DNA of 64,000 bases from Achromobacter deleyi. Its GTDB lineage: Bacteria; Pseudomonadota; Gammaproteobacteria; Burkholderiales; Burkholderiaceae_B. The first letter of the stretch is position 1, and each line of letters starts with the position of its first letter. Positions 1 to 64,000 of the stretch are shown piece by piece. The notes beneath the pieces were generated by a model. It worked only from the letters and a program-made list of their open reading frames with translations. It made no database searches and was not told the DNA's origin. The stretch spans positions 5,518,001-5,582,000 of the forward strand of contig NZ_CP065997.1 of the NCBI RefSeq assembly GCF_016127315.1, read 5' to 3'. A program made the translations under genes and the position numbers.

Positions 1-339
1 CACCCGCCCGAGAACAGCGAGGTCTTCATCCTGGCGATCCAGGTCGACGCCCTGGATGCCGACGTGCACCCGACCTTGCTGAGCAACGTGCTGCAGCTCA
101 ATTGCGACCCGGATCTGCTGCCAGGCGCCTTCGCGCTGGAGCCGCAGGAGCAGATCGTGCTCTACCGCTGGGTGGTGGACCTGCCCGGCATGGACGACAC
201 CACCTTCCAGAACGTCCTGGGCAATTTCGCCGTGCTGGCGGGCAAGGCGCTCGACGCCTATCGCGACGCCCTGCCCGTGGCCGCCGCCGCCCCCGGTGCG
301 GAGGCGTTCGGCCAGGCGCCCGGCATGCTGCGCGCCTGA
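1..339 (+). CDS. Type III secretion chaperone, CesT/SycE-like (5' end cut off)
   Basis: The reading frame is open from the first base, so the N-terminus lies outside the window. The visible 112 residues have the CesT layout: a strand with Val-Phe-Ile-Leu, then LLSNVLQLN, a short 'PGAFALEPQEQIVLYRW' strand pair, and a final amphipathic helix (LGNFAVLAGKALDAY). Class I type III chaperones of this fold are small, acidic, dimeric cytoplasmic proteins that bind the N-terminal part of a cognate effector and deliver it to the injectisome. The next gene starts 16 bp downstream on the same strand, so it is the natural client. The family call rests on pattern recognition; the partner is inferred from position. 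Confidence 0.72.
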   Translation, partial: HPPENSEVFILAIQVDALDADVHPTLLSNVLQLNCDPDLLPGAFALEPQEQIVLYRWVVDLPGMDDTTFQNVLGNFAVLAGKALDAYRDALPVAAAAPGAEAFGQAPGMLRA

Positions 340-355
340 CCCCGGGAGACTCACC

Positions 356-1720
356 ATGCAAAGCATCTCCCGCATCGCGACCACCCAGGCCCCCAAAGTC
401 GTAGACTCCGCCAGGCGCGTGGTCACCAGCCAAACCCAGAAACGAATCGTGGCGTCGTTCGTGCGGCGCCAGACCTTGAGCACCCGGCAACGGCCAGTGA
501 ACATCAACTTCCAGGTGCGGCGCTACAGCTCCTGGTCCACCCCTCCAGGCGGCACCGGAGGCACCGGAGGCACCGGACGCACCGGTGGCTCTCGTGGCAC
601 TCGTGGCTCTGGCGGCACCCGTAACACCGGCACCACCACGGGCGGCATCCAGCGCTCACGCAGCCAATCGACCTCCGGTAGCCAGGCCCCCCGCACGCCG
701 CCCAGCCCCACCACGCCGTCCTCGCAAGGGCCCGGCCTGCTGCGCATCGCGGTCGACGCCGTCGTCAACGTGGTCTCGGGGCTGTTCTCGGGATTCAACC
801 AGGCGCAGCCGCCCTTGCCGACCGTCTCCCCCGAGCGCGCCGATGAGGTCTATGCCTATCTGGGCGACCACAGTTTCAAGCCCACCTCGGCGCAACCTTT
901 TCAGGGCAATGCCCAGGCGGCGTACCGCTCTCACCAGCAAAACGCCAGCCAGACCGCGGCCTCCCTCGGCGTGCCGGCGGCCGTGGCCAAACAGATGCCG
1001 CCGGAAGCGGATCTGGCGATGAATATGTACCAGCAGGCGCCGACCGACGGCGGCAGCGCGGATGACAACCACGTGCCGCCCCCGTTCAGCGGCCGCGATT
1101 TCAACCAGGCCCTGCGTGGCGACGCGCCGCTCAGGCCCGGAGAATCCCGCCCCCCGCGCGATACGCACGATGCCCGCGACACATCCCGCGAAAAACTGAT
1201 CGCCGGGCTGGAACTGCGGGTGCTGACGCCCGCCACGCCCTCGGGCGAGCCCAAGGTGTACGCCCGCACCCTGGCCACCAATGACCACAACACTGAATTG
1301 CTCAGGCGCCTGAACGCGGGCGAAGCAGTCACCGACGCGGGCATCATCTCGGTCACCACCAAGCTCGACGCCGCGTCCCCCGCCATGTACCTGGTCTCGG
1401 TCGACAATGCCTTCGTCGACCCGCATGGCCCGAACGCCAATGACCTGGCGCGCGCGGAAGCCGAGCACATGGCGGTCGGGCAGGTGCTGGTCAAGATCGG
1501 CGAACACAACGGGGTGCCGATCGTGGCGGCCTACGCGGACATGGCGGTCCATGCCAACGCACTGGCCGACATCGCCCGCCACTTCAGCTTCCCGGAGGGC
1601 ACGCTGGAAACCGCCGTCGACACCCCGGCCCGCACCGACAGCGCCAACGCCGCCCGCACACGCATCGCGGAACATCCCGGCGAACTACTGGCGCTGGCCC
1701 GCGCCAAGCTGCCGGCCTAG
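356..1720 (+). CDS. Putative type III secreted effector with presequence-like N-terminus
   Basis: A 454-residue protein starting at ATG 356 behind a GGGAG site; a longer frame upstream would overlap the chaperone gene and was not used. I do not recognise a catalytic family. Residues 1-60 have about 12 Arg/Lys and a single acidic residue (D17), are rich in Ser/Thr/Val, and end in R55-R56-Y57-S58-S59, which fits the R-3 mitochondrial processing motif. Residues 64-98 are a Gly/Thr/Ser/Arg low-complexity linker made by 9-bp tandem units. A hydrophobic stretch lies near residues 130-150 (LLRIAVDAVVNVVSGLFSG). The C-terminal 200 residues look globular (EHMAVGQVLVKIG, FSFPEGTLETAVD). The effector assignment is inferred from the adjacent chaperone and the Ser-rich N-terminus. 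Function is unknown. Confidence 0.6.
   Translation: MQSISRIATTQAPKVVDSARRVVTSQTQKRIVASFVRRQTLSTRQRPVNINFQVRRYSSWSTPPGGTGGTGGTGRTGGSRGTRGSGGTRNTGTTTGGIQRSRSQSTSGSQAPRTPPSPTTPSSQGPGLLRIAVDAVVNVVSGLFSGFNQAQPPLPTVSPERADEVYAYLGDHSFKPTSAQPFQGNAQAAYRSHQQNASQTAASLGVPAAVAKQMPPEADLAMNMYQQAPTDGGSADDNHVPPPFSGRDFNQALRGDAPLRPGESRPPRDTHDARDTSREKLIAGLELRVLTPATPSGEPKVYARTLATNDHNTELLRRLNAGEAVTDAGIISVTTKLDAASPAMYLVSVDNAFVDPHGPNANDLARAEAEHMAVGQVLVKIGEHNGVPIVAAYADMAVHANALADIARHFSFPEGTLETAVDTPARTDSANAARTRIAEHPGELLALARAKLPA
551..631 (+). repeat. 9-bp tandem repeat inside the effector gene
   Basis: Nine consecutive 9-bp units. The first three are identical (GGCACCGGA); the others drift (CGCACCGGT, GGCTCTCGT, GGCACTCGT and so on). 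Each unit encodes about Gly-Thr-Gly or Gly-Ser/Thr-Arg. Because the unit is a multiple of three, slippage would change linker length without shifting the frame. Confidence 0.85.
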
Positions 1721-1758
1721 CGCCGCTTCGCGCCATCGGGCGGCCTGTCAGCCCGGCA

Positions 1759-2673
1759 TCAACGGCGGCCCGTCGGCGGCGGGCCGCCGATCTCCGCCCG
1801 GCTGGCCCACAGCAGGTCATACAGCGCCTGCGCGGCCAGCGGCAGGCTGCGCCCCTGGCGCCACACCAGGTACAGCGGCCGCAGCAGCGCCTTGCCCGCC
1901 AGCGGCACGATGCGCAGGTCCGGGCCGCCGAAATGGAACAGCGTCATCGCCGGCACCACCGCCACGCCCAATCCGGCGCGCACCAGCCCGGTGACGGTGG
2001 CCAGGTGCTCGACCTCGAACACCGGCGGCGGTGCGTCCGCGCCAAAGGCCGCGTCCAGGTGCTTGCGCACGCTGCTGTTGCGCGCAAGCTGGATCACCGC
2101 GTGGCGGGCCACGTCGCGCAGCCTTACGCGCGCCATGCTGGCCAGTGGATGGTCGGCGCGGCACACCAGGAAATAGCGGTCGGCGTGCAGGAATTCGCTG
2201 TCCAGGTCGCTCATGTCCGGCCGCCGCGAGGCCACCGCGAAGTCCACCTGGCCGTCGCGCACCATGTCCAGGCACGGATCGAGCAAGGCGTCGCGCAGGT
2301 CCACCGCGATGCCCGGATGCTGGTCGCGGAACCGTGCCAGCAGCGGCGGCAGCCAGCCCGCCGCCAGCGATGGCAGCGCGGCCAGCGCCACCCGGCCGCG
2401 ACGGCGGGCGGCATGGTCGCGCAGGTCTTCCATCACCAGGTCCATATCGGCCAGCAGGCGCCGCGCGGATGCGTCCAGCACCCGGCCTTCTGCCGTCAAC
2501 TCGACGTTGCGGGTGTTGCGGTCGAACAGCCGCAGGCCGGCGCTTTCCTCAAGCTGGCGGATCAGCGCGCTGAAGGCCGGCTGCGTCAGGTGGCAGCGCT
2601 GCGCGGCGCGAGTGAAGTGCCGTTCGTCGGCCAGGGCCACGAAAGCGCGCAATTGCCGGGCGGATAGATTCAT
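1759..2673 (-). CDS. LysR-family transcriptional regulator
   Basis: A 304-residue protein of standard LysR length. The N-terminal winged helix-turn-helix is clear (MNLSARQLRAFVALADERHFTRAAQRCHLTQPAFSALIRQLEE, written here as the start of the domain), followed by the helical linker and a periplasmic-binding-like effector domain (residues about 90-295). It is divergent from the AtuA-like/Bug cluster that starts at 2774 and is therefore its likely regulator; the inducer cannot be read from the sequence. Confidence 0.93.
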   Translation of the reverse strand: MNLSARQLRAFVALADERHFTRAAQRCHLTQPAFSALIRQLEESAGLRLFDRNTRNVELTAEGRVLDASARRLLADMDLVMEDLRDHAARRRGRVALAALPSLAAGWLPPLLARFRDQHPGIAVDLRDALLDPCLDMVRDGQVDFAVASRRPDMSDLDSEFLHADRYFLVCRADHPLASMARVRLRDVARHAVIQLARNSSVRKHLDAAFGADAPPPVFEVEHLATVTGLVRAGLGVAVVPAMTLFHFGGPDLRIVPLAGKALLRPLYLVWRQGRSLPLAAQALYDLLWASRAEIGGPPPTGRR

Positions 2674-2682
2674 GGATTTTCT

Positions 2683-2736
2683 GGATTAATTGATCCGATA
2701 TTTCTATTTTACTGATGAGCGGGCGCTGCCTATAGT
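2683..2736 (+). promoter_or_regulatory. Promoter and operator candidate for the AtuA cluster
   Basis: The 100-bp divergent gap holds a dyad GGATTAATTGATCC (2683-2696) next to the LysR start. It also holds a sigma-70-like promoter on the plus strand: TTTACT at 2708-2713 and TATAGT at 2731-2736 with 17-bp spacing. That puts the transcript start near 2743, about 30 bp before the ATG at 2774. The dyad would suit LysR autoregulation; binding is not shown. Confidence 0.5.
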
Positions 2737-2773
2737 GGCTCCGGATTCCCTTACGCGCCCTGCCTGGACCCTT

Positions 2774-4132
2774 ATGCCTTCCTCTCCCCTGCTCATCGGC
2801 TGCGCCTCCGGCTTTTCAGGCGACCGCAGCGACGGCGCCGCCGCCGTGGTGCGCACGCTGGCCGCCCGGGGCGGCGGCACGCTGATCTTCGAAACGCTGG
2901 CCGAGCGCACCCTGGCGCTGGCGCAACTGGCGCGCAACGACGACCCGCGCCGCGGCTACGAGCCCCTGCTCGATGAACTGGTGGCGCCGGTGCTGGCGGA
3001 CTGCCTGCGCCACGGCATCGCCATCGTCAGCAACTTCGGCGCCGCCAATCCGGTCGGCGCCGCCCGCCGCATCGCCGAACTGGCCGCGCAACAAGGCCTG
3101 CCCGCGCCGCGCGTCGCCGTGATCCATGGCGACGCGCTCGACGCGCCAGCCCAGCGCGACCTGCTGCGCCAGCGCCTGGGCGCCGCGCTGGAAGGCGTGG
3201 ACGTGGTCAGCGCCACCGCCTACCTGGGCGCCACCGAGATCGCGCAGGCGCTGGCCGCCGGCGCGCAGATCGTCGTCGCTGGCCGGGTCGCCGATCCGTC
3301 GCTGACATTGGGCCCGGCCCTGGCGCACTTCGGCTGGGACCCTGAAGACTGGGCTCGCCTGGGCCGCGCCACCATGGCCGGCCACATGCTCGAATGCGGC
3401 CTGCAGGTCACCGGCGGCTACTTCTGCGTGCCCGGCCTGAAAGAGGTGCCGGACGTGCATGCCGCCGGCTTCCCCATCGCCGAGATCGACGCCGACGGCG
3501 AATTCGTCATCGGCAAGGCCACCGACACCGGCGGCGCGGTGGACGCCCGCACGGTCAAGGAACAGCTGCTGTACGAAGTGCACGACCCCGCCCGCTACCT
3601 GACGCCCGACGTGATCGCCGACATCAGCCAGGCGCGGGTCGAGGAGCTGGGCGGCGATCGCGTCGCGGTGCGCGGCATCACCGGCCACGCCCGCCCCGCC
3701 GAACTGAAGGTCAACGTCTGCCACCACGGCGGCTGGCTGGCCGAGGCCGAGATTTCGTACGCCGGCGTGCAGGCCGAGGCGCGCGCCCGCCTGGCCGCCG
3801 ACATCGTGCAGCGACGCCTGGGATCAGCGCTGCGCCTGCGCGCCGACCTGATTGGCGCCATCAGCATCCTGGACGACGACGCCGGCGCCCTGCGCCGGGG
3901 CCGCCCCGAGGGCCACGCGCGCGACGTGCGCCTGCGCATTGCCGGCGAACACGCCGACCGCGCCATGGCCGAACGCGTGCTGCGCGAAGTCACCGCGCTC
4001 TATACCTGCGGCCCGGCCGGCGGCGGCGGCGTGCGCACCGCGCTGCGTCCGCGCCTGAACATGGTGTCCTGCACCATCCCCCGCGACGCCGTCCACAGCG
4101 GCTGGCGCTTCCTGGACGAGATCCCGCAATGA
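2774..4132 (+). CDS. AtuA-like protein (DUF1446 family)
   Basis: A 452-residue protein related to AtuA of the acyclic terpene utilisation cluster. Family marks seen: LLIGCASGFSGDR at the N-terminus, SNFGAANPVGAARRIAELA, VVAGRVADPSLTLGPALAHFGW, GHMLECGLQVTGGYF and GKATDTGGAVD. The biochemical role of the family is not established. I start it at ATG 2774 because the upstream extension crosses the promoter and lacks conserved sequence. The next gene overlaps it by ATGA at 4129, so the two are translationally coupled. With the Bug receptor they form an operon under the divergent LysR, which suggests catabolism of an imported organic acid (inference). Confidence 0.85.
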   Translation: MPSSPLLIGCASGFSGDRSDGAAAVVRTLAARGGGTLIFETLAERTLALAQLARNDDPRRGYEPLLDELVAPVLADCLRHGIAIVSNFGAANPVGAARRIAELAAQQGLPAPRVAVIHGDALDAPAQRDLLRQRLGAALEGVDVVSATAYLGATEIAQALAAGAQIVVAGRVADPSLTLGPALAHFGWDPEDWARLGRATMAGHMLECGLQVTGGYFCVPGLKEVPDVHAAGFPIAEIDADGEFVIGKATDTGGAVDARTVKEQLLYEVHDPARYLTPDVIADISQARVEELGGDRVAVRGITGHARPAELKVNVCHHGGWLAEAEISYAGVQAEARARLAADIVQRRLGSALRLRADLIGAISILDDDAGALRRGRPEGHARDVRLRIAGEHADRAMAERVLREVTALYTCGPAGGGGVRTALRPRLNMVSCTIPRDAVHSGWRFLDEIPQ

Positions 4133-4512
4133 ACACCCCGTCGATATCCGTCCCCCTGTACCGCCTGGGCCACAGCCGCTCCGGCGACAAGGGCGACACC
4201 TCCAATCTCAGCCTGATCGCCTGGGGCCCCGAATGCTATGAGGCGCTGGCCGCGCAGGTCACCGAGGCGCGCGTGGCGGCCTGGTTCGCCTATCGCCAGC
4301 CGGCCCGCGTCACCCGCTACCTGCTGCCGACCCTGCACGCCATGAACTTCGTGCTCGAAGGCGTGCTGGACGGCGGCGTCAACGATGCCCTCAACCTGGA
4401 CGCGCACGGCAAGAGCCTGTCCTTCCGCTTGCTGGACATGACGGTCCAGGTCAGCCCCGCGCTGGCCGCCCGCCTGCCCGACATTGCGGGCGACCACCCC
4501 GCCCCCGCCTGA
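4129..4512 (+). CDS. Small AtuA-associated ferredoxin-fold-like protein
   Basis: A 127-residue protein with the motif LGHSRSGDKGDTSNLSLIAW near the N-terminus, typical of the short domain found at the C-terminus of, or next to, AtuA-like proteins. Its ATG overlaps the TGA of the preceding gene by four bases, so it is very probably the second subunit of one complex. No catalytic function is assigned to the family. Confidence 0.82.
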   Translation: MNTPSISVPLYRLGHSRSGDKGDTSNLSLIAWGPECYEALAAQVTEARVAAWFAYRQPARVTRYLLPTLHAMNFVLEGVLDGGVNDALNLDAHGKSLSFRLLDMTVQVSPALAARLPDIAGDHPAPA

Positions 4513-4566
4513 CCCCGCAGCACCACCACGACAACAACACACACAACACACGACAGGAGACACACC

Positions 4567-5541
4567 ATGCGCTTTACCCTCAAGGGCCGGCTGGCCCTGC
4601 TGCTGGCGGCCTTGCCGCTGACGGCCCTGGCCCAGGGCACCCCGGCGGGCTTTCCCGCCAAGCCGATCACCTTCATCGTGCCATTCGCCGCCGGCAGCGC
4701 CACCGACCAGATCGGCCGCGCCATCGGCCAGGGCGTCACCGAACAGACCGGCCAGGCCGTGGTGATCGAGAACAAGCCCGGCGCCAGCGCCATGATCGGC
4801 GCCGCCACCGCGGCCCGCGCGGCCCCCGACGGCTACACCGTGCTGATCACCACCAACACCACCCATGCCGCCAACGAGCACCTGTACAAGACGCTGACCT
4901 ACCATCCCATCAAGGACTACGCGCCGATCTCGCTGCTCGGCAAGGGCGGCCAGATCATGGTGGTCAATCCCAACTCGACCGCCAAGTCGGTCGGCGACTT
5001 CCTGGCGCAGGCGCGCCAGTCGCCCGGCAAGCTCAGCTTCGGCAGCGGCAGCTCCAGCAGCCGCATCGCCGGCGAACTGCTGCAGCAGATGGCCGGCGTG
5101 CAGCTGCTGCACGTGCCCTACAAGAGCAACCCGCTGGCCGTCACCGACCTGCTCGGCGGCCAGATCGACATGATGATCACCGACACCGCCACAGGCCTGC
5201 CGCAGGTCAAGTCCGGCAAGCTGCGCGCGTTGGGCGTGACGGGCCTGACCCGCTCGCCGCTGGCGCCGGACGTGCCCACCATCGCCGAGTCCGGCGTGCC
5301 GGGCTACGAGATGGGCTACTGGTTCGCGGCCTACGCGCCGGCCGGCACCCCGCCCGACGTGGTCAAGCGCCTGAACGAGCTGCTGGTCAAGGCCACGCAG
5401 AGCGCCCCGGCCAAGCAGTTCTACGCCCAGACCGGCACCGACCCGGCCAGCTCCACGCCCGACGAACTGGCGCAGTTCCAGCTGGCCGAGTCGAAGAAGT
5501 GGGGCGACATCATCAAGAAGGCCGGCATCCAGCCGGAATGA
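4567..5541 (+). CDS. Bug-family tripartite tricarboxylate-type solute-binding receptor
   Basis: A 324-residue periplasmic protein with a cleavable signal peptide ending near ALA-Q (residues 1-23). It has the Bug/TctC signatures: YPAKPI-like 'FPAKPITFIVPFAAGSATD', VVIENKPGASAMIGAATAARAAPDGYT and PDVPTIAESGVPGYE. No TctA/TctB membrane genes are adjacent, which is common for the expanded Bug families of Bordetella and relatives. It is co-transcribed with the AtuA-like pair (54-bp gap), so it probably captures the substrate of that pathway. The exact ligand is unknown. Confidence 0.93.
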   Translation: MRFTLKGRLALLLAALPLTALAQGTPAGFPAKPITFIVPFAAGSATDQIGRAIGQGVTEQTGQAVVIENKPGASAMIGAATAARAAPDGYTVLITTNTTHAANEHLYKTLTYHPIKDYAPISLLGKGGQIMVVNPNSTAKSVGDFLAQARQSPGKLSFGSGSSSSRIAGELLQQMAGVQLLHVPYKSNPLAVTDLLGGQIDMMITDTATGLPQVKSGKLRALGVTGLTRSPLAPDVPTIAESGVPGYEMGYWFAAYAPAGTPPDVVKRLNELLVKATQSAPAKQFYAQTGTDPASSTPDELAQFQLAESKKWGDIIKKAGIQPE

Positions 5542-5582
5542 CGCGACGCGGGGCCCCCGCCCCGCCACCCTGCACGCAAACG

Positions 5583-5617
5583 AAAAAAGCCCCGTCGCAC
5601 ACGCGACGGGGCTTTTT
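5583..5617. terminator. Bidirectional rho-independent terminator
   Basis: A run of A, then GCCCCGTCGC, a short CA-rich loop, GCGACGGGGC and TTTTT. It lies between the convergent Bug gene (ends 5541) and fpr (ends 5640) and has A/T tracts on both sides, so it can serve both. Confidence 0.9.
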
Positions 5618-5639
5618 GCTGGCGCGGAGCAACCGCGCT

Positions 5640-6416
5640 TTATTTGTCGACGAAGGCGCGCTCGACCACGTAGTCGCCCGGCTGGCCCACGCCCGGCGAC
5701 ACCACGAAACCGCGCTTGTCCAGCATGGCGCTGATGTCGGCCAGCATATGCGGGCTGCCGCAGATCATGGCGCGATCGGTTTCCGGGTTGATCTGGGGAA
5801 TGCCGATGTCGGCGCACAGCTTGCCGTTTTCCATCAACTCGGTGATGCGGCCCTGGTTGCGGAACGGCTCGCGCGTGACGGTCGGGTAATAGACCAGCTT
5901 GTCGCGCACCACGTCGCCGAAGAACTCGTTGTTCGGCAGCTCGTTTTCGATGAAGTCGGCGTAGGCCAGCTCGCTGACCCAGCGCACGCCGTGCACCAGG
6001 ATGACCTTGTCGAAGCGTTCGTAGACGTCCGGGTCCTTGATGATGCTCATGAAGGGCGCCAGGCCGGTGCCCGTGCCGAACAGGAACAGGTGCTTGCCCG
6101 GCCGGAGGTCGTCGACCACCAGCGTGCCGACCGGCTTGCGGCTGACCAGGATGGTGTCGCCTTCTTTCAGGTGCTGCAGGCGCGAGGTCAGCGGACCGTT
6201 CTGCACCTTGATGCTGAGGAATTCGAGGTTTTCTTCGTAGTTGGCGCTGGCGATGCTGTAGGCTCGCAGCAGCGGCTTGCCTTCGACTTCGAGGCCGATC
6301 ATGACGAAGTGGCCGTTGTGGAATCGCAGGGCCGCGTCACGCGTCGTGGTAAAGGAGAACAGGGTGTCGTTCCAGTGGTGCACGCTCAGTACACGCTCGG
6401 TATTGAAAGCAGCCAT
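5640..6416 (-). CDS. fpr: Ferredoxin--NADP+ reductase
   Basis: A 258-residue cytoplasmic flavoprotein of the bacterial subclass I type, matching the usual length when started at MAAFNTERV (6416); longer upstream frames were not used. The FAD-binding motif is RAYSIAS and the NADP-binding region has LFGTGTGLAPFMSI. It shuttles electrons between NADPH and ferredoxin/flavodoxin and is commonly tied to oxidative stress or iron release from storage proteins. It is divergent from an iron(III) ABC transporter across a region with Fur-box-like sites, which supports an iron-linked role here. Confidence 0.95.
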   Translation of the reverse strand: MAAFNTERVLSVHHWNDTLFSFTTTRDAALRFHNGHFVMIGLEVEGKPLLRAYSIASANYEENLEFLSIKVQNGPLTSRLQHLKEGDTILVSRKPVGTLVVDDLRPGKHLFLFGTGTGLAPFMSIIKDPDVYERFDKVILVHGVRWVSELAYADFIENELPNNEFFGDVVRDKLVYYPTVTREPFRNQGRITELMENGKLCADIGIPQINPETDRAMICGSPHMLADISAMLDKRGFVVSPGVGQPGDYVVERAFVDK

Positions 6417-6535
6417 GTCGTATCTAGTAAGCGCGGAACATAGGACGTGGTGCCCGACCTGCCCCGCTGGGTTCGCCGCGGCGCACAAAAGACGCGCCCG
6501 GTATTAGGGTTGTCCCTATTCTACAGGGACTTGAT

Positions 6536-6554
6536 GATAATTGCTCTCATTATT
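6536..6554. promoter_or_regulatory. Fur-box-like site 1
   Basis: GATAATTGCTCTCATTATT matches 13 of 19 positions of the Fur consensus (GATAATGATAATCATTATC) by hand alignment, with both outer half-sites nearly intact. Confidence 0.5.
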
Positions 6555-6657
6555 CCGTAATACGCTTATGCCGTATTGATGGGGATCAAGGGTCCTAACT
6601 CAAGTCTTACATCTAGTTGAACACGATAAAACTTCCTGTTATCGTGCCGCTCTGACT

Positions 6658-6672
6658 TGATAATCATTTTCG
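6658..6672. promoter_or_regulatory. Fur-box-like site 2
   Basis: TGATAATCATTTTCG matches 12 of the 14 specified positions of the 7-1-7 Fur model (TGATAAT-N-ATTATCA). It lies 72 bp upstream of the iron-binding-protein gene, where a repressor would block transcription. Confidence 0.6.
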
Positions 6673-6743
6673 TTAGCAGACCGCTTTGAGCGGCGGCGGC
6701 GTTTTGCGCGCCGGTCGTCGCAGCCCTTGCCGGAGTTCCCGTT

Positions 6744-7787
6744 ATGTCCATGCGTCCCCAAATGACCACCCTGCTGCGCGCCCTGGCCCTGGCCGGCGCC
6801 GCCGCCTTCGCCGTCCCGGCCCACGCGGCCGAGGAAGTCAGCCTCTACACCACCCGGGAACCGAAGCTGATCCAGCCGCTGCTGGATGCCTTCACCAAGG
6901 AAAGCGGCATCAAGGTCAACACGGTATTCGTCAAGGACGGCCTGCTCGAGCGCGTCAAGGCCGAAGGCGCCAAGTCGCCCGCCGACGTGCTCATGACCGT
7001 CGACATCGGCAACCTGCTCGACCTGGTGGACGGCGGCGTGACGCAGTCGGTCAAGTCGCAGACGCTGGAATCGGTGATCCCCGCCAACCTGCGCGGCGCC
7101 GATGGCAAATGGTACGCCCTGTCGCTGCGCGACCGCGTGCTGTACGTCGAAAAGGACCTGAAGCTGGAATCCTTCCGCTACGAAGACCTGGCCGACCCGA
7201 AATGGAAGGGCAAGGTCTGCATCCGCTCGGGCCAGCACCCCTACAACACCGCCATGGTCGCTTCCATGATCGCCCATGACGGCGCCGAGGCCACCGAGAA
7301 GTGGCTGCGCGGCGTCAAGGCCAACCTGGCCCGCAAGGCCGCCGGCGGCGACCGCGACGTGGCCCGCGACATCCTGGGCGGCATCTGCGACATCGGCCTG
7401 GCCAACGCCTACTACGTCGGCCATATGAAGAACGCCGAGGCCGGCACCGACGCCCGCAAATGGGGCGACGCCATCAAGGTGATTCGCCCGACCTTCGCCA
7501 ACGAAAAGAGCGGCGGCACCCACGTGAACGTCAGCGGCGCCGCCGTGGCGGCCCACGCGCCCAACAAGGCCAACGCCATCAAGCTGCTGGACTTCCTGGT
7601 GTCCGAGCCGGCGCAGGCGCTGTACGCGCAGGCCAACTACGAGTACCCGGTGCGCAAGGGCGTCAAGCTCGACCCGGTCATCGCCAGCTTCGGCGAACTG
7701 AAGGTCGATCCCCTGCCTCTGACCGAGATCGCCAAGTACCGCAAGCAAGCCAGCGAACTGGTGGACAAGGTCGGTTTCGACAACTAA
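6744..7787 (+). CDS. fbpA: Iron(III) ABC transporter periplasmic binding protein (FbpA/FutA type)
   Basis: A 347-residue protein with a signal peptide ending at AHA-AEEV (about residue 32). The mature start EVSLYTTREPKLIQPLL is typical of ferric-ion-binding proteins, as are WYALSLRDRVLYVEKDL and the tyrosine pair in LANAYYVGHM that usually ligates Fe3+. It binds free or weakly chelated Fe3+ in the periplasm and delivers it to the permease encoded next. It is preceded by two Fur-like sites and followed by a long stem-loop before the permease gene. Confidence 0.93.
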   Translation: MSMRPQMTTLLRALALAGAAAFAVPAHAAEEVSLYTTREPKLIQPLLDAFTKESGIKVNTVFVKDGLLERVKAEGAKSPADVLMTVDIGNLLDLVDGGVTQSVKSQTLESVIPANLRGADGKWYALSLRDRVLYVEKDLKLESFRYEDLADPKWKGKVCIRSGQHPYNTAMVASMIAHDGAEATEKWLRGVKANLARKAAGGDRDVARDILGGICDIGLANAYYVGHMKNAEAGTDARKWGDAIKVIRPTFANEKSGGTHVNVSGAAVAAHAPNKANAIKLLDFLVSEPAQALYAQANYEYPVRKGVKLDPVIASFGELKVDPLPLTEIAKYRKQASELVDKVGFDN

Positions 7788-7830
7788 CACGCGGCCAGGC
7801 GGCGCCCGCCGGCGCCGTCTCGCGGCACTC

Positions 7831-7881
7831 AGGCCTGCCCTCGCTCGCCCCGGATTTCACCGGGCGAGCGGCGGCAGGCCT
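7831..7881 (+). promoter_or_regulatory. Long intercistronic stem-loop after the binding-protein gene
   Basis: Outer arms AGGCCTGCC (7831-7839) and GGCAGGCCT (7873-7881) enclose inner arms CGCTCGCCC and GGGCGAGCG around a small loop. There is no T tract, so it is better read as an mRNA-stabilising or attenuating structure that keeps the binding protein in excess over the permease than as a full terminator. Confidence 0.65.
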
Positions 7882-7939
7882 TGACGCTACTATAGGCGCC
7901 GCCCGCGTGGCGCCTTCCCCGCAGCAACCCTTGTGAAGC

Positions 7940-9610
7940 ATGCATACAGATTCCCTGCCCCGGCCGCTGCGTTTGCGCTGGGCTGAACGCGGCGCCGGCT
8001 GGCTGGCTGGCGCCGCCCTGATCGGCCTGGCGGTGCTGGCGCCGGTGCTGACCCTGGTCTGGTGGGCCATGGGCGGCGACCTGTCGCACTGGCGCCACCT
8101 GGCCACCTACGTGTTGCCGCAGGCGCTGGCCAACACCGCCATGCTGCTGGCCGGCGTCGGCGTGCTGGTGACGCTGCTGGGCACCGGCTCGGCGTGGCTG
8201 GTGACGGCCTACGAATTCCCCTCGCGGCGCGCCCTGACCTGGGCGCTGCTGCTGCCGCTGGCGGTGCCGACCTACATCATCGCCTTCGCCTATCTCGACC
8301 TGCTGCACCCGATCGGCCCGATCCAGAGCGCCATCCGCGCGCTGCTCGGCTACGACAGCCCGCGCCAGTTCCGGCTGCCGGACCTGCGCTCGATCCAAGG
8401 CGCGATCTTCGTGCTGGGCTTCGTGCTCTACCCCTACGTCTATCTCAGCACCCGCGTCATGTTCATGACGCAGGCCGCCAGCCTGCTGGAAGCGGCGCGC
8501 ACGCTGGGCGCGGGCCGCTACGGCGTGTTCTTCCGCGTGGCGCTGCCGCTGGCGCGCCCGGCCATCGTGGTCGGCGTCAGCCTGGCGTTGCTGGAAACCC
8601 TGAACGACATCGGCGCCTCGGAGTTCCTGGGCGTGCAGACCCTGACCGTGTCCGTCTACACCACCTGGGTCACGCGTTCCGACCTGGCCGGCGCGGCGCA
8701 GATCGCGCTGACCATGCTCGCCATCGTGATCGGCCTGATCCTGCTGGAGCGCCACGGCCGCAAGCGCCAGCGCTACGCCAACACCCAGCGCATGCGGCCG
8801 ATGCAACCACGCCGGCTGCGCGGTCCCGCCGCGGCGCTGGCGGCGGTGCTGGGCTGGATCCCGGTGATCGTCGGCTTCGTCGCGCCGGCGCTGTACCTGG
8901 TCGTCGAGACCTACAAGCGCCTGCACATGGTCGGCGGCGTCTCCAGCCAACTGCTCAACGGGCTGGGCAACACGCTGATCGTGGCATTCAGCGCCACCAT
9001 CGTGACGCTGGTCTGCGGCCTGATCGTGGCCTGGGCCGGCCGCACGCTGCGCGAAAGCGCCGGCTTCAACCCGGGCCGCGCCTGCGCCCGCGTCGCCAGC
9101 CTGGGCTACGCCGTGCCGGGCACCGTGCTGGCCATCGGCCTGCTGACGCCGTTCGTCTGGATCGACACCGCCGTGGCCAAGATCTTCGGCGGCAGCGGCC
9201 TGTTCCTGATGGGCTCGATGGCGGCGCTGGTATGCGCCTATGCCATCCGCTTCCTGGCCATCTCCACCGGCGCGCTGGAAGCCGGCCTGGCCCGCATCCC
9301 GCCGTCGCTGGAGCAGGCCTCGCGCCTGCTGGGCGAGAGTTCGACCGGCACCTTGCGCCGCGTCCACCTGCCGCTGCTGCGCCCGGCGCTGGCGGCCAGC
9401 GCGCTGCTGGTGTTCGTGGACGCCATGAAGGAACTGCCGGCCACGCTGCTGCTGCGGCCCATGAATTTCGACACGCTCGCCACCTGGCTCTATGCCGAAG
9501 CGGCCCGCGGCACCTACGAGGAAGGCGCCGTCGCCGCGCTCGCGATCGTGCTGGCCGGCCTGCTGCCCGTCATCCTGTTGGCCCGCACCAATCTGAAAAT
9601 GGGACATTGA
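7940..9610 (+). CDS. fbpB: Iron(III) ABC transporter fused permease
   Basis: A 556-residue inner-membrane protein made of two similar permease halves, each with about six membrane segments, as in FbpB/HitB-type ferric permeases. EAA-like coupling loops appear in each half (LLEAARTLGAGRYGVFFRVALPLARP and LEQASRLLGESSTGTLRRVHLPLLRP, quoted in part). It forms the channel for Fe3+ passed from the binding protein at 6744. Its stop touches the ATPase start, indicating coupled translation. Confidence 0.94.
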   Translation: MHTDSLPRPLRLRWAERGAGWLAGAALIGLAVLAPVLTLVWWAMGGDLSHWRHLATYVLPQALANTAMLLAGVGVLVTLLGTGSAWLVTAYEFPSRRALTWALLLPLAVPTYIIAFAYLDLLHPIGPIQSAIRALLGYDSPRQFRLPDLRSIQGAIFVLGFVLYPYVYLSTRVMFMTQAASLLEAARTLGAGRYGVFFRVALPLARPAIVVGVSLALLETLNDIGASEFLGVQTLTVSVYTTWVTRSDLAGAAQIALTMLAIVIGLILLERHGRKRQRYANTQRMRPMQPRRLRGPAAALAAVLGWIPVIVGFVAPALYLVVETYKRLHMVGGVSSQLLNGLGNTLIVAFSATIVTLVCGLIVAWAGRTLRESAGFNPGRACARVASLGYAVPGTVLAIGLLTPFVWIDTAVAKIFGGSGLFLMGSMAALVCAYAIRFLAISTGALEAGLARIPPSLEQASRLLGESSTGTLRRVHLPLLRPALAASALLVFVDAMKELPATLLLRPMNFDTLATWLYAEAARGTYEEGAVAALAIVLAGLLPVILLARTNLKMGH

Positions 9611-9615
9611 ACATC

Positions 9616-10392
9616 GTGCCCGATCTGCTTGAACTCGATCACCTCTCGCTGGCCTACGACACGCCCAAGGGCCTGCGCCCAGTGGTGCAGGACCTGACGC
9701 TGGGCCTGCCGGCCGGCCATATCGGCTGCCTGCTGGGCGAATCCGGCTGCGGCAAGACCACCGTGCTGCGCGCCATCGCCGGCTTCGAGCCGGTGCGCGC
9801 CGGCCGAATCCTGCTGGACGGCACGGTCATCTCCTCGCCCGCCGAACAGGTCGCGCCGGAAAAGCGCCGCGTCGGCATGATGTTCCAGGACTACGCGCTG
9901 TTCCCGCACCTGTCGGTGGCGCAGAACGTGGCCTTTGGCCTGCGCCGCCTGGAACGCGCCGAGCGCGCCCGCCGGGTCGAGGAAATGCTGACGCTGGTCG
10001 GCCTGGCGCACGTCGCCAACAGCTATCCGCACGAGATCTCGGGCGGCCAGCAGCAGCGCGTGGCCCTGGCCCGGGCCCTGGCGCCCTCGCCCGACCTGCT
10101 GCTGCTGGACGAACCGTTTTCCAACCTGGACGTGGACACCCGCGAGCGCCTCGCCTTCGAGGTGCGGGAGATCCTGAAAACCACCGGCCACACGGCCATC
10201 CTGGTGACGCACAACCAGGCCGAGGCCTTCGCCATCGCCGACCGCATCGGCGTGATGGCGGCCGGGCGCATCGCGCAGTGGGACACGCCCTACAACCTGC
10301 ACCACCACCCCGCCGACGATTTCGTGCGCGACTTCATCCGGCGCGAAGCGCTGGCCGAGCAGCGCGAACAGGTGTTCGAGCGCGGCCGCTGA
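9616..10392 (+). CDS. fbpC: Iron(III) ABC transporter ATP-binding protein
   Basis: A 258-residue ATPase with Walker A GESGCGKTT, signature SGGQQQRVALARAL, Walker B LLLLDEPFSNLD and the switch His in ILVTHNQAEAF. The GTG at 9616 is chosen; a TTG at 9607 that overlaps the permease stop is the alternative and would add three residues. It is shorter than MalK-like ATPases because it has little C-terminal regulatory domain. It powers the FbpB channel and ends the operon. Confidence 0.92.
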   Translation: MPDLLELDHLSLAYDTPKGLRPVVQDLTLGLPAGHIGCLLGESGCGKTTVLRAIAGFEPVRAGRILLDGTVISSPAEQVAPEKRRVGMMFQDYALFPHLSVAQNVAFGLRRLERAERARRVEEMLTLVGLAHVANSYPHEISGGQQQRVALARALAPSPDLLLLDEPFSNLDVDTRERLAFEVREILKTTGHTAILVTHNQAEAFAIADRIGVMAAGRIAQWDTPYNLHHHPADDFVRDFIRREALAEQREQVFERGR

Positions 10393-10411
10393 TCCACGGA
10401 CCGCGCGGCGC

Positions 10412-11389
10412 TCAGTCGGCCGACAGCTTGACCTTCTGCGACAGCGCCTTGAACGACTCGTACTGGCTGCGGGTCAGGCGCTCGACTTCGGCGGGCGTCG
10501 AGCCATAGGGCATGAAACCGGCCTGCTCCAGCTTGTCCTTGACGTCCGGCATCGCCAGCGCGGCCTGGAAGGCTTCGCTCAACGCGGCCGTGATTTCCGG
10601 CGGCATCTTGGCCGGGCCATAGACCGCGAACCACGGATCCACCACCGCCCCGCCATAACCCAGCTCGGCCAGCGTCGGCACGTCCGGCAGGGCCGGCGCG
10701 CGCTTGCTGCCGGTGACCGCCAGCGCGTGGACCTTGCCCGACTTGATGTGCGGCAGCGAGGCCGGCAGGTTGTCGAACATGATCGGCAGATGGCCGCCCA
10801 GCAGGTCGTTCAGCGCCTGCGCGCTGCCCTTGTAGGGAATGTGCTGCATGCCGACGCCGGTGAGCTGGTCGAACATCACGCCGGCCAGGTGCATCGAGGT
10901 GCCGGTGCCCGGCGTGCCGAAGGCCGTGCCCGGGTGCTGCTTGGCGTAGGCCACCAGGTCTTTGACGCTGTCGACCTTGAGCGACGGGCCGGTCTCCAGC
11001 ACCACCGAGGACGCGCCCAGCATGCTGATGCCGGTGAAGTCCTTGGTTGGGTCGAACGGCATCGACGGATAGACGAAGGGATTGAGCGCGTTGGTGGAAA
11101 TGGCGCCGAAGCCGATGGTGTAGCCGTCCGGCGCGGCCTTGGCCACGGCGTCCATGCCGATGTTGCCGCCAGCGCCCGGGCGGTTCTCGACGATGACGGG
11201 CTGGCCCAGTTTCTCGGCGACCTTCGCGCCGGCGGTGCGCGCCACCAGGTCGGTGGTGCCGCCCGCGGTGTAGGGCACGATGAACACGATGGGCTTGGCC
11301 GGATAGCCGGCGGCCTGCGCGGCGGCGGCGCCATGGACCAGCGCCAGCGCGGCCAGGCCGCGCAGCGCGTTCAGGGTAAAGCGTTGCAT
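10412..11389 (-). CDS. Bug-family solute-binding receptor (orphan)
   Basis: A 325-residue periplasmic receptor. A signal peptide (residues 1-26, ending AQA) is followed by AGYPAKPIVFIVPYTAGGTTDLVAR, quoted in part, then VIVENRPGAGGNIGMDAVAKAAPDGYT and PDVPTLAELGYGG. It is convergent with the iron operon and has no TctA/B partner. Its carboxylate ligand is not predictable from this sequence. Confidence 0.93.
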   Translation of the reverse strand: MQRFTLNALRGLAALALVHGAAAAQAAGYPAKPIVFIVPYTAGGTTDLVARTAGAKVAEKLGQPVIVENRPGAGGNIGMDAVAKAAPDGYTIGFGAISTNALNPFVYPSMPFDPTKDFTGISMLGASSVVLETGPSLKVDSVKDLVAYAKQHPGTAFGTPGTGTSMHLAGVMFDQLTGVGMQHIPYKGSAQALNDLLGGHLPIMFDNLPASLPHIKSGKVHALAVTGSKRAPALPDVPTLAELGYGGAVVDPWFAVYGPAKMPPEITAALSEAFQAALAMPDVKDKLEQAGFMPYGSTPAEVERLTRSQYESFKALSQKVKLSAD

Positions 11390-11510
11390 GATGTCTCCAT
11401 CCCGATTGTTATCACATTAGGGATGCGCATCATACTGCCGCCCCGGCCGGGATGGCGGCCCGCGTTCCAGCCCGTGGACACGGGGCCGCGGGCCGAGGCG
11501 CGGCGGCGGT

Positions 11511-12416
11511 TCAGGCGCGCGGCGGCGGCAGCGGGATGAACTCGGTCTCGTCGCCCGGCACGGTCTGGCCGAAGCGGTTGCGCTGCCAGTCTTCCTTGGC
11601 CTGCTCGATGCGATCCTTGCTGCTGGAGACGAAGTTCCACCAGATGAAGCGCGGGCCTTCCAGCGGCTCGCCGCCGAGCACCGCGAAACGCGCGTCGGTA
11701 CAGGCGCGGATCTGCACCGGACGGCCGGGCGCGAAGACGATCAGGCGGCCGCTCTCGAACACCTGGCCGTCGATCTCGACGGAGCCGATCGCCAGGTAGG
11801 CGGCGCGTTCTTCGTGTTCGGCGGGCAGCACGGTGACGGCGCCGGCGCGCAACTGCATGTCGCCGTAGAACAGCGGCGAATGGGTCTTGACGGCCGAGGT
11901 CTTGCCGAACAGCGAGCCGGCCACGACCTGCGCGCGCACGCCCTCGCCTTCGACCACGGGCTGGGCGTCCAGGCCGTAGTGGGTGAAGCCGGGATCGGTT
12001 TCCTCGTGCGCCTTGGGCAGGCCGACCCAGATCTGCAGGCCGGCCAGGCGTTGCGCGGCCTGGCGGCTTTCGGGCGAGGAGCGCTCGGAGTGCACGATGC
12101 CGCGGCCCGCCGTCATCCAGTTCACCTCGCCGGGCAGGATGGTCTGGGTGTTGCCGGCGCCATCGCGATGCACCATCGAGCCTTCGTACAGATAGGTCAC
12201 GGTGGACAGGCCGACGTGCGGATGCGGGCGCACGTCGATGCCCGAGCCGGCCGTGAATTCGACCGGGCCCATGTGATCCAGGAACACGAACGGGCCGACG
12301 GTGCGGCGCTGCGCCGAGGGCAGCGCGCGGCGGACTTCGAAGCCGCCCAGGTCGCTGCTGCGCGGGACCACCACGGTTTCGATCTGGCTGTCGCCGGGTT
12401 GGGACAAGGTGGACAT
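11511..12416 (-). CDS. Pirin-family bicupin protein
   Basis: A 301-residue pirin. The N-terminal cupin carries the metal-ligand set in RPHPHVGLSTVTYLYEGSMVHRD and GIVHSER, followed by a pirin C-terminal domain. Pirins are cytosolic metal-binding proteins; some oxidise quercetin and some regulate other enzymes. The start is placed at MSTLSQPGD (12416), after an upstream stretch without conserved sequence. It forms a pair with a second pirin 77 bp upstream on the same strand. Confidence 0.92.
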   Translation of the reverse strand: MSTLSQPGDSQIETVVVPRSSDLGGFEVRRALPSAQRRTVGPFVFLDHMGPVEFTAGSGIDVRPHPHVGLSTVTYLYEGSMVHRDGAGNTQTILPGEVNWMTAGRGIVHSERSSPESRQAAQRLAGLQIWVGLPKAHEETDPGFTHYGLDAQPVVEGEGVRAQVVAGSLFGKTSAVKTHSPLFYGDMQLRAGAVTVLPAEHEERAAYLAIGSVEIDGQVFESGRLIVFAPGRPVQIRACTDARFAVLGGEPLEGPRFIWWNFVSSSKDRIEQAKEDWQRNRFGQTVPGDETEFIPLPPPRA

Positions 12417-12493
12417 GGGAATGCTCCTGTAGGTTGGCCTGCTTGGGGCCATGTTAAGGCCGGGCGGATCGGCGATCCACCCGGCTGCCGGCG

Positions 12494-13192
12494 TCAGGCC
12501 AGATCAAACACCAGCACTTCGGCGTTGTCGCCGCCGGACAGCGCCACCCGCGTTTCATCGCTGATGGCGACCGCGTCGCCGGCCGCCAGCGCGACGCCGT
12601 TGACCGTCAGGCTGCCGCGGGCCACGTGCACCCAGGCGCGGCGGCCGGGGGCCAGTTCCAGCGTGGCCGACTCGTCGCCGTCGAACAGGCCGGCATAGAG
12701 CCGCACGTCCTGATGGATCGTCATCGAGCCATCGACGCCGTCGCCCGAGACCACGGCTTGCAGGCGGCCGCGCTTTTGCGCGTCGGTGAACGCCTTTTCC
12801 TCATACTCCGGCGCGATGCCGGTGACGTTCGGCTCGATCCAGATCTGCAGCATGTGCGTTTCCTTGTCGGCGCGCGGGTTGAACTCGGAGTGCATCACGC
12901 CGCGGCCGGCGCTCATCCGCTGCACGTTGCCGGGCTGGATGGTGGAGCCGCTGCCCATGCTGTCCTTGTGCGCGATGGCGCCGTCCAGCACGTAGGTGAT
13001 GATCTCCATGTCGCGGTGGCCGTGCGTGCCGAAACCGCGGCCCGCGGCGATGCGGTCATCGTTGATCACGCGCAGCGCGCCGAAGCCCATGTGCGAGGGA
13101 TCGTAGTAGTTGGCGAACGAAAAGGTGTGGAACGAATCGAGCCAGCCGTGGTTGGCGTGACCGCGTTCGGCGCTACGGCGAAGGGTAAGCAT
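12494..13192 (-). CDS. Pirin family protein, YhhW/quercetinase-like
   Basis: A 232-residue pirin of the short YhhW type. Metal ligands lie in FGTHGHRDMEIITYVL (quoted in part) and GVMHSEF; the N-terminus RSAERGHANHGWLDSFHTFSF is characteristic (shown here in part). Some members open the flavonol ring of quercetin. It is divergent from the LysR gene at 13377 and probably controlled by it through the TTCAAAT sites in between. Confidence 0.93.
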   Translation of the reverse strand: MLTLRRSAERGHANHGWLDSFHTFSFANYYDPSHMGFGALRVINDDRIAAGRGFGTHGHRDMEIITYVLDGAIAHKDSMGSGSTIQPGNVQRMSAGRGVMHSEFNPRADKETHMLQIWIEPNVTGIAPEYEEKAFTDAQKRGRLQAVVSGDGVDGSMTIHQDVRLYAGLFDGDESATLELAPGRRAWVHVARGSLTVNGVALAAGDAVAISDETRVALSGGDNAEVLVFDLA

Positions 13193-13206
13193 GGTGGACT
13201 CCCTGT

Positions 13207-13354
13207 TTCAAATAAGTGAATGGTCTTGCGGTGGCGGGCCTGCCTTGCACTTTTGCTGGAAGCCTCGCTGCTCAACCGGCATGAATGACATTGTGCGCGC
13301 ACTCGCAGGCCGGTTTGACGCTATGATTTGAAGAAACCATTCAAATTATTTGAA
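13207..13354. promoter_or_regulatory. LysR operator cluster between pirin and lysR genes
   Basis: A perfect 15-bp palindrome TTCAAATTATTTGAA (13340-13354) has the T-N11-A form of a LysR box and lies 22 bp before the LysR ATG. A further ATTTGAA half-site is at 13326-13332. A degenerate copy, TTCAAATAAGTGAA, is at 13207-13220 next to the pirin start. The repeated half-site at both ends of the gap is what a looping LysR regulator would need. Confidence 0.68.
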
Positions 13355-13376
13355 CGATAGTTGCCGGAGCCGCCCC

Positions 13377-14291
13377 ATGCAGCCGATCACCCCCGAATTG
13401 CTCGTCCTGGTGGACGCGATCGCGCGCCACGGCAGCTTCGCCAAAGCGGCGCGCGAACTGGACAAGGTGCCCTCCGCCGTGACCTACGCGATCCGCAAGC
13501 TGGAGGACGGGCTGGACGTGCTGCTGTTCGACCGCTCGGGCCACCGGGCCGTGCTGACGCCGGCCGGCGAGGCCTTGCTCAAGGACGGCCGCCACGTGCT
13601 GCAGTCGCTCGACGACCTGGCCTGCCGGGTCAAGCGCATCGCGACGGGCTGGGAGGTGGAACTGCGCATCGCGGTGAGCGCGGTGCTGCCGTGGCGGCCG
13701 CTGTACGACCTGGTCGAGGAATTCCAGGCGCTGGGCAGCGCTACGACCCTGCGCTTTTCGACCGAGGTGCTGAGCGGCAACTGGGATGCGTTGACCTCGA
13801 ACCGCGCCGACCTGGTGATCGGCGCCGGCGCGGCGGGCGAGCCGACCGGGCCCTACCGGTCGCAGACCATGGGACAGGCGCAGTTCGGCTTCTGCGTGGC
13901 GGCGCACCACCCGCTGGCCTCGCTGCCGCAACCGTTGAGCCGGGCCGACATCACGCGCTATTGCGCGGTGGTGGTGGCCGATACGTCGCGCAACCTGCCG
14001 CCGCAGTCACGCGGCATCCTGGCGGAGCAGCCGACGCTGGTGATGCCGACGATGCAGGCCAAGATCGAGGCACAGATCCGCGGGTTGGGATGCGGGTATC
14101 TGCCGTTGACCCTGGCGGCGCCCTATCTGGCGCAGGGCGTGCTGGTGATCTGCGAGACCGACGAGGGGATGTCGCTGACCGAGCATGTGGCGTATGCGTG
14201 GCGGGCGGAGGCGCCGGGAGAGGCGCTCAAGTGGTGGCTGCAGAAGTTGAAGTCGCCGCGGCTTTGTGAGGGGTTGCTGGGGATGGCTTGA
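13377..14291 (+). CDS. LysR-family transcriptional regulator
   Basis: A 304-residue regulator starting at MQPITPELLVLVDAIARHGS (13377, with GCCGGAG upstream). The helix-turn-helix segment is AKAARELDKVPSAVTYAIRKL; the effector domain follows. It resembles regulators of pirin/quercetinase genes that are often encoded divergently to their target, and here it sits divergent to two pirin genes. The ligand is unknown. Confidence 0.92.
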   Translation: MQPITPELLVLVDAIARHGSFAKAARELDKVPSAVTYAIRKLEDGLDVLLFDRSGHRAVLTPAGEALLKDGRHVLQSLDDLACRVKRIATGWEVELRIAVSAVLPWRPLYDLVEEFQALGSATTLRFSTEVLSGNWDALTSNRADLVIGAGAAGEPTGPYRSQTMGQAQFGFCVAAHHPLASLPQPLSRADITRYCAVVVADTSRNLPPQSRGILAEQPTLVMPTMQAKIEAQIRGLGCGYLPLTLAAPYLAQGVLVICETDEGMSLTEHVAYAWRAEAPGEALKWWLQKLKSPRLCEGLLGMA

Positions 14292-14417
14292 TCGAGGTTG
14301 CTCGCTGCCGAAGGGGTCTTGGCTGGAGCATGCAAATAGGCTTCGCAGGCCGCCCGGTGCGTCGGCGGGTTTGCAGCGCTGCTGGAGCTGTGTATTCGCG
14401 GAGAGCTTGCATTGCCC

Positions 14418-14452
14418 GTCAGGTAGGGCCGCGCGGGCGGCCGCTACCTGAC
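14418..14452. terminator. Strong hairpin between convergent lysR and ntrC
   Basis: Perfect 9-bp arms GTCAGGTAG (14418-14426) and CTACCTGAC (14444-14452) with GGCC/GGCC pairing inside. There is no T tract, so it is a hairpin that may stop transcription with help, or protect 3' ends, rather than a certain intrinsic terminator. The rest of the 219-bp gap shows nothing else. Confidence 0.5.
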
Positions 14453-14510
14453 TTACGCGGTGGTGGATGGTGGCGCAGTGGGCGCTGCGCGCGGGGCGGG
14501 AGAGCGCGAG

Positions 14511-16013
14511 CTACTCGTCTTCGATGCCTAGTTCGCGCAGTTTGCGGGTGATGGTGTTGCGGCCGATGCCGAGCCTTGAGGCGGCTTCGACGCGGCGGCC
14601 GCGGCTGGCGTCGAGGGCGCTTTGCAGCAGGATCTTCTCGAACTGGCGCGTCAGGGTGGCCATGACGGCGGGTTCGCCGCGTTCCAGGCGGTACTGGGCG
14701 TCGCGCAGCAAGGAGTCCTGCCAGTTGCGGGGCGCGGCCTCGTCGGCGGTGGCGGGCGCGGGGTGTTGGACCACGGTGCCGATGGCGGCGACGCTGGCGC
14801 CAGCGGGCGGGCGCGGGGAGACCGAGCCGACGGCGGGCGCGTGTTCCATGGCGCGGATTTCGGGCGGCAGGTCGGCGCGCTCGACGGTCTGGCCGGGGGC
14901 CATGACGGTGAGCCAGTGGCAGAAGTTCTCCAGCTGGCGCACGTTGCCGGGGAAGTCGAACTTGGTCAGGACTGCCAGCGCTTCCGGGGTCAGGCGCTTG
15001 ACCGGCACGCCGAGCGCGCGGGCGCTGGCGGTGAGGAAGTGGTTGGCGAGCGCCGGGATGTCCTCGACCCGTTCGCGCAGCGGCGGCAGGCGCAGGCGGA
15101 TGACGTTCAGGCGGTGGAACAGGTCTTCGCGGAACAGGCCCTGCTCGACCCGCTGCTCCAGCGGCTGGTGGGTGGCGGCGACGATGCGCACGTCGACCCG
15201 CACCGGCTGGGCGCCGCCGACGCGGTAGAAGCTGCCTTCGGCCAGCACGCGCAACAGGCGGGTCTGCAATTCGATCGGCATGTCGCCGATTTCGTCCAGG
15301 AACAGCGTGCCGCCGTGGGCTTCCTCGAAGCGGCCGCGGCGCAGCGTGTTGGCGCCGGTGAAGGCGCCGCGTTCATGGCCGAACAGCTCGGCTTCGAGCA
15401 GGTCGCGCGGGATGGCGGCGGCGTTGAGCGCGACGAACGGGCCGCCGGCGCGCATGCCGTGGCCGTGCAGCGCGCGCGCCACCAGTTCCTTGCCCGTGCC
15501 GGACTCGCCGGTGATCAGCACGGTGACCTTGGACTGCGCCAGCCGGCCGATGGCGCGGAACACTTCCTGCATGGCGGTGGACGACGACTGCGTCATCATC
15601 CAGCGCTCGTTGTTCTGCGCCTCGCCCTGCCCTTCGGGGCTTTCGGGCTGGGCCGATTCCTGCATGGCGCGCTGGATCAGCGCCACCGCCTCGTTGACGT
15701 CGAAAGGCTTGGCCAGATAGTCGAAGGCGCCGCCCTGGAAGGCCGACACGGTACTGTCGAGGTCGGCGAAGGCGGTCATGACGATGACCGGCAGCCCGGG
15801 ATGGCGTTCCTTGAGCTGGCGCAGCAGCTCGAGGCCGTTGCCGCCCGGCATGCGGATATCGGACACCAGGGCGACGGGCGTGTCGTGCGCCAGCGCGTCA
15901 AGCACGTCGGCAGACTGGGAGAAACTACGGGTGGGGACACCGGCGCGGGCCAGGGCCTTTTCGAGGACCCAGCGGATGGCCTGGTCGTCGTCGACGATCC
16001 ATACGGGTTTCAT
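14511..16013 (-). CDS. ntrC: Nitrogen regulation response regulator NtrC
   Basis: A 500-residue sigma-54 activator in three domains. The receiver (residues 1-120) has phospho-acceptor D52 (VSDIRMPG). The AAA+ domain has Walker A GESGTGKE, the sigma-54 contact loop GAFTGA and an arginine-finger region. The C-terminal Fis-type helix-turn-helix is EAASRLGIGRNTITRKLREL. It activates glnA and other nitrogen genes when phosphorylated by NtrB. Its start overlaps the ntrB stop by one base (TGATG). Confidence 0.96.
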   Translation of the reverse strand: MKPVWIVDDDQAIRWVLEKALARAGVPTRSFSQSADVLDALAHDTPVALVSDIRMPGGNGLELLRQLKERHPGLPVIVMTAFADLDSTVSAFQGGAFDYLAKPFDVNEAVALIQRAMQESAQPESPEGQGEAQNNERWMMTQSSSTAMQEVFRAIGRLAQSKVTVLITGESGTGKELVARALHGHGMRAGGPFVALNAAAIPRDLLEAELFGHERGAFTGANTLRRGRFEEAHGGTLFLDEIGDMPIELQTRLLRVLAEGSFYRVGGAQPVRVDVRIVAATHQPLEQRVEQGLFREDLFHRLNVIRLRLPPLRERVEDIPALANHFLTASARALGVPVKRLTPEALAVLTKFDFPGNVRQLENFCHWLTVMAPGQTVERADLPPEIRAMEHAPAVGSVSPRPPAGASVAAIGTVVQHPAPATADEAAPRNWQDSLLRDAQYRLERGEPAVMATLTRQFEKILLQSALDASRGRRVEAASRLGIGRNTITRKLRELGIEDE

Positions 16014-17077
16014 CAGAGTGCGGGCTCCATCGGTAGGACCAGGCGAAACTCGGTGCGCCCGGGTCGGGATTCAAATTCGATGATGCCTCCGTGCTGCTGC
16101 ACGAAATCCTGGGCCAGGCTCAGGCCCAGGCCGGTCCCGCCGGCGCGGGCGGTGACCAGGGGATGGAAGATGCGGTCGCGGATGTGGTCCGGCACGCCGG
16201 GACCGTTATCGATGATGGACAGCTCGAGCGCCAGGCGGTGCTGGCGGTGCGCCAGCATGACCTGCCGCGCGACGCGGGTGCGCAGCGTGACGACGCCGGG
16301 CTCGAGCCCGGGCGCCTGCGGCCGCGCGACCAGTTCCTGCGCGGCGTTGCGGGCCACGTTCAGCACCGCCTGCATCAGGCGGGCGGCGTCGCCCTTCAGG
16401 TCGGGCATGGAGGCGTCGTAGTCGCGCACCAGCGTGACGTCGTTACGGAATTCGGCCTGGATCAGGGCGCAGACGCGCTCGCAGATCTCATGGATGTTCA
16501 CCGGCCGCGCGTTCAGCGGCACACGTTGCGGGCCGCTCAGGCGGTCCACCAGCGCCTGCAGGCGGTCGGCTTCGGAAATGATGACCTGGGTGTACTCGGC
16601 CAGCGCCGCGCTCGGCAGCTCGGCTTCCAGCAATTGCGCGGCGCCGCGCAAGCCGCCCAGGGGATTCTTGACTTCATGCGCCAGGTTGCGCAGCAGTTCG
16701 CGGTGCGCTTCGATCTCGTCGACCAGGCGATGGTTGCGGTCGGCCAGCACGCGCTGCTCGATCTCGCGGGTCTCGATCAGGACCGGCCAGGCCTGGCCGC
16801 TCAATCCCACCGTGGTCACGGCCACTTCCACCGATTCGGCGGCGCGGCGCAATGAGGCCAGCTGCCGGACGTCGGCATACCTGCCGGCCGCGGCGCGGTC
16901 GATGGACGATTGGATGTTTTCCGGATTGTCGAACAGCGTGGCGGCGGAGTGGCCGCACAGCTGCTTGCGGGAACGGCCGAACAGATCCTCGGCGGCCGCA
17001 TTGGCGTATTCGATATGCCCGCGTGCGTTGACCAGGAAAACGGACGTGGCAAGCAGATCGAGAGCTTCTACATTCAT
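16013..17077 (-). CDS. ntrB: Nitrogen sensor histidine kinase NtrB
   Basis: A 354-residue soluble kinase without membrane segments. An N-terminal PAS domain (residues about 10-110) is followed by the phospho-accepting H134 in NLAHEVKNPLGGLRGAAQLL, and an ATPase domain with an N box (LNVARNAAQ) and IIDNGPGVPDHI and GTGLGLSLAQ boxes. It phosphorylates or dephosphorylates NtrC in response to the PII signal protein. It lies between glnA and ntrC, the standard arrangement. Confidence 0.96.
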   Translation of the reverse strand: MNVEALDLLATSVFLVNARGHIEYANAAAEDLFGRSRKQLCGHSAATLFDNPENIQSSIDRAAAGRYADVRQLASLRRAAESVEVAVTTVGLSGQAWPVLIETREIEQRVLADRNHRLVDEIEAHRELLRNLAHEVKNPLGGLRGAAQLLEAELPSAALAEYTQVIISEADRLQALVDRLSGPQRVPLNARPVNIHEICERVCALIQAEFRNDVTLVRDYDASMPDLKGDAARLMQAVLNVARNAAQELVARPQAPGLEPGVVTLRTRVARQVMLAHRQHRLALELSIIDNGPGVPDHIRDRIFHPLVTARAGGTGLGLSLAQDFVQQHGGIIEFESRPGRTEFRLVLPMEPAL

Positions 17078-17252
17078 TTTTCAACGTACCCGAATGACTA
17101 CAGGGGGAAATCGGAACACCGGCCCGGCGGCGCCCGGGTGGGGCGCCCTGCCCGCCGGCACGGGGCCGGACGGGCGGGTCTTGGGTCGGCGACCTGGCGG
17201 TGCGCGTGGTGTCGGCCCTGGTTTCTGCCTACATCATCGCGCTCCCCCAGCC

Positions 17253-17277
17253 ACAGCCTCTGGAAATCAGAGGCTGT
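17253..17277 (-). terminator. Hairpin spanning the glnA stop codon
   Basis: Perfect 10-bp arms ACAGCCTCTG (17253-17262) and CAGAGGCTGT (17268-17277) bracket the glnA TGA at 17267-17269. Downstream on the minus strand there is no T run. It probably causes partial termination or marks a stable mRNA 3' end, so that glnA exceeds ntrBC. The remaining 175 bp to ntrB shows only GC-rich sequence. Confidence 0.6.
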
Positions 17278-18679
17278 AGTACATGTCGAATTCGACCGGG
17301 TGCGTGGTCATGCGCAGACGATTCACATCGGCCATCTTCAGGTCGATGTAGGCGTTGAGCATGTCGTTGCTGAACACGCCGCCGCGGGTCAGGAACTCGC
17401 GGTCGTTGTCCAGCGCTTCCAGCGCCTGTTCCAGCGAGGAGCACACGGTCGGGATCTTCGCGTCTTCTTCCGGCGGCAGGTCGTACAGGTTCTTGTCGGC
17501 CGGATCGCCGGGGTGGATCTTGTTCTGCACGCCGTCCAGGCCGGCCATCATCAGGGCCGAGAACGCCAGGTACGGGTTGGCCAGGGGGTCCGGGAAGCGC
17601 GCTTCGACGCGGCGGCCCTTCGGGTTGCCCACGTACGGGATGCGGATCGAGGCCGAACGGTTGCGGGCCGAGTAGGCCAGCTTGACCGGGGCTTCGTAGT
17701 GCGGAACCAGGCGCTTGTACGAGTTGGTGCCCGGGTTGGTGATGGCGTTCAGGGCGCGGGCGTGCTTGATGATGCCGCCGATGTAGTACAGCGCGAATTC
17801 CGACAGGCCGGCGTAGCCGTTGCCCGCGAACAGGTTCTGGCCATCCTTCCAGATGGATTGGTGCACGTGCATGCCGGAACCGTTGTCGCCAACGATGGGC
17901 TTGGGCATGAAGGTGGCGGTCTTGCCATAGGCATGGGCCACGTTGTGCACGATGTACTTGACGATCTGGGTCCAGTCGGCGCGTTGCACCAGGGTGCTGA
18001 ACTTGGTGCCGATTTCCAGCTGGCCGGCGCCGGCGACTTCATGGTGGTGCACTTCGACCGGCACGCCCATCTGTTCCATCAGCAGGCACATTTCCGAACG
18101 CATGTCCTGGAACGAATCGACCGGGGGAACGGGGAAGTAGCCGCCCTTGACCGCGGGACGATGGCCGGTGTTGCCGCCGTCGAAGTCCAGGCCGGTGGAC
18201 CAGGAGGCCTCTTCCGACTTGATCTTGACGAAGGTGCCCGACATGTCGGTGTTCCAGGTCACGCCGTCGAACACGAAGAATTCGGGTTCCGGACCGAAGT
18301 AGGCGGTGTCGCCCAGGCCCGAGGCCTTCAGGTAGGCTTCGGCGCGCTTGGCCAGCGAGCGCGGGTCGCGGTCATAGCCCTTCAGGTCCGACGGTTCGAC
18401 CACGTCGCACGACAGGATCAGGGTCGGCTCTTCACGGAACGGGTCCAGGTTGCCGGTGGCGCAGTCGGGGATGAGCAGCATGTCGGACGCTTCAATGCCC
18501 TTCCAACCCGGGATCGACGAACCGTCGAAAGCCTGGCCGCTTTCCAGCTTGTCTTCGTCGATCTGGCTGGTGGGCACGGACACGTGGTGCTCACGGCCAA
18601 CAGTATCGGTAAAGCGGAAATCCACGAATTTGACTTCGTTGTCGGCGATCTGTTTCAGGACGTCTTTCGGGCTTGCCAT
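17267..18679 (-). CDS. glnA: Glutamine synthetase, type I
   Basis: A 470-residue GSI subunit of the usual length for the dodecameric enzyme. It makes glutamine from glutamate, ammonia and ATP in the cytoplasm. Seen: the N-terminal beta-grasp; the catalytic region with [13 protein letters not shown] metal ligands ([20 protein letters not shown], quoted in part); [23 protein letters not shown] (in part); and Tyr399 in NLYDLPPEE, the position adenylylated by GlnE in proteobacteria. The Asn-Arg-Ser motif is in [13 protein letters not shown]. Expression is nitrogen-controlled through the sigma-54 promoter and NtrC site upstream. Confidence 0.98.
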
Positions 18680-18738
18680 GTCATCTCCATTAGATAAAAG
18701 GGTCGAGGGCTGTGCCGCTCGACTGGCATAAAAGAGGG

Positions 18739-18755
18739 AAGCAATAAGCGTGCCA
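18739..18755 (-). promoter_or_regulatory. Sigma-54 promoter of glnA
   Basis: Read on the minus strand the sequence is TGGCACGCTTATTGCTT. It matches the -24/-12 consensus TGGCAC-N5-TTGCW perfectly, with the essential GG and GC ten bases apart. It lies 60 bp upstream of the glnA ATG. Confidence 0.92.
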
Positions 18756-18808
18756 GGCCTTACCCCCGGGATTGCCCGGGGAAGGCTGCCAGTTCATGGG
18801 GCAATGTA

Positions 18809-18823
18809 GCACCATAATGGTGC
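18809..18823. promoter_or_regulatory. NtrC-binding site upstream of glnA
   Basis: GCACCATAATGGTGC is an exact GCACC-N5-GGTGC NtrC site. It sits about 55 bp upstream of the -24 element, the expected enhancer range. Confidence 0.88.
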
Positions 18824-18828
18824 AAAGA

Positions 18829-18848
18829 ATGGGGCATGATTGCCCCAT
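18829..18848. promoter_or_regulatory. Second perfect dyad next to the NtrC site
   Basis: ATGGGGCA (18829-18836), TGAT, TGCCCCAT (18841-18848). It is not a standard NtrC half-site pair, but it lies six bases from one and just beyond the hemW stop (18864), so it may be either a hemW 3' hairpin or an extra operator. Confidence 0.45.
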
Positions 18849-18863
18849 CTTGGTGCCTTATTG

Positions 18864-20087
18864 CTACAGGAACATTTCCTGCAGGTCGTTCAGGAAGCGC
18901 CAGCCCAGGGGCGTGGCCCGCAGGCGGGTGGGATCGGCGTCCAGCAGGCCCTTGCTGGAGGCTGCCTCCAATTGGTGCGCGATGGCGGCCAGCGACAGGC
19001 CGGTGCGCTCGTTGAACAGGGTGGCGGCCACGCCATCCTTCAGCCGCAAGGCGTTCAACATGAATTCGAACGGCAGCTCGTCGGGGCCGACCTGGCGGTT
19101 TTCGGCCAGGTGGCTGCCGTCGCGCGCGGCGGCGGCCTGCATCCAGGATTCCGGGCTGCGCAGGCGCGCCTCGCGCACGATGCGGTCGTGGAACGACAGC
19201 TTGCCGTGCGCGCCCGGCCCCAGGCCCAGGTAGTCGCCGAACTCCCAGTAATTCAGATTGTGGCGGCAGCGGGCGCCGGGTTTGGCATAGGCCGAGACCT
19301 CGTAGCGCGCCAGGCCGGCCGCGGCCAGCTCGGCCTCGACCGCGTCCTGCATGGCCGCGCTGGTGTCGTCGTCCGGCAGGTCCTCGGGCGGGAACTTGGC
19401 GAACACCGTGTTGGGCTCCATCGTCAGGTGATAGAGCGACAGATGCTCGGTGCCGAAGCCGATGGCCTGGCGCAGGTCGTCCACGCAGGCGTCCAGGGTC
19501 TGGCCCGGCAGCGCGAACATCATGTCCAGGTTGACGCGCGGCGCGGCGCGCTGGGCCATCTCGATGGCGGCGCGGGCCTGCGCCGCATCATGGATGCGGC
19601 CCAGCTTCTTCAGCTGGGCGTCGTCGAAGCTCTGGATGCCGAGCGAGAAACGGGTCACGCCGCTGGCGGCGTAGTCGCGGAAACGGTCGGCCTCGGCGGT
19701 GCCGGGGTTGGCCTCCATGGTGATTTCCGCGTCGGGCCACACGTTCAGACAGGCGCGCAGCATGGCCAGCAACTCGTCCAGGCCGGCGGCCGACAGCAGG
19801 CTGGGCGTGCCGCCGCCGATGAACACCGAGACCACCTGACGGCCCCAGATCGACGGCAGCGCCTGTTCCAGGTCGCTGCGCAGCGCATCCAGGTAGGCGC
19901 GTTCGGGGATATCGCCGCCGGGCGCGGCGTGCGAATTGAAATCACAGTACGGACACTTGCGCACGCACCAGGGCACGTGCACGTAGACCGACAGCGGCGG
20001 CAGGCTGGTCAGGGTGGCGCCGGCCGGGGTGACCAGGCGCGAGCGGGCCGCGCCCATTTCGGAGCGGATGGGGATGATGATGGACAT
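18864..20087 (-). CDS. hemW: HemW-like radical SAM protein
   Basis: A 407-residue radical SAM protein with the [4Fe-4S] cysteines C41-x3-C45-x2-C48 in CVRKCPYCDF and the HemW C-terminal domain. The family is related to HemN, but HemW proteins are thought to act as heme chaperones rather than coproporphyrinogen oxidases. It is read directly after rdgB on the same strand (36-bp gap). Confidence 0.92.
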   Translation of the reverse strand: MSIIIPIRSEMGAARSRLVTPAGATLTSLPPLSVYVHVPWCVRKCPYCDFNSHAAPGGDIPERAYLDALRSDLEQALPSIWGRQVVSVFIGGGTPSLLSAAGLDELLAMLRACLNVWPDAEITMEANPGTAEADRFRDYAASGVTRFSLGIQSFDDAQLKKLGRIHDAAQARAAIEMAQRAAPRVNLDMMFALPGQTLDACVDDLRQAIGFGTEHLSLYHLTMEPNTVFAKFPPEDLPDDDTSAAMQDAVEAELAAAGLARYEVSAYAKPGARCRHNLNYWEFGDYLGLGPGAHGKLSFHDRIVREARLRSPESWMQAAAARDGSHLAENRQVGPDELPFEFMLNALRLKDGVAATLFNERTGLSLAAIAHQLEAASSKGLLDADPTRLRATPLGWRFLNDLQEMFL

Positions 20088-20123
20088 TCGTGTTCCTGGC
20101 GGCGGCGCGCACGCGCCGCCGGG

Positions 20124-20747
20124 TCAAGCCTGGTTCAGCTTGCTCAGCAGTTCGCGCAGGGCGCGGGCGCGATGGCTGATGCGGTTCTTTTCCTCGGGGT
20201 CGAGCGCGGCGGCGGTCAGACCCTGGTCGGGCAGGTAGAAGTGCGGATCGTAGCCGAAGCCGTTCTCGCCTTCCGCCTGGTCGATGATCTCGCCCTGCCA
20301 CAGGCCTTCGCCGATCAGCGGGCGCGGGTCGTTTTCACCGCGCACCAGCGCCAGCACCGCCACGTAGCAGGCGCTGCGGTCGGTGGCCGACGCCAGCTTG
20401 CCGACCAGCAGCGCATTGTTGGCCTGGTCGGATTTCTCGCCGCCGTGCATCTTGGCGTAGCGCGCCGAATACACCCCCGGGGCGCCGTCCAGCGCGGCCA
20501 CGCACAGGCCGGAATCATCCGCCAGCGCCGGCAGCCCGGTCAGGCGGCTGGCATGGCGCGCCTTGGTCAGGGCGTTCTCGACGAAGGTGACGTGCGGCTC
20601 CTCGGCCTCGGGCACGCCCAGGTCGCCCTGGGGCACCAGTTCGATGCCGAGCGGGGCGAACAAGGCGGAGAACTCACGCAGCTTGCCGGGATTGTTGGAC
20701 GCCAGCACGACGCGGCGCAGGGATTCGGGAATCTTGGGGGAAGTCAT
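20124..20747 (-). CDS. rdgB: dITP/XTP pyrophosphatase (RdgB/HAM1)
   Basis: A 207-residue enzyme started at MTSPKIPESLRRVVLASNNP (20747); a much longer upstream frame is spurious. Family signatures: ASNNPGKLREF, ADDSGLCVAALDGAPGVYSARYA (quoted in part), GFGYDPHFYLP and SHRARAL. It hydrolyses deaminated purine nucleotides (dITP, XTP) to monophosphates so that they are not built into DNA. It forms an operon with hemW. Confidence 0.95.
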   Translation of the reverse strand: MTSPKIPESLRRVVLASNNPGKLREFSALFAPLGIELVPQGDLGVPEAEEPHVTFVENALTKARHASRLTGLPALADDSGLCVAALDGAPGVYSARYAKMHGGEKSDQANNALLVGKLASATDRSACYVAVLALVRGENDPRPLIGEGLWQGEIIDQAEGENGFGYDPHFYLPDQGLTAAALDPEEKNRISHRARALRELLSKLNQA

Positions 20748-20873
20748 GGGGTAAATTGTATAGGGCGTGGTCGTAAACCCGCCCTGCAAGTTACGTGTCA
20801 GCGCAACAACACAGACATATTTCATCGTCAATATGGACAATCTTGTCACTGATCGTATCTGAACGCCCCGGCG

Positions 20874-22730
20874 ATGAACCCACTTCACGCTTTGCCACGG
20901 CCGGTTGCGGCCAGCGCGCCTACCCTTTCTTCCGGCGCCGCTGCGCCAACCCCCGTCAGCCTGGCGGGCATCCTGCGCGAACGGCTGCTGCGCCCCCGCT
21001 TCCAGCCGGTGATCGACCTCTCGCACAGCCGCATCTATGGCCATGAAAGCCTGATCCGCGGCCCGGTCGACACCACCCTGCACTTTCCCGACGCCCTGTT
21101 CGCCGAAGCCCGCCGCCAGGGCCTGCATCCGCAACTGGAGCTGGCCAGCTTCCGCGCCGGCGCCCAGGGCTTCGACCAGAACCCGGCCGCCGGCAAGCTG
21201 TTCCTGAACCTGTCCGGCTCGGCCCTGATCCACTACTGGACGCTGTGGGGCGACGAAATGCCGCTGCGCCTGCTCAAGGATTGCACGCTGGCGCCGTCCA
21301 ACATCATCGTCGAGCTGACCGAGCAGGATCCCCTGTCCGAGCACATGTCGACGCTGGGCAGCGCCTTCGCCTGCCTGCGCGAATACGGCATGCGCATCGC
21401 GCTGGACGACTACGGCGTCGGCAATTCCAACCTGCAGCTGTGGGCCGAGATGCAGCCCGACCTGGTCAAGATCGACCGCTACTTCTTCAACGGTATCGGC
21501 CACGACGACCGCAAGCAGAACATGGTGCGCGCCATCCTCAAGGTGGCTCAGTACCTGGGCACGGCCATCGTGGCCGAGGGCATCGAGACCGCCGAGGACC
21601 TGGCGGTGGTGCGCGACCTGGAGATCCGCTACGCCCAGGGCTGGCTGCTGGGACGCCCCGACGAGTCCCTGCTGACCGAGCTGACGCCGCCGCTGCGCGA
21701 TTCGCTGCGGGTGCGCGCGCCCGCCCCGCTGTCGCAACGCTCGGCCGGCGGCACCGCCGCCAGCCTGCGGGTCGAGGCCCCGGCGGCGCTGCTGAACAAG
21801 CACACCAACGACGACGTGCACCGCCTCTTCATCGAGCACAAGAGCCTGCACGCGGTGGCCGTGGTCGACGGCGACAACCGGCCGGTGGGCATCATCAACC
21901 GCCGCGACTTCTCCGAACACTACGCGCAGCGCTACACCCGCGAGCTGTTCGGCCGCGACGCCTGCTCGACCTTCATGAACGGCGAGCCGGTGCTGGTCGA
22001 CCTGGACGTGTCGATCGACCAGCTCAGCCACGTGCTGATCTCGGAAGACCAGCGCTATCTGATGGACGGCCTCATCATCACCCGCGACGGCCGCTACGAC
22101 GGCCTGGCCACCGGCGAGACGCTGGTGCGCTCGGTGACCGAGATGCGCATCGAGGCCGCGCGCTACGCCAATCCACTGACCTCGCTGCCAGGCAACATTC
22201 CCATCAGCCGCCATATCGCCACGCTGCTGGAGGATGCCGCCGATTTCACCATCTGCTACGGCGACCTGAACAACTTCAAGCCGTTCAACGACGTCTATGG
22301 CTACTGGCGCGGCGACGACATGATCATGCTGACCGCCGACGTCATCAAGCGCCACTGTGATCCGCTACGCGATTTCGTCGGCCACGTCGGCGGCGACGAC
22401 TTCGTGGTGCTGCTGCGCAGCCCCGACTGGAACGAGCGCATCCAGCGCGTCATCGCCGAGTTCAACGAGCGCGCCATGGACCTGTATGACGACGAAGGCC
22501 GCCGTAACGGCGGCATCGAGGCCGAAGACCGCTACGGCGTGCCGCGCTTCTTCCCGTTCGTGACGCTGGGTGTCGGCGCGCTGACCGTCACCCCCTCCCT
22601 ATGCGAGCGCATCCGCCCGGAGGACATCGCGTCGGCCGCTGCCCATGTCAAGCACAAGGTCAAGCATGGGAACCTGTCGCTGGTGACCGAGCGCTACAGC
22701 GGCGGCGCCCTGCCGCAGCTCGTGCCCTGA
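20874..22730 (+). CDS. EAL-CBS-GGDEF cyclic-di-GMP signalling protein
   Basis: A 618-residue cytoplasmic protein with no membrane segments. The EAL phosphodiesterase domain comes first (about residues 35-275). Its catalytic motifs appear intact in variant form: ESLIR at 58-62, [33 protein letters not shown] and [12 protein letters not shown] pair follows (about 300-430), then a C-terminal GGDEF domain with the signature GGDDF at 506-510. The EAL-CBS-GGDEF order is a known architecture. The EAL motifs point to c-di-GMP hydrolysis; whether GGDDF is catalytic is open. The CBS pair suggests control by an adenine nucleotide. Its 3' end overlaps the chemoreceptor gene by 132 bp tail to tail. Confidence 0.92.
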
Positions 22731-24317
22731 CCCCTGCCCGGCGGCCTGCGCCGCCTGGGCGATCTGGAAGACCGACACCGCGCGCTGCAGGCCCTGGGCC
22801 TGCTGTTCCAGCGCGGCCGCGGCGGCGGCGGTCTGTTCGACCATCGCCGCGTTTTCCTGGGTCGAGCGTTCGATATCGGCCACGGCGTCATTGACCGAGG
22901 CGATGCCGGCGGCCTGCTCGGCCGTGGCGCTGGAGATTTCCGCCACGATCTGCGTCACGCGGTCGACCGAGGTCAGCATGTCGCGCATGGTGTCGCCGGC
23001 CAGGTTGACCTGGCGCACGCCGACCTCGACGCGCGAGCTCGAATCCTCGATCAAGCCCTTGATTTCCTTGGCCGCCTGGGCGCTGCGCTGGGCCAGCGAG
23101 CGCACTTCGCCTGCCACCACGGCGAAGCCCTTGCCCTGCTCGCCGGCGCGCGCGGCTTCCACCGCCGCGTTCAGCGCCAGGATATTGGTCTGGAAGGCGA
23201 TGCTGTCCACCACCCCGACGATCTCGCCGATGCGGCGCGCGCTGTCGGCGATGCCCTGCATGCTGGTCACGACTTCCTGCACCGCCTGCCCGCCGCGCTG
23301 GGCCAGCTGGGTGGCGCTGAGCGCCTGGCGGCTGGCCAGGTCGGCGTTGCCGGCGGTCGTCTGCACCGTGTGGGCCAGCTGGGTCATGTTGGCCGCGGCC
23401 TCCTGCAGCGAACCGGCCTGGCGCGCGGTGCGGTCGGACATGTCGGCGCCACCCGCGGCGATCTCGCCCGAGCCGGTGTGGATCTCTTCCACGCCATGGC
23501 GCACCGACGCCACCGCCGCCGACAGGCCGGTCTGCATGCGGCGCATGGCCGAATACAGCACGCCGATCTCGTTGTCGCCGTGGACCGCGATGTTGCCGGT
23601 CAGGTCGCCGTCGGCGATGCGGTCGAAGTGCGCGCCGGCCTCGTTCAACGGGCGCAGGATGCGGCGGCGGAACGCCAGCCGGATCAGCACCGCCAGCACC
23701 AGCACGAAGCCCAGCACCGCCGCGGCCACCACCGTCACGCGCTGCATGGTCTGGCTGGCGCCGGCCACCGCGGCCTGGCCCTGCTGGCGGGCGTAGGCCT
23801 GGTAGGCGTCGGCCTGCTTGACGTAGGTGGAGCCGGACACCGGCAGCACCTTGTCCACCAGCCGGTTGACCTCGATGCCGTTCCAGCCCTTGATGGCCTT
23901 GAACATGGGCGCCAGCGTCTGGTCGGCAAAGGCGGCATAGGCCGCCAGCGCCTGGTCGAACAAGGGCGCGCCCTGGGCACTGGTATCCGCATTGGCGCGC
24001 AGCCGCGCCAGGCTGGCCGCGGCCTGCTTGAGCAGCTTGTCGGCCTGGTTGAGCGACTGGTCGCGGGCCTCTTCCAGGCCGCCTTCCATGGCGGTCTTGG
24101 CGTCGGTCAGCGCGGCGCGCGCCTGGAACAGGCTGCTGGTCATGTCCGACAGGTCGCTGGCGCGCTCGATGCTGCCCCGGCCCAGCGCCTCGATGTCGGC
24201 GCGGTTCTCGCGCAGCACGGCGATCCCGGCCGCCGCCGCCAACGCGAACAGCACCACAAACACCGCGAGAATGGCCGAAACCGCCGTGGTCACCCTGAGA
24301 TTTTTCCGCATATCCAT
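22599..24317 (-). CDS. Methyl-accepting chemotaxis protein (Tsr/Tar-like)
   Basis: A 572-residue chemoreceptor: membrane segment about 10-30, a helical periplasmic sensor rich in Ala/Gln, membrane segment about 205-225 ([19 protein letters not shown]), HAMP, then the signalling domain with hairpin tip [42 protein letters not shown] (quoted as a landmark, residues about 365-405; broken up it reads [13 protein letters not shown] and [14 protein letters not shown]). The usual MCP core ends near VSVFQIA; the last 40-odd residues run on into the neighbouring gene's 3' end and look unlike MCP sequence. Two ATGs (24317, 24311) are possible. Confidence 0.9.
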
Positions 24318-24544
24318 CCGTCTGTTGCATCGCCACAAAGGCGCATCGAGGCGATTATGGGGATGCAGTTTGGCAATTTCTTGACACAACCCGCCCCCTC
24401 GCATGACGAACGGCCGTCACATAAGTGCGCTTTTGCGAACAGGAACCCGGTATTAATGAATTGTGAATTGGCAGGCGCGGCGCCTTACGGCACATTCGAT
24501 CCTGTACCGAACCCCTTTACGACACCGATATTGCAGCCCACCCC

Positions 24545-25705
24545 ATGCATCAAGCCTCCCACGCCTACCAGGACATCCGCGAAGCCGTGCGCGATCTGTG
24601 CGCGCAATTTCCCGCCGACTACTTCCGCAAAGTGGATGAAGAACGCGGCTACCCCGACGCCTTCGTGCGCGCCCTCACCGAGGCCGGCTGGCTGGCGGCG
24701 CTGATCCCGCAGGAATACGGCGGCTCGGGCCTGGGCCTGACCGAGGCCTCGGTCATCATGGAAGAGATCAACCGCAGCGGCGGCAATTCCGGCGCCTGCC
24801 ACGGCCAGATGTACAACATGGGCACCCTGCTGCGGCACGGCTCCGAGGCGCAAAAGCGCGAGTACCTGCCTCGTATCGCCGCCGGCGAGCTGCGCCTGCA
24901 GTCGATGGGCGTGACCGAGCCCACCACCGGCACCGACACCACCAAGATCAAGACCACCGCCGTGCGCCGCGGCGACCGCTACGTCATCAATGGCCAGAAG
25001 GTCTGGATCTCGCGGGTGCAGCACTCCGACCTGATGATCCTGCTGGCGCGCACCACGCCGCTGGACCAGGTCACGCGCAAGTCCGAGGGCATGTCGATCT
25101 TCCTGGTGGACCTGCACGAGGCGGTCAAGCACGGCATGTCGATCCGCCCGATCCCCAACATGGTCAACCACGAGACCAACGAGCTGTTCTTCGACAACCT
25201 GGAGATCCCGGCCGACAACCTGATCGGCGAGGAAGGCAAGGGTTTCAAGTACATCCTGGACGGCCTGAACGCCGAGCGCACCCTGATCGCCGCCGAATGC
25301 ATCGGCGACGGCTACTGGTTCGTCGACAAGGTCACCGCCTACGCCAAGGAACGCATGGTGTTCGGCCGCCCCATCGGCCAGAACCAGGGCGTGCAGTTCC
25401 CCATCGCCCGCGCCCACATCAACGTCGAGGCCGCCAGCCTGATGCGCTACGAGGCCTGCCGCCTGTTCGACGCCCACGAGCCCTGCGGCGCGCAGGCCAA
25501 CATGGCCAAGCTGCTGGCCGCCGACGCCTCGTGGGAGGCCGCCAACGCCTGCCTGCAGTTCCACGGCGGCTTCGGCTTCGCCACCGAATACGACGTCGAG
25601 CGCAAGTTCCGCGAGACCCGCCTGTACCAGGTCGCGCCGATCTCGACCAACCTGATCCTCTCCTACGTCGCCGAACACATCCTGGGCCTGCCGCGCTCCT
25701 TCTGA
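24545..25705 (+). CDS. Acyl-CoA dehydrogenase
   Basis: A 386-residue flavoenzyme of normal length. The three ACAD domains are recognisable: the N-terminal helices; the beta domain with LQSMGVTEPTTGTDTTKIKT and QKVWISRVQHSDLMILLAR (quoted in part); and the C-terminal helical domain with LQFHGGFGFATEYDVERKFRETR (in part), the usual FAD/CoA loop. It oxidises an acyl-CoA to an enoyl-CoA, passing electrons to ETF. It is followed after 2 bp by an MmgE/PrpD-family gene, so they form an operon. The acyl chain is unknown. Confidence 0.94.
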   Translation: MHQASHAYQDIREAVRDLCAQFPADYFRKVDEERGYPDAFVRALTEAGWLAALIPQEYGGSGLGLTEASVIMEEINRSGGNSGACHGQMYNMGTLLRHGSEAQKREYLPRIAAGELRLQSMGVTEPTTGTDTTKIKTTAVRRGDRYVINGQKVWISRVQHSDLMILLARTTPLDQVTRKSEGMSIFLVDLHEAVKHGMSIRPIPNMVNHETNELFFDNLEIPADNLIGEEGKGFKYILDGLNAERTLIAAECIGDGYWFVDKVTAYAKERMVFGRPIGQNQGVQFPIARAHINVEAASLMRYEACRLFDAHEPCGAQANMAKLLAADASWEAANACLQFHGGFGFATEYDVERKFRETRLYQVAPISTNLILSYVAEHILGLPRSF

Positions 25706-25707
25706 CC

Positions 25708-27072
25708 ATGACCTCCGACACCTCCCACCCGAGCGCCGCCCTCGCCGCCTTCGCCGCCAACCTGCGCTTCGAGGACATCCCCGCCCCGGTGCTGCGCCGC
25801 GCCGAAGACCTGCTGCTGGACTGCCTGGCCTCGATCCTGGCGGGCGCCTCGGCGCGCCCGGTGCTGGCCATCGACCGCTACGCCGCCGCCATGGGGCCGG
25901 CCGACGGCCCCAGCGAGATCCTGATCAACCGGCGCCGTACCTCGCCGGTGTTCGCCGCCATGGTCAACGCCGCCGCCGCCCACGTGGTCGAGCAGGACGA
26001 CGTGCACAATGGTTCGGTGTTCCACCCCGCGGCCGTGGTGTTCCCGCCGGTGCTGGCGGTGGCCCAGGCGCTGGGCCGCAGCGGCCGCGACCTGCTGGTG
26101 GCGGCCGTGGCCGGCTACGAGGTCGGCATCCGGGTTGGCGAATTCCTGGGCCGCTCGCACTACAAGATCTTCCACACCACCGGCACCGCGGGCACGCTGG
26201 CCGCCGCCGCGGCCACCGGCCGTCTGCTGGGCCTGGCGCCCGCGGCCATGCTGGACGCCTTCGGCTCGGCCGGCACCCAGGCCGCCGGCCTGTGGGAATT
26301 CCTGCGCGACGCCGCCGATTCCAAGCAGCTGCACACCGCCCGCGCCGCCGCCAACGGCATCGCCGCGGCCTATCTGGCGCAGGAAGGCTTCACCGGCGCG
26401 CGCCACATCCTCGAAGGCCCGCAGGGCATGGCCGCCGGCATGTCGAGCGACGCCGATCCGGCGCGCCTGACCGACCGCCTCGGCACGCGCTGGGCGCTGG
26501 CCGAAACCTCGTTCAAGTTCCATGCCTCGTGCCGTCATACCCATCCGGCGGCGGATGCGCTGCAGCAGGTGCTGCGCGAGCACAAGCTGGCCGAAGGCGA
26601 CATCGAACGGGTGGTGGCGCACGTGCACCAGGGCGCCATCGACGTGCTGGGGCCGGTGGTCGATCCGCGCACGGTGCATCAATCCAAGTTCTCGATGGGC
26701 ACGGTGCTGGGCCTGATCGCGCGCCAGGGCCGCGCCGGCCTGCCGGAATTCGACGCCGCGCTGGACGATCCGGCGGTGGCCGATTTCCGCGGGCGCGTGA
26801 CGATGGAACTGGATCCGGAAGTCGACGGCGCCTATCCGCAGCGCTGGATCGGCAAGGTCACGGTGCACACCCACGACGGCCGTGTGCTGCACGGCCGCGT
26901 CGACGAACCCAAGGGCGACCCCGGCAATACGCTGTCGCGCGACGAGATCGAAGCCAAGACGCTGAGCCTGGGCCGCTATGCCGACGCCGCCACCGAAGCC
27001 GAGCTGCGCCGCCTGATCGGCGCGATCTGGAACCTGGAGCGGGCCGACAAGGTGGGCGCCCTGCTGCCCTGA
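25708..27072 (+). CDS. MmgE/PrpD family protein
   Basis: A 454-residue protein of the 2-methylcitrate dehydratase-like superfamily. Markers: LLLDCLASILAGASARPVLA near the N-terminus, AAAAHVVEQDDVHNGSVFHPAAVVFPPVLA (quoted in part), FHASCRHTHPAADAL and KFSMGTVLG. Members include PrpD, MmgE and cis-aconitate decarboxylase, so the substrate cannot be named. It is coupled to the acyl-CoA dehydrogenase, suggesting shared catabolism of an acid or its CoA ester. Confidence 0.9.
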   Translation: MTSDTSHPSAALAAFAANLRFEDIPAPVLRRAEDLLLDCLASILAGASARPVLAIDRYAAAMGPADGPSEILINRRRTSPVFAAMVNAAAAHVVEQDDVHNGSVFHPAAVVFPPVLAVAQALGRSGRDLLVAAVAGYEVGIRVGEFLGRSHYKIFHTTGTAGTLAAAAATGRLLGLAPAAMLDAFGSAGTQAAGLWEFLRDAADSKQLHTARAAANGIAAAYLAQEGFTGARHILEGPQGMAAGMSSDADPARLTDRLGTRWALAETSFKFHASCRHTHPAADALQQVLREHKLAEGDIERVVAHVHQGAIDVLGPVVDPRTVHQSKFSMGTVLGLIARQGRAGLPEFDAALDDPAVADFRGRVTMELDPEVDGAYPQRWIGKVTVHTHDGRVLHGRVDEPKGDPGNTLSRDEIEAKTLSLGRYADAATEAELRRLIGAIWNLERADKVGALLP

Positions 27073-27094
27073 CGCCCGGGCCCGCGCCGGCCGC

Positions 27095-27829
27095 TTACGC
27101 CAGCGCCGCGCGCTGCGCCCGCACCAGGCCGGCGATGCCGCCTTCGGCCAGGCCCAGCATCGCATCCAGCTCGGCGCGCGTGAAGGTCGCGCCCTCGCCA
27201 GTGCCCTGCACTTCCACGAAGGCGCCGCCGCCCGTCATGATGACGTTGACGTCGGCGTCGCAGCCCGAGTCTTCCTCGTAGTCCAGATCCAGCACCGCAC
27301 GGCCCTGCACCAGCCCGACCGACACCGCCGCGACGGCGTCACGGATCGGGTTGGCGGCCAGGTCGCCGCGCTGCATCAGCAGCGCGATCGCGTCGGAGGC
27401 CGCCACCCAGGCGCCGGTGATGCTGGCGCAACGCGTGCCGCCATCGGCCTGCAGCACGTCGCAATCCAGGTGCAGCGTGCGCTCGCCCAGCGCCCGCATG
27501 TCGAACACGGCGCGCAGGCTGCGGCCGATCAGGCGCTGGATTTCCTGCGTGCGGCCGCTCTGCTTGCCGCGCGCGGCCTCGCGGTCGCCGCGGGTGTGGG
27601 TGGCGCGCGGCAGCATGCCGTATTCGGCCGTGACCCAGCCCTCGCCCTTGCCCTTGAGGAAGGGCGGCACCTTTTCCAGCACGCTGGCGGTGCACAGCAC
27701 GTGGGTATTGCCGGCCTTCACCAGCACCGACCCTTCGGCGTAGCGCGTGAAGCCGCGCTCCAGGCTGAACGGGCGCAGTTCGTCGACGGCGCGGCCCGAC
27801 GGGCGGGCAATGGCGGTGGCAGAGGTCAT
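27095..27829 (-). CDS. rph: Ribonuclease PH
   Basis: A 244-residue enzyme of standard size, started at [20 protein letters not shown] (27829). Motifs: [27 protein letters not shown] (quoted in part), [35 protein letters not shown] and [15 protein letters not shown]. It trims 3' ends of tRNA precursors with phosphate in the cytoplasm. It is divergent from yicC. Its usual companion rdgB lies 6.3 kb away. Confidence 0.97.
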
Positions 27830-28008
27830 GGCAAGGCTCCAATCAGATTCGGTTGGCGGCATTGTACGGGCTGCCGGTCGCTGCCCCGCCCGGGTTTGGA
27901 GTATCCTGCCGCGATACACGGGTCGCATATACCCGCCCTCGTCCGCGCCCGACGGACCGGCGGAACCGGCGCGGCCCGATCCAAGACAAGCAACAGGATA
28001 CCGACACC

Positions 28009-28938
28009 ATGATTCGCAGCATGACCGCCTTCGGCAACGCCCGGGCAGACCTGGAACAAGGCACGCTGGCGCTGGAACTGCGCAGCGTCAACAGCCGCTT
28101 CCTCGACCTCTACTTCCGCCTGCCCGACGAGCTGCGCCACGTCGAGACGCCGCTGCGCGAACTGCTGACGGCGCAACTGGCGCGCGGCAAGGTCGAGATC
28201 CGCGTGTCCTACACCCGCAACGTCAGCACCGACCTGTCCAAGCTGGAACCGGCCTGGCTCGAAACCCTGGCGGAGCAACTGCAGGCCGCGCGCCGCATCC
28301 TGCCCGACATCGCCGCGCCGCGCCTGGTGGAACTGTTCAACTGGCCCGGCCAGCGCGCCAACGACGCGCTCGACCCGCAGGTCTGGGGCGCCGCCTGCCT
28401 CCAGGCCGCCCAGGAAGCCCTGACACAGCTGCAGGATGGCCGCGCCCGCGAAGGCGAGCGCCTGGCCGGCATGATGCGGGACTGCGCGGATGGCGTGGCC
28501 GGCATCGTCGAGCTGGTGCAGAACCACCTGCCGCAACTGCTGGCCGACCATCGCGACAAGCTCGCCTCCAAGCTGCGTGAAAGCGTGGAATCGGCCTTCC
28601 CTGGCGGCTTCACCCACATCTCCGGCGCCGAGCTGTCCGAACGCCTGTCGCAGGAAGCCAACCTGTTCGCGCTGCGCATCGACGTCGCCGAGGAGCTGTC
28701 GCGCCTGCGCTCGCACCTGGAGGAACTGCGCCACCTGCTGACCGATGGCGGCGGCAAGGCCGCGGGCAAGAAGAACGCCGGCAGCGCCGGCAAGCGCCTG
28801 GACTTCCTGTTCCAGGAAATGAACCGCGAGGCCAACACGCTGGGCTCCAAGGCCGGCAGCATGGAAGTCACGCGCGCCGCCATGGACCTGAAGCTGCTGA
28901 TCGAGCAGATGCGCGAACAGGCGCAGAACATCGAGTGA
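28009..28938 (+). CDS. yicC: YicC family endoribonuclease
   Basis: A 309-residue protein with the YicC N-terminus [16 protein letters not shown], the [22 protein letters not shown] core (quoted in part) and the C-terminal domain ending [22 protein letters not shown] (in part). Family members are RNases that act on RNA in the cytoplasm. ATG 28009 is chosen; sequence upstream is not conserved. Confidence 0.96.
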
Positions 28939-28949
28939 CGCCAAAAGAC

Positions 28950-28977
28950 AAGGCCGCCGCGTTGCCGCGACGGCCTT
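28950..28977 (+). terminator. First hairpin after yicC
   Basis: AAGGCCG...CGCG, TTGC loop, CGCG...CGGCCTT, directly downstream of the yicC stop. It lacks a T tract; a second hairpin with T5 follows. Confidence 0.55.
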
Positions 28978-28993
28978 GGATGGATTCACTGGA

Positions 28994-29017
28994 GCCGCGG
29001 ACTACCGCGGCCTTTTT
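28994..29017 (+). terminator. Rho-independent terminator after yicC
   Basis: GCCGCGG (28994-29000), ACTA loop, CCGCGGC (29005-29011), then CTTTTT. The T tract touches the stop of the convergent permease gene. Confidence 0.75.
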
Positions 29018-30603
29018 CATCGTCCGGCGCTGCCGGGCGCCGTGGCGGCCGTTTCCGGCCCGACCGTGGCAGGGTCGCCGCGCAGGGCCGAATCCAGGTA
29101 GGCGCTGCGCGCCCGGGCGTCCGGGAAGGTCATGTCCTTGTAGCTGACGAAGCGCGAGCCCTTGGCCAGGCGGTAGCCCAGCCAGATCAGCAGGAACAGC
29201 GGAATGCCGACATAGGTGGCCGCGACGCCGCCCCAGTCGATGCGGTGCTCCAGGAAGGCCTGGTAGTTCTGGCCCAGCGTGATGATCAGGCAGAGCACGA
29301 AGGCGAAGATCGGACCGAACGGGAAGAACGGCGACACATAGGGCAGATCGGCCAGGTTGCGGCCCTGCTTGACGTAGCCGCGGCGGAACCGGTAGTGGCT
29401 GATGGCGATGCCCAGCCAGGCGATGAAGCCGGTCATGCCCGAGGTGTTCAGCAGCCAGATGTAGACCGCCTTGGGGCTGAAGATGAACGAGAAGAAGCAC
29501 AGCGCCGCCACCACGGTGGTGGCCAGCAGCGCCCACAGCGGCACGCCATTGCGCGACACCCGGCCGAAGATGCGCGGCGCCTTGCCGTCGCGCGCCAGGC
29601 TGTAGAGCATGCGCGTGGCCGCGTACATGCCGGAGTTGCCGGCCGACAGCACCGAGGTCAGCACCACCGCGTTCATGACCGAGGCCGCCGCCAGCAGCCC
29701 GGCGCGCTCGAAGATCAGCGCGAACGGGCTGACGCTGACGTCGGTGACGTCGTTGCGCAGCAGGTGCGGGTCGGTGTAGGGAATCAGCAGGCCGATCACC
29801 AGGATCGCCATCACGTAGAACAGCAGGATGCGCCAGAACACCTGGCGCACGGCGCGCGGCAGGTTGCGCGCGGGGTCCTTGGACTCGCCCGCGGCGATGC
29901 CGATGAGTTCGGTGCCCTGGAACGAAAAGCCCACCACCATCGCCACGCCGATCAGGGCGGCGAACCCGCCGGCGAAAGGCGCGTCCCCCACCGTCCAGTT
30001 GGCCACGCCCCCGGCCTCGCCGCCGCGGATGATGCCCAGCAGCATCATCACGCCCATGGCGACGAACGCCAGCACGGCGACCACCTTAATCAGCGCGAAC
30101 CAGAATTCGGCCTCGCCGAAGCCGCGCGCCGACAGTGCGTTCAGCCCGAAGGTGATGGCCAGGAACAGCGCGCTCCAGTACACGCCCGGCACGTCCGGGA
30201 ACCAGTACGCCATCACCAGCTGCGCGGCCACCAGGTCCACCGCCACGGTAACGGCCCAGTTGTACCAATAGTTCCAGCCCAGCGCGAAGCCGAAGCCGTC
30301 TTCGACGTAGCGCGCGCCGTAGGTCGAGAACGACCCGGACACCGGCATGGCGGCGGCCAGCTCGCCCAGGCTGGTCATCAGGAAGTAGACCATCACCCCG
30401 ATCAGCACGTAGCCCAGCAGCGCGCCGCCGGGGCCGGCCTGGGCGATGGTGGCGCCGGAGGCGACGAACAGGCCCGTCCCGATGGAACCGCCCACCGCGA
30501 TCATGGTCAGGTGGCGCGCCGACAGGGCGCGGCGCAATTCGGACGGTTCTGTCGTCCCCTTCTTGCCGCCGTCGCGGTGCTGGTCCTGTTCCGTCAATGC
30601 CAA
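29017..30603 (-). CDS. Amino acid permease, APC superfamily (LysP-like)
   Basis: A 528-residue, 12-segment inner-membrane transporter. The substrate-site motif of the family is in AVGGSIGTGLFVASGATI, and GFSFQGTELIGIAAGES belongs to segment 6. The overall pattern is closest to lysine/aromatic amino acid permeases, but the substrate is not certain. The start is a TTG at 30603; no in-frame ATG lies nearby upstream, and AAGGA eight bases before it supports this codon. Confidence 0.9.
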   Translation of the reverse strand: MALTEQDQHRDGGKKGTTEPSELRRALSARHLTMIAVGGSIGTGLFVASGATIAQAGPGGALLGYVLIGVMVYFLMTSLGELAAAMPVSGSFSTYGARYVEDGFGFALGWNYWYNWAVTVAVDLVAAQLVMAYWFPDVPGVYWSALFLAITFGLNALSARGFGEAEFWFALIKVVAVLAFVAMGVMMLLGIIRGGEAGGVANWTVGDAPFAGGFAALIGVAMVVGFSFQGTELIGIAAGESKDPARNLPRAVRQVFWRILLFYVMAILVIGLLIPYTDPHLLRNDVTDVSVSPFALIFERAGLLAAASVMNAVVLTSVLSAGNSGMYAATRMLYSLARDGKAPRIFGRVSRNGVPLWALLATTVVAALCFFSFIFSPKAVYIWLLNTSGMTGFIAWLGIAISHYRFRRGYVKQGRNLADLPYVSPFFPFGPIFAFVLCLIITLGQNYQAFLEHRIDWGGVAATYVGIPLFLLIWLGYRLAKGSRFVSYKDMTFPDARARSAYLDSALRGDPATVGPETAATAPGSAGR

Positions 30604-30693
30604 AGTCGTGTTCCTTCAGAGCAAAAAAGCCCCCGCGGATTGTGCCCCCGGGCGCCGTGGGATTTCCACGCAACGCGCGAGCATAGCGCAACT

Positions 30694-30721
30694 GCCCCCG
30701 GCCGTCGAAACGGCCGGGGGC
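30694..30721 (-). terminator. Strong hairpin after amn
   Basis: Twelve-bp arms GCCCCCGGCCGT and ACGGCCGGGGGC around CGAA, 43 bp beyond the amn stop. There is no T run, but the stem is very stable. Confidence 0.6.
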
Positions 30722-30763
30722 AGGCGTGGATCCGTCCCCGCGAGGGGAATATCGGCTACGGGG

Positions 30764-32263
30764 CTATTGGAACGCGGTTTCCATGAAGGTGCGCAGCTTG
30801 CGCGAATGCAGCCGCTCGGGCGGCATGTCGCGCAGGCGCTCCAGCGCGCGGATACCGATTTCCAGGTGCTGGTTGACCTGGCGGCGGTAGAAGGCGCTGG
30901 CCATGCCCGGCAGCTTGAGTTCGCCGTGCAGCGGCTTGTCGGACACGCACAGCAGCGTGCCGTAGGGCACGCGGAAGCGGAAGCCGTTGGCGGCGATGGT
31001 GGCCGATTCCATGTCCAGGGCAATGGCGCGCGACTGCGCGAACCGCTCGACCAGCTCGACGTGGTCGCGCAATTCCCAGTTGCGGTTGTCGATGGTGGCC
31101 ACGGTGCCGGTGCGCATGATGCGCTTGAGGTCCCAGCCGGACAGTCCGGCGACCTCTTCGACCGCCTGCTCCAGCGCCACCTGCACCTCGGCCAGCGCCG
31201 GCACCGGCACCCAGGTGGGCAGGTCGGCGTCGAGCACGTGGTCCTCGCGCACGTAGCCGTGGGCCAGCACGTAGTCGCCCAGTCGCTGCGAATCGCGCAG
31301 GCCGGCGCAGTGGCCCAGCATCAGCCAGGCGTGCGGCCGCAGCACCGCGATGTGGTCGGTGATGGTCTTGGCGTTGGACGGGCCCACGCCGATGTTCACC
31401 AGCGTGATGCCCGAATGGTCGCCGCGCACCAGGTGATAGGCCGGCATCTGCGGCAGGCGCTGCGCCTGGCCGTCGTCGGCCGGGCCGGATTCGCCGCGCC
31501 GCGTGATGCGGTTGCCCGGCTCCACCAGCATTTCGTAGTCCTCGTTGCCGCTGGCCATCAGCGCGCGGGCGCGGGCGCAGAACTCGTCGACGTAGAACTG
31601 GTAATTGGTGAACAGCACGAAATTCTGGAAATGCGCCGGCGCCGTCGCGGTGTAGTGCTGCAACCGGTGCAGCGAGTAGTCCACTCGCTGCGCGGTGAAA
31701 GGCGCCAGCGGCTTGGGCTCGCCCTCCTTGCCGCGCCACGAACCATTGACGATGGCGTCGTCGGTCACCGCCAGATCAGGCACGTCGAACAGGTCGCGCA
31801 GCGGGCGCTTGAGCGCCTCCAGGTGCTCGCCTTCGACATAGGCGCCCTCGGGGAAGGCGAAATGCAGCGGGATGGGGGAATCGGATTCGCCGACCTCCAC
31901 CGCCACGCGGTGGTTCTGCAGCAGCTGGCCGACCTGCTCGATCAGGTAGTCGCGGAACAGCGCCGGCTGAGTGATGGTGGTCTGGTAGATGCCGGGTTCG
32001 GCCACGTGGCCGTACGACAGGCGGGTATCGATGGGATCGTAGGTTTCCACCAGGATGCGGATGGCCGGGTAATAGGCCCGGGCCCGTTCGCGGCCGTTGG
32101 ACGAGCCCTTCAGGACTTCGCGGAACGCCGCCCGCAGGAATGCCGTGTTGCGGGCGTAGATTTCCGCCAGCCGATCGACCGCCGCCACCGCGTCTTGGTA
32201 GGGCTCGAAAGGAATGGCCTCGGGCCGGTTCATCGAGGACAAAGGATGCACTGCGTTCATCAT
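30764..32263 (-). CDS. amn: AMP nucleosidase
   Basis: A 499-residue enzyme, close to the 484 of the E. coli protein. It splits AMP into adenine and ribose-5-phosphate. An N-terminal regulatory domain is followed by a nucleoside phosphorylase-like domain with NIGVGPSNAKTITDHIAVLRPHAWLMLGHCAGLR (quoted in part), ALDMESATIAANGFRFRVPYGTLLCVSDKPLHGELK (in part) and the usual Asp/Glu base region. MM at the start gives two near-equal start codons (32263, 32260). Confidence 0.95.
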   Translation of the reverse strand: MMNAVHPLSSMNRPEAIPFEPYQDAVAAVDRLAEIYARNTAFLRAAFREVLKGSSNGRERARAYYPAIRILVETYDPIDTRLSYGHVAEPGIYQTTITQPALFRDYLIEQVGQLLQNHRVAVEVGESDSPIPLHFAFPEGAYVEGEHLEALKRPLRDLFDVPDLAVTDDAIVNGSWRGKEGEPKPLAPFTAQRVDYSLHRLQHYTATAPAHFQNFVLFTNYQFYVDEFCARARALMASGNEDYEMLVEPGNRITRRGESGPADDGQAQRLPQMPAYHLVRGDHSGITLVNIGVGPSNAKTITDHIAVLRPHAWLMLGHCAGLRDSQRLGDYVLAHGYVREDHVLDADLPTWVPVPALAEVQVALEQAVEEVAGLSGWDLKRIMRTGTVATIDNRNWELRDHVELVERFAQSRAIALDMESATIAANGFRFRVPYGTLLCVSDKPLHGELKLPGMASAFYRRQVNQHLEIGIRALERLRDMPPERLHSRKLRTFMETAFQ

Positions 32264-32451
32264 GCGCTGGACTCCGCTTTCTTATGGTCTTGTTCTCAGC
32301 GGCCGCGGTCGGCGATCAAGCCGGAAAGGGCCGATGGCACCGATTATGCCCGACCCAGTCGTCAGATGAAGTGTCATATTGGCCTGCCTGACGACGCGCA
32401 GTCTGACGCGGAATCTGGCACGCAATCTCCCGTGTCGCGGTCGTCATTGGG

Positions 32452-32473
32452 ATAGAAACAATATATCATTCCG
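32452..32473 (+). promoter_or_regulatory. Possible Zur-like site before the TonB-receptor pair
   Basis: GAAACAATATATCATTCCG has a central TATATCAT like Zur sites in front of znuD-type genes and imperfect dyad ends. It is 26 bp upstream of the small gene at 32499. Weak by eye. The rest of the 235-bp gap after amn shows nothing clear. Confidence 0.3.
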
Positions 32474-32498
32474 TTTTTCCTTTTTTCACGCCCTGACC

Positions 32499-32852
32499 AT
32501 GCCGCCGGCCAACGGCCCTCGCCCGCCCTCGACTCAGCGCCTTGCCCGATGGACGACGCTGACGTGGCTGTGCGCCTGCCTGCTGCTGGCGCCGCTGGGC
32601 GGTGTCCGGCACGCGCTATCGCACCTGTATGGCGAGCCGGAGTCCAGCCAGGACGCCGCGCATACCCCCGACAAGCTCGGCCATTGCGATCTCTGCCACA
32701 TCTGGGATCTGCTGGACGCGACGCTGCCGGCCTCGTTTCCCGTCATCGCCGGCAGCCCGCCCCGGCTGACGCCGCCGCCGCCCTCCCCGCGCGGCGCCAC
32801 CCTCGTCACCAGTCCCTGGTTCCAATCGCGCGCCCCGCCCGCCGCGGCCTGA
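32499..32852 (+). CDS. Small DUF2946-like membrane-anchored protein with CDLCH motif
   Basis: A 117-residue protein: a basic N-terminus, one hydrophobic segment (TLTWLCACLLLAPLGGVRHA), then HALSHLYGE, a Cys/His motif (H-CDLCHIWD) and a Pro-rich tail. This pattern resembles the small His/Cys proteins encoded just before metal-related TonB-dependent receptors. The receptor gene starts 60 bp downstream on the same strand. A metal-binding role is inferred only from this motif and context. Confidence 0.65.
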   Translation: MPPANGPRPPSTQRLARWTTLTWLCACLLLAPLGGVRHALSHLYGEPESSQDAAHTPDKLGHCDLCHIWDLLDATLPASFPVIAGSPPRLTPPPPSPRGATLVTSPWFQSRAPPAAA

Positions 32853-32912
32853 TCCTCCTCGCGCCCGATTTCAACCGCCGCCGTCCATCGGCCGGCATCC
32901 AGGACTGCCACC

Positions 32913-35000
32913 ATGTCTTTTGCTTCTTCCTTCGCGGGGACGCGTTCGTCCCTGCGCGCCTTCACCCTGAGCCCGCTCGCCCTCGCCTGCCTGCTGGCCC
33001 TGCCGCAGGCCGCCCGCGCCCAGGCCGCCGCCGACGCCACCACGCTGTCGCCCGTCGTCATCACCGCCAATCCGCTGGGCAGCGAAGCGCTCGCCTCGCC
33101 GTCGACGGTGGTGCAAGGCGCCGACCTCGACCTGCGCCGCGGCTCGAACCTGGGCGAAACGCTCAACGGCCTGCCCGGCGTCTCCACCACCACCTACGGC
33201 CCGATGGTGGGCCGGCCCATCATCCGCGGCATGGACGGCGACCGCATCCGCCTGCTGAACAACGGCGTCGGCTCGCTCGACGCTTCGTCGCTGTCGTTCG
33301 ACCACGCGGTGCCGCAGGACCCGCTGTCCACCAACCGCGTCGAGATCCTGCGCGGCCCGGCCGCCCTGCTGTATGGCGGCAGCGCCATCGGCGGCGTGGT
33401 CAACACCATCGACAACCGCATTCCCACCGAACCCATCGACGGCGTCCACGGCGACGTTGCCGGCAGCTACGGCGGCGCCAACAATGACCGCAACGGCGCG
33501 ATCCAGCTCGAAGGCGGCGACGGCAACTTCGCCATCCACGCCGACGCCTTCAGCCGCAAGACCGGCGACCTGCGCATTCCCGGCTACGCCCGCACCGCGC
33601 AGCAGCGCGCGGTCGACGGCCCCGACCAGGCCCAGCCGCGCGGCACCCTGCCCAACAGCGACGGCCAGGCCAGCGGCGGCGCGCTCGGCATGTCCTGGAC
33701 CGGCGACCGCGGCTACGCCGGCCTGTCCTACAGCGGCTATGACTCGAACTACGGCTCGGTGGCCGAGCCGGACGTGCGCATCAAGATGCACCAGGAACGC
33801 TTCGGCTTCGCCAGCGAGCTGCGCGACCTGGACGGCCTGTTCACCAGCGTCAAGATGAACTTCGCCTACACCGACTACCAGCACAAGGAAATCGAGGACG
33901 GCGAAACCGGCACCATCTTCAAGAACCGCGGCTACGAGGCCCGCATCGAGGCGCGCCACGCCGACATCGGACCGCTGCACGGCGTGGTCGGCCTGCAACT
34001 GGGCCAGACGCGCTTCTCGGCGCTGGGCGAGGAAGCGCTGGTGCCCACCACCGACACCGACTCGGCCGCCCTGTTCGCGCTGGAGGAATGGCAGATCAAC
34101 GACCGCCTGACGCTGAGCGCCGGCGCGCGCGCCGACCATACCCGCCTGACCCCGGGCGGCGGCGGCAACGAACGCTTCGACGGCTCCAACCGCCGCACCT
34201 TCACCGCCGGCAGCTTCTCGCTGGGCGGCATCTACAAACTGGACAGCGCCTGGTCGGTGGCCGCCAACACCGCCTACACCGAACGCGCGCCCACCTTCTA
34301 CGAGCTGTACGCCAACGGCCCGCACGCCGCCACCGGCCAATACCTGGTGGGCGACCAGGGCCTGGCCAAGGAACGCGCCTGGTCCGGCGACCTGTCGCTG
34401 CGCTACAAGAAGGACGCCGACAGCGCCAGCGTCGGCGTGTTCTACAGCCGCTTCTCCAACTACCTGGCCGAAATGAACACCGGCCGCTTCCGCAACGACG
34501 ACGGCGATCTGGTCGCGGCCGGCGACGATGGCGCCCTGCCCGAGGCCCGCTACCAGGGCGTGTCCGCGCGCCTGTACGGCGTCGAGGCGGAAAGCAGCAC
34601 GCGCGTGCTGCAACAGGGCGGCCACAAGCTGGACCTGGGCCTGTCGGGCGACTACACCGTGGCCCGCAACAGCGACAGCGGCCGCTCGCTGCCGCGCATC
34701 CCGCCGCTGCGCCTGCGCGTGGCGCTGGACTACGGCTACGGGCCCTATAGCGCCGGCATCAGCGTCTCCAAGGCCTTCGCCCAGCACAGCCGCCCGGACA
34801 ACGACACCGCCACGGCCGGCTACTACAGCCTGGACGCCAACGCCGGCTACCGCTTCAAGGTCGCCGCGGTGCAATGGCAGGCCTACGTGCGCGGCATCAA
34901 CCTGACCAACCAGGACATCCGCTACGCCACCTCGGTGCTGCGCGACGTCGCCCCCGAGGGCGGCCGCGCCGTGATGGTCGGCCTGCGCGGCAGTTTCTAG
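32913..35000 (+). CDS. TonB-dependent receptor, ZnuD-like
   Basis: A 695-residue outer-membrane receptor. A signal peptide ends at ARA-QAA (about residue 31) and a TonB-box-like TLSPVVITA follows. The plug domain runs to about 190 with GRPIIRGMDGDRIRLLNNGV (shown in part) and VEILRGPAALLYGGSAIGGVVN (in part). A 22-strand barrel ends in VGLRGSF with the required C-terminal Phe. Similarity in pattern to ZnuD zinc/heme receptors is clear, including the interrupted 'SFDHAVPQDPLS' region. The upstream CDLCH protein and a weak Zur-like site agree with zinc, but this is not proven. Confidence 0.88.
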   Translation: MSFASSFAGTRSSLRAFTLSPLALACLLALPQAARAQAAADATTLSPVVITANPLGSEALASPSTVVQGADLDLRRGSNLGETLNGLPGVSTTTYGPMVGRPIIRGMDGDRIRLLNNGVGSLDASSLSFDHAVPQDPLSTNRVEILRGPAALLYGGSAIGGVVNTIDNRIPTEPIDGVHGDVAGSYGGANNDRNGAIQLEGGDGNFAIHADAFSRKTGDLRIPGYARTAQQRAVDGPDQAQPRGTLPNSDGQASGGALGMSWTGDRGYAGLSYSGYDSNYGSVAEPDVRIKMHQERFGFASELRDLDGLFTSVKMNFAYTDYQHKEIEDGETGTIFKNRGYEARIEARHADIGPLHGVVGLQLGQTRFSALGEEALVPTTDTDSAALFALEEWQINDRLTLSAGARADHTRLTPGGGGNERFDGSNRRTFTAGSFSLGGIYKLDSAWSVAANTAYTERAPTFYELYANGPHAATGQYLVGDQGLAKERAWSGDLSLRYKKDADSASVGVFYSRFSNYLAEMNTGRFRNDDGDLVAAGDDGALPEARYQGVSARLYGVEAESSTRVLQQGGHKLDLGLSGDYTVARNSDSGRSLPRIPPLRLRVALDYGYGPYSAGISVSKAFAQHSRPDNDTATAGYYSLDANAGYRFKVAAVQWQAYVRGINLTNQDIRYATSVLRDVAPEGGRAVMVGLRGSF

Positions 35001-35012
35001 TCGCCAGGCGCG

Positions 35013-35053
35013 GCGCCCGTTACCTTTTTCCCACTGGTCGAGGTAACGGGCGC
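35013..35053 (+). other. 13-bp stem-loop after the receptor gene
   Basis: GCGCCCGTTACCT (35013-35025) pairs perfectly with AGGTAACGGGCGC (35041-35053) across a 15-base loop that starts TTTT. No T run follows, so it is a candidate mRNA 3' structure rather than a clear terminator. Confidence 0.6.
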
Positions 35054-35082
35054 GCCGCCAGGATGCTGCATTGCACTACAAA

Positions 35083-35107
35083 TGTAATGAAACTTTATTC
35101 CATTACA
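35083..35107. promoter_or_regulatory. Inverted repeat TGTAATG-N11-CATTACA
   Basis: Perfect 7-bp arms at 35083-35089 and 35101-35107 in an AT-rich patch, 106 bp before the NlpC/P60 gene. The size and spacing suit a dimeric repressor operator; no regulator is assigned. Confidence 0.45.
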
Positions 35108-35212
35108 ATGCGATGGCAGTTTGTGAAGCTCAAGCCTCCCCTGCACCCCTTTCCGCCGGCTTGTCCGACCCGACAAAGCCATGCCGCCCACTCCGATTCT
35201 TGAAGTGACGTA

Positions 35213-35812
35213 ATGACGCCGCCTACGCGAAAAGCACGCTCCACCCTCGCCCTGCTCCGCCTTCCCGCTTTCCTCTCCGCCCCCCTGCTGGCCCTGACGT
35301 TCTCCTGGTTACCCGGCGCCGCCCAGGCGTCCATCCCCACCGAACAAGCCCGCGCCACCCTGTCCGGCCTGCGCCTGGCGCAGGAAGCCACCGTGCCCAC
35401 CCTGCGCGAACGCGTGGTCCAGGCCGGCCTGTCCGCCATCGGCACGCCCTACAGCTGGGGCGGCGACGACGCCGCCGAAGGCTTCGACTGCAGCGGCCTG
35501 GTGCTCTACGTCTTCCGCGAGATCGCGGGCCTGGAACTGCCGCGTACCGCGCGCCAGCAGCGCACCCAGGGGGACACGGTGTCTAACAAGAAACTGCTCA
35601 AGCCCGGCGACCTGGTGTTCTTCGCCACCCGCGGCCGCGGCATCACCTCGCACGTGGGCATCTACATCGGCCAGGACAAGTTCGTGCACGCCCCGCGCCG
35701 CGGCGCCAAGGTGCGGGTGGACGAGATGAAGAATCCCTATTGGTCCAAGCGCTATCTCGGCGCGCGCAGCTACATCGACACGGCCAAGGGCCAGATGCTG
35801 GCGCAGAAGTAG
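35213..35812 (+). CDS. NlpC/P60 family (C40) peptidoglycan endopeptidase
   Basis: A 199-residue secreted protein with an N-terminal signal sequence ending near AQA-SIP (about residue 39). The NlpC/P60 domain occupies the C-terminal 130 residues, with the catalytic triad Cys93 (GFDCSGLV), His147 (SHVGIY) and His159 (FVHAPRRG). Such enzymes cut D-Glu-(meso-diaminopimelate) bonds of peptidoglycan peptides in the periplasm. It stands alone; the stretch behind it leads into the TpsA scar. Confidence 0.92.
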   Translation: MTPPTRKARSTLALLRLPAFLSAPLLALTFSWLPGAAQASIPTEQARATLSGLRLAQEATVPTLRERVVQAGLSAIGTPYSWGGDDAAEGFDCSGLVLYVFREIAGLELPRTARQQRTQGDTVSNKKLLKPGDLVFFATRGRGITSHVGIYIGQDKFVHAPRRGAKVRVDEMKNPYWSKRYLGARSYIDTAKGQMLAQK

Positions 35813-35870
35813 ATAGGCTCTCACACTGTGCGCTGTGGACTTGCTGCCCCAAGGGGGCAGCAAGGGCGTG

Positions 35871-35951
35871 AGGCCGCCCGCGCCATCGCCCGCTAGCACA
35901 CTTCGATCCAGCATGACCGGCACCTGTTCAGCGGCCTTGTCGGCACGCGTC
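35871..35951 (-). pseudogene. Remnant of the tpsA/cdiA pre-tail segment
   Basis: On the minus strand this reads ADKAAEQVPVMLDRSVLAGDGAGGLT (quoted in part) and aligns with residues around 2540-2562 of the big exoprotein (nt 37369-37449, KTADQVLAMLDRSVLAGDGAGGLT). By hand I count about nine mismatches over 74 bp. It starts two bases after the stop of the small gene at 35953 and diverges right after GGLT. It has no start and no continuation, so it is a scar, not a gene. Confidence 0.82.
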
Positions 35952-35952
35952 C

Positions 35953-36447
35953 TTACTCAAGGCGTTCCTTGCCGCGGCGGGTAAAATGCCGCGGCGGCGG
36001 GCGATCCCCCAGCGATTGCGGCGGCCACACGTCCGACGCCCATGTTGGCCACGATCTGCCGTTTGGCGCAGGAGGAGGTGGGCCGCATTTCTCTAGTTGG
36101 TGGCACGGGGGAACGAACTGGTAGCCCTTTTTCTGCATGCAGCGTTTAAGCTCATCACGCAATGCCATTGACTCCCTACGATACCGTTCGTCATGAACAG
36201 TAAGCTTGCTATAGTCCTTAATATAGAAGCTTCCGTCTTTATCTCCACCGCATTCTTTCCAATCCACCCAACGTGCTTCCTCTGTTTGGCCATTGAGCGG
36301 CCAATACCACTCCATCGGGAGGACGAAGTACATAATCCAGGCTTGTGCCTGGGGCGATCGGCACATATATCGCGGAAGCGTGAGGCAGCAGCCCGCCACT
36401 AAGAGCAATAAAGCTAATGAAAAAAATAGTCTAATTGTTGTTTTCAT
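35953..36447 (-). CDS. Cys-rich putative lipoprotein, candidate immunity/partner of the TpsA tail
   Basis: A 164-residue protein not recognised as a known family. The start ATG 36447 overlaps the TGA of the exoprotein gene as ATGA, so translation is coupled. Residues 1-20 are a lipoprotein signal (basic start, LALLLLV, lipobox V-A-G-C20). There are seven Cys in all, and RCMQKKGYQF resembles short segments of other small lipoproteins. The C-terminal third is Pro-rich and basic. The gene is noticeably more AT-rich than its neighbours, suggesting acquisition by transfer. Position (last gene of a B-A-I operon) suggests an immunity protein acting in the cell envelope. This is inference: it could instead be an accessory lipoprotein. 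Confidence 0.6.
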   Translation of the reverse strand: MKTTIRLFFSLALLLLVAGCCLTLPRYMCRSPQAQAWIMYFVLPMEWYWPLNGQTEEARWVDWKECGGDKDGSFYIKDYSKLTVHDERYRRESMALRDELKRCMQKKGYQFVPPCHQLEKCGPPPPAPNGRSWPTWASDVWPPQSLGDRPPPRHFTRRGKERLE

Positions 36448-39400
36448 CGCTTCAGCCTCAACAAAATGTCCAGCGCTTTCCATGCCTGGGGAGGCAGGGC
36501 TTCAGACAGCGCAAACGGGGTGGCGGGCACGAGCGCAATATCGGTCCAGATTTCGTACATGAAATTCTGCGCAGGCGTCAGGCCGCGCCGGGCATTACCC
36601 TGCTTGTCGTAATAGCCGCTCAGGGTGCCGCCGATGAAGTCATGCGAGCCGCCATAAGCCTCGTGCGCAAGATCAAGAATTCCCCCTGGCGAATACCCAA
36701 AACCGAGAAGCGTTCCAGGTCCACCTTGGTTGCCGCCCGTGGGGCCGGACATCTCCTTACCTGGATCGGATTCGAGAAATGCGGCCATCGTCATCCCGAC
36801 CTGGGATGGATCAAACTGGACGCGCCCATTTCCATCCAACTCAAGTTTCGGAATGCCGTTTTCATCCAGGATATTCTTTCCATAGGAATCCACCTGCCTT
36901 TTGCACTGATCATTCGTGGGTCCACATAGCGTGTCCAACACCACCCGCGTCCCCGCCGTCTTAAATCCATCGCCCCGAATACCCGCGCTTTCCCCACTCT
37001 TGTTATCCAGCGTCGTCTCGCCATCGGTAATCCCCGCGAACTTCTCAGAATCCGCGATCGTGTACCGCCGCATGCGGTCGGCCGCCTCCGACAAACCCGC
37101 CTGCAGCGCCGCCACGCCGCCTGAGCCGCTCAGCGCGCCCACCGCCACGTTCAGCAGCCGTTCCTGGGTATTGATCTCGTTGATCTGTGCCTGCAGCGCC
37201 TCGATCTTTTCCGGGTCTTGCGTGGCCTTGATCTGCTGGCGCAATTCCGCGCGTTTCTGTGCCGCGTGGCGTTCGATGGCGGCGCCGGCCTGCTGGCCGA
37301 ACGCCGCGACGATTTCCGCTTCGGCCTGCACTTGCCGGCGCAGCTTGTCGCCATCCCATTTTTTCGTCAGGCCGCCGGCGCCATCGCCCGCCAGCACGCT
37401 TCGATCCAGCATGGCCAGCACCTGATCGGCGGTCTTGCCGGTGCGTTCCCGCTGGGCGTTGGCATCGGCGATGGTCACGGCCGCGCCGCTGATACCGCTG
37501 TGCGTCACGCTGTTCTCGCTGCCCTTGCGCGCGCTCATGCCCGGCGCACCGGCGCTGACGCTGTTGCCGAAGTTGTGCGCCGACCATGTATCACCTTTGC
37601 CAGCGACATTGCTGGCCGAGGACTCATCAGCCTTCCTGGCGCTGCCGTCGTCGCCTTCTTTCTTGCCGCCTGACGGCTTGTCGTCACCGGCAACGCTGAA
37701 GCCTCCCGACAGGCTCACCCCCGTCGCCTTGTACCGGCTGTGGTTCTCGATGTCGCTGACGGTCAAGCTGCCTGTCATCACGCTATTCAAACCCCGCTTC
37801 ACCGCCTCTTCGGACGAGGCGATGGCCGCGCCCTTGAGGTCGGTGTTGTCCTGGACCCTGATCTTGAAGCCGTCATCGCCGGCTTCAAGGCGCGATTGCT
37901 CCATGACGCTGGCGAAATCGCCATCCACCTTGTTGTTGGCGTAGCTGCCGCTGGCGGCGAACCCCGTCCCCGCCGTCACGCTGCCGCCGATCTGGGTGTC
38001 CCTGCTTTTGAAGGTACTGGTGTCTTGCAGGCTCTCGATGCTGAGGTTGCCGCCCGCGTCGGCCACCACCTGCTTGCCGCTGGCCACCGCGCCGCGCAGG
38101 CGGGTGTCGCCGCCGGATTCCAGGGTCAGACGCTCGCCGGCGGTGACATGGCTGTGGGTCCAGGTCACGTCTTTGCCTTCGCCGTTGCCTCCGGCCCCGC
38201 TCGCATTGGCGGTCACGCCGAACGCCGGGCCGCCTTGGCCCACGGAAATCGCCGCGCCCACGCCCGCGCTGGCGCTGCTGTTCTTGCGGTCGGTTTCGAC
38301 GGTGTTTCCAGCCGCCAGCAGGTTGATGCCGCCATCGGCCTTCAGTATGGCGTCGCCACCCGCGCTGATGTCGCTGCCGCGCACGGTCAGGTCTGAATCC
38401 CGACTGCCGGCGGCACGGATGCGCACATCGCTGCCCGCGGCCACGCTTGAACCGGCAGCCGTATCGGTGGCGGTGGTGGATTTGCTGTCGCTTTTGCTGG
38501 CACCCACGGTGATGGAAACATTGACGCCGCCGGCCGCCTGCGGGTCGGCCTGGACGGCATCGTAGGCGTTCTTGGCTGCCAGCCCCGTGGCTGCGCCTGC
38601 CAGCGCCCGCATGCGTCCGTCAGTCGTCTGGCCGACAGCGCGCTTCATCTGCCCTGCGGTCTCGATGGCCGCAAGCACCGGAGCCGTCAACGCCACGGTC
38701 AGTCCGGACTGGCGGAACTTGCTTTGTTCCACGCTTCTGCCGGTTTCCCGCGCGTCGACGATATCCACCTTTTGGGCGCGGATGTCGATATCGCCTTGCG
38801 GCGCCAGTACATGGCTGCCGATCTGCTGATAGCGATCACCCGCCACCAGGGTGACGTCGCCCTCCGTGGAACCCACGGTCGAGGCGGCAGCACGGGTAGT
38901 GACGCCCCGGCGGTCGCCGCTTTGCATCTGGCTGCCGATGGTGAAGGCGAGCCCCCCGGTGTAGAGGAAGCCACTTTTCCGGGTTTCCTTGAAATGGCTT
39001 TCCGTGCTGGTTTCGGTGGCGGCCTGGAGGGTCAGGTTGTTATTGGCCACAATAGTCGTGCCGGCATCGGAGACGACGTTGCTGCCGGTGACGGTGACAT
39101 CCTGACCGCGCACCGCGACGGTGTCGCCGCTGAAGGTGCTGGCAATCGCCCGGCTATCTTCCCGGCTGTCGCGGGTGGTCTTTTTGCTGGAGCCCAGCAG
39201 GCTCCTGGACTTGTGCTGGTGGGCTTCGGCCCAGTTGCTGCTCGCTTCGCCAGCCAGGATGTTCACGTCCCCCTGCGCCACGACAGCCAGGACGCCCTGC
39301 TCGCTGGTGACACTGGCGGCGGTGGCGTTCAGATCGCGCCCGGCTTGCAGGCGCAGGTCGCCTGCCGTGCTGATCTGGCTGCCCACATCTTGCGCGTAGC

Positions 39401-42400
39401 CTTGTTTGAGATAGTTTTGGGCGTTGCCGACGTTGTTTTCCTGTTCGGCGATCCTGACCGTGCCCAGCGTCAGGTCGCGGCCGGCGACGACAGCCGTCTG
39501 GCCATCCTTGCCGCTATGGATGACCCGGGCCGCAATCAGGCTGGCGTCGCGGCCCGCCGAGGCGAGCAGAATGCCGCCCGGGCTGGTGACGTAGAGGCCC
39601 GCCACGCGGTCCAGGCTGGTTCGGCTGAAATCGCTGCGTCCGGCCCGCCTGGCGCCGCTGTGGGTGGTACTGGCGACATTGAGGTCGCGTCCTGCCGTGA
39701 GCTGTAGTGCGCTACCCCCGCTCAGGGTTCCGCCGATGTTGTCGATATCGGTCCGGGCGTCAAGCGCCATGGCATCGCCAGCGATGCGCCCGCCAAGATT
39801 ACGCAGGTTCTCGCCGGCAAGACTGACCACTGCGCGTCCTGCAATGGTGCCGGAATTGACAAGATCGCCTTTCAGGTTGAAGTCGATGGCGCTGGCGGCC
39901 AACAGGGCACCGTTGCCGTCAATGTCGCCTGGCCTTACGCGGACGTACACTTGCGGCACCAGGGCGCGCGTGATACTGCCGTCGGCCAGCGTCACGTCGC
40001 GTTCGACCAGCCAGACGATGTCGCTGGTGAGCTGGGCCACCTGCCTGGCACTGAGTGCCACGCCAGGACGCAGATTCCATTCTTTCGCATAGGTGACGCC
40101 TGCGTCCAACAAGGCCTGGTACTGCGCTTCGTCACTGGCGTAGCTGTCGAGGAATCGGCGGCCAGTCAACTGGCCTATCTGGTCGCGAACCAGGTTCTGT
40201 TCGTAGAAACCGTCGCCCAGTCGCTTGTGCACGGTGGCCGGGTCATGGCCAAGCTGGGACAGCATGTAGTCTGAACTGAGCCAGTTGCGGTAGTCGGCGA
40301 AACGCGGGTCGGTCTCGACCAGGTAACCACTGGCATTCGGGGCAACACGAAACAGGCTGTTGGCGGGCGTGTTCGCGTCCACCTGAACGGTGCGAATGAT
40401 CACCGGCGCCTCGCCGTTGCCGCCCGCCGCCTCCTGTCCCGGGATCCGAACGGGACCGCTACCGTCATTAACGTGTGCCCCCGTGCCGCCCCCCGGACTG
40501 TCGACGCGGTTTACGTCCGCCAGGACTTCCGTTATCCGCTTTGGGTCAGAACTGCCGTTGGCGCGGACGCCGTCGCCCACGATGGCGCCGACCTGATGCT
40601 CCTGGCGTTCAGTCACCGCGAAGCCGCTGCCTATGCCAGCGGCATTCTGCACGACGCTGGAAACATCGAGGTCGATCGTGTTCACGATGTCGTCCGGGGC
40701 GTAGGCAATCTTCCCGTCCCATTTGCGCTGGTGATAACGTTTCGCGCCACCACGCCATTTTGAGTAGGTGTACTGGCTGGTTCCGCTCTGACGGATCCGG
40801 TGCTCGCCCGGGGCAGCCACGTTGTCGATCCGGGTCAGGTCGCCCTGCAGGACGCCGCCAGCGATGATCCGGCTCTTGTCGTTGACCAGTTCATCGCCAC
40901 GCAAGGTCATATTGCCGCCCGCGCGGATGAGCGCCGGCGCGCTTTCGACCACCTGCGTTTGGTACTCAGTTCGGATGACGTCGTATTGGGTCCAGTCATG
41001 AATCTTCGCACCAGTTTGTTTGTGCCGATAACGCCCGGCGCGGCTCCAGCCTTCCCAGCGGTACTCGCCGGCATCGTGTTTTTCAGGATTGCCTTCAGGT
41101 TGGATATACAGGTACCTGGTCGGGCCGCTGATTTGCGCCAGTTCGGTACGGAAATGCAGATTGCGATTGAGCAAACGGGCGCTGTCGACGGTCAGGCCGC
41201 CCAGTGACTCGATGGTGGCGCTGTCGTTGAGGATGAGATCGGCGCTTGCGGCGGCCTGGTCGTTGGCGTCCAGCGTGCCGCCGATGTTCAGCGCATCACT
41301 GCCGCCGCCCGCGCTGAAAATCAGCGCCTTCTCCCGGTTGTTGATTAAGCGGGCGCCGATATCCAGACGCTGACGCGCCGCGAGGACGGCGGCGAGCCCC
41401 CCTTCCTCGCGGTTGTTGACGGTACCGGCCCGGATGGCAAGATGATCGCCATAGAGCCGACCGCTGCCCACGTTATCCAGGGCGCCAGCGTCAATGCGTG
41501 TCTGGCTGCCGTCGATAAGTCCACGGTTGGTCAGGGCGTTGCGGGCGGCGACGGTGGTGCGTACGCCATGCATCTCACCGGTGACGCTGTTGTTGACGTC
41601 GGCGCCCTGTACGTCCAGGTCGCCTGCCTGCAATATGCCGTGGTTGGTCAACAGGCCCGCGGTGCCGATACCGGCGCGGCCGTTGGCGGTGATTTCCCTG
41701 AGGTTGGTGAAGTCCTGCCGCAGGCTCAGGCGCAAATCCCCCCTGGACAACAGGCTGCCGTCACCGCCCAGGCTGTCGGCGGTCACGTTGAGTAATTGGC
41801 CGGCAATCAGCGTGCCGAGCGGATTCAGGACACGGCTGACGGCGATGTCGATGCTGCCGCCCGAAGAGATACTGCCGCGCGTGTTATCGAGCTGATCTGC
41901 CGCGTCCGGGCCACGGATACCGATACGGCCGTCGGCTGCGATGGTGCCGGCGGTGTTGTCAATGTGGCTGGCTGCGAGCGCCACGCTGGCGCCCTGCAAG
42001 CCGAGCGGCTGACTGGCGTGCACGCTTTGCGTGTCGCGGTTGAGGATCCGCGCGGCGTTAAGAGTCAGGCCATTACCCGCGACCGTCAGGCCGCCATTGT
42101 TGTTTGCGACCCCGGAGAGGAAGGCCTTCAGGTCATTGCCCGCCTGAACCCTGCCGCCAGCGTTACCGATCAACGTTGCGCCGATATCGGCATCAGCGCT
42201 GCCTCCCAGTTGCCCGGCAGCGTTGTCGATGTCGCCGGTATGGGCAATCAGATCTCCCTGGCTATGCACGACGCCGTCGCGATTATTCAGGTCGCCGCTG
42301 TTCAGAGCCAGCGTGTCGCCGCTGAGGATGCCGCCAGTGCTGCCGGCATCGATATTGGTCAGTGCCTGGCCATGCGTGTCCACGCGCATCCCCTGCCGGG

Positions 42401-45056
42401 ACTGCAGCAGACCGCGGGCATTGTTCAGCGCACCGCTGTCGATGTTGAGCAAACCGCCGGTGCTGGCGATGGTGCCGCCGGCGTTGTCGAGCGAGGCCAG
42501 ACGCGTATCAACCGCGACGCTGGCGCCGAATACCGTGCCACCGGCATTGCCAAGTCCACCATTGGCCAGGCTGACATCACCCGCACCCTGCAGGGTGCCG
42601 CCAGCATTCTCGGTGCGGCCGCGAGTGTCCACGCCCAGCCTGCCTTCGGTGGAGAAAATCCGCGCGCCATCGCGGTTGTCCAGCGAGCCGCCTCGCACGT
42701 CGACCTTGCCAACGCTGGCTATGAGGCCGCCGTCATGGTTATCAAGGTTGCCGGCGACGTCGACGTCCAGGCCCCCGTCGCTGGCACTCTGTACCGTGCC
42801 GCGCTGGTTGAGCAGCCCTCCCGCCCGCACGGTGGTGGCTCCGGCCGTGCCCAGCGTGCCGCCGGCATTGTCCAGAAAGCCCGCCACGTCGATGCGGGTG
42901 TCCGCCGTGCCCGCCGTCTGCACGATGCCATCGCGGTTAACCAGCGAGCCGGCCTGGAAATCGAGTGCGCCATTACCGGCGATGATTCCCGCGGAATTGT
43001 CCACGCGCTCCCTAGCCCGGATCGTAAGCAGGTCCTCGCCGGTGGCGATGAGTTTGCCGCCGACATTGAGCAGGCGACCGGTATTGATACGAATACGCTC
43101 GCCGGAGGTGTTGCCGCCGCTGAGGTCGGTGCTATCGCCACGGATATCGAGCGCACCACTGCTGACGATGCTCCCGCCGGCCCCCAGCAGGTCGGCGGCC
43201 TGTAACGTGGCATCACCCGATGTGATGACATTGCCGCGACGGTTATCAAACTGCCCTTCAATGACAATGTGGCTGGCGTTGCTGGCCAGCGTACCGTCGC
43301 GGTTGTCGAGCCGTCCCTTGATCCTGATATGGGTATGGGAATTGTCGCTGTGCAGGAAAGCGCCGGCACGGTTGGAGAATTCCTGCGCGCTCAGGATGAC
43401 AGGACCGTTCAGTTGCATCAGACCTTCATCGTTGTTGAGCAACCCCGTGGTCATCCGGGCGTCGGCAGCAATCCTGATTTCTCCATTGTGGTTGCCGAGG
43501 TCGCCACCGCTCACTTCAAAATGACGCGCCCCCAGATGTCCACCGTCATTGTCGAGACCGTCGCTTGCGCTCAGGTCGATGTGCCCGCCAGCCAGGATGC
43601 GGCCACCGTCGTTGTCAATCGTGGCGGCGATGTTGAGTGCCCCCTTGGGCAACGATGCAATGCCGGCGTCCGGCTGAGTGCCATCGTCGCCAGCGTTCCC
43701 GCCATGCGGCGAGTTCCCAACAGCGCTGTCAGTTCCGCCACTCGCCCCCGCTTTCGGCACGTCACCAACGCCCGAAGCCGTATCCGTCCGTGGCTCGGCG
43801 AGACCGATACGACCGCCATCGCGGTTACTGATGTGACCCGTCTGAAGTGCCAAGTCCTGCAAACCGGTCTGTCCGATGACCCCGTCACGGTTCTTCAGGG
43901 ACTGCGCAATCGCTTCGATACGCCCCGCATTGAGCGTCCCCTTGCGGTTGTCGATATCCTTCTGGGTGTTGATCACCAGTTCGCGGCCGGCACTGAGCGT
44001 GCCGGCATTGGCAAGGCCGCCGCTCGCGTCTATGCGAGCGTCAGTGCCGGCCTGCATCGTTCCGAGGTTTTCCAGACGTCCGTCGGCGGTGAGCACCAGT
44101 TGCCCGGCCTGAGCGCCCATCGTGCCGGCGTTGCGCACCCCGACGCCATGCTCGGTTCCCACCAGCACGATCTTCTGGCTGTACATGCCGCCGAGCGCGC
44201 CTACATCCAGCGCGAAGGCTGGCGCATCACCACTGGCGGCGGCCTTCCGTACCTTCGCATGGTCGGCGCTGACGTCATTGCTCCCGGTGGTGATCTGAAG
44301 CTGCCGCGCCCAGATCCCGGCGTTGGCTTGCACGGAGCGGGCAATCAGATCCGTGTAGTTCGTGGCACTGGCATCCATGCCCTGGCCATCGACACGGATG
44401 GTGCCGCCCTTGACCCGATAGCTCTCCAGCGCGCCCCCAGTGATGACCGGCCGGCCGGTGGTGAGGATGGCGCGGTCCGCGTTGATGAAGCCGCAGCCAT
44501 CGCAGGAAATGCCTGCCGGGTTGGCGACGACAAGCTGCGCCCGATCGCCCGCGACCTCGACATAGCCATCGAGCCGGCTCGGGTCACTGGAGTTGACTTC
44601 ATTGAGGATGACACGGGCCGTGCCGCGCGCCAGCCACGGGTTGCCCTGAACCCAGCCGCCGAGCTGCGTTTGCGTGTCCCTGCGGGAATTGTTGAGGATG
44701 GCGCCCTGCTGCCCGACATCGAACTGACTGTAGGTATTGCGTGAAACGCCGGCTGCACTCGGGGTCTGAATATTCACCAACGGGACGCCGTTAGCCGCTT
44801 CCAGCACCGTCGGCCGCTGATTGCCGGGAGCGCCAGGGTCGGCCATGACCTGTGCATTCGTCGATGTAATGATGGCCGCCTGCCCGAGAGCGAAAGCCAA
44901 GGCAAGGCCCAGCGGTCTGAATGTGGCAAAGAAACGGCTGCCGACGGCGCCTCCACCCGCGCCTTGACCCGGTCCGTCACGCCGGGCAATTTCCGTGACG
45001 ACCTGGAACAGGCCCAGAGCCCGGTTGAAAACAATGCGGTGGAGGTTCCTGTTCAT
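36444..45056 (-). CDS. Filamentous haemagglutinin / CdiA-like TpsA exoprotein
   Basis: A 2870-residue secreted protein. An extended signal peptide region (MNRNLHRIVFNRALGLFQVV) is followed by cleavage near residues 67-69 (NAQ), then the TPS secretion domain (about 70-310) with SSDPSRLDGYVEV, NPAGI (179-183) and CDGCGF. A long beta-helix of FHA repeats follows. Near 1310-1420 is a non-repeat segment with many aromatic residues (YIQPEGNPEKHDAGEYRWEG), where CdiA proteins carry receptor-binding regions. A conserved block NASGYLVETDPRFADYRNWL lies near 1570, then FHA-2 repeats. After GDGAGGLT (about 2562) a 308-residue tail contains TLDNKSGESAGIRGDG and GGSHDFIGGTLSGYYDKQGN. No VENN motif was seen. 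The tail resembles ends of other large betaproteobacterial haemagglutinins; its activity is unknown to me. Confidence 0.9.
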   Translation of the reverse strand: MNRNLHRIVFNRALGLFQVVTEIARRDGPGQGAGGGAVGSRFFATFRPLGLALAFALGQAAIITSTNAQVMADPGAPGNQRPTVLEAANGVPLVNIQTPSAAGVSRNTYSQFDVGQQGAILNNSRRDTQTQLGGWVQGNPWLARGTARVILNEVNSSDPSRLDGYVEVAGDRAQLVVANPAGISCDGCGFINADRAILTTGRPVITGGALESYRVKGGTIRVDGQGMDASATNYTDLIARSVQANAGIWARQLQITTGSNDVSADHAKVRKAAASGDAPAFALDVGALGGMYSQKIVLVGTEHGVGVRNAGTMGAQAGQLVLTADGRLENLGTMQAGTDARIDASGGLANAGTLSAGRELVINTQKDIDNRKGTLNAGRIEAIAQSLKNRDGVIGQTGLQDLALQTGHISNRDGGRIGLAEPRTDTASGVGDVPKAGASGGTDSAVGNSPHGGNAGDDGTQPDAGIASLPKGALNIAATIDNDGGRILAGGHIDLSASDGLDNDGGHLGARHFEVSGGDLGNHNGEIRIAADARMTTGLLNNDEGLMQLNGPVILSAQEFSNRAGAFLHSDNSHTHIRIKGRLDNRDGTLASNASHIVIEGQFDNRRGNVITSGDATLQAADLLGAGGSIVSSGALDIRGDSTDLSGGNTSGERIRINTGRLLNVGGKLIATGEDLLTIRARERVDNSAGIIAGNGALDFQAGSLVNRDGIVQTAGTADTRIDVAGFLDNAGGTLGTAGATTVRAGGLLNQRGTVQSASDGGLDVDVAGNLDNHDGGLIASVGKVDVRGGSLDNRDGARIFSTEGRLGVDTRGRTENAGGTLQGAGDVSLANGGLGNAGGTVFGASVAVDTRLASLDNAGGTIASTGGLLNIDSGALNNARGLLQSRQGMRVDTHGQALTNIDAGSTGGILSGDTLALNSGDLNNRDGVVHSQGDLIAHTGDIDNAAGQLGGSADADIGATLIGNAGGRVQAGNDLKAFLSGVANNNGGLTVAGNGLTLNAARILNRDTQSVHASQPLGLQGASVALAASHIDNTAGTIAADGRIGIRGPDAADQLDNTRGSISSGGSIDIAVSRVLNPLGTLIAGQLLNVTADSLGGDGSLLSRGDLRLSLRQDFTNLREITANGRAGIGTAGLLTNHGILQAGDLDVQGADVNNSVTGEMHGVRTTVAARNALTNRGLIDGSQTRIDAGALDNVGSGRLYGDHLAIRAGTVNNREEGGLAAVLAARQRLDIGARLINNREKALIFSAGGGSDALNIGGTLDANDQAAASADLILNDSATIESLGGLTVDSARLLNRNLHFRTELAQISGPTRYLYIQPEGNPEKHDAGEYRWEGWSRAGRYRHKQTGAKIHDWTQYDVIRTEYQTQVVESAPALIRAGGNMTLRGDELVNDKSRIIAGGVLQGDLTRIDNVAAPGEHRIRQSGTSQYTYSKWRGGAKRYHQRKWDGKIAYAPDDIVNTIDLDVSSVVQNAAGIGSGFAVTERQEHQVGAIVGDGVRANGSSDPKRITEVLADVNRVDSPGGGTGAHVNDGSGPVRIPGQEAAGGNGEAPVIIRTVQVDANTPANSLFRVAPNASGYLVETDPRFADYRNWLSSDYMLSQLGHDPATVHKRLGDGFYEQNLVRDQIGQLTGRRFLDSYASDEAQYQALLDAGVTYAKEWNLRPGVALSARQVAQLTSDIVWLVERDVTLADGSITRALVPQVYVRVRPGDIDGNGALLAASAIDFNLKGDLVNSGTIAGRAVVSLAGENLRNLGGRIAGDAMALDARTDIDNIGGTLSGGSALQLTAGRDLNVASTTHSGARRAGRSDFSRTSLDRVAGLYVTSPGGILLASAGRDASLIAARVIHSGKDGQTAVVAGRDLTLGTVRIAEQENNVGNAQNYLKQGYAQDVGSQISTAGDLRLQAGRDLNATAASVTSEQGVLAVVAQGDVNILAGEASSNWAEAHQHKSRSLLGSSKKTTRDSREDSRAIASTFSGDTVAVRGQDVTVTGSNVVSDAGTTIVANNNLTLQAATETSTESHFKETRKSGFLYTGGLAFTIGSQMQSGDRRGVTTRAAASTVGSTEGDVTLVAGDRYQQIGSHVLAPQGDIDIRAQKVDIVDARETGRSVEQSKFRQSGLTVALTAPVLAAIETAGQMKRAVGQTTDGRMRALAGAATGLAAKNAYDAVQADPQAAGGVNVSITVGASKSDSKSTTATDTAAGSSVAAGSDVRIRAAGSRDSDLTVRGSDISAGGDAILKADGGINLLAAGNTVETDRKNSSASAGVGAAISVGQGGPAFGVTANASGAGGNGEGKDVTWTHSHVTAGERLTLESGGDTRLRGAVASGKQVVADAGGNLSIESLQDTSTFKSRDTQIGGSVTAGTGFAASGSYANNKVDGDFASVMEQSRLEAGDDGFKIRVQDNTDLKGAAIASSEEAVKRGLNSVMTGSLTVSDIENHSRYKATGVSLSGGFSVAGDDKPSGGKKEGDDGSARKADESSASNVAGKGDTWSAHNFGNSVSAGAPGMSARKGSENSVTHSGISGAAVTIADANAQRERTGKTADQVLAMLDRSVLAGDGAGGLTKKWDGDKLRRQVQAEAEIVAAFGQQAGAAIERHAAQKRAELRQQIKATQDPEKIEALQAQINEINTQERLLNVAVGALSGSGGVAALQAGLSEAADRMRRYTIADSEKFAGITDGETTLDNKSGESAGIRGDGFKTAGTRVVLDTLCGPTNDQCKRQVDSYGKNILDENGIPKLELDGNGRVQFDPSQVGMTMAAFLESDPGKEMSGPTGGNQGGPGTLLGFGYSPGGILDLAHEAYGGSHDFIGGTLSGYYDKQGNARRGLTPAQNFMYEIWTDIALVPATPFALSEALPPQAWKALDILLRLKR

Positions 45057-45095
45057 GCCATCGATTTCCTTTGCTTACGCGCAATCCGTGCGGAC

Positions 45096-46799
45096 TCAGC
45101 AGGACCAGTTGAGGCTGAAACCGGTCGTCAGCGACCCGCTCCGGAAACCTCCAGGCTTTGAGAGCGGCGTGCCGGCAGACAGATCCCACCAGAATCCTGC
45201 GGCGCCCCCGCGCAGGCCTATGACCGCGCCTGCAAGATTGCGCCCCTGGAGCCAACGAGTGGAAGGGCCGGATACATGGCCGTAGTCGGCCCCGAAATAG
45301 AGTTCCTGCGCGGCGCCCAGCTGCAGACCGATTTCGTTGCGCCAGACCCAGCCACGCTCGCCCACGAGCGTCAGTTCGCCGTCAAAGCCACGTACGGAGT
45401 AACGACCACCGATCGAGAAACGGTCTTGCGGCACCAGCGGTGTACCCTCCCATTGCGCGCGCCAGTTGCCGGTGTAGCGGGCACGCAGCGCCCCTGGCCG
45501 GAACGGGACCACCAGTTGAATATCGGCGGTGATGACCTTCATCCGCGAAGTGCCTTCGCCGAAGTCTTCTTCGGGCGCGGCCATCGCTTTGAAAGCGCCG
45601 GTGCCGTGCCGCCAGGCGAGACCCGCATCCAGCGCGCCTTCGCCCAGGAATTCACGGTGGGCCAGGCCCAATTCCCAACCGCCGGCTCGGCGCCGTTGAA
45701 CCCCGATTTCGGTGTCGTCGATGAAGTTGCCGGACCTGCGCATCCAGCCGCGTCCGTAGAACGAGGTCTTACGGCTGGCATCCCGGTAAACCAGACGCGA
45801 CAGGCGCATTTCGGCGTTGTTGCTGGTACCGCTATAGACGTAGTTCTGGCTGTATCCGGCAACGGTCTGGTGGTACCTGTAGCCGCTGATGGTGGTGCTG
45901 AGTGTCCAGTAGCCCCAGGGCACGCCGTAATGTGTGGTGTAACCGCGGGTACCCTTACCGCTGGCGTTGAATATGTCGTGGCTGACGTTGATGTAAAACA
46001 GATCGTTCGAGGAGAGTGGGGAGTCGAGCGAAAGTGTGGCTGCGCCCTGAAGCTTGCCGGTCGCCCTGCTGCCGGCGTCGTCCAGTGACATGCTGAAGCG
46101 CACGGGTGGGGAACGCTGCTGCCAGAGGATCACCAAATCGCTGTCGCCGGGGCGTGCATCGTCTCCCTCAGCAGGCGTGATTTGAATGTCGGCCTCTACG
46201 GTGGGCACGCGTCTGAAGTTTTCCAGCGCCTGTTCGATATCGCGCAGATTGAGCAGGTCGTCGCGCCTGACCGGCACGGCGTTCGAGGCCGTGGCCTGGC
46301 GCGACGTGCCCGGCGAAAAACGAATGGCGCGGACGCGACCGGGCACGACGGTAAGCGTCAGCGTGCCTCCCTTCAGATCTTGGGGCGCGGCGAGGATACG
46401 GGTAGTGACGAACCCGCGCGCAACGACGGCGTTCTGCACGCGCGCCATGACCACGCTGATGCCCTCGGCGCCAAGACAGCGTCCCGTGGCGGCATCGTTC
46501 TCGGGGTCGGCGGCGCTCAGGGCCCAGAGAAACCGCTGGGCATCCTCGCCATCCAGACGGATACGGCCAATCGGAAAACATGGCGTCTCGTCCTGCGGCA
46601 ACAGATCCAGCGACGGAGCGCGCGCCGGCTGCGCCCGTGCATTCGGCGCCGTTTCCTGCTGCCTGCGTAATATCCTCTCGCGCTCCTGCTGGCGCAGCAG
46701 TTCCTGCGCGGCGCCATCCAGCGTCTGCGCAGACGCCGATACCATGCACACCAGCAGGCTGAACGAGAGCCATACCCCCTGCCACAACCACCCGACCAT
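45096..46799 (-). CDS. Two-partner secretion outer-membrane transporter TpsB (ShlB/FhaC/CdiB family)
   Basis: A 567-residue protein: signal peptide ending at ASA-QTL (about residue 24), a Gln/Arg-rich helix (LLRQQERERILRRQQE), two POTRA domains (about 75-230), then a 16-strand barrel with the conserved VRGFDGE motif of the L6 loop. It exports the TpsA encoded 39 bp downstream. The C-terminus reads TTGFSLNWSC: the last residue is Cys where an aromatic is usual for the BAM signal, although Trp is two positions earlier. It heads the transporter-exoprotein-small protein operon. Confidence 0.94.
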   Translation of the reverse strand: MVGWLWQGVWLSFSLLVCMVSASAQTLDGAAQELLRQQERERILRRQQETAPNARAQPARAPSLDLLPQDETPCFPIGRIRLDGEDAQRFLWALSAADPENDAATGRCLGAEGISVVMARVQNAVVARGFVTTRILAAPQDLKGGTLTLTVVPGRVRAIRFSPGTSRQATASNAVPVRRDDLLNLRDIEQALENFRRVPTVEADIQITPAEGDDARPGDSDLVILWQQRSPPVRFSMSLDDAGSRATGKLQGAATLSLDSPLSSNDLFYINVSHDIFNASGKGTRGYTTHYGVPWGYWTLSTTISGYRYHQTVAGYSQNYVYSGTSNNAEMRLSRLVYRDASRKTSFYGRGWMRRSGNFIDDTEIGVQRRRAGGWELGLAHREFLGEGALDAGLAWRHGTGAFKAMAAPEEDFGEGTSRMKVITADIQLVVPFRPGALRARYTGNWRAQWEGTPLVPQDRFSIGGRYSVRGFDGELTLVGERGWVWRNEIGLQLGAAQELYFGADYGHVSGPSTRWLQGRNLAGAVIGLRGGAAGFWWDLSAGTPLSKPGGFRSGSLTTGFSLNWSC

Positions 46800-46886
46800 C
46801 CTCTCCCCCTATGTAGCCGCACGCAATCATGCTTCGGCATTGGATGGAGGTAAGGCGAAGATTGGAATGCTGCGAGCCGGTTTGTC

Positions 46887-46903
46887 CGACCAAGCGTTGG
46901 TCG
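46887..46903. promoter_or_regulatory. 17-bp palindrome upstream of tpsB
   Basis: CGACCAAGCGTTGGTCG, perfect 7-bp arms around GCG, 88 bp upstream of the tpsB start. It is a candidate operator for the secretion operon. No Bvg-type heptamers were obvious. Confidence 0.5.
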
Positions 46904-46997
46904 TAAGTCACACTCTCGGATCAGATAACCTATTGACGGTGAGCGGCGGCAGTACATCAGATTTCATGCCCGGCAAGAGGAAACCGGAAACCAAAGA

Positions 46998-47021
46998 AAA
47001 AAGCGCCCGAAGGCGCTTTTT
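46998..47021. terminator. Bidirectional rho-independent terminator
   Basis: AAAAAGCGCC, CGAA loop, GGCGCTTTTT: A/T tracts on both sides. It lies 23 bp beyond the SDR stop on the minus strand and shields the tpsB promoter region from read-through. Confidence 0.9.
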
Positions 47022-47043
47022 GTGGCCGGCGGAAAACCCCGCG

Positions 47044-47814
47044 TCAGCCGCGGCCGACGAACGGCATGTTGGTCGCCATGATCGTCATGAACTGCACGTT
47101 GGTGTCCAGCGGCAGGCGGGCCATGGCGGCAACGGCCTGGGCGACGTGGGCGACGTCCATGCGCGGCTCGACCTTGGTGCTGCCGTCGGCCTGCAGGATG
47201 CCGGCGGCCATGCGCTCGGTCATGTCGGTGGCGGCGTTGCCGATGTCGATCTGGCCGCAGGCGATGTGGTACGGCCGGCAGTCCAGCGAAATCGACTTGG
47301 TCAGGCCGGTCACCGCGTGCTTGGTGGCGGTATAGGCGATCGAGAACGGACGCGGCGCGTGCGCCGAGATCGAGCCATTGTTGATGATGCGGCCGCCCTG
47401 CGGCGTCTGCGCCTTCATCACGCGGATCGCGGCCTGCGCGCACAGGAACATGCCGGTCAGGTTGGTATCGACCACCTCGCGCCAGAGCGCCACCGGCAAT
47501 TCCTCGATCGGCATGGCGGGCGCGCCGCGGCCGGCATTATTGAACAGCACGTCGAGGCGGCCGTATTCACGCTGGGCGGTGTCGAACAGCTCGCGCACCG
47601 CCTGCTCATCCGACACGTCGGTCGGCACCACCAGCGCCCGCACCCCGTCTTCACCCGCCGCCGTGCGCGTGGCTTCGAGCGGTTCGCGCCGGCGGCCGGC
47701 CAGCACCACGCGATAGCCCTGCGCCAGGAATTCCAGCGCCACCGCCCGGCCGATGCCGGTGCCGGCGCCGGTGACCAGCGCAACGCGGGGAGGTTCGATC
47801 TCGTTCGTGTGCAT
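47044..47814 (-). CDS. Short-chain dehydrogenase/reductase (SDR)
   Basis: A 256-residue classical SDR. The cofactor motif is TGAGTGIGR, followed by NNAGRG, the catalytic Ser in NGSISAH and Tyr-x3-Lys in YTATKHA. Arg residues after the motif (AGRRRE) suggest NADP. The ATG at 47814 is preceded by AAGGAG at good spacing; a longer frame upstream was not used. The substrate is unknown. It is divergent from the tsdBA pair. Confidence 0.93.
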
Positions 47815-48111
47815 TGGATGCTCCTTGTTATCTGTCGGCGAAATGCTACCCGAATCATTCTGGGGATGGTGCAAGCGAACGTTCCATGGGCCGCCGGCGA
47901 TTCACAACCCCAGGTTCGCGCCATTTGGCCCTCGGGGCCTGCCCCGCGCGTTGCGCCGCGCATCATGCCGTTCCGGCCAGATTTATTTTCCTTCGCAAAA
48001 TTCGAGCGCGATCAATTCCCCTGTTTTGCATTGATACATCACAATTTTCCTTATAATTTTGAGCAATTAACTTATTACCAAAAATCCAATACCCCTGACG
48101 GAGACACCTCC
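47815..48111 (+). promoter_or_regulatory. AT-rich promoter region of tsdBA
   Basis: A 297-bp gap between divergent genes. The half near tsdB is AT-rich and has TATAAT at 48052-48057, with TTGATA (48031-48036, 15-bp spacing) as a poor -35 option. The TTGAT-N4-CACAA around 48031-48044 resembles an FNR site only in one half. No other feature was seen. Confidence 0.4.
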
Positions 48112-48837
48112 ATGCCCCCACGGCACCTTTCCGCCGCCCGCTGGGCGGGCGCGCTGGCCCTCGGCGCCGGCGCGTTGCTCGGCCTGCCCGGCCCCGCCGA
48201 CGCCGCCGCCGACGGCCGCCAGATCAGCACCCAGGGCGCCAACGGCGCGCCCGCCTGTATGACCTGTCACGGCGCCCAGGGGGAAGGCAACCCCGTCGCC
48301 GGCTTCCCGCACCTGGCCGGCATGGGTGCCGCCTACCTGGCCGAGCAGCTCGAGGCGATGGCCAACGGCTCGCGCGTCAGCCCGGTGATGGCGGCCACCG
48401 CCAAGGCGCTGGATCCGGCCCAGCGCCAGGCCGTGGCCCAGTACTACGCCGCCCTGCCCGCGCCGCTGAACATCGACCGGCTGGCCGCCACCGCGCGGCA
48501 ACTGGCCAAGCCGGACGACACCGGCGCCTGGCTCGCCACGCGCGGCGCCTGGGACAAGAACGTCCCCGCCTGCAACCAGTGCCACGGCCCCGGCGGCATC
48601 GGCGTCGGCGCCAACTTCCCCAGCCTGGCCGGCCAGCCCGCGGCCTACATCGCCGGCCAGTTGCGCGCCTGGCGCCAGGGCCAGCGCCCGCCCGGCCCGC
48701 TGGGCCTGATGCCGGCCGTCGCCACCCGCCTGACCGACGCCGAGATCGACGCCGTGTCCGCCTATTACGCCGGCCTGCCCAAGGCCGCCGACCTGCTTGC
48801 CGCGCAAGCCAACACCGCCGCGGGAGCCAAGCCATGA
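48112..48837 (+). CDS. tsdB: Di-haem cytochrome c, TsdB-like
   Basis: A 241-residue periplasmic protein with a signal peptide ending ADA-AAD (about residue 31) and two class I cytochrome c domains with haem sites C49-MT-C52-H53 and C154-NQ-C157-H158, as in cytochrome c4-type proteins. It is directly followed by tsdA with an ATGA overlap (48834), the arrangement in which TsdB accepts electrons from thiosulfate dehydrogenase. The ATG at 48112 is preceded by CGGAGAC. Confidence 0.85.
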   Translation: MPPRHLSAARWAGALALGAGALLGLPGPADAAADGRQISTQGANGAPACMTCHGAQGEGNPVAGFPHLAGMGAAYLAEQLEAMANGSRVSPVMAATAKALDPAQRQAVAQYYAALPAPLNIDRLAATARQLAKPDDTGAWLATRGAWDKNVPACNQCHGPGGIGVGANFPSLAGQPAAYIAGQLRAWRQGQRPPGPLGLMPAVATRLTDAEIDAVSAYYAGLPKAADLLAAQANTAAGAKP

Positions 48838-49766
48838 ATCCGATCCGCCACCGCTTCGCCCGCCTGTTGCTGCTGGCCGCCGCGGGCGCCAGCGCGCTCG
48901 TGTCCGCCGCGGCGGCCGTCGCCGCCGACGCGCGCCCTGAATTCACGCCGCCCAGCGCCGCGTCGTTGCCCGACACCGAATTCGGCAAGATCGTGCGCCA
49001 GGGCGAGCAGATCTTCCTGCACACGCCGCAGAACGCCAGCAAGTTCGTCGGCAACGACCTGAACTGCGCCAGCTGCCACCTGGACGCCGGCCGCCGGCCC
49101 GATTCCGCGCCGATGTGGGCGGCCTACGTGCTGTATCCGGCCTACCGGGCCAAGAACGGCCATGTCAATACGCTGGCCGAGCGCCTGCAGGGCTGTTTCC
49201 GCTTCAGCATGAACGGCAAGCCGCCGGCCGCCGACGATCCGGTGCTGACCGCGCTGCAGACCTACATGTTCTGGCTGGCCAGCAAGGCGCCCACCGGCGT
49301 GGCCCTCAAGGGCCAGGGCTACCTGAAGCTGCCGGCGCCGGCGCAGAAGGCCGACTACGTGCGCGGCAGCGAGGTCTACGCCCAGTACTGCGCCGTCTGC
49401 CACGGCGCCGAGGGCAAGGGACAGAAGAACGGCGAGCACTGGGTGTTCCCGGCGCTGTGGGGGCCGGATTCCTTCAACTGGGGCGCCGGCATGCACCAGA
49501 TCGGCAACGCCGCCGGCTTCATCAAGGCCAACATGCCGCTGGGCCAGGCCGGCATGCTGAGCGACCAGGAAGCCTGGGACGTGGCGTATTTCATGAATGC
49601 GCATGAACGGCCGCAGGATCCGCGCTACACCGAATCGGTCGCCAAGACCCGCGCCAAGTACCACGACTCCGACGATTCGCTGTACGGCATCGAGGTCAAC
49701 GGCCACCTGCTCGGCAGCGATTCGCCCGCCCCGGGCGGCAAGCTGACGCAGGCCGCGGCGCGCTGA
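48834..49766 (+). CDS. tsdA: Thiosulfate dehydrogenase TsdA
   Basis: A 310-residue periplasmic di-haem cytochrome: signal peptide to about residue 31 (AVAADA), haem 1 at C78-AS-C81-H82, haem 2 at C186-AV-C189-H190. C121 in LQGCFRFSMNG is where TsdA places its unusual Cys axial ligand of the active-site haem, and M234 (KANMPLG) fits the axial Met of haem 2. TsdA joins two thiosulfates to tetrathionate. Translational overlap with tsdB supports a TsdBA complex that feeds electrons to the respiratory chain. Confidence 0.87.
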   Translation: MNPIRHRFARLLLLAAAGASALVSAAAAVAADARPEFTPPSAASLPDTEFGKIVRQGEQIFLHTPQNASKFVGNDLNCASCHLDAGRRPDSAPMWAAYVLYPAYRAKNGHVNTLAERLQGCFRFSMNGKPPAADDPVLTALQTYMFWLASKAPTGVALKGQGYLKLPAPAQKADYVRGSEVYAQYCAVCHGAEGKGQKNGEHWVFPALWGPDSFNWGAGMHQIGNAAGFIKANMPLGQAGMLSDQEAWDVAYFMNAHERPQDPRYTESVAKTRAKYHDSDDSLYGIEVNGHLLGSDSPAPGGKLTQAAAR

Positions 49767-49850
49767 GGGCACGGCGCGGCGGGTTTTCCCCCTGCCGCGC
49801 CGCGCGATTTGCTATCCTTCGGGTCTCGGCATCACACGCTCGTCACATTC

Positions 49851-50483
49851 ATGCACGCCACTTCCGGCAATGTTTTCATGGTCGTCGCCCCCAGCGGCGC
49901 CGGCAAATCCAGCCTGGTCAAGGCCTTGCTGCAGCAAGACCCGTCCATTCTCCTGTCCGTCTCCTGCACCACGCGTGCGCCCCGCCCCGGCGAGGAAGAC
50001 GGCCGCGAATACCGCTTCATCGGCGTCGACGAATTCAAGCAACTGCGCGACGAGCAGCGCCTGCTGGAATGGGCCGAGGTTCATGGCAATTTCTACGGCA
50101 CGCCGCGCGACCGCATCGACGAAGCCACCCGCGAGGGCCGCGACGTGCTGCTGGAGATCGACTGGCAAGGCGCGCGCCAGGTGCGCCAGCGTTTTCCCGG
50201 CGCGATCGGCATCTTCGTGCTGCCGCCGTCCATCGAGGAACTCGAAAGCCGGCTCAAGGCGCGCGGCCAGGATGCGCCGCAGGTGATCGCGCGCCGGCTG
50301 ATGGCCGCGGGCGGCGAAATCGCGCACGCGCCTGAATGCGAATATGTTATTATTAATCAAGAATTTAGCGTGGCCTTGTCGGAACTGACACAAATCGTCA
50401 GCGCCGCTCGGCTGCGTTTTTCGTCTCAGGCCGCCCGCCACGCCGAACTGTTCGCACAGTTGGGCATCCCGGCGGCGCACTGA
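49851..50483 (+). CDS. gmk: Guanylate kinase
   Basis: A 210-residue enzyme started at [20 protein letters not shown] (49851). The P-loop is [13 protein letters not shown]-binding residues lie in [17 protein letters not shown] (quoted in part) and [12 protein letters not shown]. It phosphorylates GMP to GDP with ATP. It heads the conserved gmk-rpoZ-spoT block. Confidence 0.97.
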
Positions 50484-50529
50484 AACGAATCCGCATTCTC
50501 CCTATCCACCATCAGCACCAGGTGTCCTA

Positions 50530-50733
50530 ATGGCTCGCATTACCGTCGAAGACTGTCTGAATCAGATCCCCAACCGTTTCAAGCTCACGCTGGCCGCCAC
50601 CTACCGCGCCCGCGAGCTGGCGCAAGGCCATGCCCCGCGCCTGGACAGCAAAGACAAGCCCACCGTCACGGCCCTGCGCGAAATCGCGGGCGGCCTCACC
50701 GGCGCGGAAATGCTGCGTAAAGTTCCCACCTGA
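50530..50733 (+). CDS. rpoZ: RNA polymerase omega subunit
   Basis: A 67-residue protein, the usual size in betaproteobacteria. [19 protein letters not shown] and the ARELAQGH segment are the omega signature; [15 protein letters not shown] follows. It helps assemble RNA polymerase and forms one of the ppGpp sites, fitting its place before spoT. Confidence 0.97.
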
Positions 50734-50755
50734 TATTTTCCGGGGGGCGGCAAGC

Positions 50756-53050
50756 ATGGCTTTTCCCGGGCTGAAGTACGCTTCATCAGGTCTGCTTGCC
50801 GCGCTTCGTGCCGGCTCCCGTCTCGGGCGCCGCACCGGCAAGAAAGACAAGAACTCCCCCACGCCAGCCTCCGTCGCCGCGCAAGAAGCGGCGGATGCGA
50901 CCGCATCTCCGGTCGCCTCGCTGGCGCCGCTGACCGAAATCATCGGCAGCTATCTCGACAAGAAAGATGTAGAACGCGTGCGCGAAGCCTACCGCTTCGC
51001 CGACCAGGCGCACCTGGGCCAGTTCCGCGCCAGCGGCTCGCCCTACATCTCGCACCCCATCGCCGTCACGGAAATCTGCGCGGGCTGGAAGCTCGACGCG
51101 AACGCGTTGTCCGCCGCCCTGCTGCACGACGTGATGGAAGACCAGGGCATCGCCAAGCACGAGCTGGCCGAGAAATTCGGCCCTGAAGTCGCCGAGCTGG
51201 TCGACGGCCTGTCCAAGCTGGACCGCCTGGACTTCGCCACCAAGGCCGAGCAGCAGGCCGAAAGTTTCCGCAAGATGCTGCTGGCGATGGCGCGCGACGT
51301 GCGCGTCATCCTCATCAAGCTGGCCGACCGCCTGCACAACATGCGCACGCTGGACGCGGTCAACCCCGAGAAGCGCCGCCGCATCGCCCGCGAAACCCTC
51401 GACATCTACGCGCCCATCGCCCACCGGCTGGGCCTGAACCTGCTGTTCCGCGAGCTGCAGGACCTGTGTTTCGCGGCCATGCACCCGAACCGCTACCAGG
51501 TGCTGTACAAGGCCGTGCTGGCCGCGCGCGGCAACCGCCGCGAGGTGATCGGCAAGATCGCCGACTCGGTGCGCGCCGCCCTGCCGGCCGCCGGCATCGA
51601 GGCCGAGGTCACCGGCCGCGAAAAGACACTGTTCGGCATCTACCGCAAGATGGTCGACCAGAAGAAGTCGTTCTCCGACGTGCTCGACATCTATGGCTTT
51701 CGCGTCATCGTCCACACGCTGCCCGAGTGCTACCTGGCGCTGGGCACGCTGCACCAGCTATACCGGCCGGTGCCCGGCAAGTTCAAGGACTACATCGCGA
51801 TCCCCAAGGTCAACGGCTACCAGTCGCTGCACACGACGCTGGTGGGCCCCTACGGCACGCCGGTGGAATTCCAGTTCCGCACCCGCGACATGCATCACGT
51901 GGCCGAGGAAGGCGTGGCCTCGCACTGGCTGTACAAGGGCGCCGACCTGACGCTCAACGACCTGCAGAAGCGCACCCACCAGTGGCTGCAATCGCTGCTG
52001 GACATCCAGAGCCAGACCGGCGATTCGGGCGAATTCCTCGAGCACGTCAAGGTCGACCTGTTCCCGGACGCCGTCTACGTCTTCACCCCGCGCGGCAAGA
52101 TCATCTCGCTGCCGCGTGGCGCGACGCCGGTCGACTTCGCCTACGCCATCCATACCGACATTGGCAACCAGGCCGTGGCGGCCAAGGTCAACGGCGAGTT
52201 CGTGCCGCTGCGCACCGAGCTCAACAGCGGCGACACGGTGGAAATCGTCACCTCGCCCGCTTCGCGCCCGAACGCGCAATGGCTCAACTACGTGCGCACC
52301 GGCCGCGCCCGCTCGGAAATCCGCCACTACCTGCGCACCGTCAAGTACGAGGAATCGGTGGCCTTCGGCGAGCGCCTGCTGGGCCAGGCCCTGCAAGAGC
52401 TGCACATGCCGCTGCCGGCCACCGACGATCCGGCCTGGCAGAAGCTGGCGCGCAGCACCGGCGCCAGCTCGCGCGAGGAAATCCTGGCCGACATCGGCCT
52501 GGGCAAGCGCCTGGCCGCCGTCGTGGCGCGCCGCTTCGCGCCCGAACACCAGCTGGTGGCCACCACCGCCGCGGCGGTGGACGAGCTGACTTCGGCGCGC
52601 AGCGCGCCGATCCTGATCCAGGGCAACGAAGGCCAGGCGGTGCAACTGGCGCCGTGCTGCGGTCCGTTGCCGGGCGACCCGATCATCGCCGGCATGCGCA
52701 TGGGCCACGGCCTGGTGGTGCATACCGCCGATTGCCCGGTGGCCATGCGCCAGCGCCTGCGCGAACCGGAACGCTGGATCAACGTCGCCTGGGACGCCCA
52801 CACCGCCAAGCACCTGGCCACGCGCCTGGACATCGTCACCCGCAACGAGCGTGGCGTGCTGGGCCGGCTGGCCGCCGAAGTCACGGCGGCCGACGCCAAC
52901 ATCATGCATGTGACGATGCACGATGACGCGGTCTCGACGGTGTCGCTGCACCTGACCATCCAGGTCGACAGCCGCAAGCACCTGGCGCAGGTGATTCGCG
53001 CCATCCGCCACGTGCCGCAGGTGCAGAAGATCGTGCGCGTGAAGGGCTGA
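50756..53050 (+). CDS. spoT: Bifunctional (p)ppGpp synthetase/hydrolase SpoT/Rel
   Basis: A 764-residue protein started at MAFPGLKYASSGLL (50756). Domains in order: HD hydrolase (HPIAVTEICAGWKLDANALSAALLHDVMED, quoted in part; both HD motifs present), synthetase (RIVHTLPECY-type region 'YGFRVIVHTLPECYLALG'), TGS (VYVFTPRGKIISLPRGATPVDFAYAIH, in part), a helical/zinc-finger region with Cys-Cys (APCCGPLPGDPI) and a C-terminal ACT domain. It makes and degrades the stringent-response alarmone. Confidence 0.96.
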   Translation: MAFPGLKYASSGLLAALRAGSRLGRRTGKKDKNSPTPASVAAQEAADATASPVASLAPLTEIIGSYLDKKDVERVREAYRFADQAHLGQFRASGSPYISHPIAVTEICAGWKLDANALSAALLHDVMEDQGIAKHELAEKFGPEVAELVDGLSKLDRLDFATKAEQQAESFRKMLLAMARDVRVILIKLADRLHNMRTLDAVNPEKRRRIARETLDIYAPIAHRLGLNLLFRELQDLCFAAMHPNRYQVLYKAVLAARGNRREVIGKIADSVRAALPAAGIEAEVTGREKTLFGIYRKMVDQKKSFSDVLDIYGFRVIVHTLPECYLALGTLHQLYRPVPGKFKDYIAIPKVNGYQSLHTTLVGPYGTPVEFQFRTRDMHHVAEEGVASHWLYKGADLTLNDLQKRTHQWLQSLLDIQSQTGDSGEFLEHVKVDLFPDAVYVFTPRGKIISLPRGATPVDFAYAIHTDIGNQAVAAKVNGEFVPLRTELNSGDTVEIVTSPASRPNAQWLNYVRTGRARSEIRHYLRTVKYEESVAFGERLLGQALQELHMPLPATDDPAWQKLARSTGASSREEILADIGLGKRLAAVVARRFAPEHQLVATTAAAVDELTSARSAPILIQGNEGQAVQLAPCCGPLPGDPIIAGMRMGHGLVVHTADCPVAMRQRLREPERWINVAWDAHTAKHLATRLDIVTRNERGVLGRLAAEVTAADANIMHVTMHDDAVSTVSLHLTIQVDSRKHLAQVIRAIRHVPQVQKIVRVKG

Positions 53051-53055
53051 GGGGC

Positions 53056-53110
53056 GGGAGGGAGCCCACCCCCGAAGCGCTGCGCGCTTCCCCCTCAAGG
53101 GGGCATGTCT
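53056..53110. repeat. Intergenic repeat-like element after spoT
   Basis: Contains the palindromes AGCGCTGCGCGCT-like and CCCCCTCAAGGGGG. A related CCCCAAGGGGGCAGCAAGG stretch occurs near 35846. It resembles the short dispersed intergenic elements common in Bordetella/Achromobacter genomes; copy number cannot be judged here. Confidence 0.45.
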
Positions 53111-53191
53111 ACGGACCGGCGGAGCCGGATCCGTGACATCCCGCTTGAGGCCGTTTTCATTGCGGCCTTTGAAGCGTAGGGCGATCCGCGC

Positions 53192-53920
53192 TCAGGCTAC
53201 GTGCTGCAGGAAGTCCTTCAGGCGCTGGCTGGGCGGATTGCTCAGCAACTCCGCGGGCGGACCGTCGTGCGCGATCTTGCCGGCGTCGATGAAGATGAGG
53301 CGGCTGCCGACCTTGCGCGCGAATTCCATTTCGTGCGTGACCACCACCATGGTCATGCCCTCCTCGGCCAGGTCGCGCATCACCTTCAGCACTTCGTGGC
53401 GCAGTTCCGGGTCGAGCGCCGAGGTCGGCTCGTCGAACAGCATCAGCTTGGGCTTGATCGCCAGCGCGCGGGCAATCGCCACGCGCTGCTGCTGGCCGCC
53501 GGACAGCTCCGACGGATAGTGGTTCATGCGCTCGGCCAGCCCGACCTTGCGCAGCAGCTGCTCGGCCAGCTCGCGCGCCTCGTCGCGGCTCTGGCCGCGC
53601 GTATGCACCGGGCCGAACATGACATTCTGCAGCGCGGTCATCTGCGGGAACAGATTGAATTGCTGGAACACCATGCCGGCCTCGCGCCGGATCTCGCGCA
53701 CCTGGGCGGCGCCGCCGTGCACGCTCAGGCCGTCGACCAGCAGGTCGCCGCCGTTGATGGTCTCGAGCACGTTGATGCAACGCAGGAAGGTGGACTTGCC
53801 GGAGCCGGACGGCCCCACCACCACGACCACTTCGCCCGCGTCGATATTGAGCGAAATGCCGTCCAGTACCGTGGACTCGCCGAACGTCTTGGTGACGTCG
53901 TGAAATTCAACCATGCTCAT
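53192..53920 (-). CDS. glnQ: Glutamine ABC transporter ATP-binding protein
   Basis: A 242-residue ATPase of the polar amino acid family. Walker A is GPSGSGKSTFLRCIN, the Q-loop FQQFNLFPQMTALQNV, the signature LSGGQQQRVAIARAL, Walker B LMLFDEPTSALDPE and the switch His VVTHEMEFA. Its ATG (53920) overlaps the permease stop as ATGA. It powers glutamine or related amino acid uptake. Confidence 0.95.
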   Translation of the reverse strand: MSMVEFHDVTKTFGESTVLDGISLNIDAGEVVVVVGPSGSGKSTFLRCINVLETINGGDLLVDGLSVHGGAAQVREIRREAGMVFQQFNLFPQMTALQNVMFGPVHTRGQSRDEARELAEQLLRKVGLAERMNHYPSELSGGQQQRVAIARALAIKPKLMLFDEPTSALDPELRHEVLKVMRDLAEEGMTMVVVTHEMEFARKVGSRLIFIDAGKIAHDGPPAELLSNPPSQRLKDFLQHVA

Positions 53921-54573
53921 AGTATGCGCATCCTCTTTTCCACCAGGTGCAGGATCAGCGCCATCGTGCCCGTCAGGATCAGGTAGACGATGGCGATCGC
54001 CGACCAGATCTCGACCGCGCGGAAGTTGCTGGCCATGATTTCCTGGCCCTGGCGGGTCAGTTCCGCGACGCCGATCACGATGAACAGCGACGAATCCTTC
54101 AGGCTGATGATGCACTGGTTGCCCAGCGGCGGAATCATGCGGCGGAACGCCACCGGCCCGATGATGTGGAACAGGATCTTGTGAAACGGCAGGCCCATCG
54201 CCTGCCCGGCTTCCTTCAGGCCCTTGTGGACCGATAGCAGCGAACCGCGCACGATCTCGGAGATATAGGCGCCCGAGTTGATGATGAGCGTGACGATGGC
54301 CGCCCACTCGGCGTCCACCCGGATGTTCGCCAGCAGCGGCAAGGCGAAATAAATGAACATCACCTGCACCACGATCGGCGTGCCGCGGATCACCGCGACG
54401 TACACCTGGGCGATGCCCGACAGGATCGGATGCCCGTAGGCCCGCGTCACGCCGGAGAGCGCGCCCAGCAGGAATCCGCCGAACAGGCCCCAGAAAGTGA
54501 TCTTGATGGTCATCTGCGTGCCCACCCACAGGTTGGGCAACGCATCCATCACTACATTCCAGTCAAAATCCAC
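53917..54573 (-). CDS. glnP: Glutamine ABC transporter permease
   Basis: A 218-residue inner-membrane protein of the HisMQ/GlnP type with about five membrane segments and the EAA loop GLKEAGQAMGLPFHKILFHIIGP (quoted in part). It probably works as a homodimer, since only one permease gene is present. It is coupled to glnQ by a 4-bp overlap and separated from glnH by a large stem-loop. Confidence 0.95.
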   Translation of the reverse strand: MDFDWNVVMDALPNLWVGTQMTIKITFWGLFGGFLLGALSGVTRAYGHPILSGIAQVYVAVIRGTPIVVQVMFIYFALPLLANIRVDAEWAAIVTLIINSGAYISEIVRGSLLSVHKGLKEAGQAMGLPFHKILFHIIGPVAFRRMIPPLGNQCIISLKDSSLFIVIGVAELTRQGQEIMASNFRAVEIWSAIAIVYLILTGTMALILHLVEKRMRIL

Positions 54574-54640
54574 GATTACCCCTCAATGGCGCGCCTGCGC
54601 GCCGCATCCTGGCGGGAACGCCCGGCGACGCAAGCGACTC

Positions 54641-54710
54641 GGGGCCGCCCCGTCCCGGGCCCGGCGTCGCCGGAGCGAAGCGCCGGGGCCCCAGACTGCC
54701 GGGCGGCCCC
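54641..54710 (-). promoter_or_regulatory. Large GC-rich stem-loop between glnH and glnP
   Basis: Outer arms GGGGCCGCCC (54641-54650) and GGGCGGCCCC (54701-54710) are perfectly complementary. Inner GGCCCGGCG and CGCCGGGGCC add further pairing. With no T run, it fits an mRNA stabiliser or attenuator that lowers permease/ATPase relative to binding protein. Confidence 0.65.
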
Positions 54711-54739
54711 GAAATGCAACATCAATCCGACGCAGAAGC

Positions 54740-55492
54740 TCAGGGCTTCTTGCCGAACCACTTCTCGTAGATGGCGTCGTACTGGCCGTTGGACTTGAGC
54801 GTGGCCAGGGCCTTGTTGACCTGCGGCACCAGTTCGCTGCCCTTGGGGAAGGCGATGCCGTAGAAGTCGCCGCTCTTGACCGAGCCAACCACCTTGACGC
54901 GGCCCTTGCCGGCCGTGTTGGCGTAGTACTGGACGTTGGGCGTGTCGTGCACGGCGGCGTCGACCCGGCCGGTGGCCAGTTCCAGGTAGGCGTTGTCGAT
55001 GTTGGGGAACAGCTTGAGCTTGGCGTCCGGCACCTGGGCCTTCAGGAAGTCCACGGTGGCCGTGCCGGTCTTGACCGCGACGGTCTTGCCGGCCAGCGAC
55101 TTGGCGTCCTTGATGTCGGTGTTCTTGTCGCCGACCAGGATGGCCAGGCCGCTTTCGTAGTAGGGATCGGAGAAGTCGATCACCTTCTTGCGGTCGTCAC
55201 GGATGGTGATGCCGGCCAGCGCAACGTCGATGTTCTTGGTCTGCAGGCCGGGGATGATGCCGTTGAAGTCCATCGGCTGCAGCTTGTACTTGACGTTCAG
55301 CTCCTTGGCGATGGCGGCCCACAGGTCCACGTCGAAGCCGGTGTAGGTGTTGCCCTGCTTGAACTCGAACGGCACGAATGCCGTGTCGGTGGCCACCACC
55401 AATTCCTTGCCTTGGGCGTAGGCGCCGGAGGCGGCGCCAAACATGGCCACGGACAGGCCGACCAAGGCGGCGGCGACTTTACGTTTAATCAT
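54740..55492 (-). CDS. glnH: Glutamine ABC transporter periplasmic binding protein
   Basis: A 250-residue protein started at [20 protein letters not shown] (55492); the signal peptide ends AYA-QGK. The mature part closely follows Gln[56 protein letters not shown] (quoted in part) and [11 protein letters not shown]. It binds glutamine (or a close relative) in the periplasm for GlnPQ. Confidence 0.95.
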
Positions 55493-55657
55493 GAAACTCT
55501 CCTCTTGGGGCCGATAGCACCCGGGGTTGTAGTTGGAACATGATGCGCGGGCCACGCCGGGATCGCCGGTGCAACTTACGAGGCATGTTAACGCATCCGT
55601 CCCCACCGCAGAGAGCTTAGAAAAATTACAATCCGCATGACACCCCGGAGAATCCCC

Positions 55658-56698
55658 ATGCCCTACAAGTATGTACGCATCGCCGGCAACCGACGCCAGG
55701 TCGGCGTGGCGCTAGGCAAGCTGGCCCGTCCCCTGATGGCGACCTACCTGGACCAGAGCGCCACCTGGAAGGCGCTGCGCCCGTGGCGCGGCCACCCTTA
55801 CCTGGACGAATTGGGCGAACAGGCGAAAACCGCCCTGCCCGCGCTCTGGGAGGAACTGGAGGGATTGGCCGAAGGGCTGGGCATGCCGCTGGCCGATGCG
55901 CTGCTGTGGAATTGCCGCGGCGACCTGCTGCACAGCACCGGCAGCGGCGACGGCTGCACCTCGGTGGCGCTGAAGGGGGCCGATGGCACCCGCTGGATCG
56001 GCCACAACGAGGACGGCGACCCCTACCTGTACGGCCGGTGCCACCTGGTGGACGTCGCCCTGGACGACGCGCCGGGCTATCTGAGCTTCTATTACCCCGG
56101 TTCGCTGCCGGGTCATACTTTCGGCGCCAACCGCAGCGGCCTGGTGCAGACCATCAACAACCTGCGCACGAAGCAACGCCAGCCGGGCGTGCCGCGCATG
56201 CTGCTGGCGCGCGCGGTGCTCGACTGCGCCACGCTGGACGAGGCGGTGGCGCTGCTGCGCGACACCCCGCGGGCGGGGGGCTTTCACCATACGCTGGGAT
56301 CGGCGGCCGATGCGCGCATTTTCAGTGTCGAAGCGACACCGGGCGCCGCGTCGGCGCAGGAAATCGGCACCCGGTATGGCCATGCCAACCATATGGTGCA
56401 CCAGGCCAGCCGGGGGCAATCGCAGATCATCACCGACTCGTCGCGCGACCGCCAGCGCCGCATCGAGGGCATCGTCGACACCTGGTCCCCCGCCACCACG
56501 GGCGCCGACCTGCTGGCGGCGCTGCACGATACCGAGGGCGATTTGCCGATCCTGCGCACCGATGCCGCGGACCCGGACGGCGAAAACACGCTCGCCACCG
56601 CGATCTTCGAGATCGGCGATGGCGAGGTGACGCTGCGGGTCTATGACCGCAAGCCGAAGGCGGACATCGTGCTGGATGTGATGAACGATCCGGAGTGA
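55658..56698 (+). CDS. C45-family autoproteolytic acyltransferase/hydrolase
   Basis: A 346-residue Ntn-hydrolase-like protein related to acyl-coenzyme A:6-aminopenicillanic-acid acyltransferase. Key motif [10 protein letters not shown] with candidate nucleophile Cys100 after Gly-Asp-Gly; autocleavage before this Cys would give roughly 11- and 27-kDa subunits. [11 protein letters not shown] and [12 protein letters not shown] are also typical. ATG 55658 follows GGAG; an ATG 21 bp upstream is possible. The substrate is probably an amide or acylated amino compound, but is not identified. Confidence 0.85.
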
Positions 56699-56795
56699 TG
56701 GGGCGCAAATATCGGATCGAACCCAATCGAACGATCCGGTGAAGCCACCTACGATGGCGGGACGCATCCGTGTCCCACAGTTTTTCGCGCCATCC

Positions 56796-57356
56796 ATGAT
56801 TTCCTCCGCCGTCTCGCTCTTCCTGCTGCGCGGGCTACCCCTCTCGCGCTTCGATTACCCCCGCTGGCATTCCGTATTGGCCATGACGCTACTCGGCGTG
56901 CTGACCGGCCTGGACCCCAGCCTCTTGAACGAGCCCGGCGTCATCGTCCTGCCGGTGTGGTTCGGCGTGGCCGTATCGGTGCTCTCCGAATGGGCCTGCT
57001 TTCTGGTCATCTTTGTCATCCTGCATTGGTGGATGAAGCGTGACGGCCGCTGGGATGGCCAGGGCGACCTGTTCAACCTGGTGGCCGCCTCCTGGCTGGT
57101 CTGCGACATGCTCTGCGGCGGCCTGGTCGCGTTGGGGGTACCCGTGTCGTTTACCGTTCCGCTGTGGCCGTATTCACTGTGGGTGGGCGCCGTGGCGTTG
57201 TCGGGCGGTATCCCGAAAGCCAGCCGGGGTTACTGCCTCGGGGGCCTCGCCCTCGGACTGATCCCAGCCGGATTGGCCACCATCGCCGTACTCTTCGCGT
57301 TCGGGATCTTCCTGGCCATACTGGGCGTGGCGCCGCCCGGGTCGCCCGCGGCGTGA
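56796..57356 (+). CDS. Hypothetical inner-membrane protein (Yip1-like size)
   Basis: A 186-residue protein with about five hydrophobic segments (for example SVLAMTLLGVLTGL, GVIVLPVWFGVAVSVL, FLVIFVILHWWM and AGLATIAVLFAFGIFLAIL), no signal peptide and a Pro/Gly/Ala tail. I do not recognise the family. The start is uncertain: an in-frame start exists at 56739. It stands alone between the C45 gene and the convergent hydantoinase gene. Confidence 0.6.
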   Translation: MISSAVSLFLLRGLPLSRFDYPRWHSVLAMTLLGVLTGLDPSLLNEPGVIVLPVWFGVAVSVLSEWACFLVIFVILHWWMKRDGRWDGQGDLFNLVAASWLVCDMLCGGLVALGVPVSFTVPLWPYSLWVGAVALSGGIPKASRGYCLGGLALGLIPAGLATIAVLFAFGIFLAILGVAPPGSPAA

Positions 57357-57437
57357 AGCCGCGCAGGGGCGAAGCGCCACGCAAACGGGGCGACCCGTGA
57401 TGACCATCCCGGATCGCCCCGCCCTTGCCGCCTGGAC

Positions 57438-61061
<3,624 letters not shown>

Positions 61062-61146
61062 ATTCATCCTCGGGTACAAGAAGCCGCCGCGGCGCTGCCG
61101 GCCGCGGCGTGCGGGTTGTGGTACGGGGCGTGGCCCCGCGTATCGG

Positions 61147-61656
61147 TTACAGGGAGGTCGCGGCGCGCGCGGCCTGGTCGTACAGGCCGGACAGGGCGCG
61201 CAGCGTGTGCGCCAGCTGGCGGCTGAATTCCAGGCCGCCCCCGCCCGGCGCGTCGAGGCCGGCGGTCAGGCATTGCTCGCGGATTTCGCCGTAGCGCTTG
61301 ATGATGGCCGCGCCCTCGGGCGTGACGCTGTAGAACACTTCCTTGCTGGCGCGCTCGCCCTTGACCACGCCCAGGCGGTCGAGCTTTTTCAGCGCGTAAT
61401 TGACGATGTGCGTGTCTTCGACATTGAGCGTGAAGCAGATGTCGGCCAGCTTCTTGGGGCGCTGGCGATGGAACACGTGGTGGAACACCATGACGTCGGT
61501 GGGCGTCAGGTCGGGCAGGCCCGCGGCGGCCATGCAGCGCACGGTCCAGCGGTCAAAGGCGTGGCTGGCGATCATCAGGCCGAATTCGACTTCGGACAGG
61601 TCGGGCGCGCTGCCTCCGGCCAGATGGGCCGACGAGGCGATCAACGTGGGGGTCAT
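61147..61656 (-). CDS. MarR-like winged-helix regulator
   Basis: A 169-residue cytoplasmic protein. Winged-helix features: [49 protein letters not shown] (quoted only as a landmark; core [20 protein letters not shown]) and the wing [16 protein letters not shown]. It is read toward the hydantoinase gene 85 bp downstream, so it probably regulates it or is co-transcribed. The promoter likely lies in the AT-rich stretch 61657-61740. Confidence 0.88.
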
Positions 61657-61689
61657 AAGGGCCGCGCAACAAGTTTATCTGCGCGAAAT

Positions 61690-61740
61690 ACTAATAATTT
61701 ATCTATATTTCATCAATAAAAAATAAATAAGGGACACAAA
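61690..61740 (-). promoter_or_regulatory. AT-rich promoter/operator of the marR-like gene
   Basis: The most AT-rich stretch of the window. Facing ATTTAT and ATAAAT elements lie about 30 bp apart around TTGATG on the minus strand. It fits a MarR autoregulated promoter, but no exact -10/-35 pair stands out. Confidence 0.4.
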
Positions 61741-61759
61741 AAAGCCCTCGTTTCGAGGG
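61735..61759 (-). terminator. Rho-independent terminator of nudC
   Basis: Minus strand: CCCTCG, AAA loop, CGAGGG, C, TTTTTT. It is about 90 bp beyond the nudC stop, just before the AT-rich marR promoter. Confidence 0.82.
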
Positions 61760-61849
61760 AATACCCTAGGCTCAGCCGCCGAGCCGGGCCACGCAAATCC
61801 CCGTGGGCGGCAGGCACCGGCGCGCGGCCGCCGCCTGGCCGCCATGGCG

Positions 61850-62620
61850 TCAGGGCGCGTCCCAGCCCGCCGGCAGGTGCGCGCGGATCAGCGAACCGGC
61901 GATGGAGATGCGCGCCGCGATCTCGGGCATCGGGTCGCCCGGACCGAACCAGCGCGCGTCGGCGATCTCGTCTTCCTGCACGCGGATGTCGCCCGACACG
62001 TACTCGGCCGTATAGGCCACCATCAGCGAATGCGGGAACGGCCACGACTGGCTGCCGAAGTACTTCAGGTTGCCGACCTTCAGGCCGACCTCTTCCAGCA
62101 CCTCGCGATGCACCGTCTGCTCGATGCTCTCGCCCGGCTCGACGAAGCCGGCCAGCGCCGTGTAGCGCCCGGTGGCGTTGGCGGTGTGGCGCGCCAGCAG
62201 GATGCTGTCGCCCTTGCGGATCAGCACCATCATGGCCGGCGAGATGCGCGGATAGGCCGAGAAGCCGCAGGCCGGGCAGCGCTGGCAGAACTCGCCGCTG
62301 ACGCGCGTGGTGGCGGCGCCGCAGGCGCCGCAGAAACGGTGGGTACGGGCCCATTCGGCGATCTGGTAGGCGCGCCCCGCGAGGGCCATGCGTTCTTCGT
62401 CCAGCACCCCGAACAGGGACCGCAGCTTCTTGAAGGCGTAGCCATGCGGCGCCTCGATGCCCGGCTCGACATGCGCGGCGCGGGCCGGCGATTCGGGCGC
62501 GGCCCAGACCGGCTGCAAGGCCTCGGCCCCGAGCCCGGCGCGCACACAGGCGTCCAGGTCCGGCAACACGCTGGTGGCTTCCTCGACCAGCAACTCATCA
62601 CGACGAAACACGAAATTCAC
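61850..62620 (-). CDS. nudC: NAD(+) diphosphatase / RNA NAD-decapping Nudix hydrolase NudC
   Basis: A 256-residue enzyme when started at the GTG 62620 (GAGGG just upstream), matching the 257 of E. coli NudC. The zinc ribbon is CGACG..CQRCPACG; the Nudix box GFVEPGESIEQTVHREVLEEVGL (23 residues; key Glu in REVLEE) is intact. The NudC signature appears as SQSWPFPHS, with Ser for the usual third-position Pro. It cleaves NAD(H) and removes NAD caps from RNA. Confidence 0.93.
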   Translation of the reverse strand: MNFVFRRDELLVEEATSVLPDLDACVRAGLGAEALQPVWAAPESPARAAHVEPGIEAPHGYAFKKLRSLFGVLDEERMALAGRAYQIAEWARTHRFCGACGAATTRVSGEFCQRCPACGFSAYPRISPAMMVLIRKGDSILLARHTANATGRYTALAGFVEPGESIEQTVHREVLEEVGLKVGNLKYFGSQSWPFPHSLMVAYTAEYVSGDIRVQEDEIADARWFGPGDPMPEIAARISIAGSLIRAHLPAGWDAP

Positions 62621-62888
62621 ACGACCCTCTGCGACACGACTGCGATGACGAGATCTTAGAAGAAAAACCACGCGGCGATGCGCCGCCGACGCAACATTTC
62701 AATCTTCAAGCATCGTGGCGGCGCGGCCTAGGAATTACCCGTAAACGCGCATTTACAGGAACTTTGTGACCAGCAGGCAACATAGAATGGCACGGCTTTT
62801 CAGCTGTGCGTCATGTTGCGCCACGCTCTTTTTTCGCAATGCCTTTCGGGCCCCGCCCCGCACTCATCATTCGCAAAGAAGGACCATC

Positions 62889-63863
62889 ATGTTCAAGAAG
62901 CTCTCGCTGTTGACCGGCAGCCTTATCGTGGCATTCAGCGCCGGTGCCCAGGCCCAGACCAAGTGGGACCTGCCCAGCGCCTACCCCGCCAGCAACTTCC
63001 ACGTCGAAAACCTGACCACCTTCATCAAGGACGTCGACACGCTGTCGGAAGGCAAGCTCAAGATCACGCTGCACAACAACGCCTCGCTGTACAAGGCGCC
63101 CGAGATCAAGCGCGCGGTGCAAGGCAACCAGGCCCAGATCGGCGAGATCCTGCTGACCAACTTCGCCAACGAAGACCCGATCTACGAACTGGACGGCCTG
63201 CCCTTCCTGGCCACCGGCTACGACGCCTCGTTCAAGCTGTACCAGGCGCAGAAGCCGTTCCTGGAAAAGAAGCTGAATTCGCATGGCATGACGCTGCTTT
63301 ACGCGGTGGCCTGGCCGCCCCAGGGCATTTTCGCCAACAAGGACATCAAGCAGATCAGCGACATGAAGGGCCTGAAGTGGCGCGCCTACAGCCCGGTGAC
63401 CGCCAAGATCGCCGAACTGGTCGGCGCCCAGCCGGTGACGGTGCAGCAGGCCGAACTGTCGCAGGCCCTGGCCACCGGCGTGATCGACTCGTACATGTCG
63501 TCGGCCTCCACCGGCTACGACACCAAGACCTACGAGTACATCAAGAAGTTCTACGACACCCAGGCCTGGCTGCCCAAGAACGCCGTGATCGTCAACAAGA
63601 AAGCGTTCGACGCGCTCGACCCGGCCACCCAGGAAGCGCTGAAGAAGGCCGGCGCGCAGGCCGAGGAACGCGGCTGGAAGCTGTCGCAGGAAAAGAACAA
63701 GTGGTACCAGGAAGAGCTGGCCAAGAACGGCATGGAGACGATCAAGCCCACGGTCGAGCTCAAGGAAGGCCTGTCGGTGATCGGCAAGCGCATGCTGGAT
63801 GACTGGCTCAAGAAGGCCGGCGCCGACGGCCAGGCCATGATCGACGCCTACCGGAAGCAGTGA
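62889..63863 (+). CDS. dctP: TRAP transporter solute-binding protein DctP
   Basis: A 324-residue periplasmic receptor with a signal peptide ending AQA-QTK (about residue 23). DctP features: LPSAYPASNFHVENLTTFIKD (quoted in part), LKITLHNNASLYKAPEIKRAVQ (in part), WRAYSPVTAKIAELVGAQPV and the conserved Arg region near it. It captures an organic acid for Na+-driven uptake. The upstream 268-bp gap shows no gene; only an AT-richer patch before the start was noted. Confidence 0.94.
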   Translation: MFKKLSLLTGSLIVAFSAGAQAQTKWDLPSAYPASNFHVENLTTFIKDVDTLSEGKLKITLHNNASLYKAPEIKRAVQGNQAQIGEILLTNFANEDPIYELDGLPFLATGYDASFKLYQAQKPFLEKKLNSHGMTLLYAVAWPPQGIFANKDIKQISDMKGLKWRAYSPVTAKIAELVGAQPVTVQQAELSQALATGVIDSYMSSASTGYDTKTYEYIKKFYDTQAWLPKNAVIVNKKAFDALDPATQEALKKAGAQAEERGWKLSQEKNKWYQEELAKNGMETIKPTVELKEGLSVIGKRMLDDWLKKAGADGQAMIDAYRKQ

Positions 63864-63870
63864 TACGACC

Positions 63871-64000
63871 ATGCGCCGCTTTCTGGATGGACTTTACGGC
63901 GCGGCCGGCCTGCTGGCCGGCCTGTGCACAATCGGTGTATTGGTGGCGGTGCTGGCCGCGATCGTCGCGCGCCAGCTCGGCCTGAACATTCCCGGCACCG
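63871..64000 (+). CDS. dctQ: TRAP transporter small permease DctQ (3' end cut off)
   Basis: Starts 7 bp after dctP and runs off the window. The visible 43 residues (MRRFLDGLYGAAGLLAGLCT, then a hydrophobic helix LVAVLAAIVARQLG) are the first membrane segment of a DctQ subunit. Identified mainly by position after dctP. Confidence 0.8.
   Translation, partial: MRRFLDGLYGAAGLLAGLCTIGVLVAVLAAIVARQLGLNIPGT

Follow-up and report, generated by a model that had tools for sequence, protein, structure and literature searches.

A CDI-type two-partner locus of Achromobacter with an exchangeable C-terminal domain and a lipoprotein as putative immunity protein

Introduction

Contact-dependent inhibition (CDI) loci of the cdiBAI type are among the closest described systems to the locus analyzed here. 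The C-terminal half of CdiA is stored in the periplasm of the producer and released into the periplasm of the target cell (PMC11630599). The reviewed CDI toxins act in the cytosol or the inner membrane, and their entry depends on a receptor in the inner membrane (PMC9086364, PMC11630599). Other CDI lineages use the motifs ELYN or WVHN instead of VENN (PMC3415462, PMC9086364). For the bcpAIOB systems of Burkholderia, BcpI was described as immunity protein and BcpO as accessory protein (PMC3415462). Among polymorphic toxin systems, Imm65, the immunity protein paired with Tox-JAB-1, carries a lipobox and is described as unique in this respect within its collection (Zhang et al., 2012, PMC3482391). 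Lipocone toxins are predicted to have transmembrane or lipoprotein immunity proteins and to act at the membrane or in the periplasm; their four-helix core places the active-site residues His and Asp in H2 and H4, respectively (PMC12419801). Finally, for the envelope-acting pairs VgrG2b/PA0261 of a T6SS (PMC6899460) and Smlt3024/Smlt3025 of a T4SS (PMC6759196) periplasmic toxicity is countered by periplasmic or lipoprotein immunity.

The locus described here was found in a stretch of 64,000 nucleotides, called the window in the following. It resembles cdiBAI in its TpsB/TpsA pair, the FHA repeats, an exchangeable C-terminus with a small gene and remnant modules downstream. In contrast to cdiBAI, VENN is missing, the candidate toxin family lies outside Pfam and NCBIfam, and the immunity candidate is a lipoprotein.

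Organization of the locus

The host genome, belonging to the genus Achromobacter, consists of a single contig of 6.99 Mb. The open reading frames of the window revealed the order TpsB, TpsA, small lipoprotein gene, all on the minus strand. The TpsB/CdiB-like outer-membrane transporter of 567 aa (45096..46799) matched ShlB (1.8e-100), POTRA_2 and POTRA_3. Separated by 39 nt follows the gene for the TpsA/CdiA-like exoprotein of 2870 aa (36444..45056), with matches to ESPR, TPS, Fil_haemagg_2 (4.9e-47), TIGR01731 and TIGR01901. Its TPS secretion domain comprises residues 68-329 (44070..44855, minus strand; PF05860, 2.1e-52), and the best Fil_haemagg_2 stretch of the haemagglutinin repeats comprises residues 2184-2353 (37998..38507, minus strand; PF13332). 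Adjacent genes for a POTRA-bearing TpsB and for a TpsA that combines a TPS domain with FHA repeats are expected of a CDI system and are present here. The same holds, by position, for the small gene directly 3' of tpsA, whose ATG overlaps the TpsA TGA (ATGA) and whose immunity role is putative. The reading frames with their coordinates, order and lengths, the lipobox and the ATGA overlap had all been given in the initial annotation and were found again without change.

The product of the small gene, a predicted lipoprotein of 164 aa (35953..36447, minus strand), starts with a signal peptide carrying the lipobox VAGC (36388..36399, minus strand) with Cys20, and D is absent at position +2. By the +2 rule, a missing D at this position would point to the outer membrane. 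C66, C103 and Y109 were invariant in 45 aligned members of the lipoprotein family (alignment A3, in the following the A3 family). The structural model of the lipoprotein was middling (73.6), and library searches yielded no convincing Pfam or NCBIfam family for it.

Exchange of the C-terminal cassette

Two genes outside the system mark the insertion site, on the left an NlpC/P60 gene (35213..35812, plus strand; PF00877) and on the right a gene with a reductase-like translation as judged by eye (47044..47874, minus strand). As these flanking genes are neighbours in genome G011, only 180 nt apart, and each of them is found in 42 of 43 genomes of the genus, the operon represents an insertion of 11 kb. 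Comparing the genomes of the genus, TpsB copies in G009, G018, G020 and G040 were 80-88% identical. The C-terminal domain characterized below, GHD-PFA, was found in four genomes, G000, G009, G018 and G040.

Genome G020 has the same two flanking genes and a TpsB 81% identical to that of the window. Its TpsA shared 64% identity with the window TpsA over residues 474-2605, followed by an unrelated end. The identity was already uneven from residue 2451 on, and the blocks at residues 2571-2650 showed identities of 0.23-0.25 to G020 versus 0.95-0.97 to G040. The similarity to G020 ends in a helical pre-tail region (residues 17-118 of the AlphaFold2 model of the tail; 37047..37352, minus strand). The TpsA of G020 instead ends in PF21111, an EC869-like CDI toxin with a nuclease domain, and the gene behind it encodes a PF07262 CdiI, which, unlike the small protein of the window, has no lipobox in its translation. 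Two more copies of toxin end and immunity gene were recognized downstream by translation (L155, G020:C31:1900-18300). Since the same site thus carries either pair, the tail and the small gene form, judged by sequence comparison, an exchangeable cassette of the toxin/immunity type. The classification as a CDI-type locus, already proposed in the initial annotation, is supported by this exchange.

The base composition changes along the operon, with a GC content of 65.3% for the TpsA body, 56.7% for its last 167 codons and 53.7% for the lipoprotein gene, compared to 67.5% for the window. Just past the lipoprotein gene we found a remnant of 77 nt that duplicates DNA from the pre-tail part of tpsA (35867..35943, minus strand; source 37365-37441) with 67 of 77 positions identical. 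In G000 a protein match lies at the place of this remnant, which is not mentioned in the initial annotation. Plus-strand loci of relatives carry different C-termini on related stalks.

The GHD-PFA domain family

Using the last 311 TpsA residues as query, 68 of 7991 scored proteins were matched at E<=0.001, 65 of them with PF13332 and 3 with RHS-type domains. A profile built from 16 tails matched 145 shorter proteins. A peptide pattern around the motif G-x-H-D, employed for one genome of each of 84,980 species, yielded 68 stretches and 45 confirmed loci. Two of 72,556 plasmid records matched the tail, both from Enterobacter and one of them typed as conjugative; in both loci, which were outside the profile building, the tail is followed by a gene with a lipobox that belongs to the A3 family. 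Three proteins of the SpvB/TcdB_midN/RHS type (L080, L083, L089) also end in the GHD-PFA domain, and the lipobox proteins encoded behind them belong to families other than A3.

Structure prediction for the tail alone, a check suggested in the initial annotation, gave a confident AlphaFold2 model (pLDDT 86.9). The well-modeled C-terminal GHD-PFA domain of about 186 aa (36447..37004, minus strand), the proposed toxin domain, is further supported by conserved columns and by its homologues on TPS and SpvB/RHS carriers. A 20-residue helix (model residues 241-260) bears a His-Asp pair (residues 253-254; codons at 36639..36644, minus strand), which was invariant in the 90 tails of alignment A2; the invariance is partly built in, as the locus search pattern itself contains G-x-H-D. 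Other strongly kept residues in model numbering are G222, G223, Q225, Y236, D243, E247, Y264, G268, N269 and P295-F296-A297.

Library searches with the tail gave no convincing Pfam or NCBIfam family. Fold searches, which barely covered the last domain, gave no significant match for tail or lipoprotein. Phospholipase A2-like enzymes combine a His-Asp pair in a helix with a calcium loop, and the G-x-H-D of the tail may resemble this pair. No phospholipase A2 family was found among the best 25 of 29 Pfam families for the tails. VENN, ELYN and WVHN are all absent near the tail, and the sole ENN lies far from it at residue 1873; the locus was therefore not placed in the VENN class (E. coli-type). 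The last approximately 186 aa of the tail form, as far as homology searches can tell, a family that neither Pfam nor NCBIfam contains, carried on TPS proteins, Enterobacter plasmids and SpvB/TcdB/RHS proteins. By the same comparisons this family spans Beta- and Gammaproteobacteria.

Both described classes with lipobox immunity proteins were compared to the pair. Like Imm65, the small protein is a polymorphic-toxin immunity candidate with a lipobox; the partner of Imm65, however, is a JAB-domain toxin. Among the families listed at E<=1 for the 90 tails (best 25 of 29) and the 45 lipoproteins (10 of 10), no Imm or JAB family was seen. With the Lipocone toxins the locus shares a candidate toxin tip and a lipoprotein partner candidate, and GHD-PFA may be related to them. 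It bears its His-Asp pair on the helix 241-260, and the helix motifs and spacing described for the Lipocone toxins were not evident in it (PMC12419801). VgrG2b/PA0261 and Smlt3024/Smlt3025 differ in being delivered by T6SS and T4SS, and no sequence relation to them was seen.

Association of tail and lipoprotein

We compared the surroundings of the tail stops with those of all further long ORFs in the window and in these 45 loci. A lipobox ORF started between -60 and +150 nt from the stop for 37 of 51 tails, but only for 6 of 179 other ORFs (Fisher p 6e-25, kinship ignored). The 51 tail stops include remnants; a 52nd, from L057, was dropped as its contig ends. Widening the reach to +600 nt resulted in 37 of 49 tails versus 11 of 177 other ORFs. 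Of 268 genomes of the bacterial family, 9 carry the tail. All 9 also carry the lipoprotein family, which gave a single further match, weak and doubtful (G008, E 6.8e-4, internal stop), a co-occurrence with a Fisher p of 6e-16, again ignoring kinship.

The tails fall into the subtype HD-xxGG and one other. A lipoprotein of the A3 family was found beside the tail in 30 of 34 HD-xxGG loci and in 0 of 11 loci of the other subtype. These counts are partly circular, since most of the sequences behind A3 come from the very loci counted and two pairs of loci are near-duplicates (L050/L051, L053/L054). Of the 11 other-subtype loci, 8 (L070, L075, L079, L080, L082, L083, L084, L089) carry an unrelated lipobox protein beside the tail, that of L079 being flagged by the looser lipobox pattern only. 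In the remaining three (L074, L086, L087) just a hydrophobic N-terminus was seen by eye right behind the tail. In L087, a 34-residue signal-peptide match to A3 lies 0.7 kb away. A Pfam scan of the carriers for 6 of the 11 loci gave three of the SpvB/TcdB/RHS type, one of the TPS type, one short contig with an RHS repeat and one without match. L070 has a TPS/FHA carrier but the other tail subtype and a different lipoprotein, indicating that the lipoprotein family follows the tail subtype and not the carrier.

Four HD-xxGG loci lack the A3 lipoprotein. In L057 the contig ends 2 nt past the tail stop, and in L088 the tail is cut short. L071 has a short tail ORF, a next small ORF with a signal-like start and no lipobox, and beyond it, by eye, transposase-like genes. 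L056 of Cupriavidus gilardii, in contrast, has an intact tail (7968-8507) and no A3-family lipoprotein within 16.5 kb, part of which is masked; directly behind the tail a TpsB-like gene was recognized by translation, corresponding to an A-B order. The idea of the initial annotation that the lipoprotein is the dedicated partner of the tail is supported by adjacency, co-occurrence, lipoprotein arrays and the change of family with the subtype. An observation that the initial annotation had named as refuting its proposal, the tail without a lipoprotein gene, was made once at an intact and well-covered locus, L056.

Arrays of lipoprotein genes were found in several genomes. Bordetella genomosp. 1 (L052/L150) has five with short tail remnants between some of them, A. 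dolens three with tail remnants, the third being split across two frames, and L073 six, in which array no tail remnants were found. The array copies are 36-96% identical. Such arrays, with or without remnants of the tail, have the appearance of orphan immunity genes. Using the first lipoprotein of each of 25 loci, leaving out L051 and L054 as near-duplicates, the lipoproteins were less alike than the tails in 293 of 300 pairs (median identity 27% versus 47%). Tail and lipoprotein distances correlated (r 0.58, 0 of 999 permutations), a signal that co-evolution and shared ancestry produce alike.

Proposed mechanism and alternatives

Taking these data together, we consider it probable that the operon is a CDI-type TPS locus in B-A-I order, whose exchangeable cassette encodes an undescribed toxin domain, GHD-PFA, acting in the periplasm, and a lipoprotein as immunity protein. 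TpsB would export TpsA, the C-terminal end of which would wait in the periplasm of the producer until a target cell is met and would then be passed into the target periplasm. There GHD-PFA may act on the envelope, that is on lipid, a peptidoglycan precursor or the membrane. It is probably an enzyme, with the conserved His-Asp pair in its active site. The lipoprotein, held by its lipid anchor on the periplasmic side, would bind GHD-PFA and shield producer and siblings. With the C-terminus of CdiA being stored in and released into the periplasm, producer and sibling alike would have to be protected there against a domain that acts on the envelope. A lipoprotein could provide this, and envelope-acting T6SS and T4SS toxins do have partners of this kind (PMC6899460, PMC6759196). 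Moreover, the usual lipid-anchored neighbour in other genomes suggests that the tail attacks the envelope and not DNA or RNA inside the cell.

Alternatively, the toxin might finally act in the cytoplasm of the target, with the lipoprotein intercepting it before entry or keeping the stored C-terminus harmless. In favour of this, the majority of characterized CdiA C-termini are nucleases that reach the cytosol, and the producer stores the C-terminus in its periplasm (PMC9086364, PMC11630599). We nevertheless regard this as unlikely. The Pfam search of 90 tails gave no convincing nuclease family among the best 25 of 29 families, and the lipobox partner recurs over unrelated carriers and lipoprotein families. 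A lipoprotein CdiI was not found either: in the accessible text the word lipoprotein is absent from PMC11630599 and PMC3150448, and its single occurrence in PMC9086364 refers to BcpO.

Even less probable is a role of the lipoprotein as an accessory of secretion or maturation, with the true immunity function missing or located elsewhere. The model for this is BcpO, a predicted outer-membrane lipoprotein of a CDI operon needed for full activity (PMC3415462), and our locus shares with bcpAIOB a lipoprotein gene within a CDI operon. A lipobox-like ORF is also found some way behind the TpsA end L148 of the same genome. However, the order here is B-A-lipoprotein and not A-I-O-B, and size, position and variability differ. 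Lipobox-bearing BcpO has 73-74 aa, is nearly identical between alleles and is encoded before bcpB (PMC3415462), while the protein of the window has 164 aa, is encoded directly behind the tail and belongs to a strongly varying family (the above median of 27% identity). Furthermore, a different tail subtype comes with a different lipoprotein family even where the carrier is a TPS protein (L070), and lipobox genes also stand behind tails on RHS carriers.

It is very improbable that the tail, instead of being a toxin, serves an adhesin as periplasmic anchor or maturation domain and is tethered by the lipoprotein. FhaB-type proteins have functional C-terminal prodomains, and the tail domain is terminal and mostly near a lipobox gene. 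However, a CDI nuclease with its CdiI takes its place at this site in G020, the domain also ends RHS/SpvB carriers, and extra lipoprotein arrays with tail remnants are not explained by a tether.

Returning to the envelope-acting toxin with lipoprotein immunity, a broader generalization has in our view an even chance of being correct: GHD-PFA would be an undescribed family of envelope-acting polymorphic toxins common to TPS and SpvB/TcdB/RHS carriers, with immunity from several unrelated families, mostly lipoproteins, and thus a CDI class killing from the periplasm without entry into the cytosol. No description of the tail or of a lipoprotein CdiI was found in the accessible parts of the literature searched, mostly outside subscription journals. 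A class stopped by periplasmic lipoproteins would have a shorter delivery route and would make it necessary to protect the periplasm of the producer itself, in which the C-terminus is kept; it would also indicate an envelope target not described so far. As the family is wide, including a plasmid typed as conjugative, and nameless in Pfam and NCBIfam, many genes now called "hypothetical" could be annotated once the pair has a name.

Other TpsA ends and further tail loci

The same genome contains four other TpsA ends, two in L146 and one each in L147 and L148 (approximately 1.49-1.50, 1.58 and 1.94 Mb). Behind three of the four, small proteins without lipobox were found by eye. In L146, Imm45 follows one TpsA end, while the small protein behind the second matches HEAT repeats weakly. 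In L148 a longer ORF further behind the TpsA end contains a lipobox-like TSGC, so that the GHD-PFA tail is not the only TpsA end with a lipobox gene in its vicinity.

On the Enterobacter plasmids, the pairs of tail and lipoprotein are located at 4431-5886 (L153) and 5001-5859 (L154). The annotated start of the lipoprotein in L154 misses the signal peptide, and on one of the plasmids the tail is a separate ORF of 365 aa near traM. At a contig end of Methylotenera (L058, 100-3386) three tails of both subtypes stand in a row, the second and third of them followed by lipoprotein genes of the A3 family.
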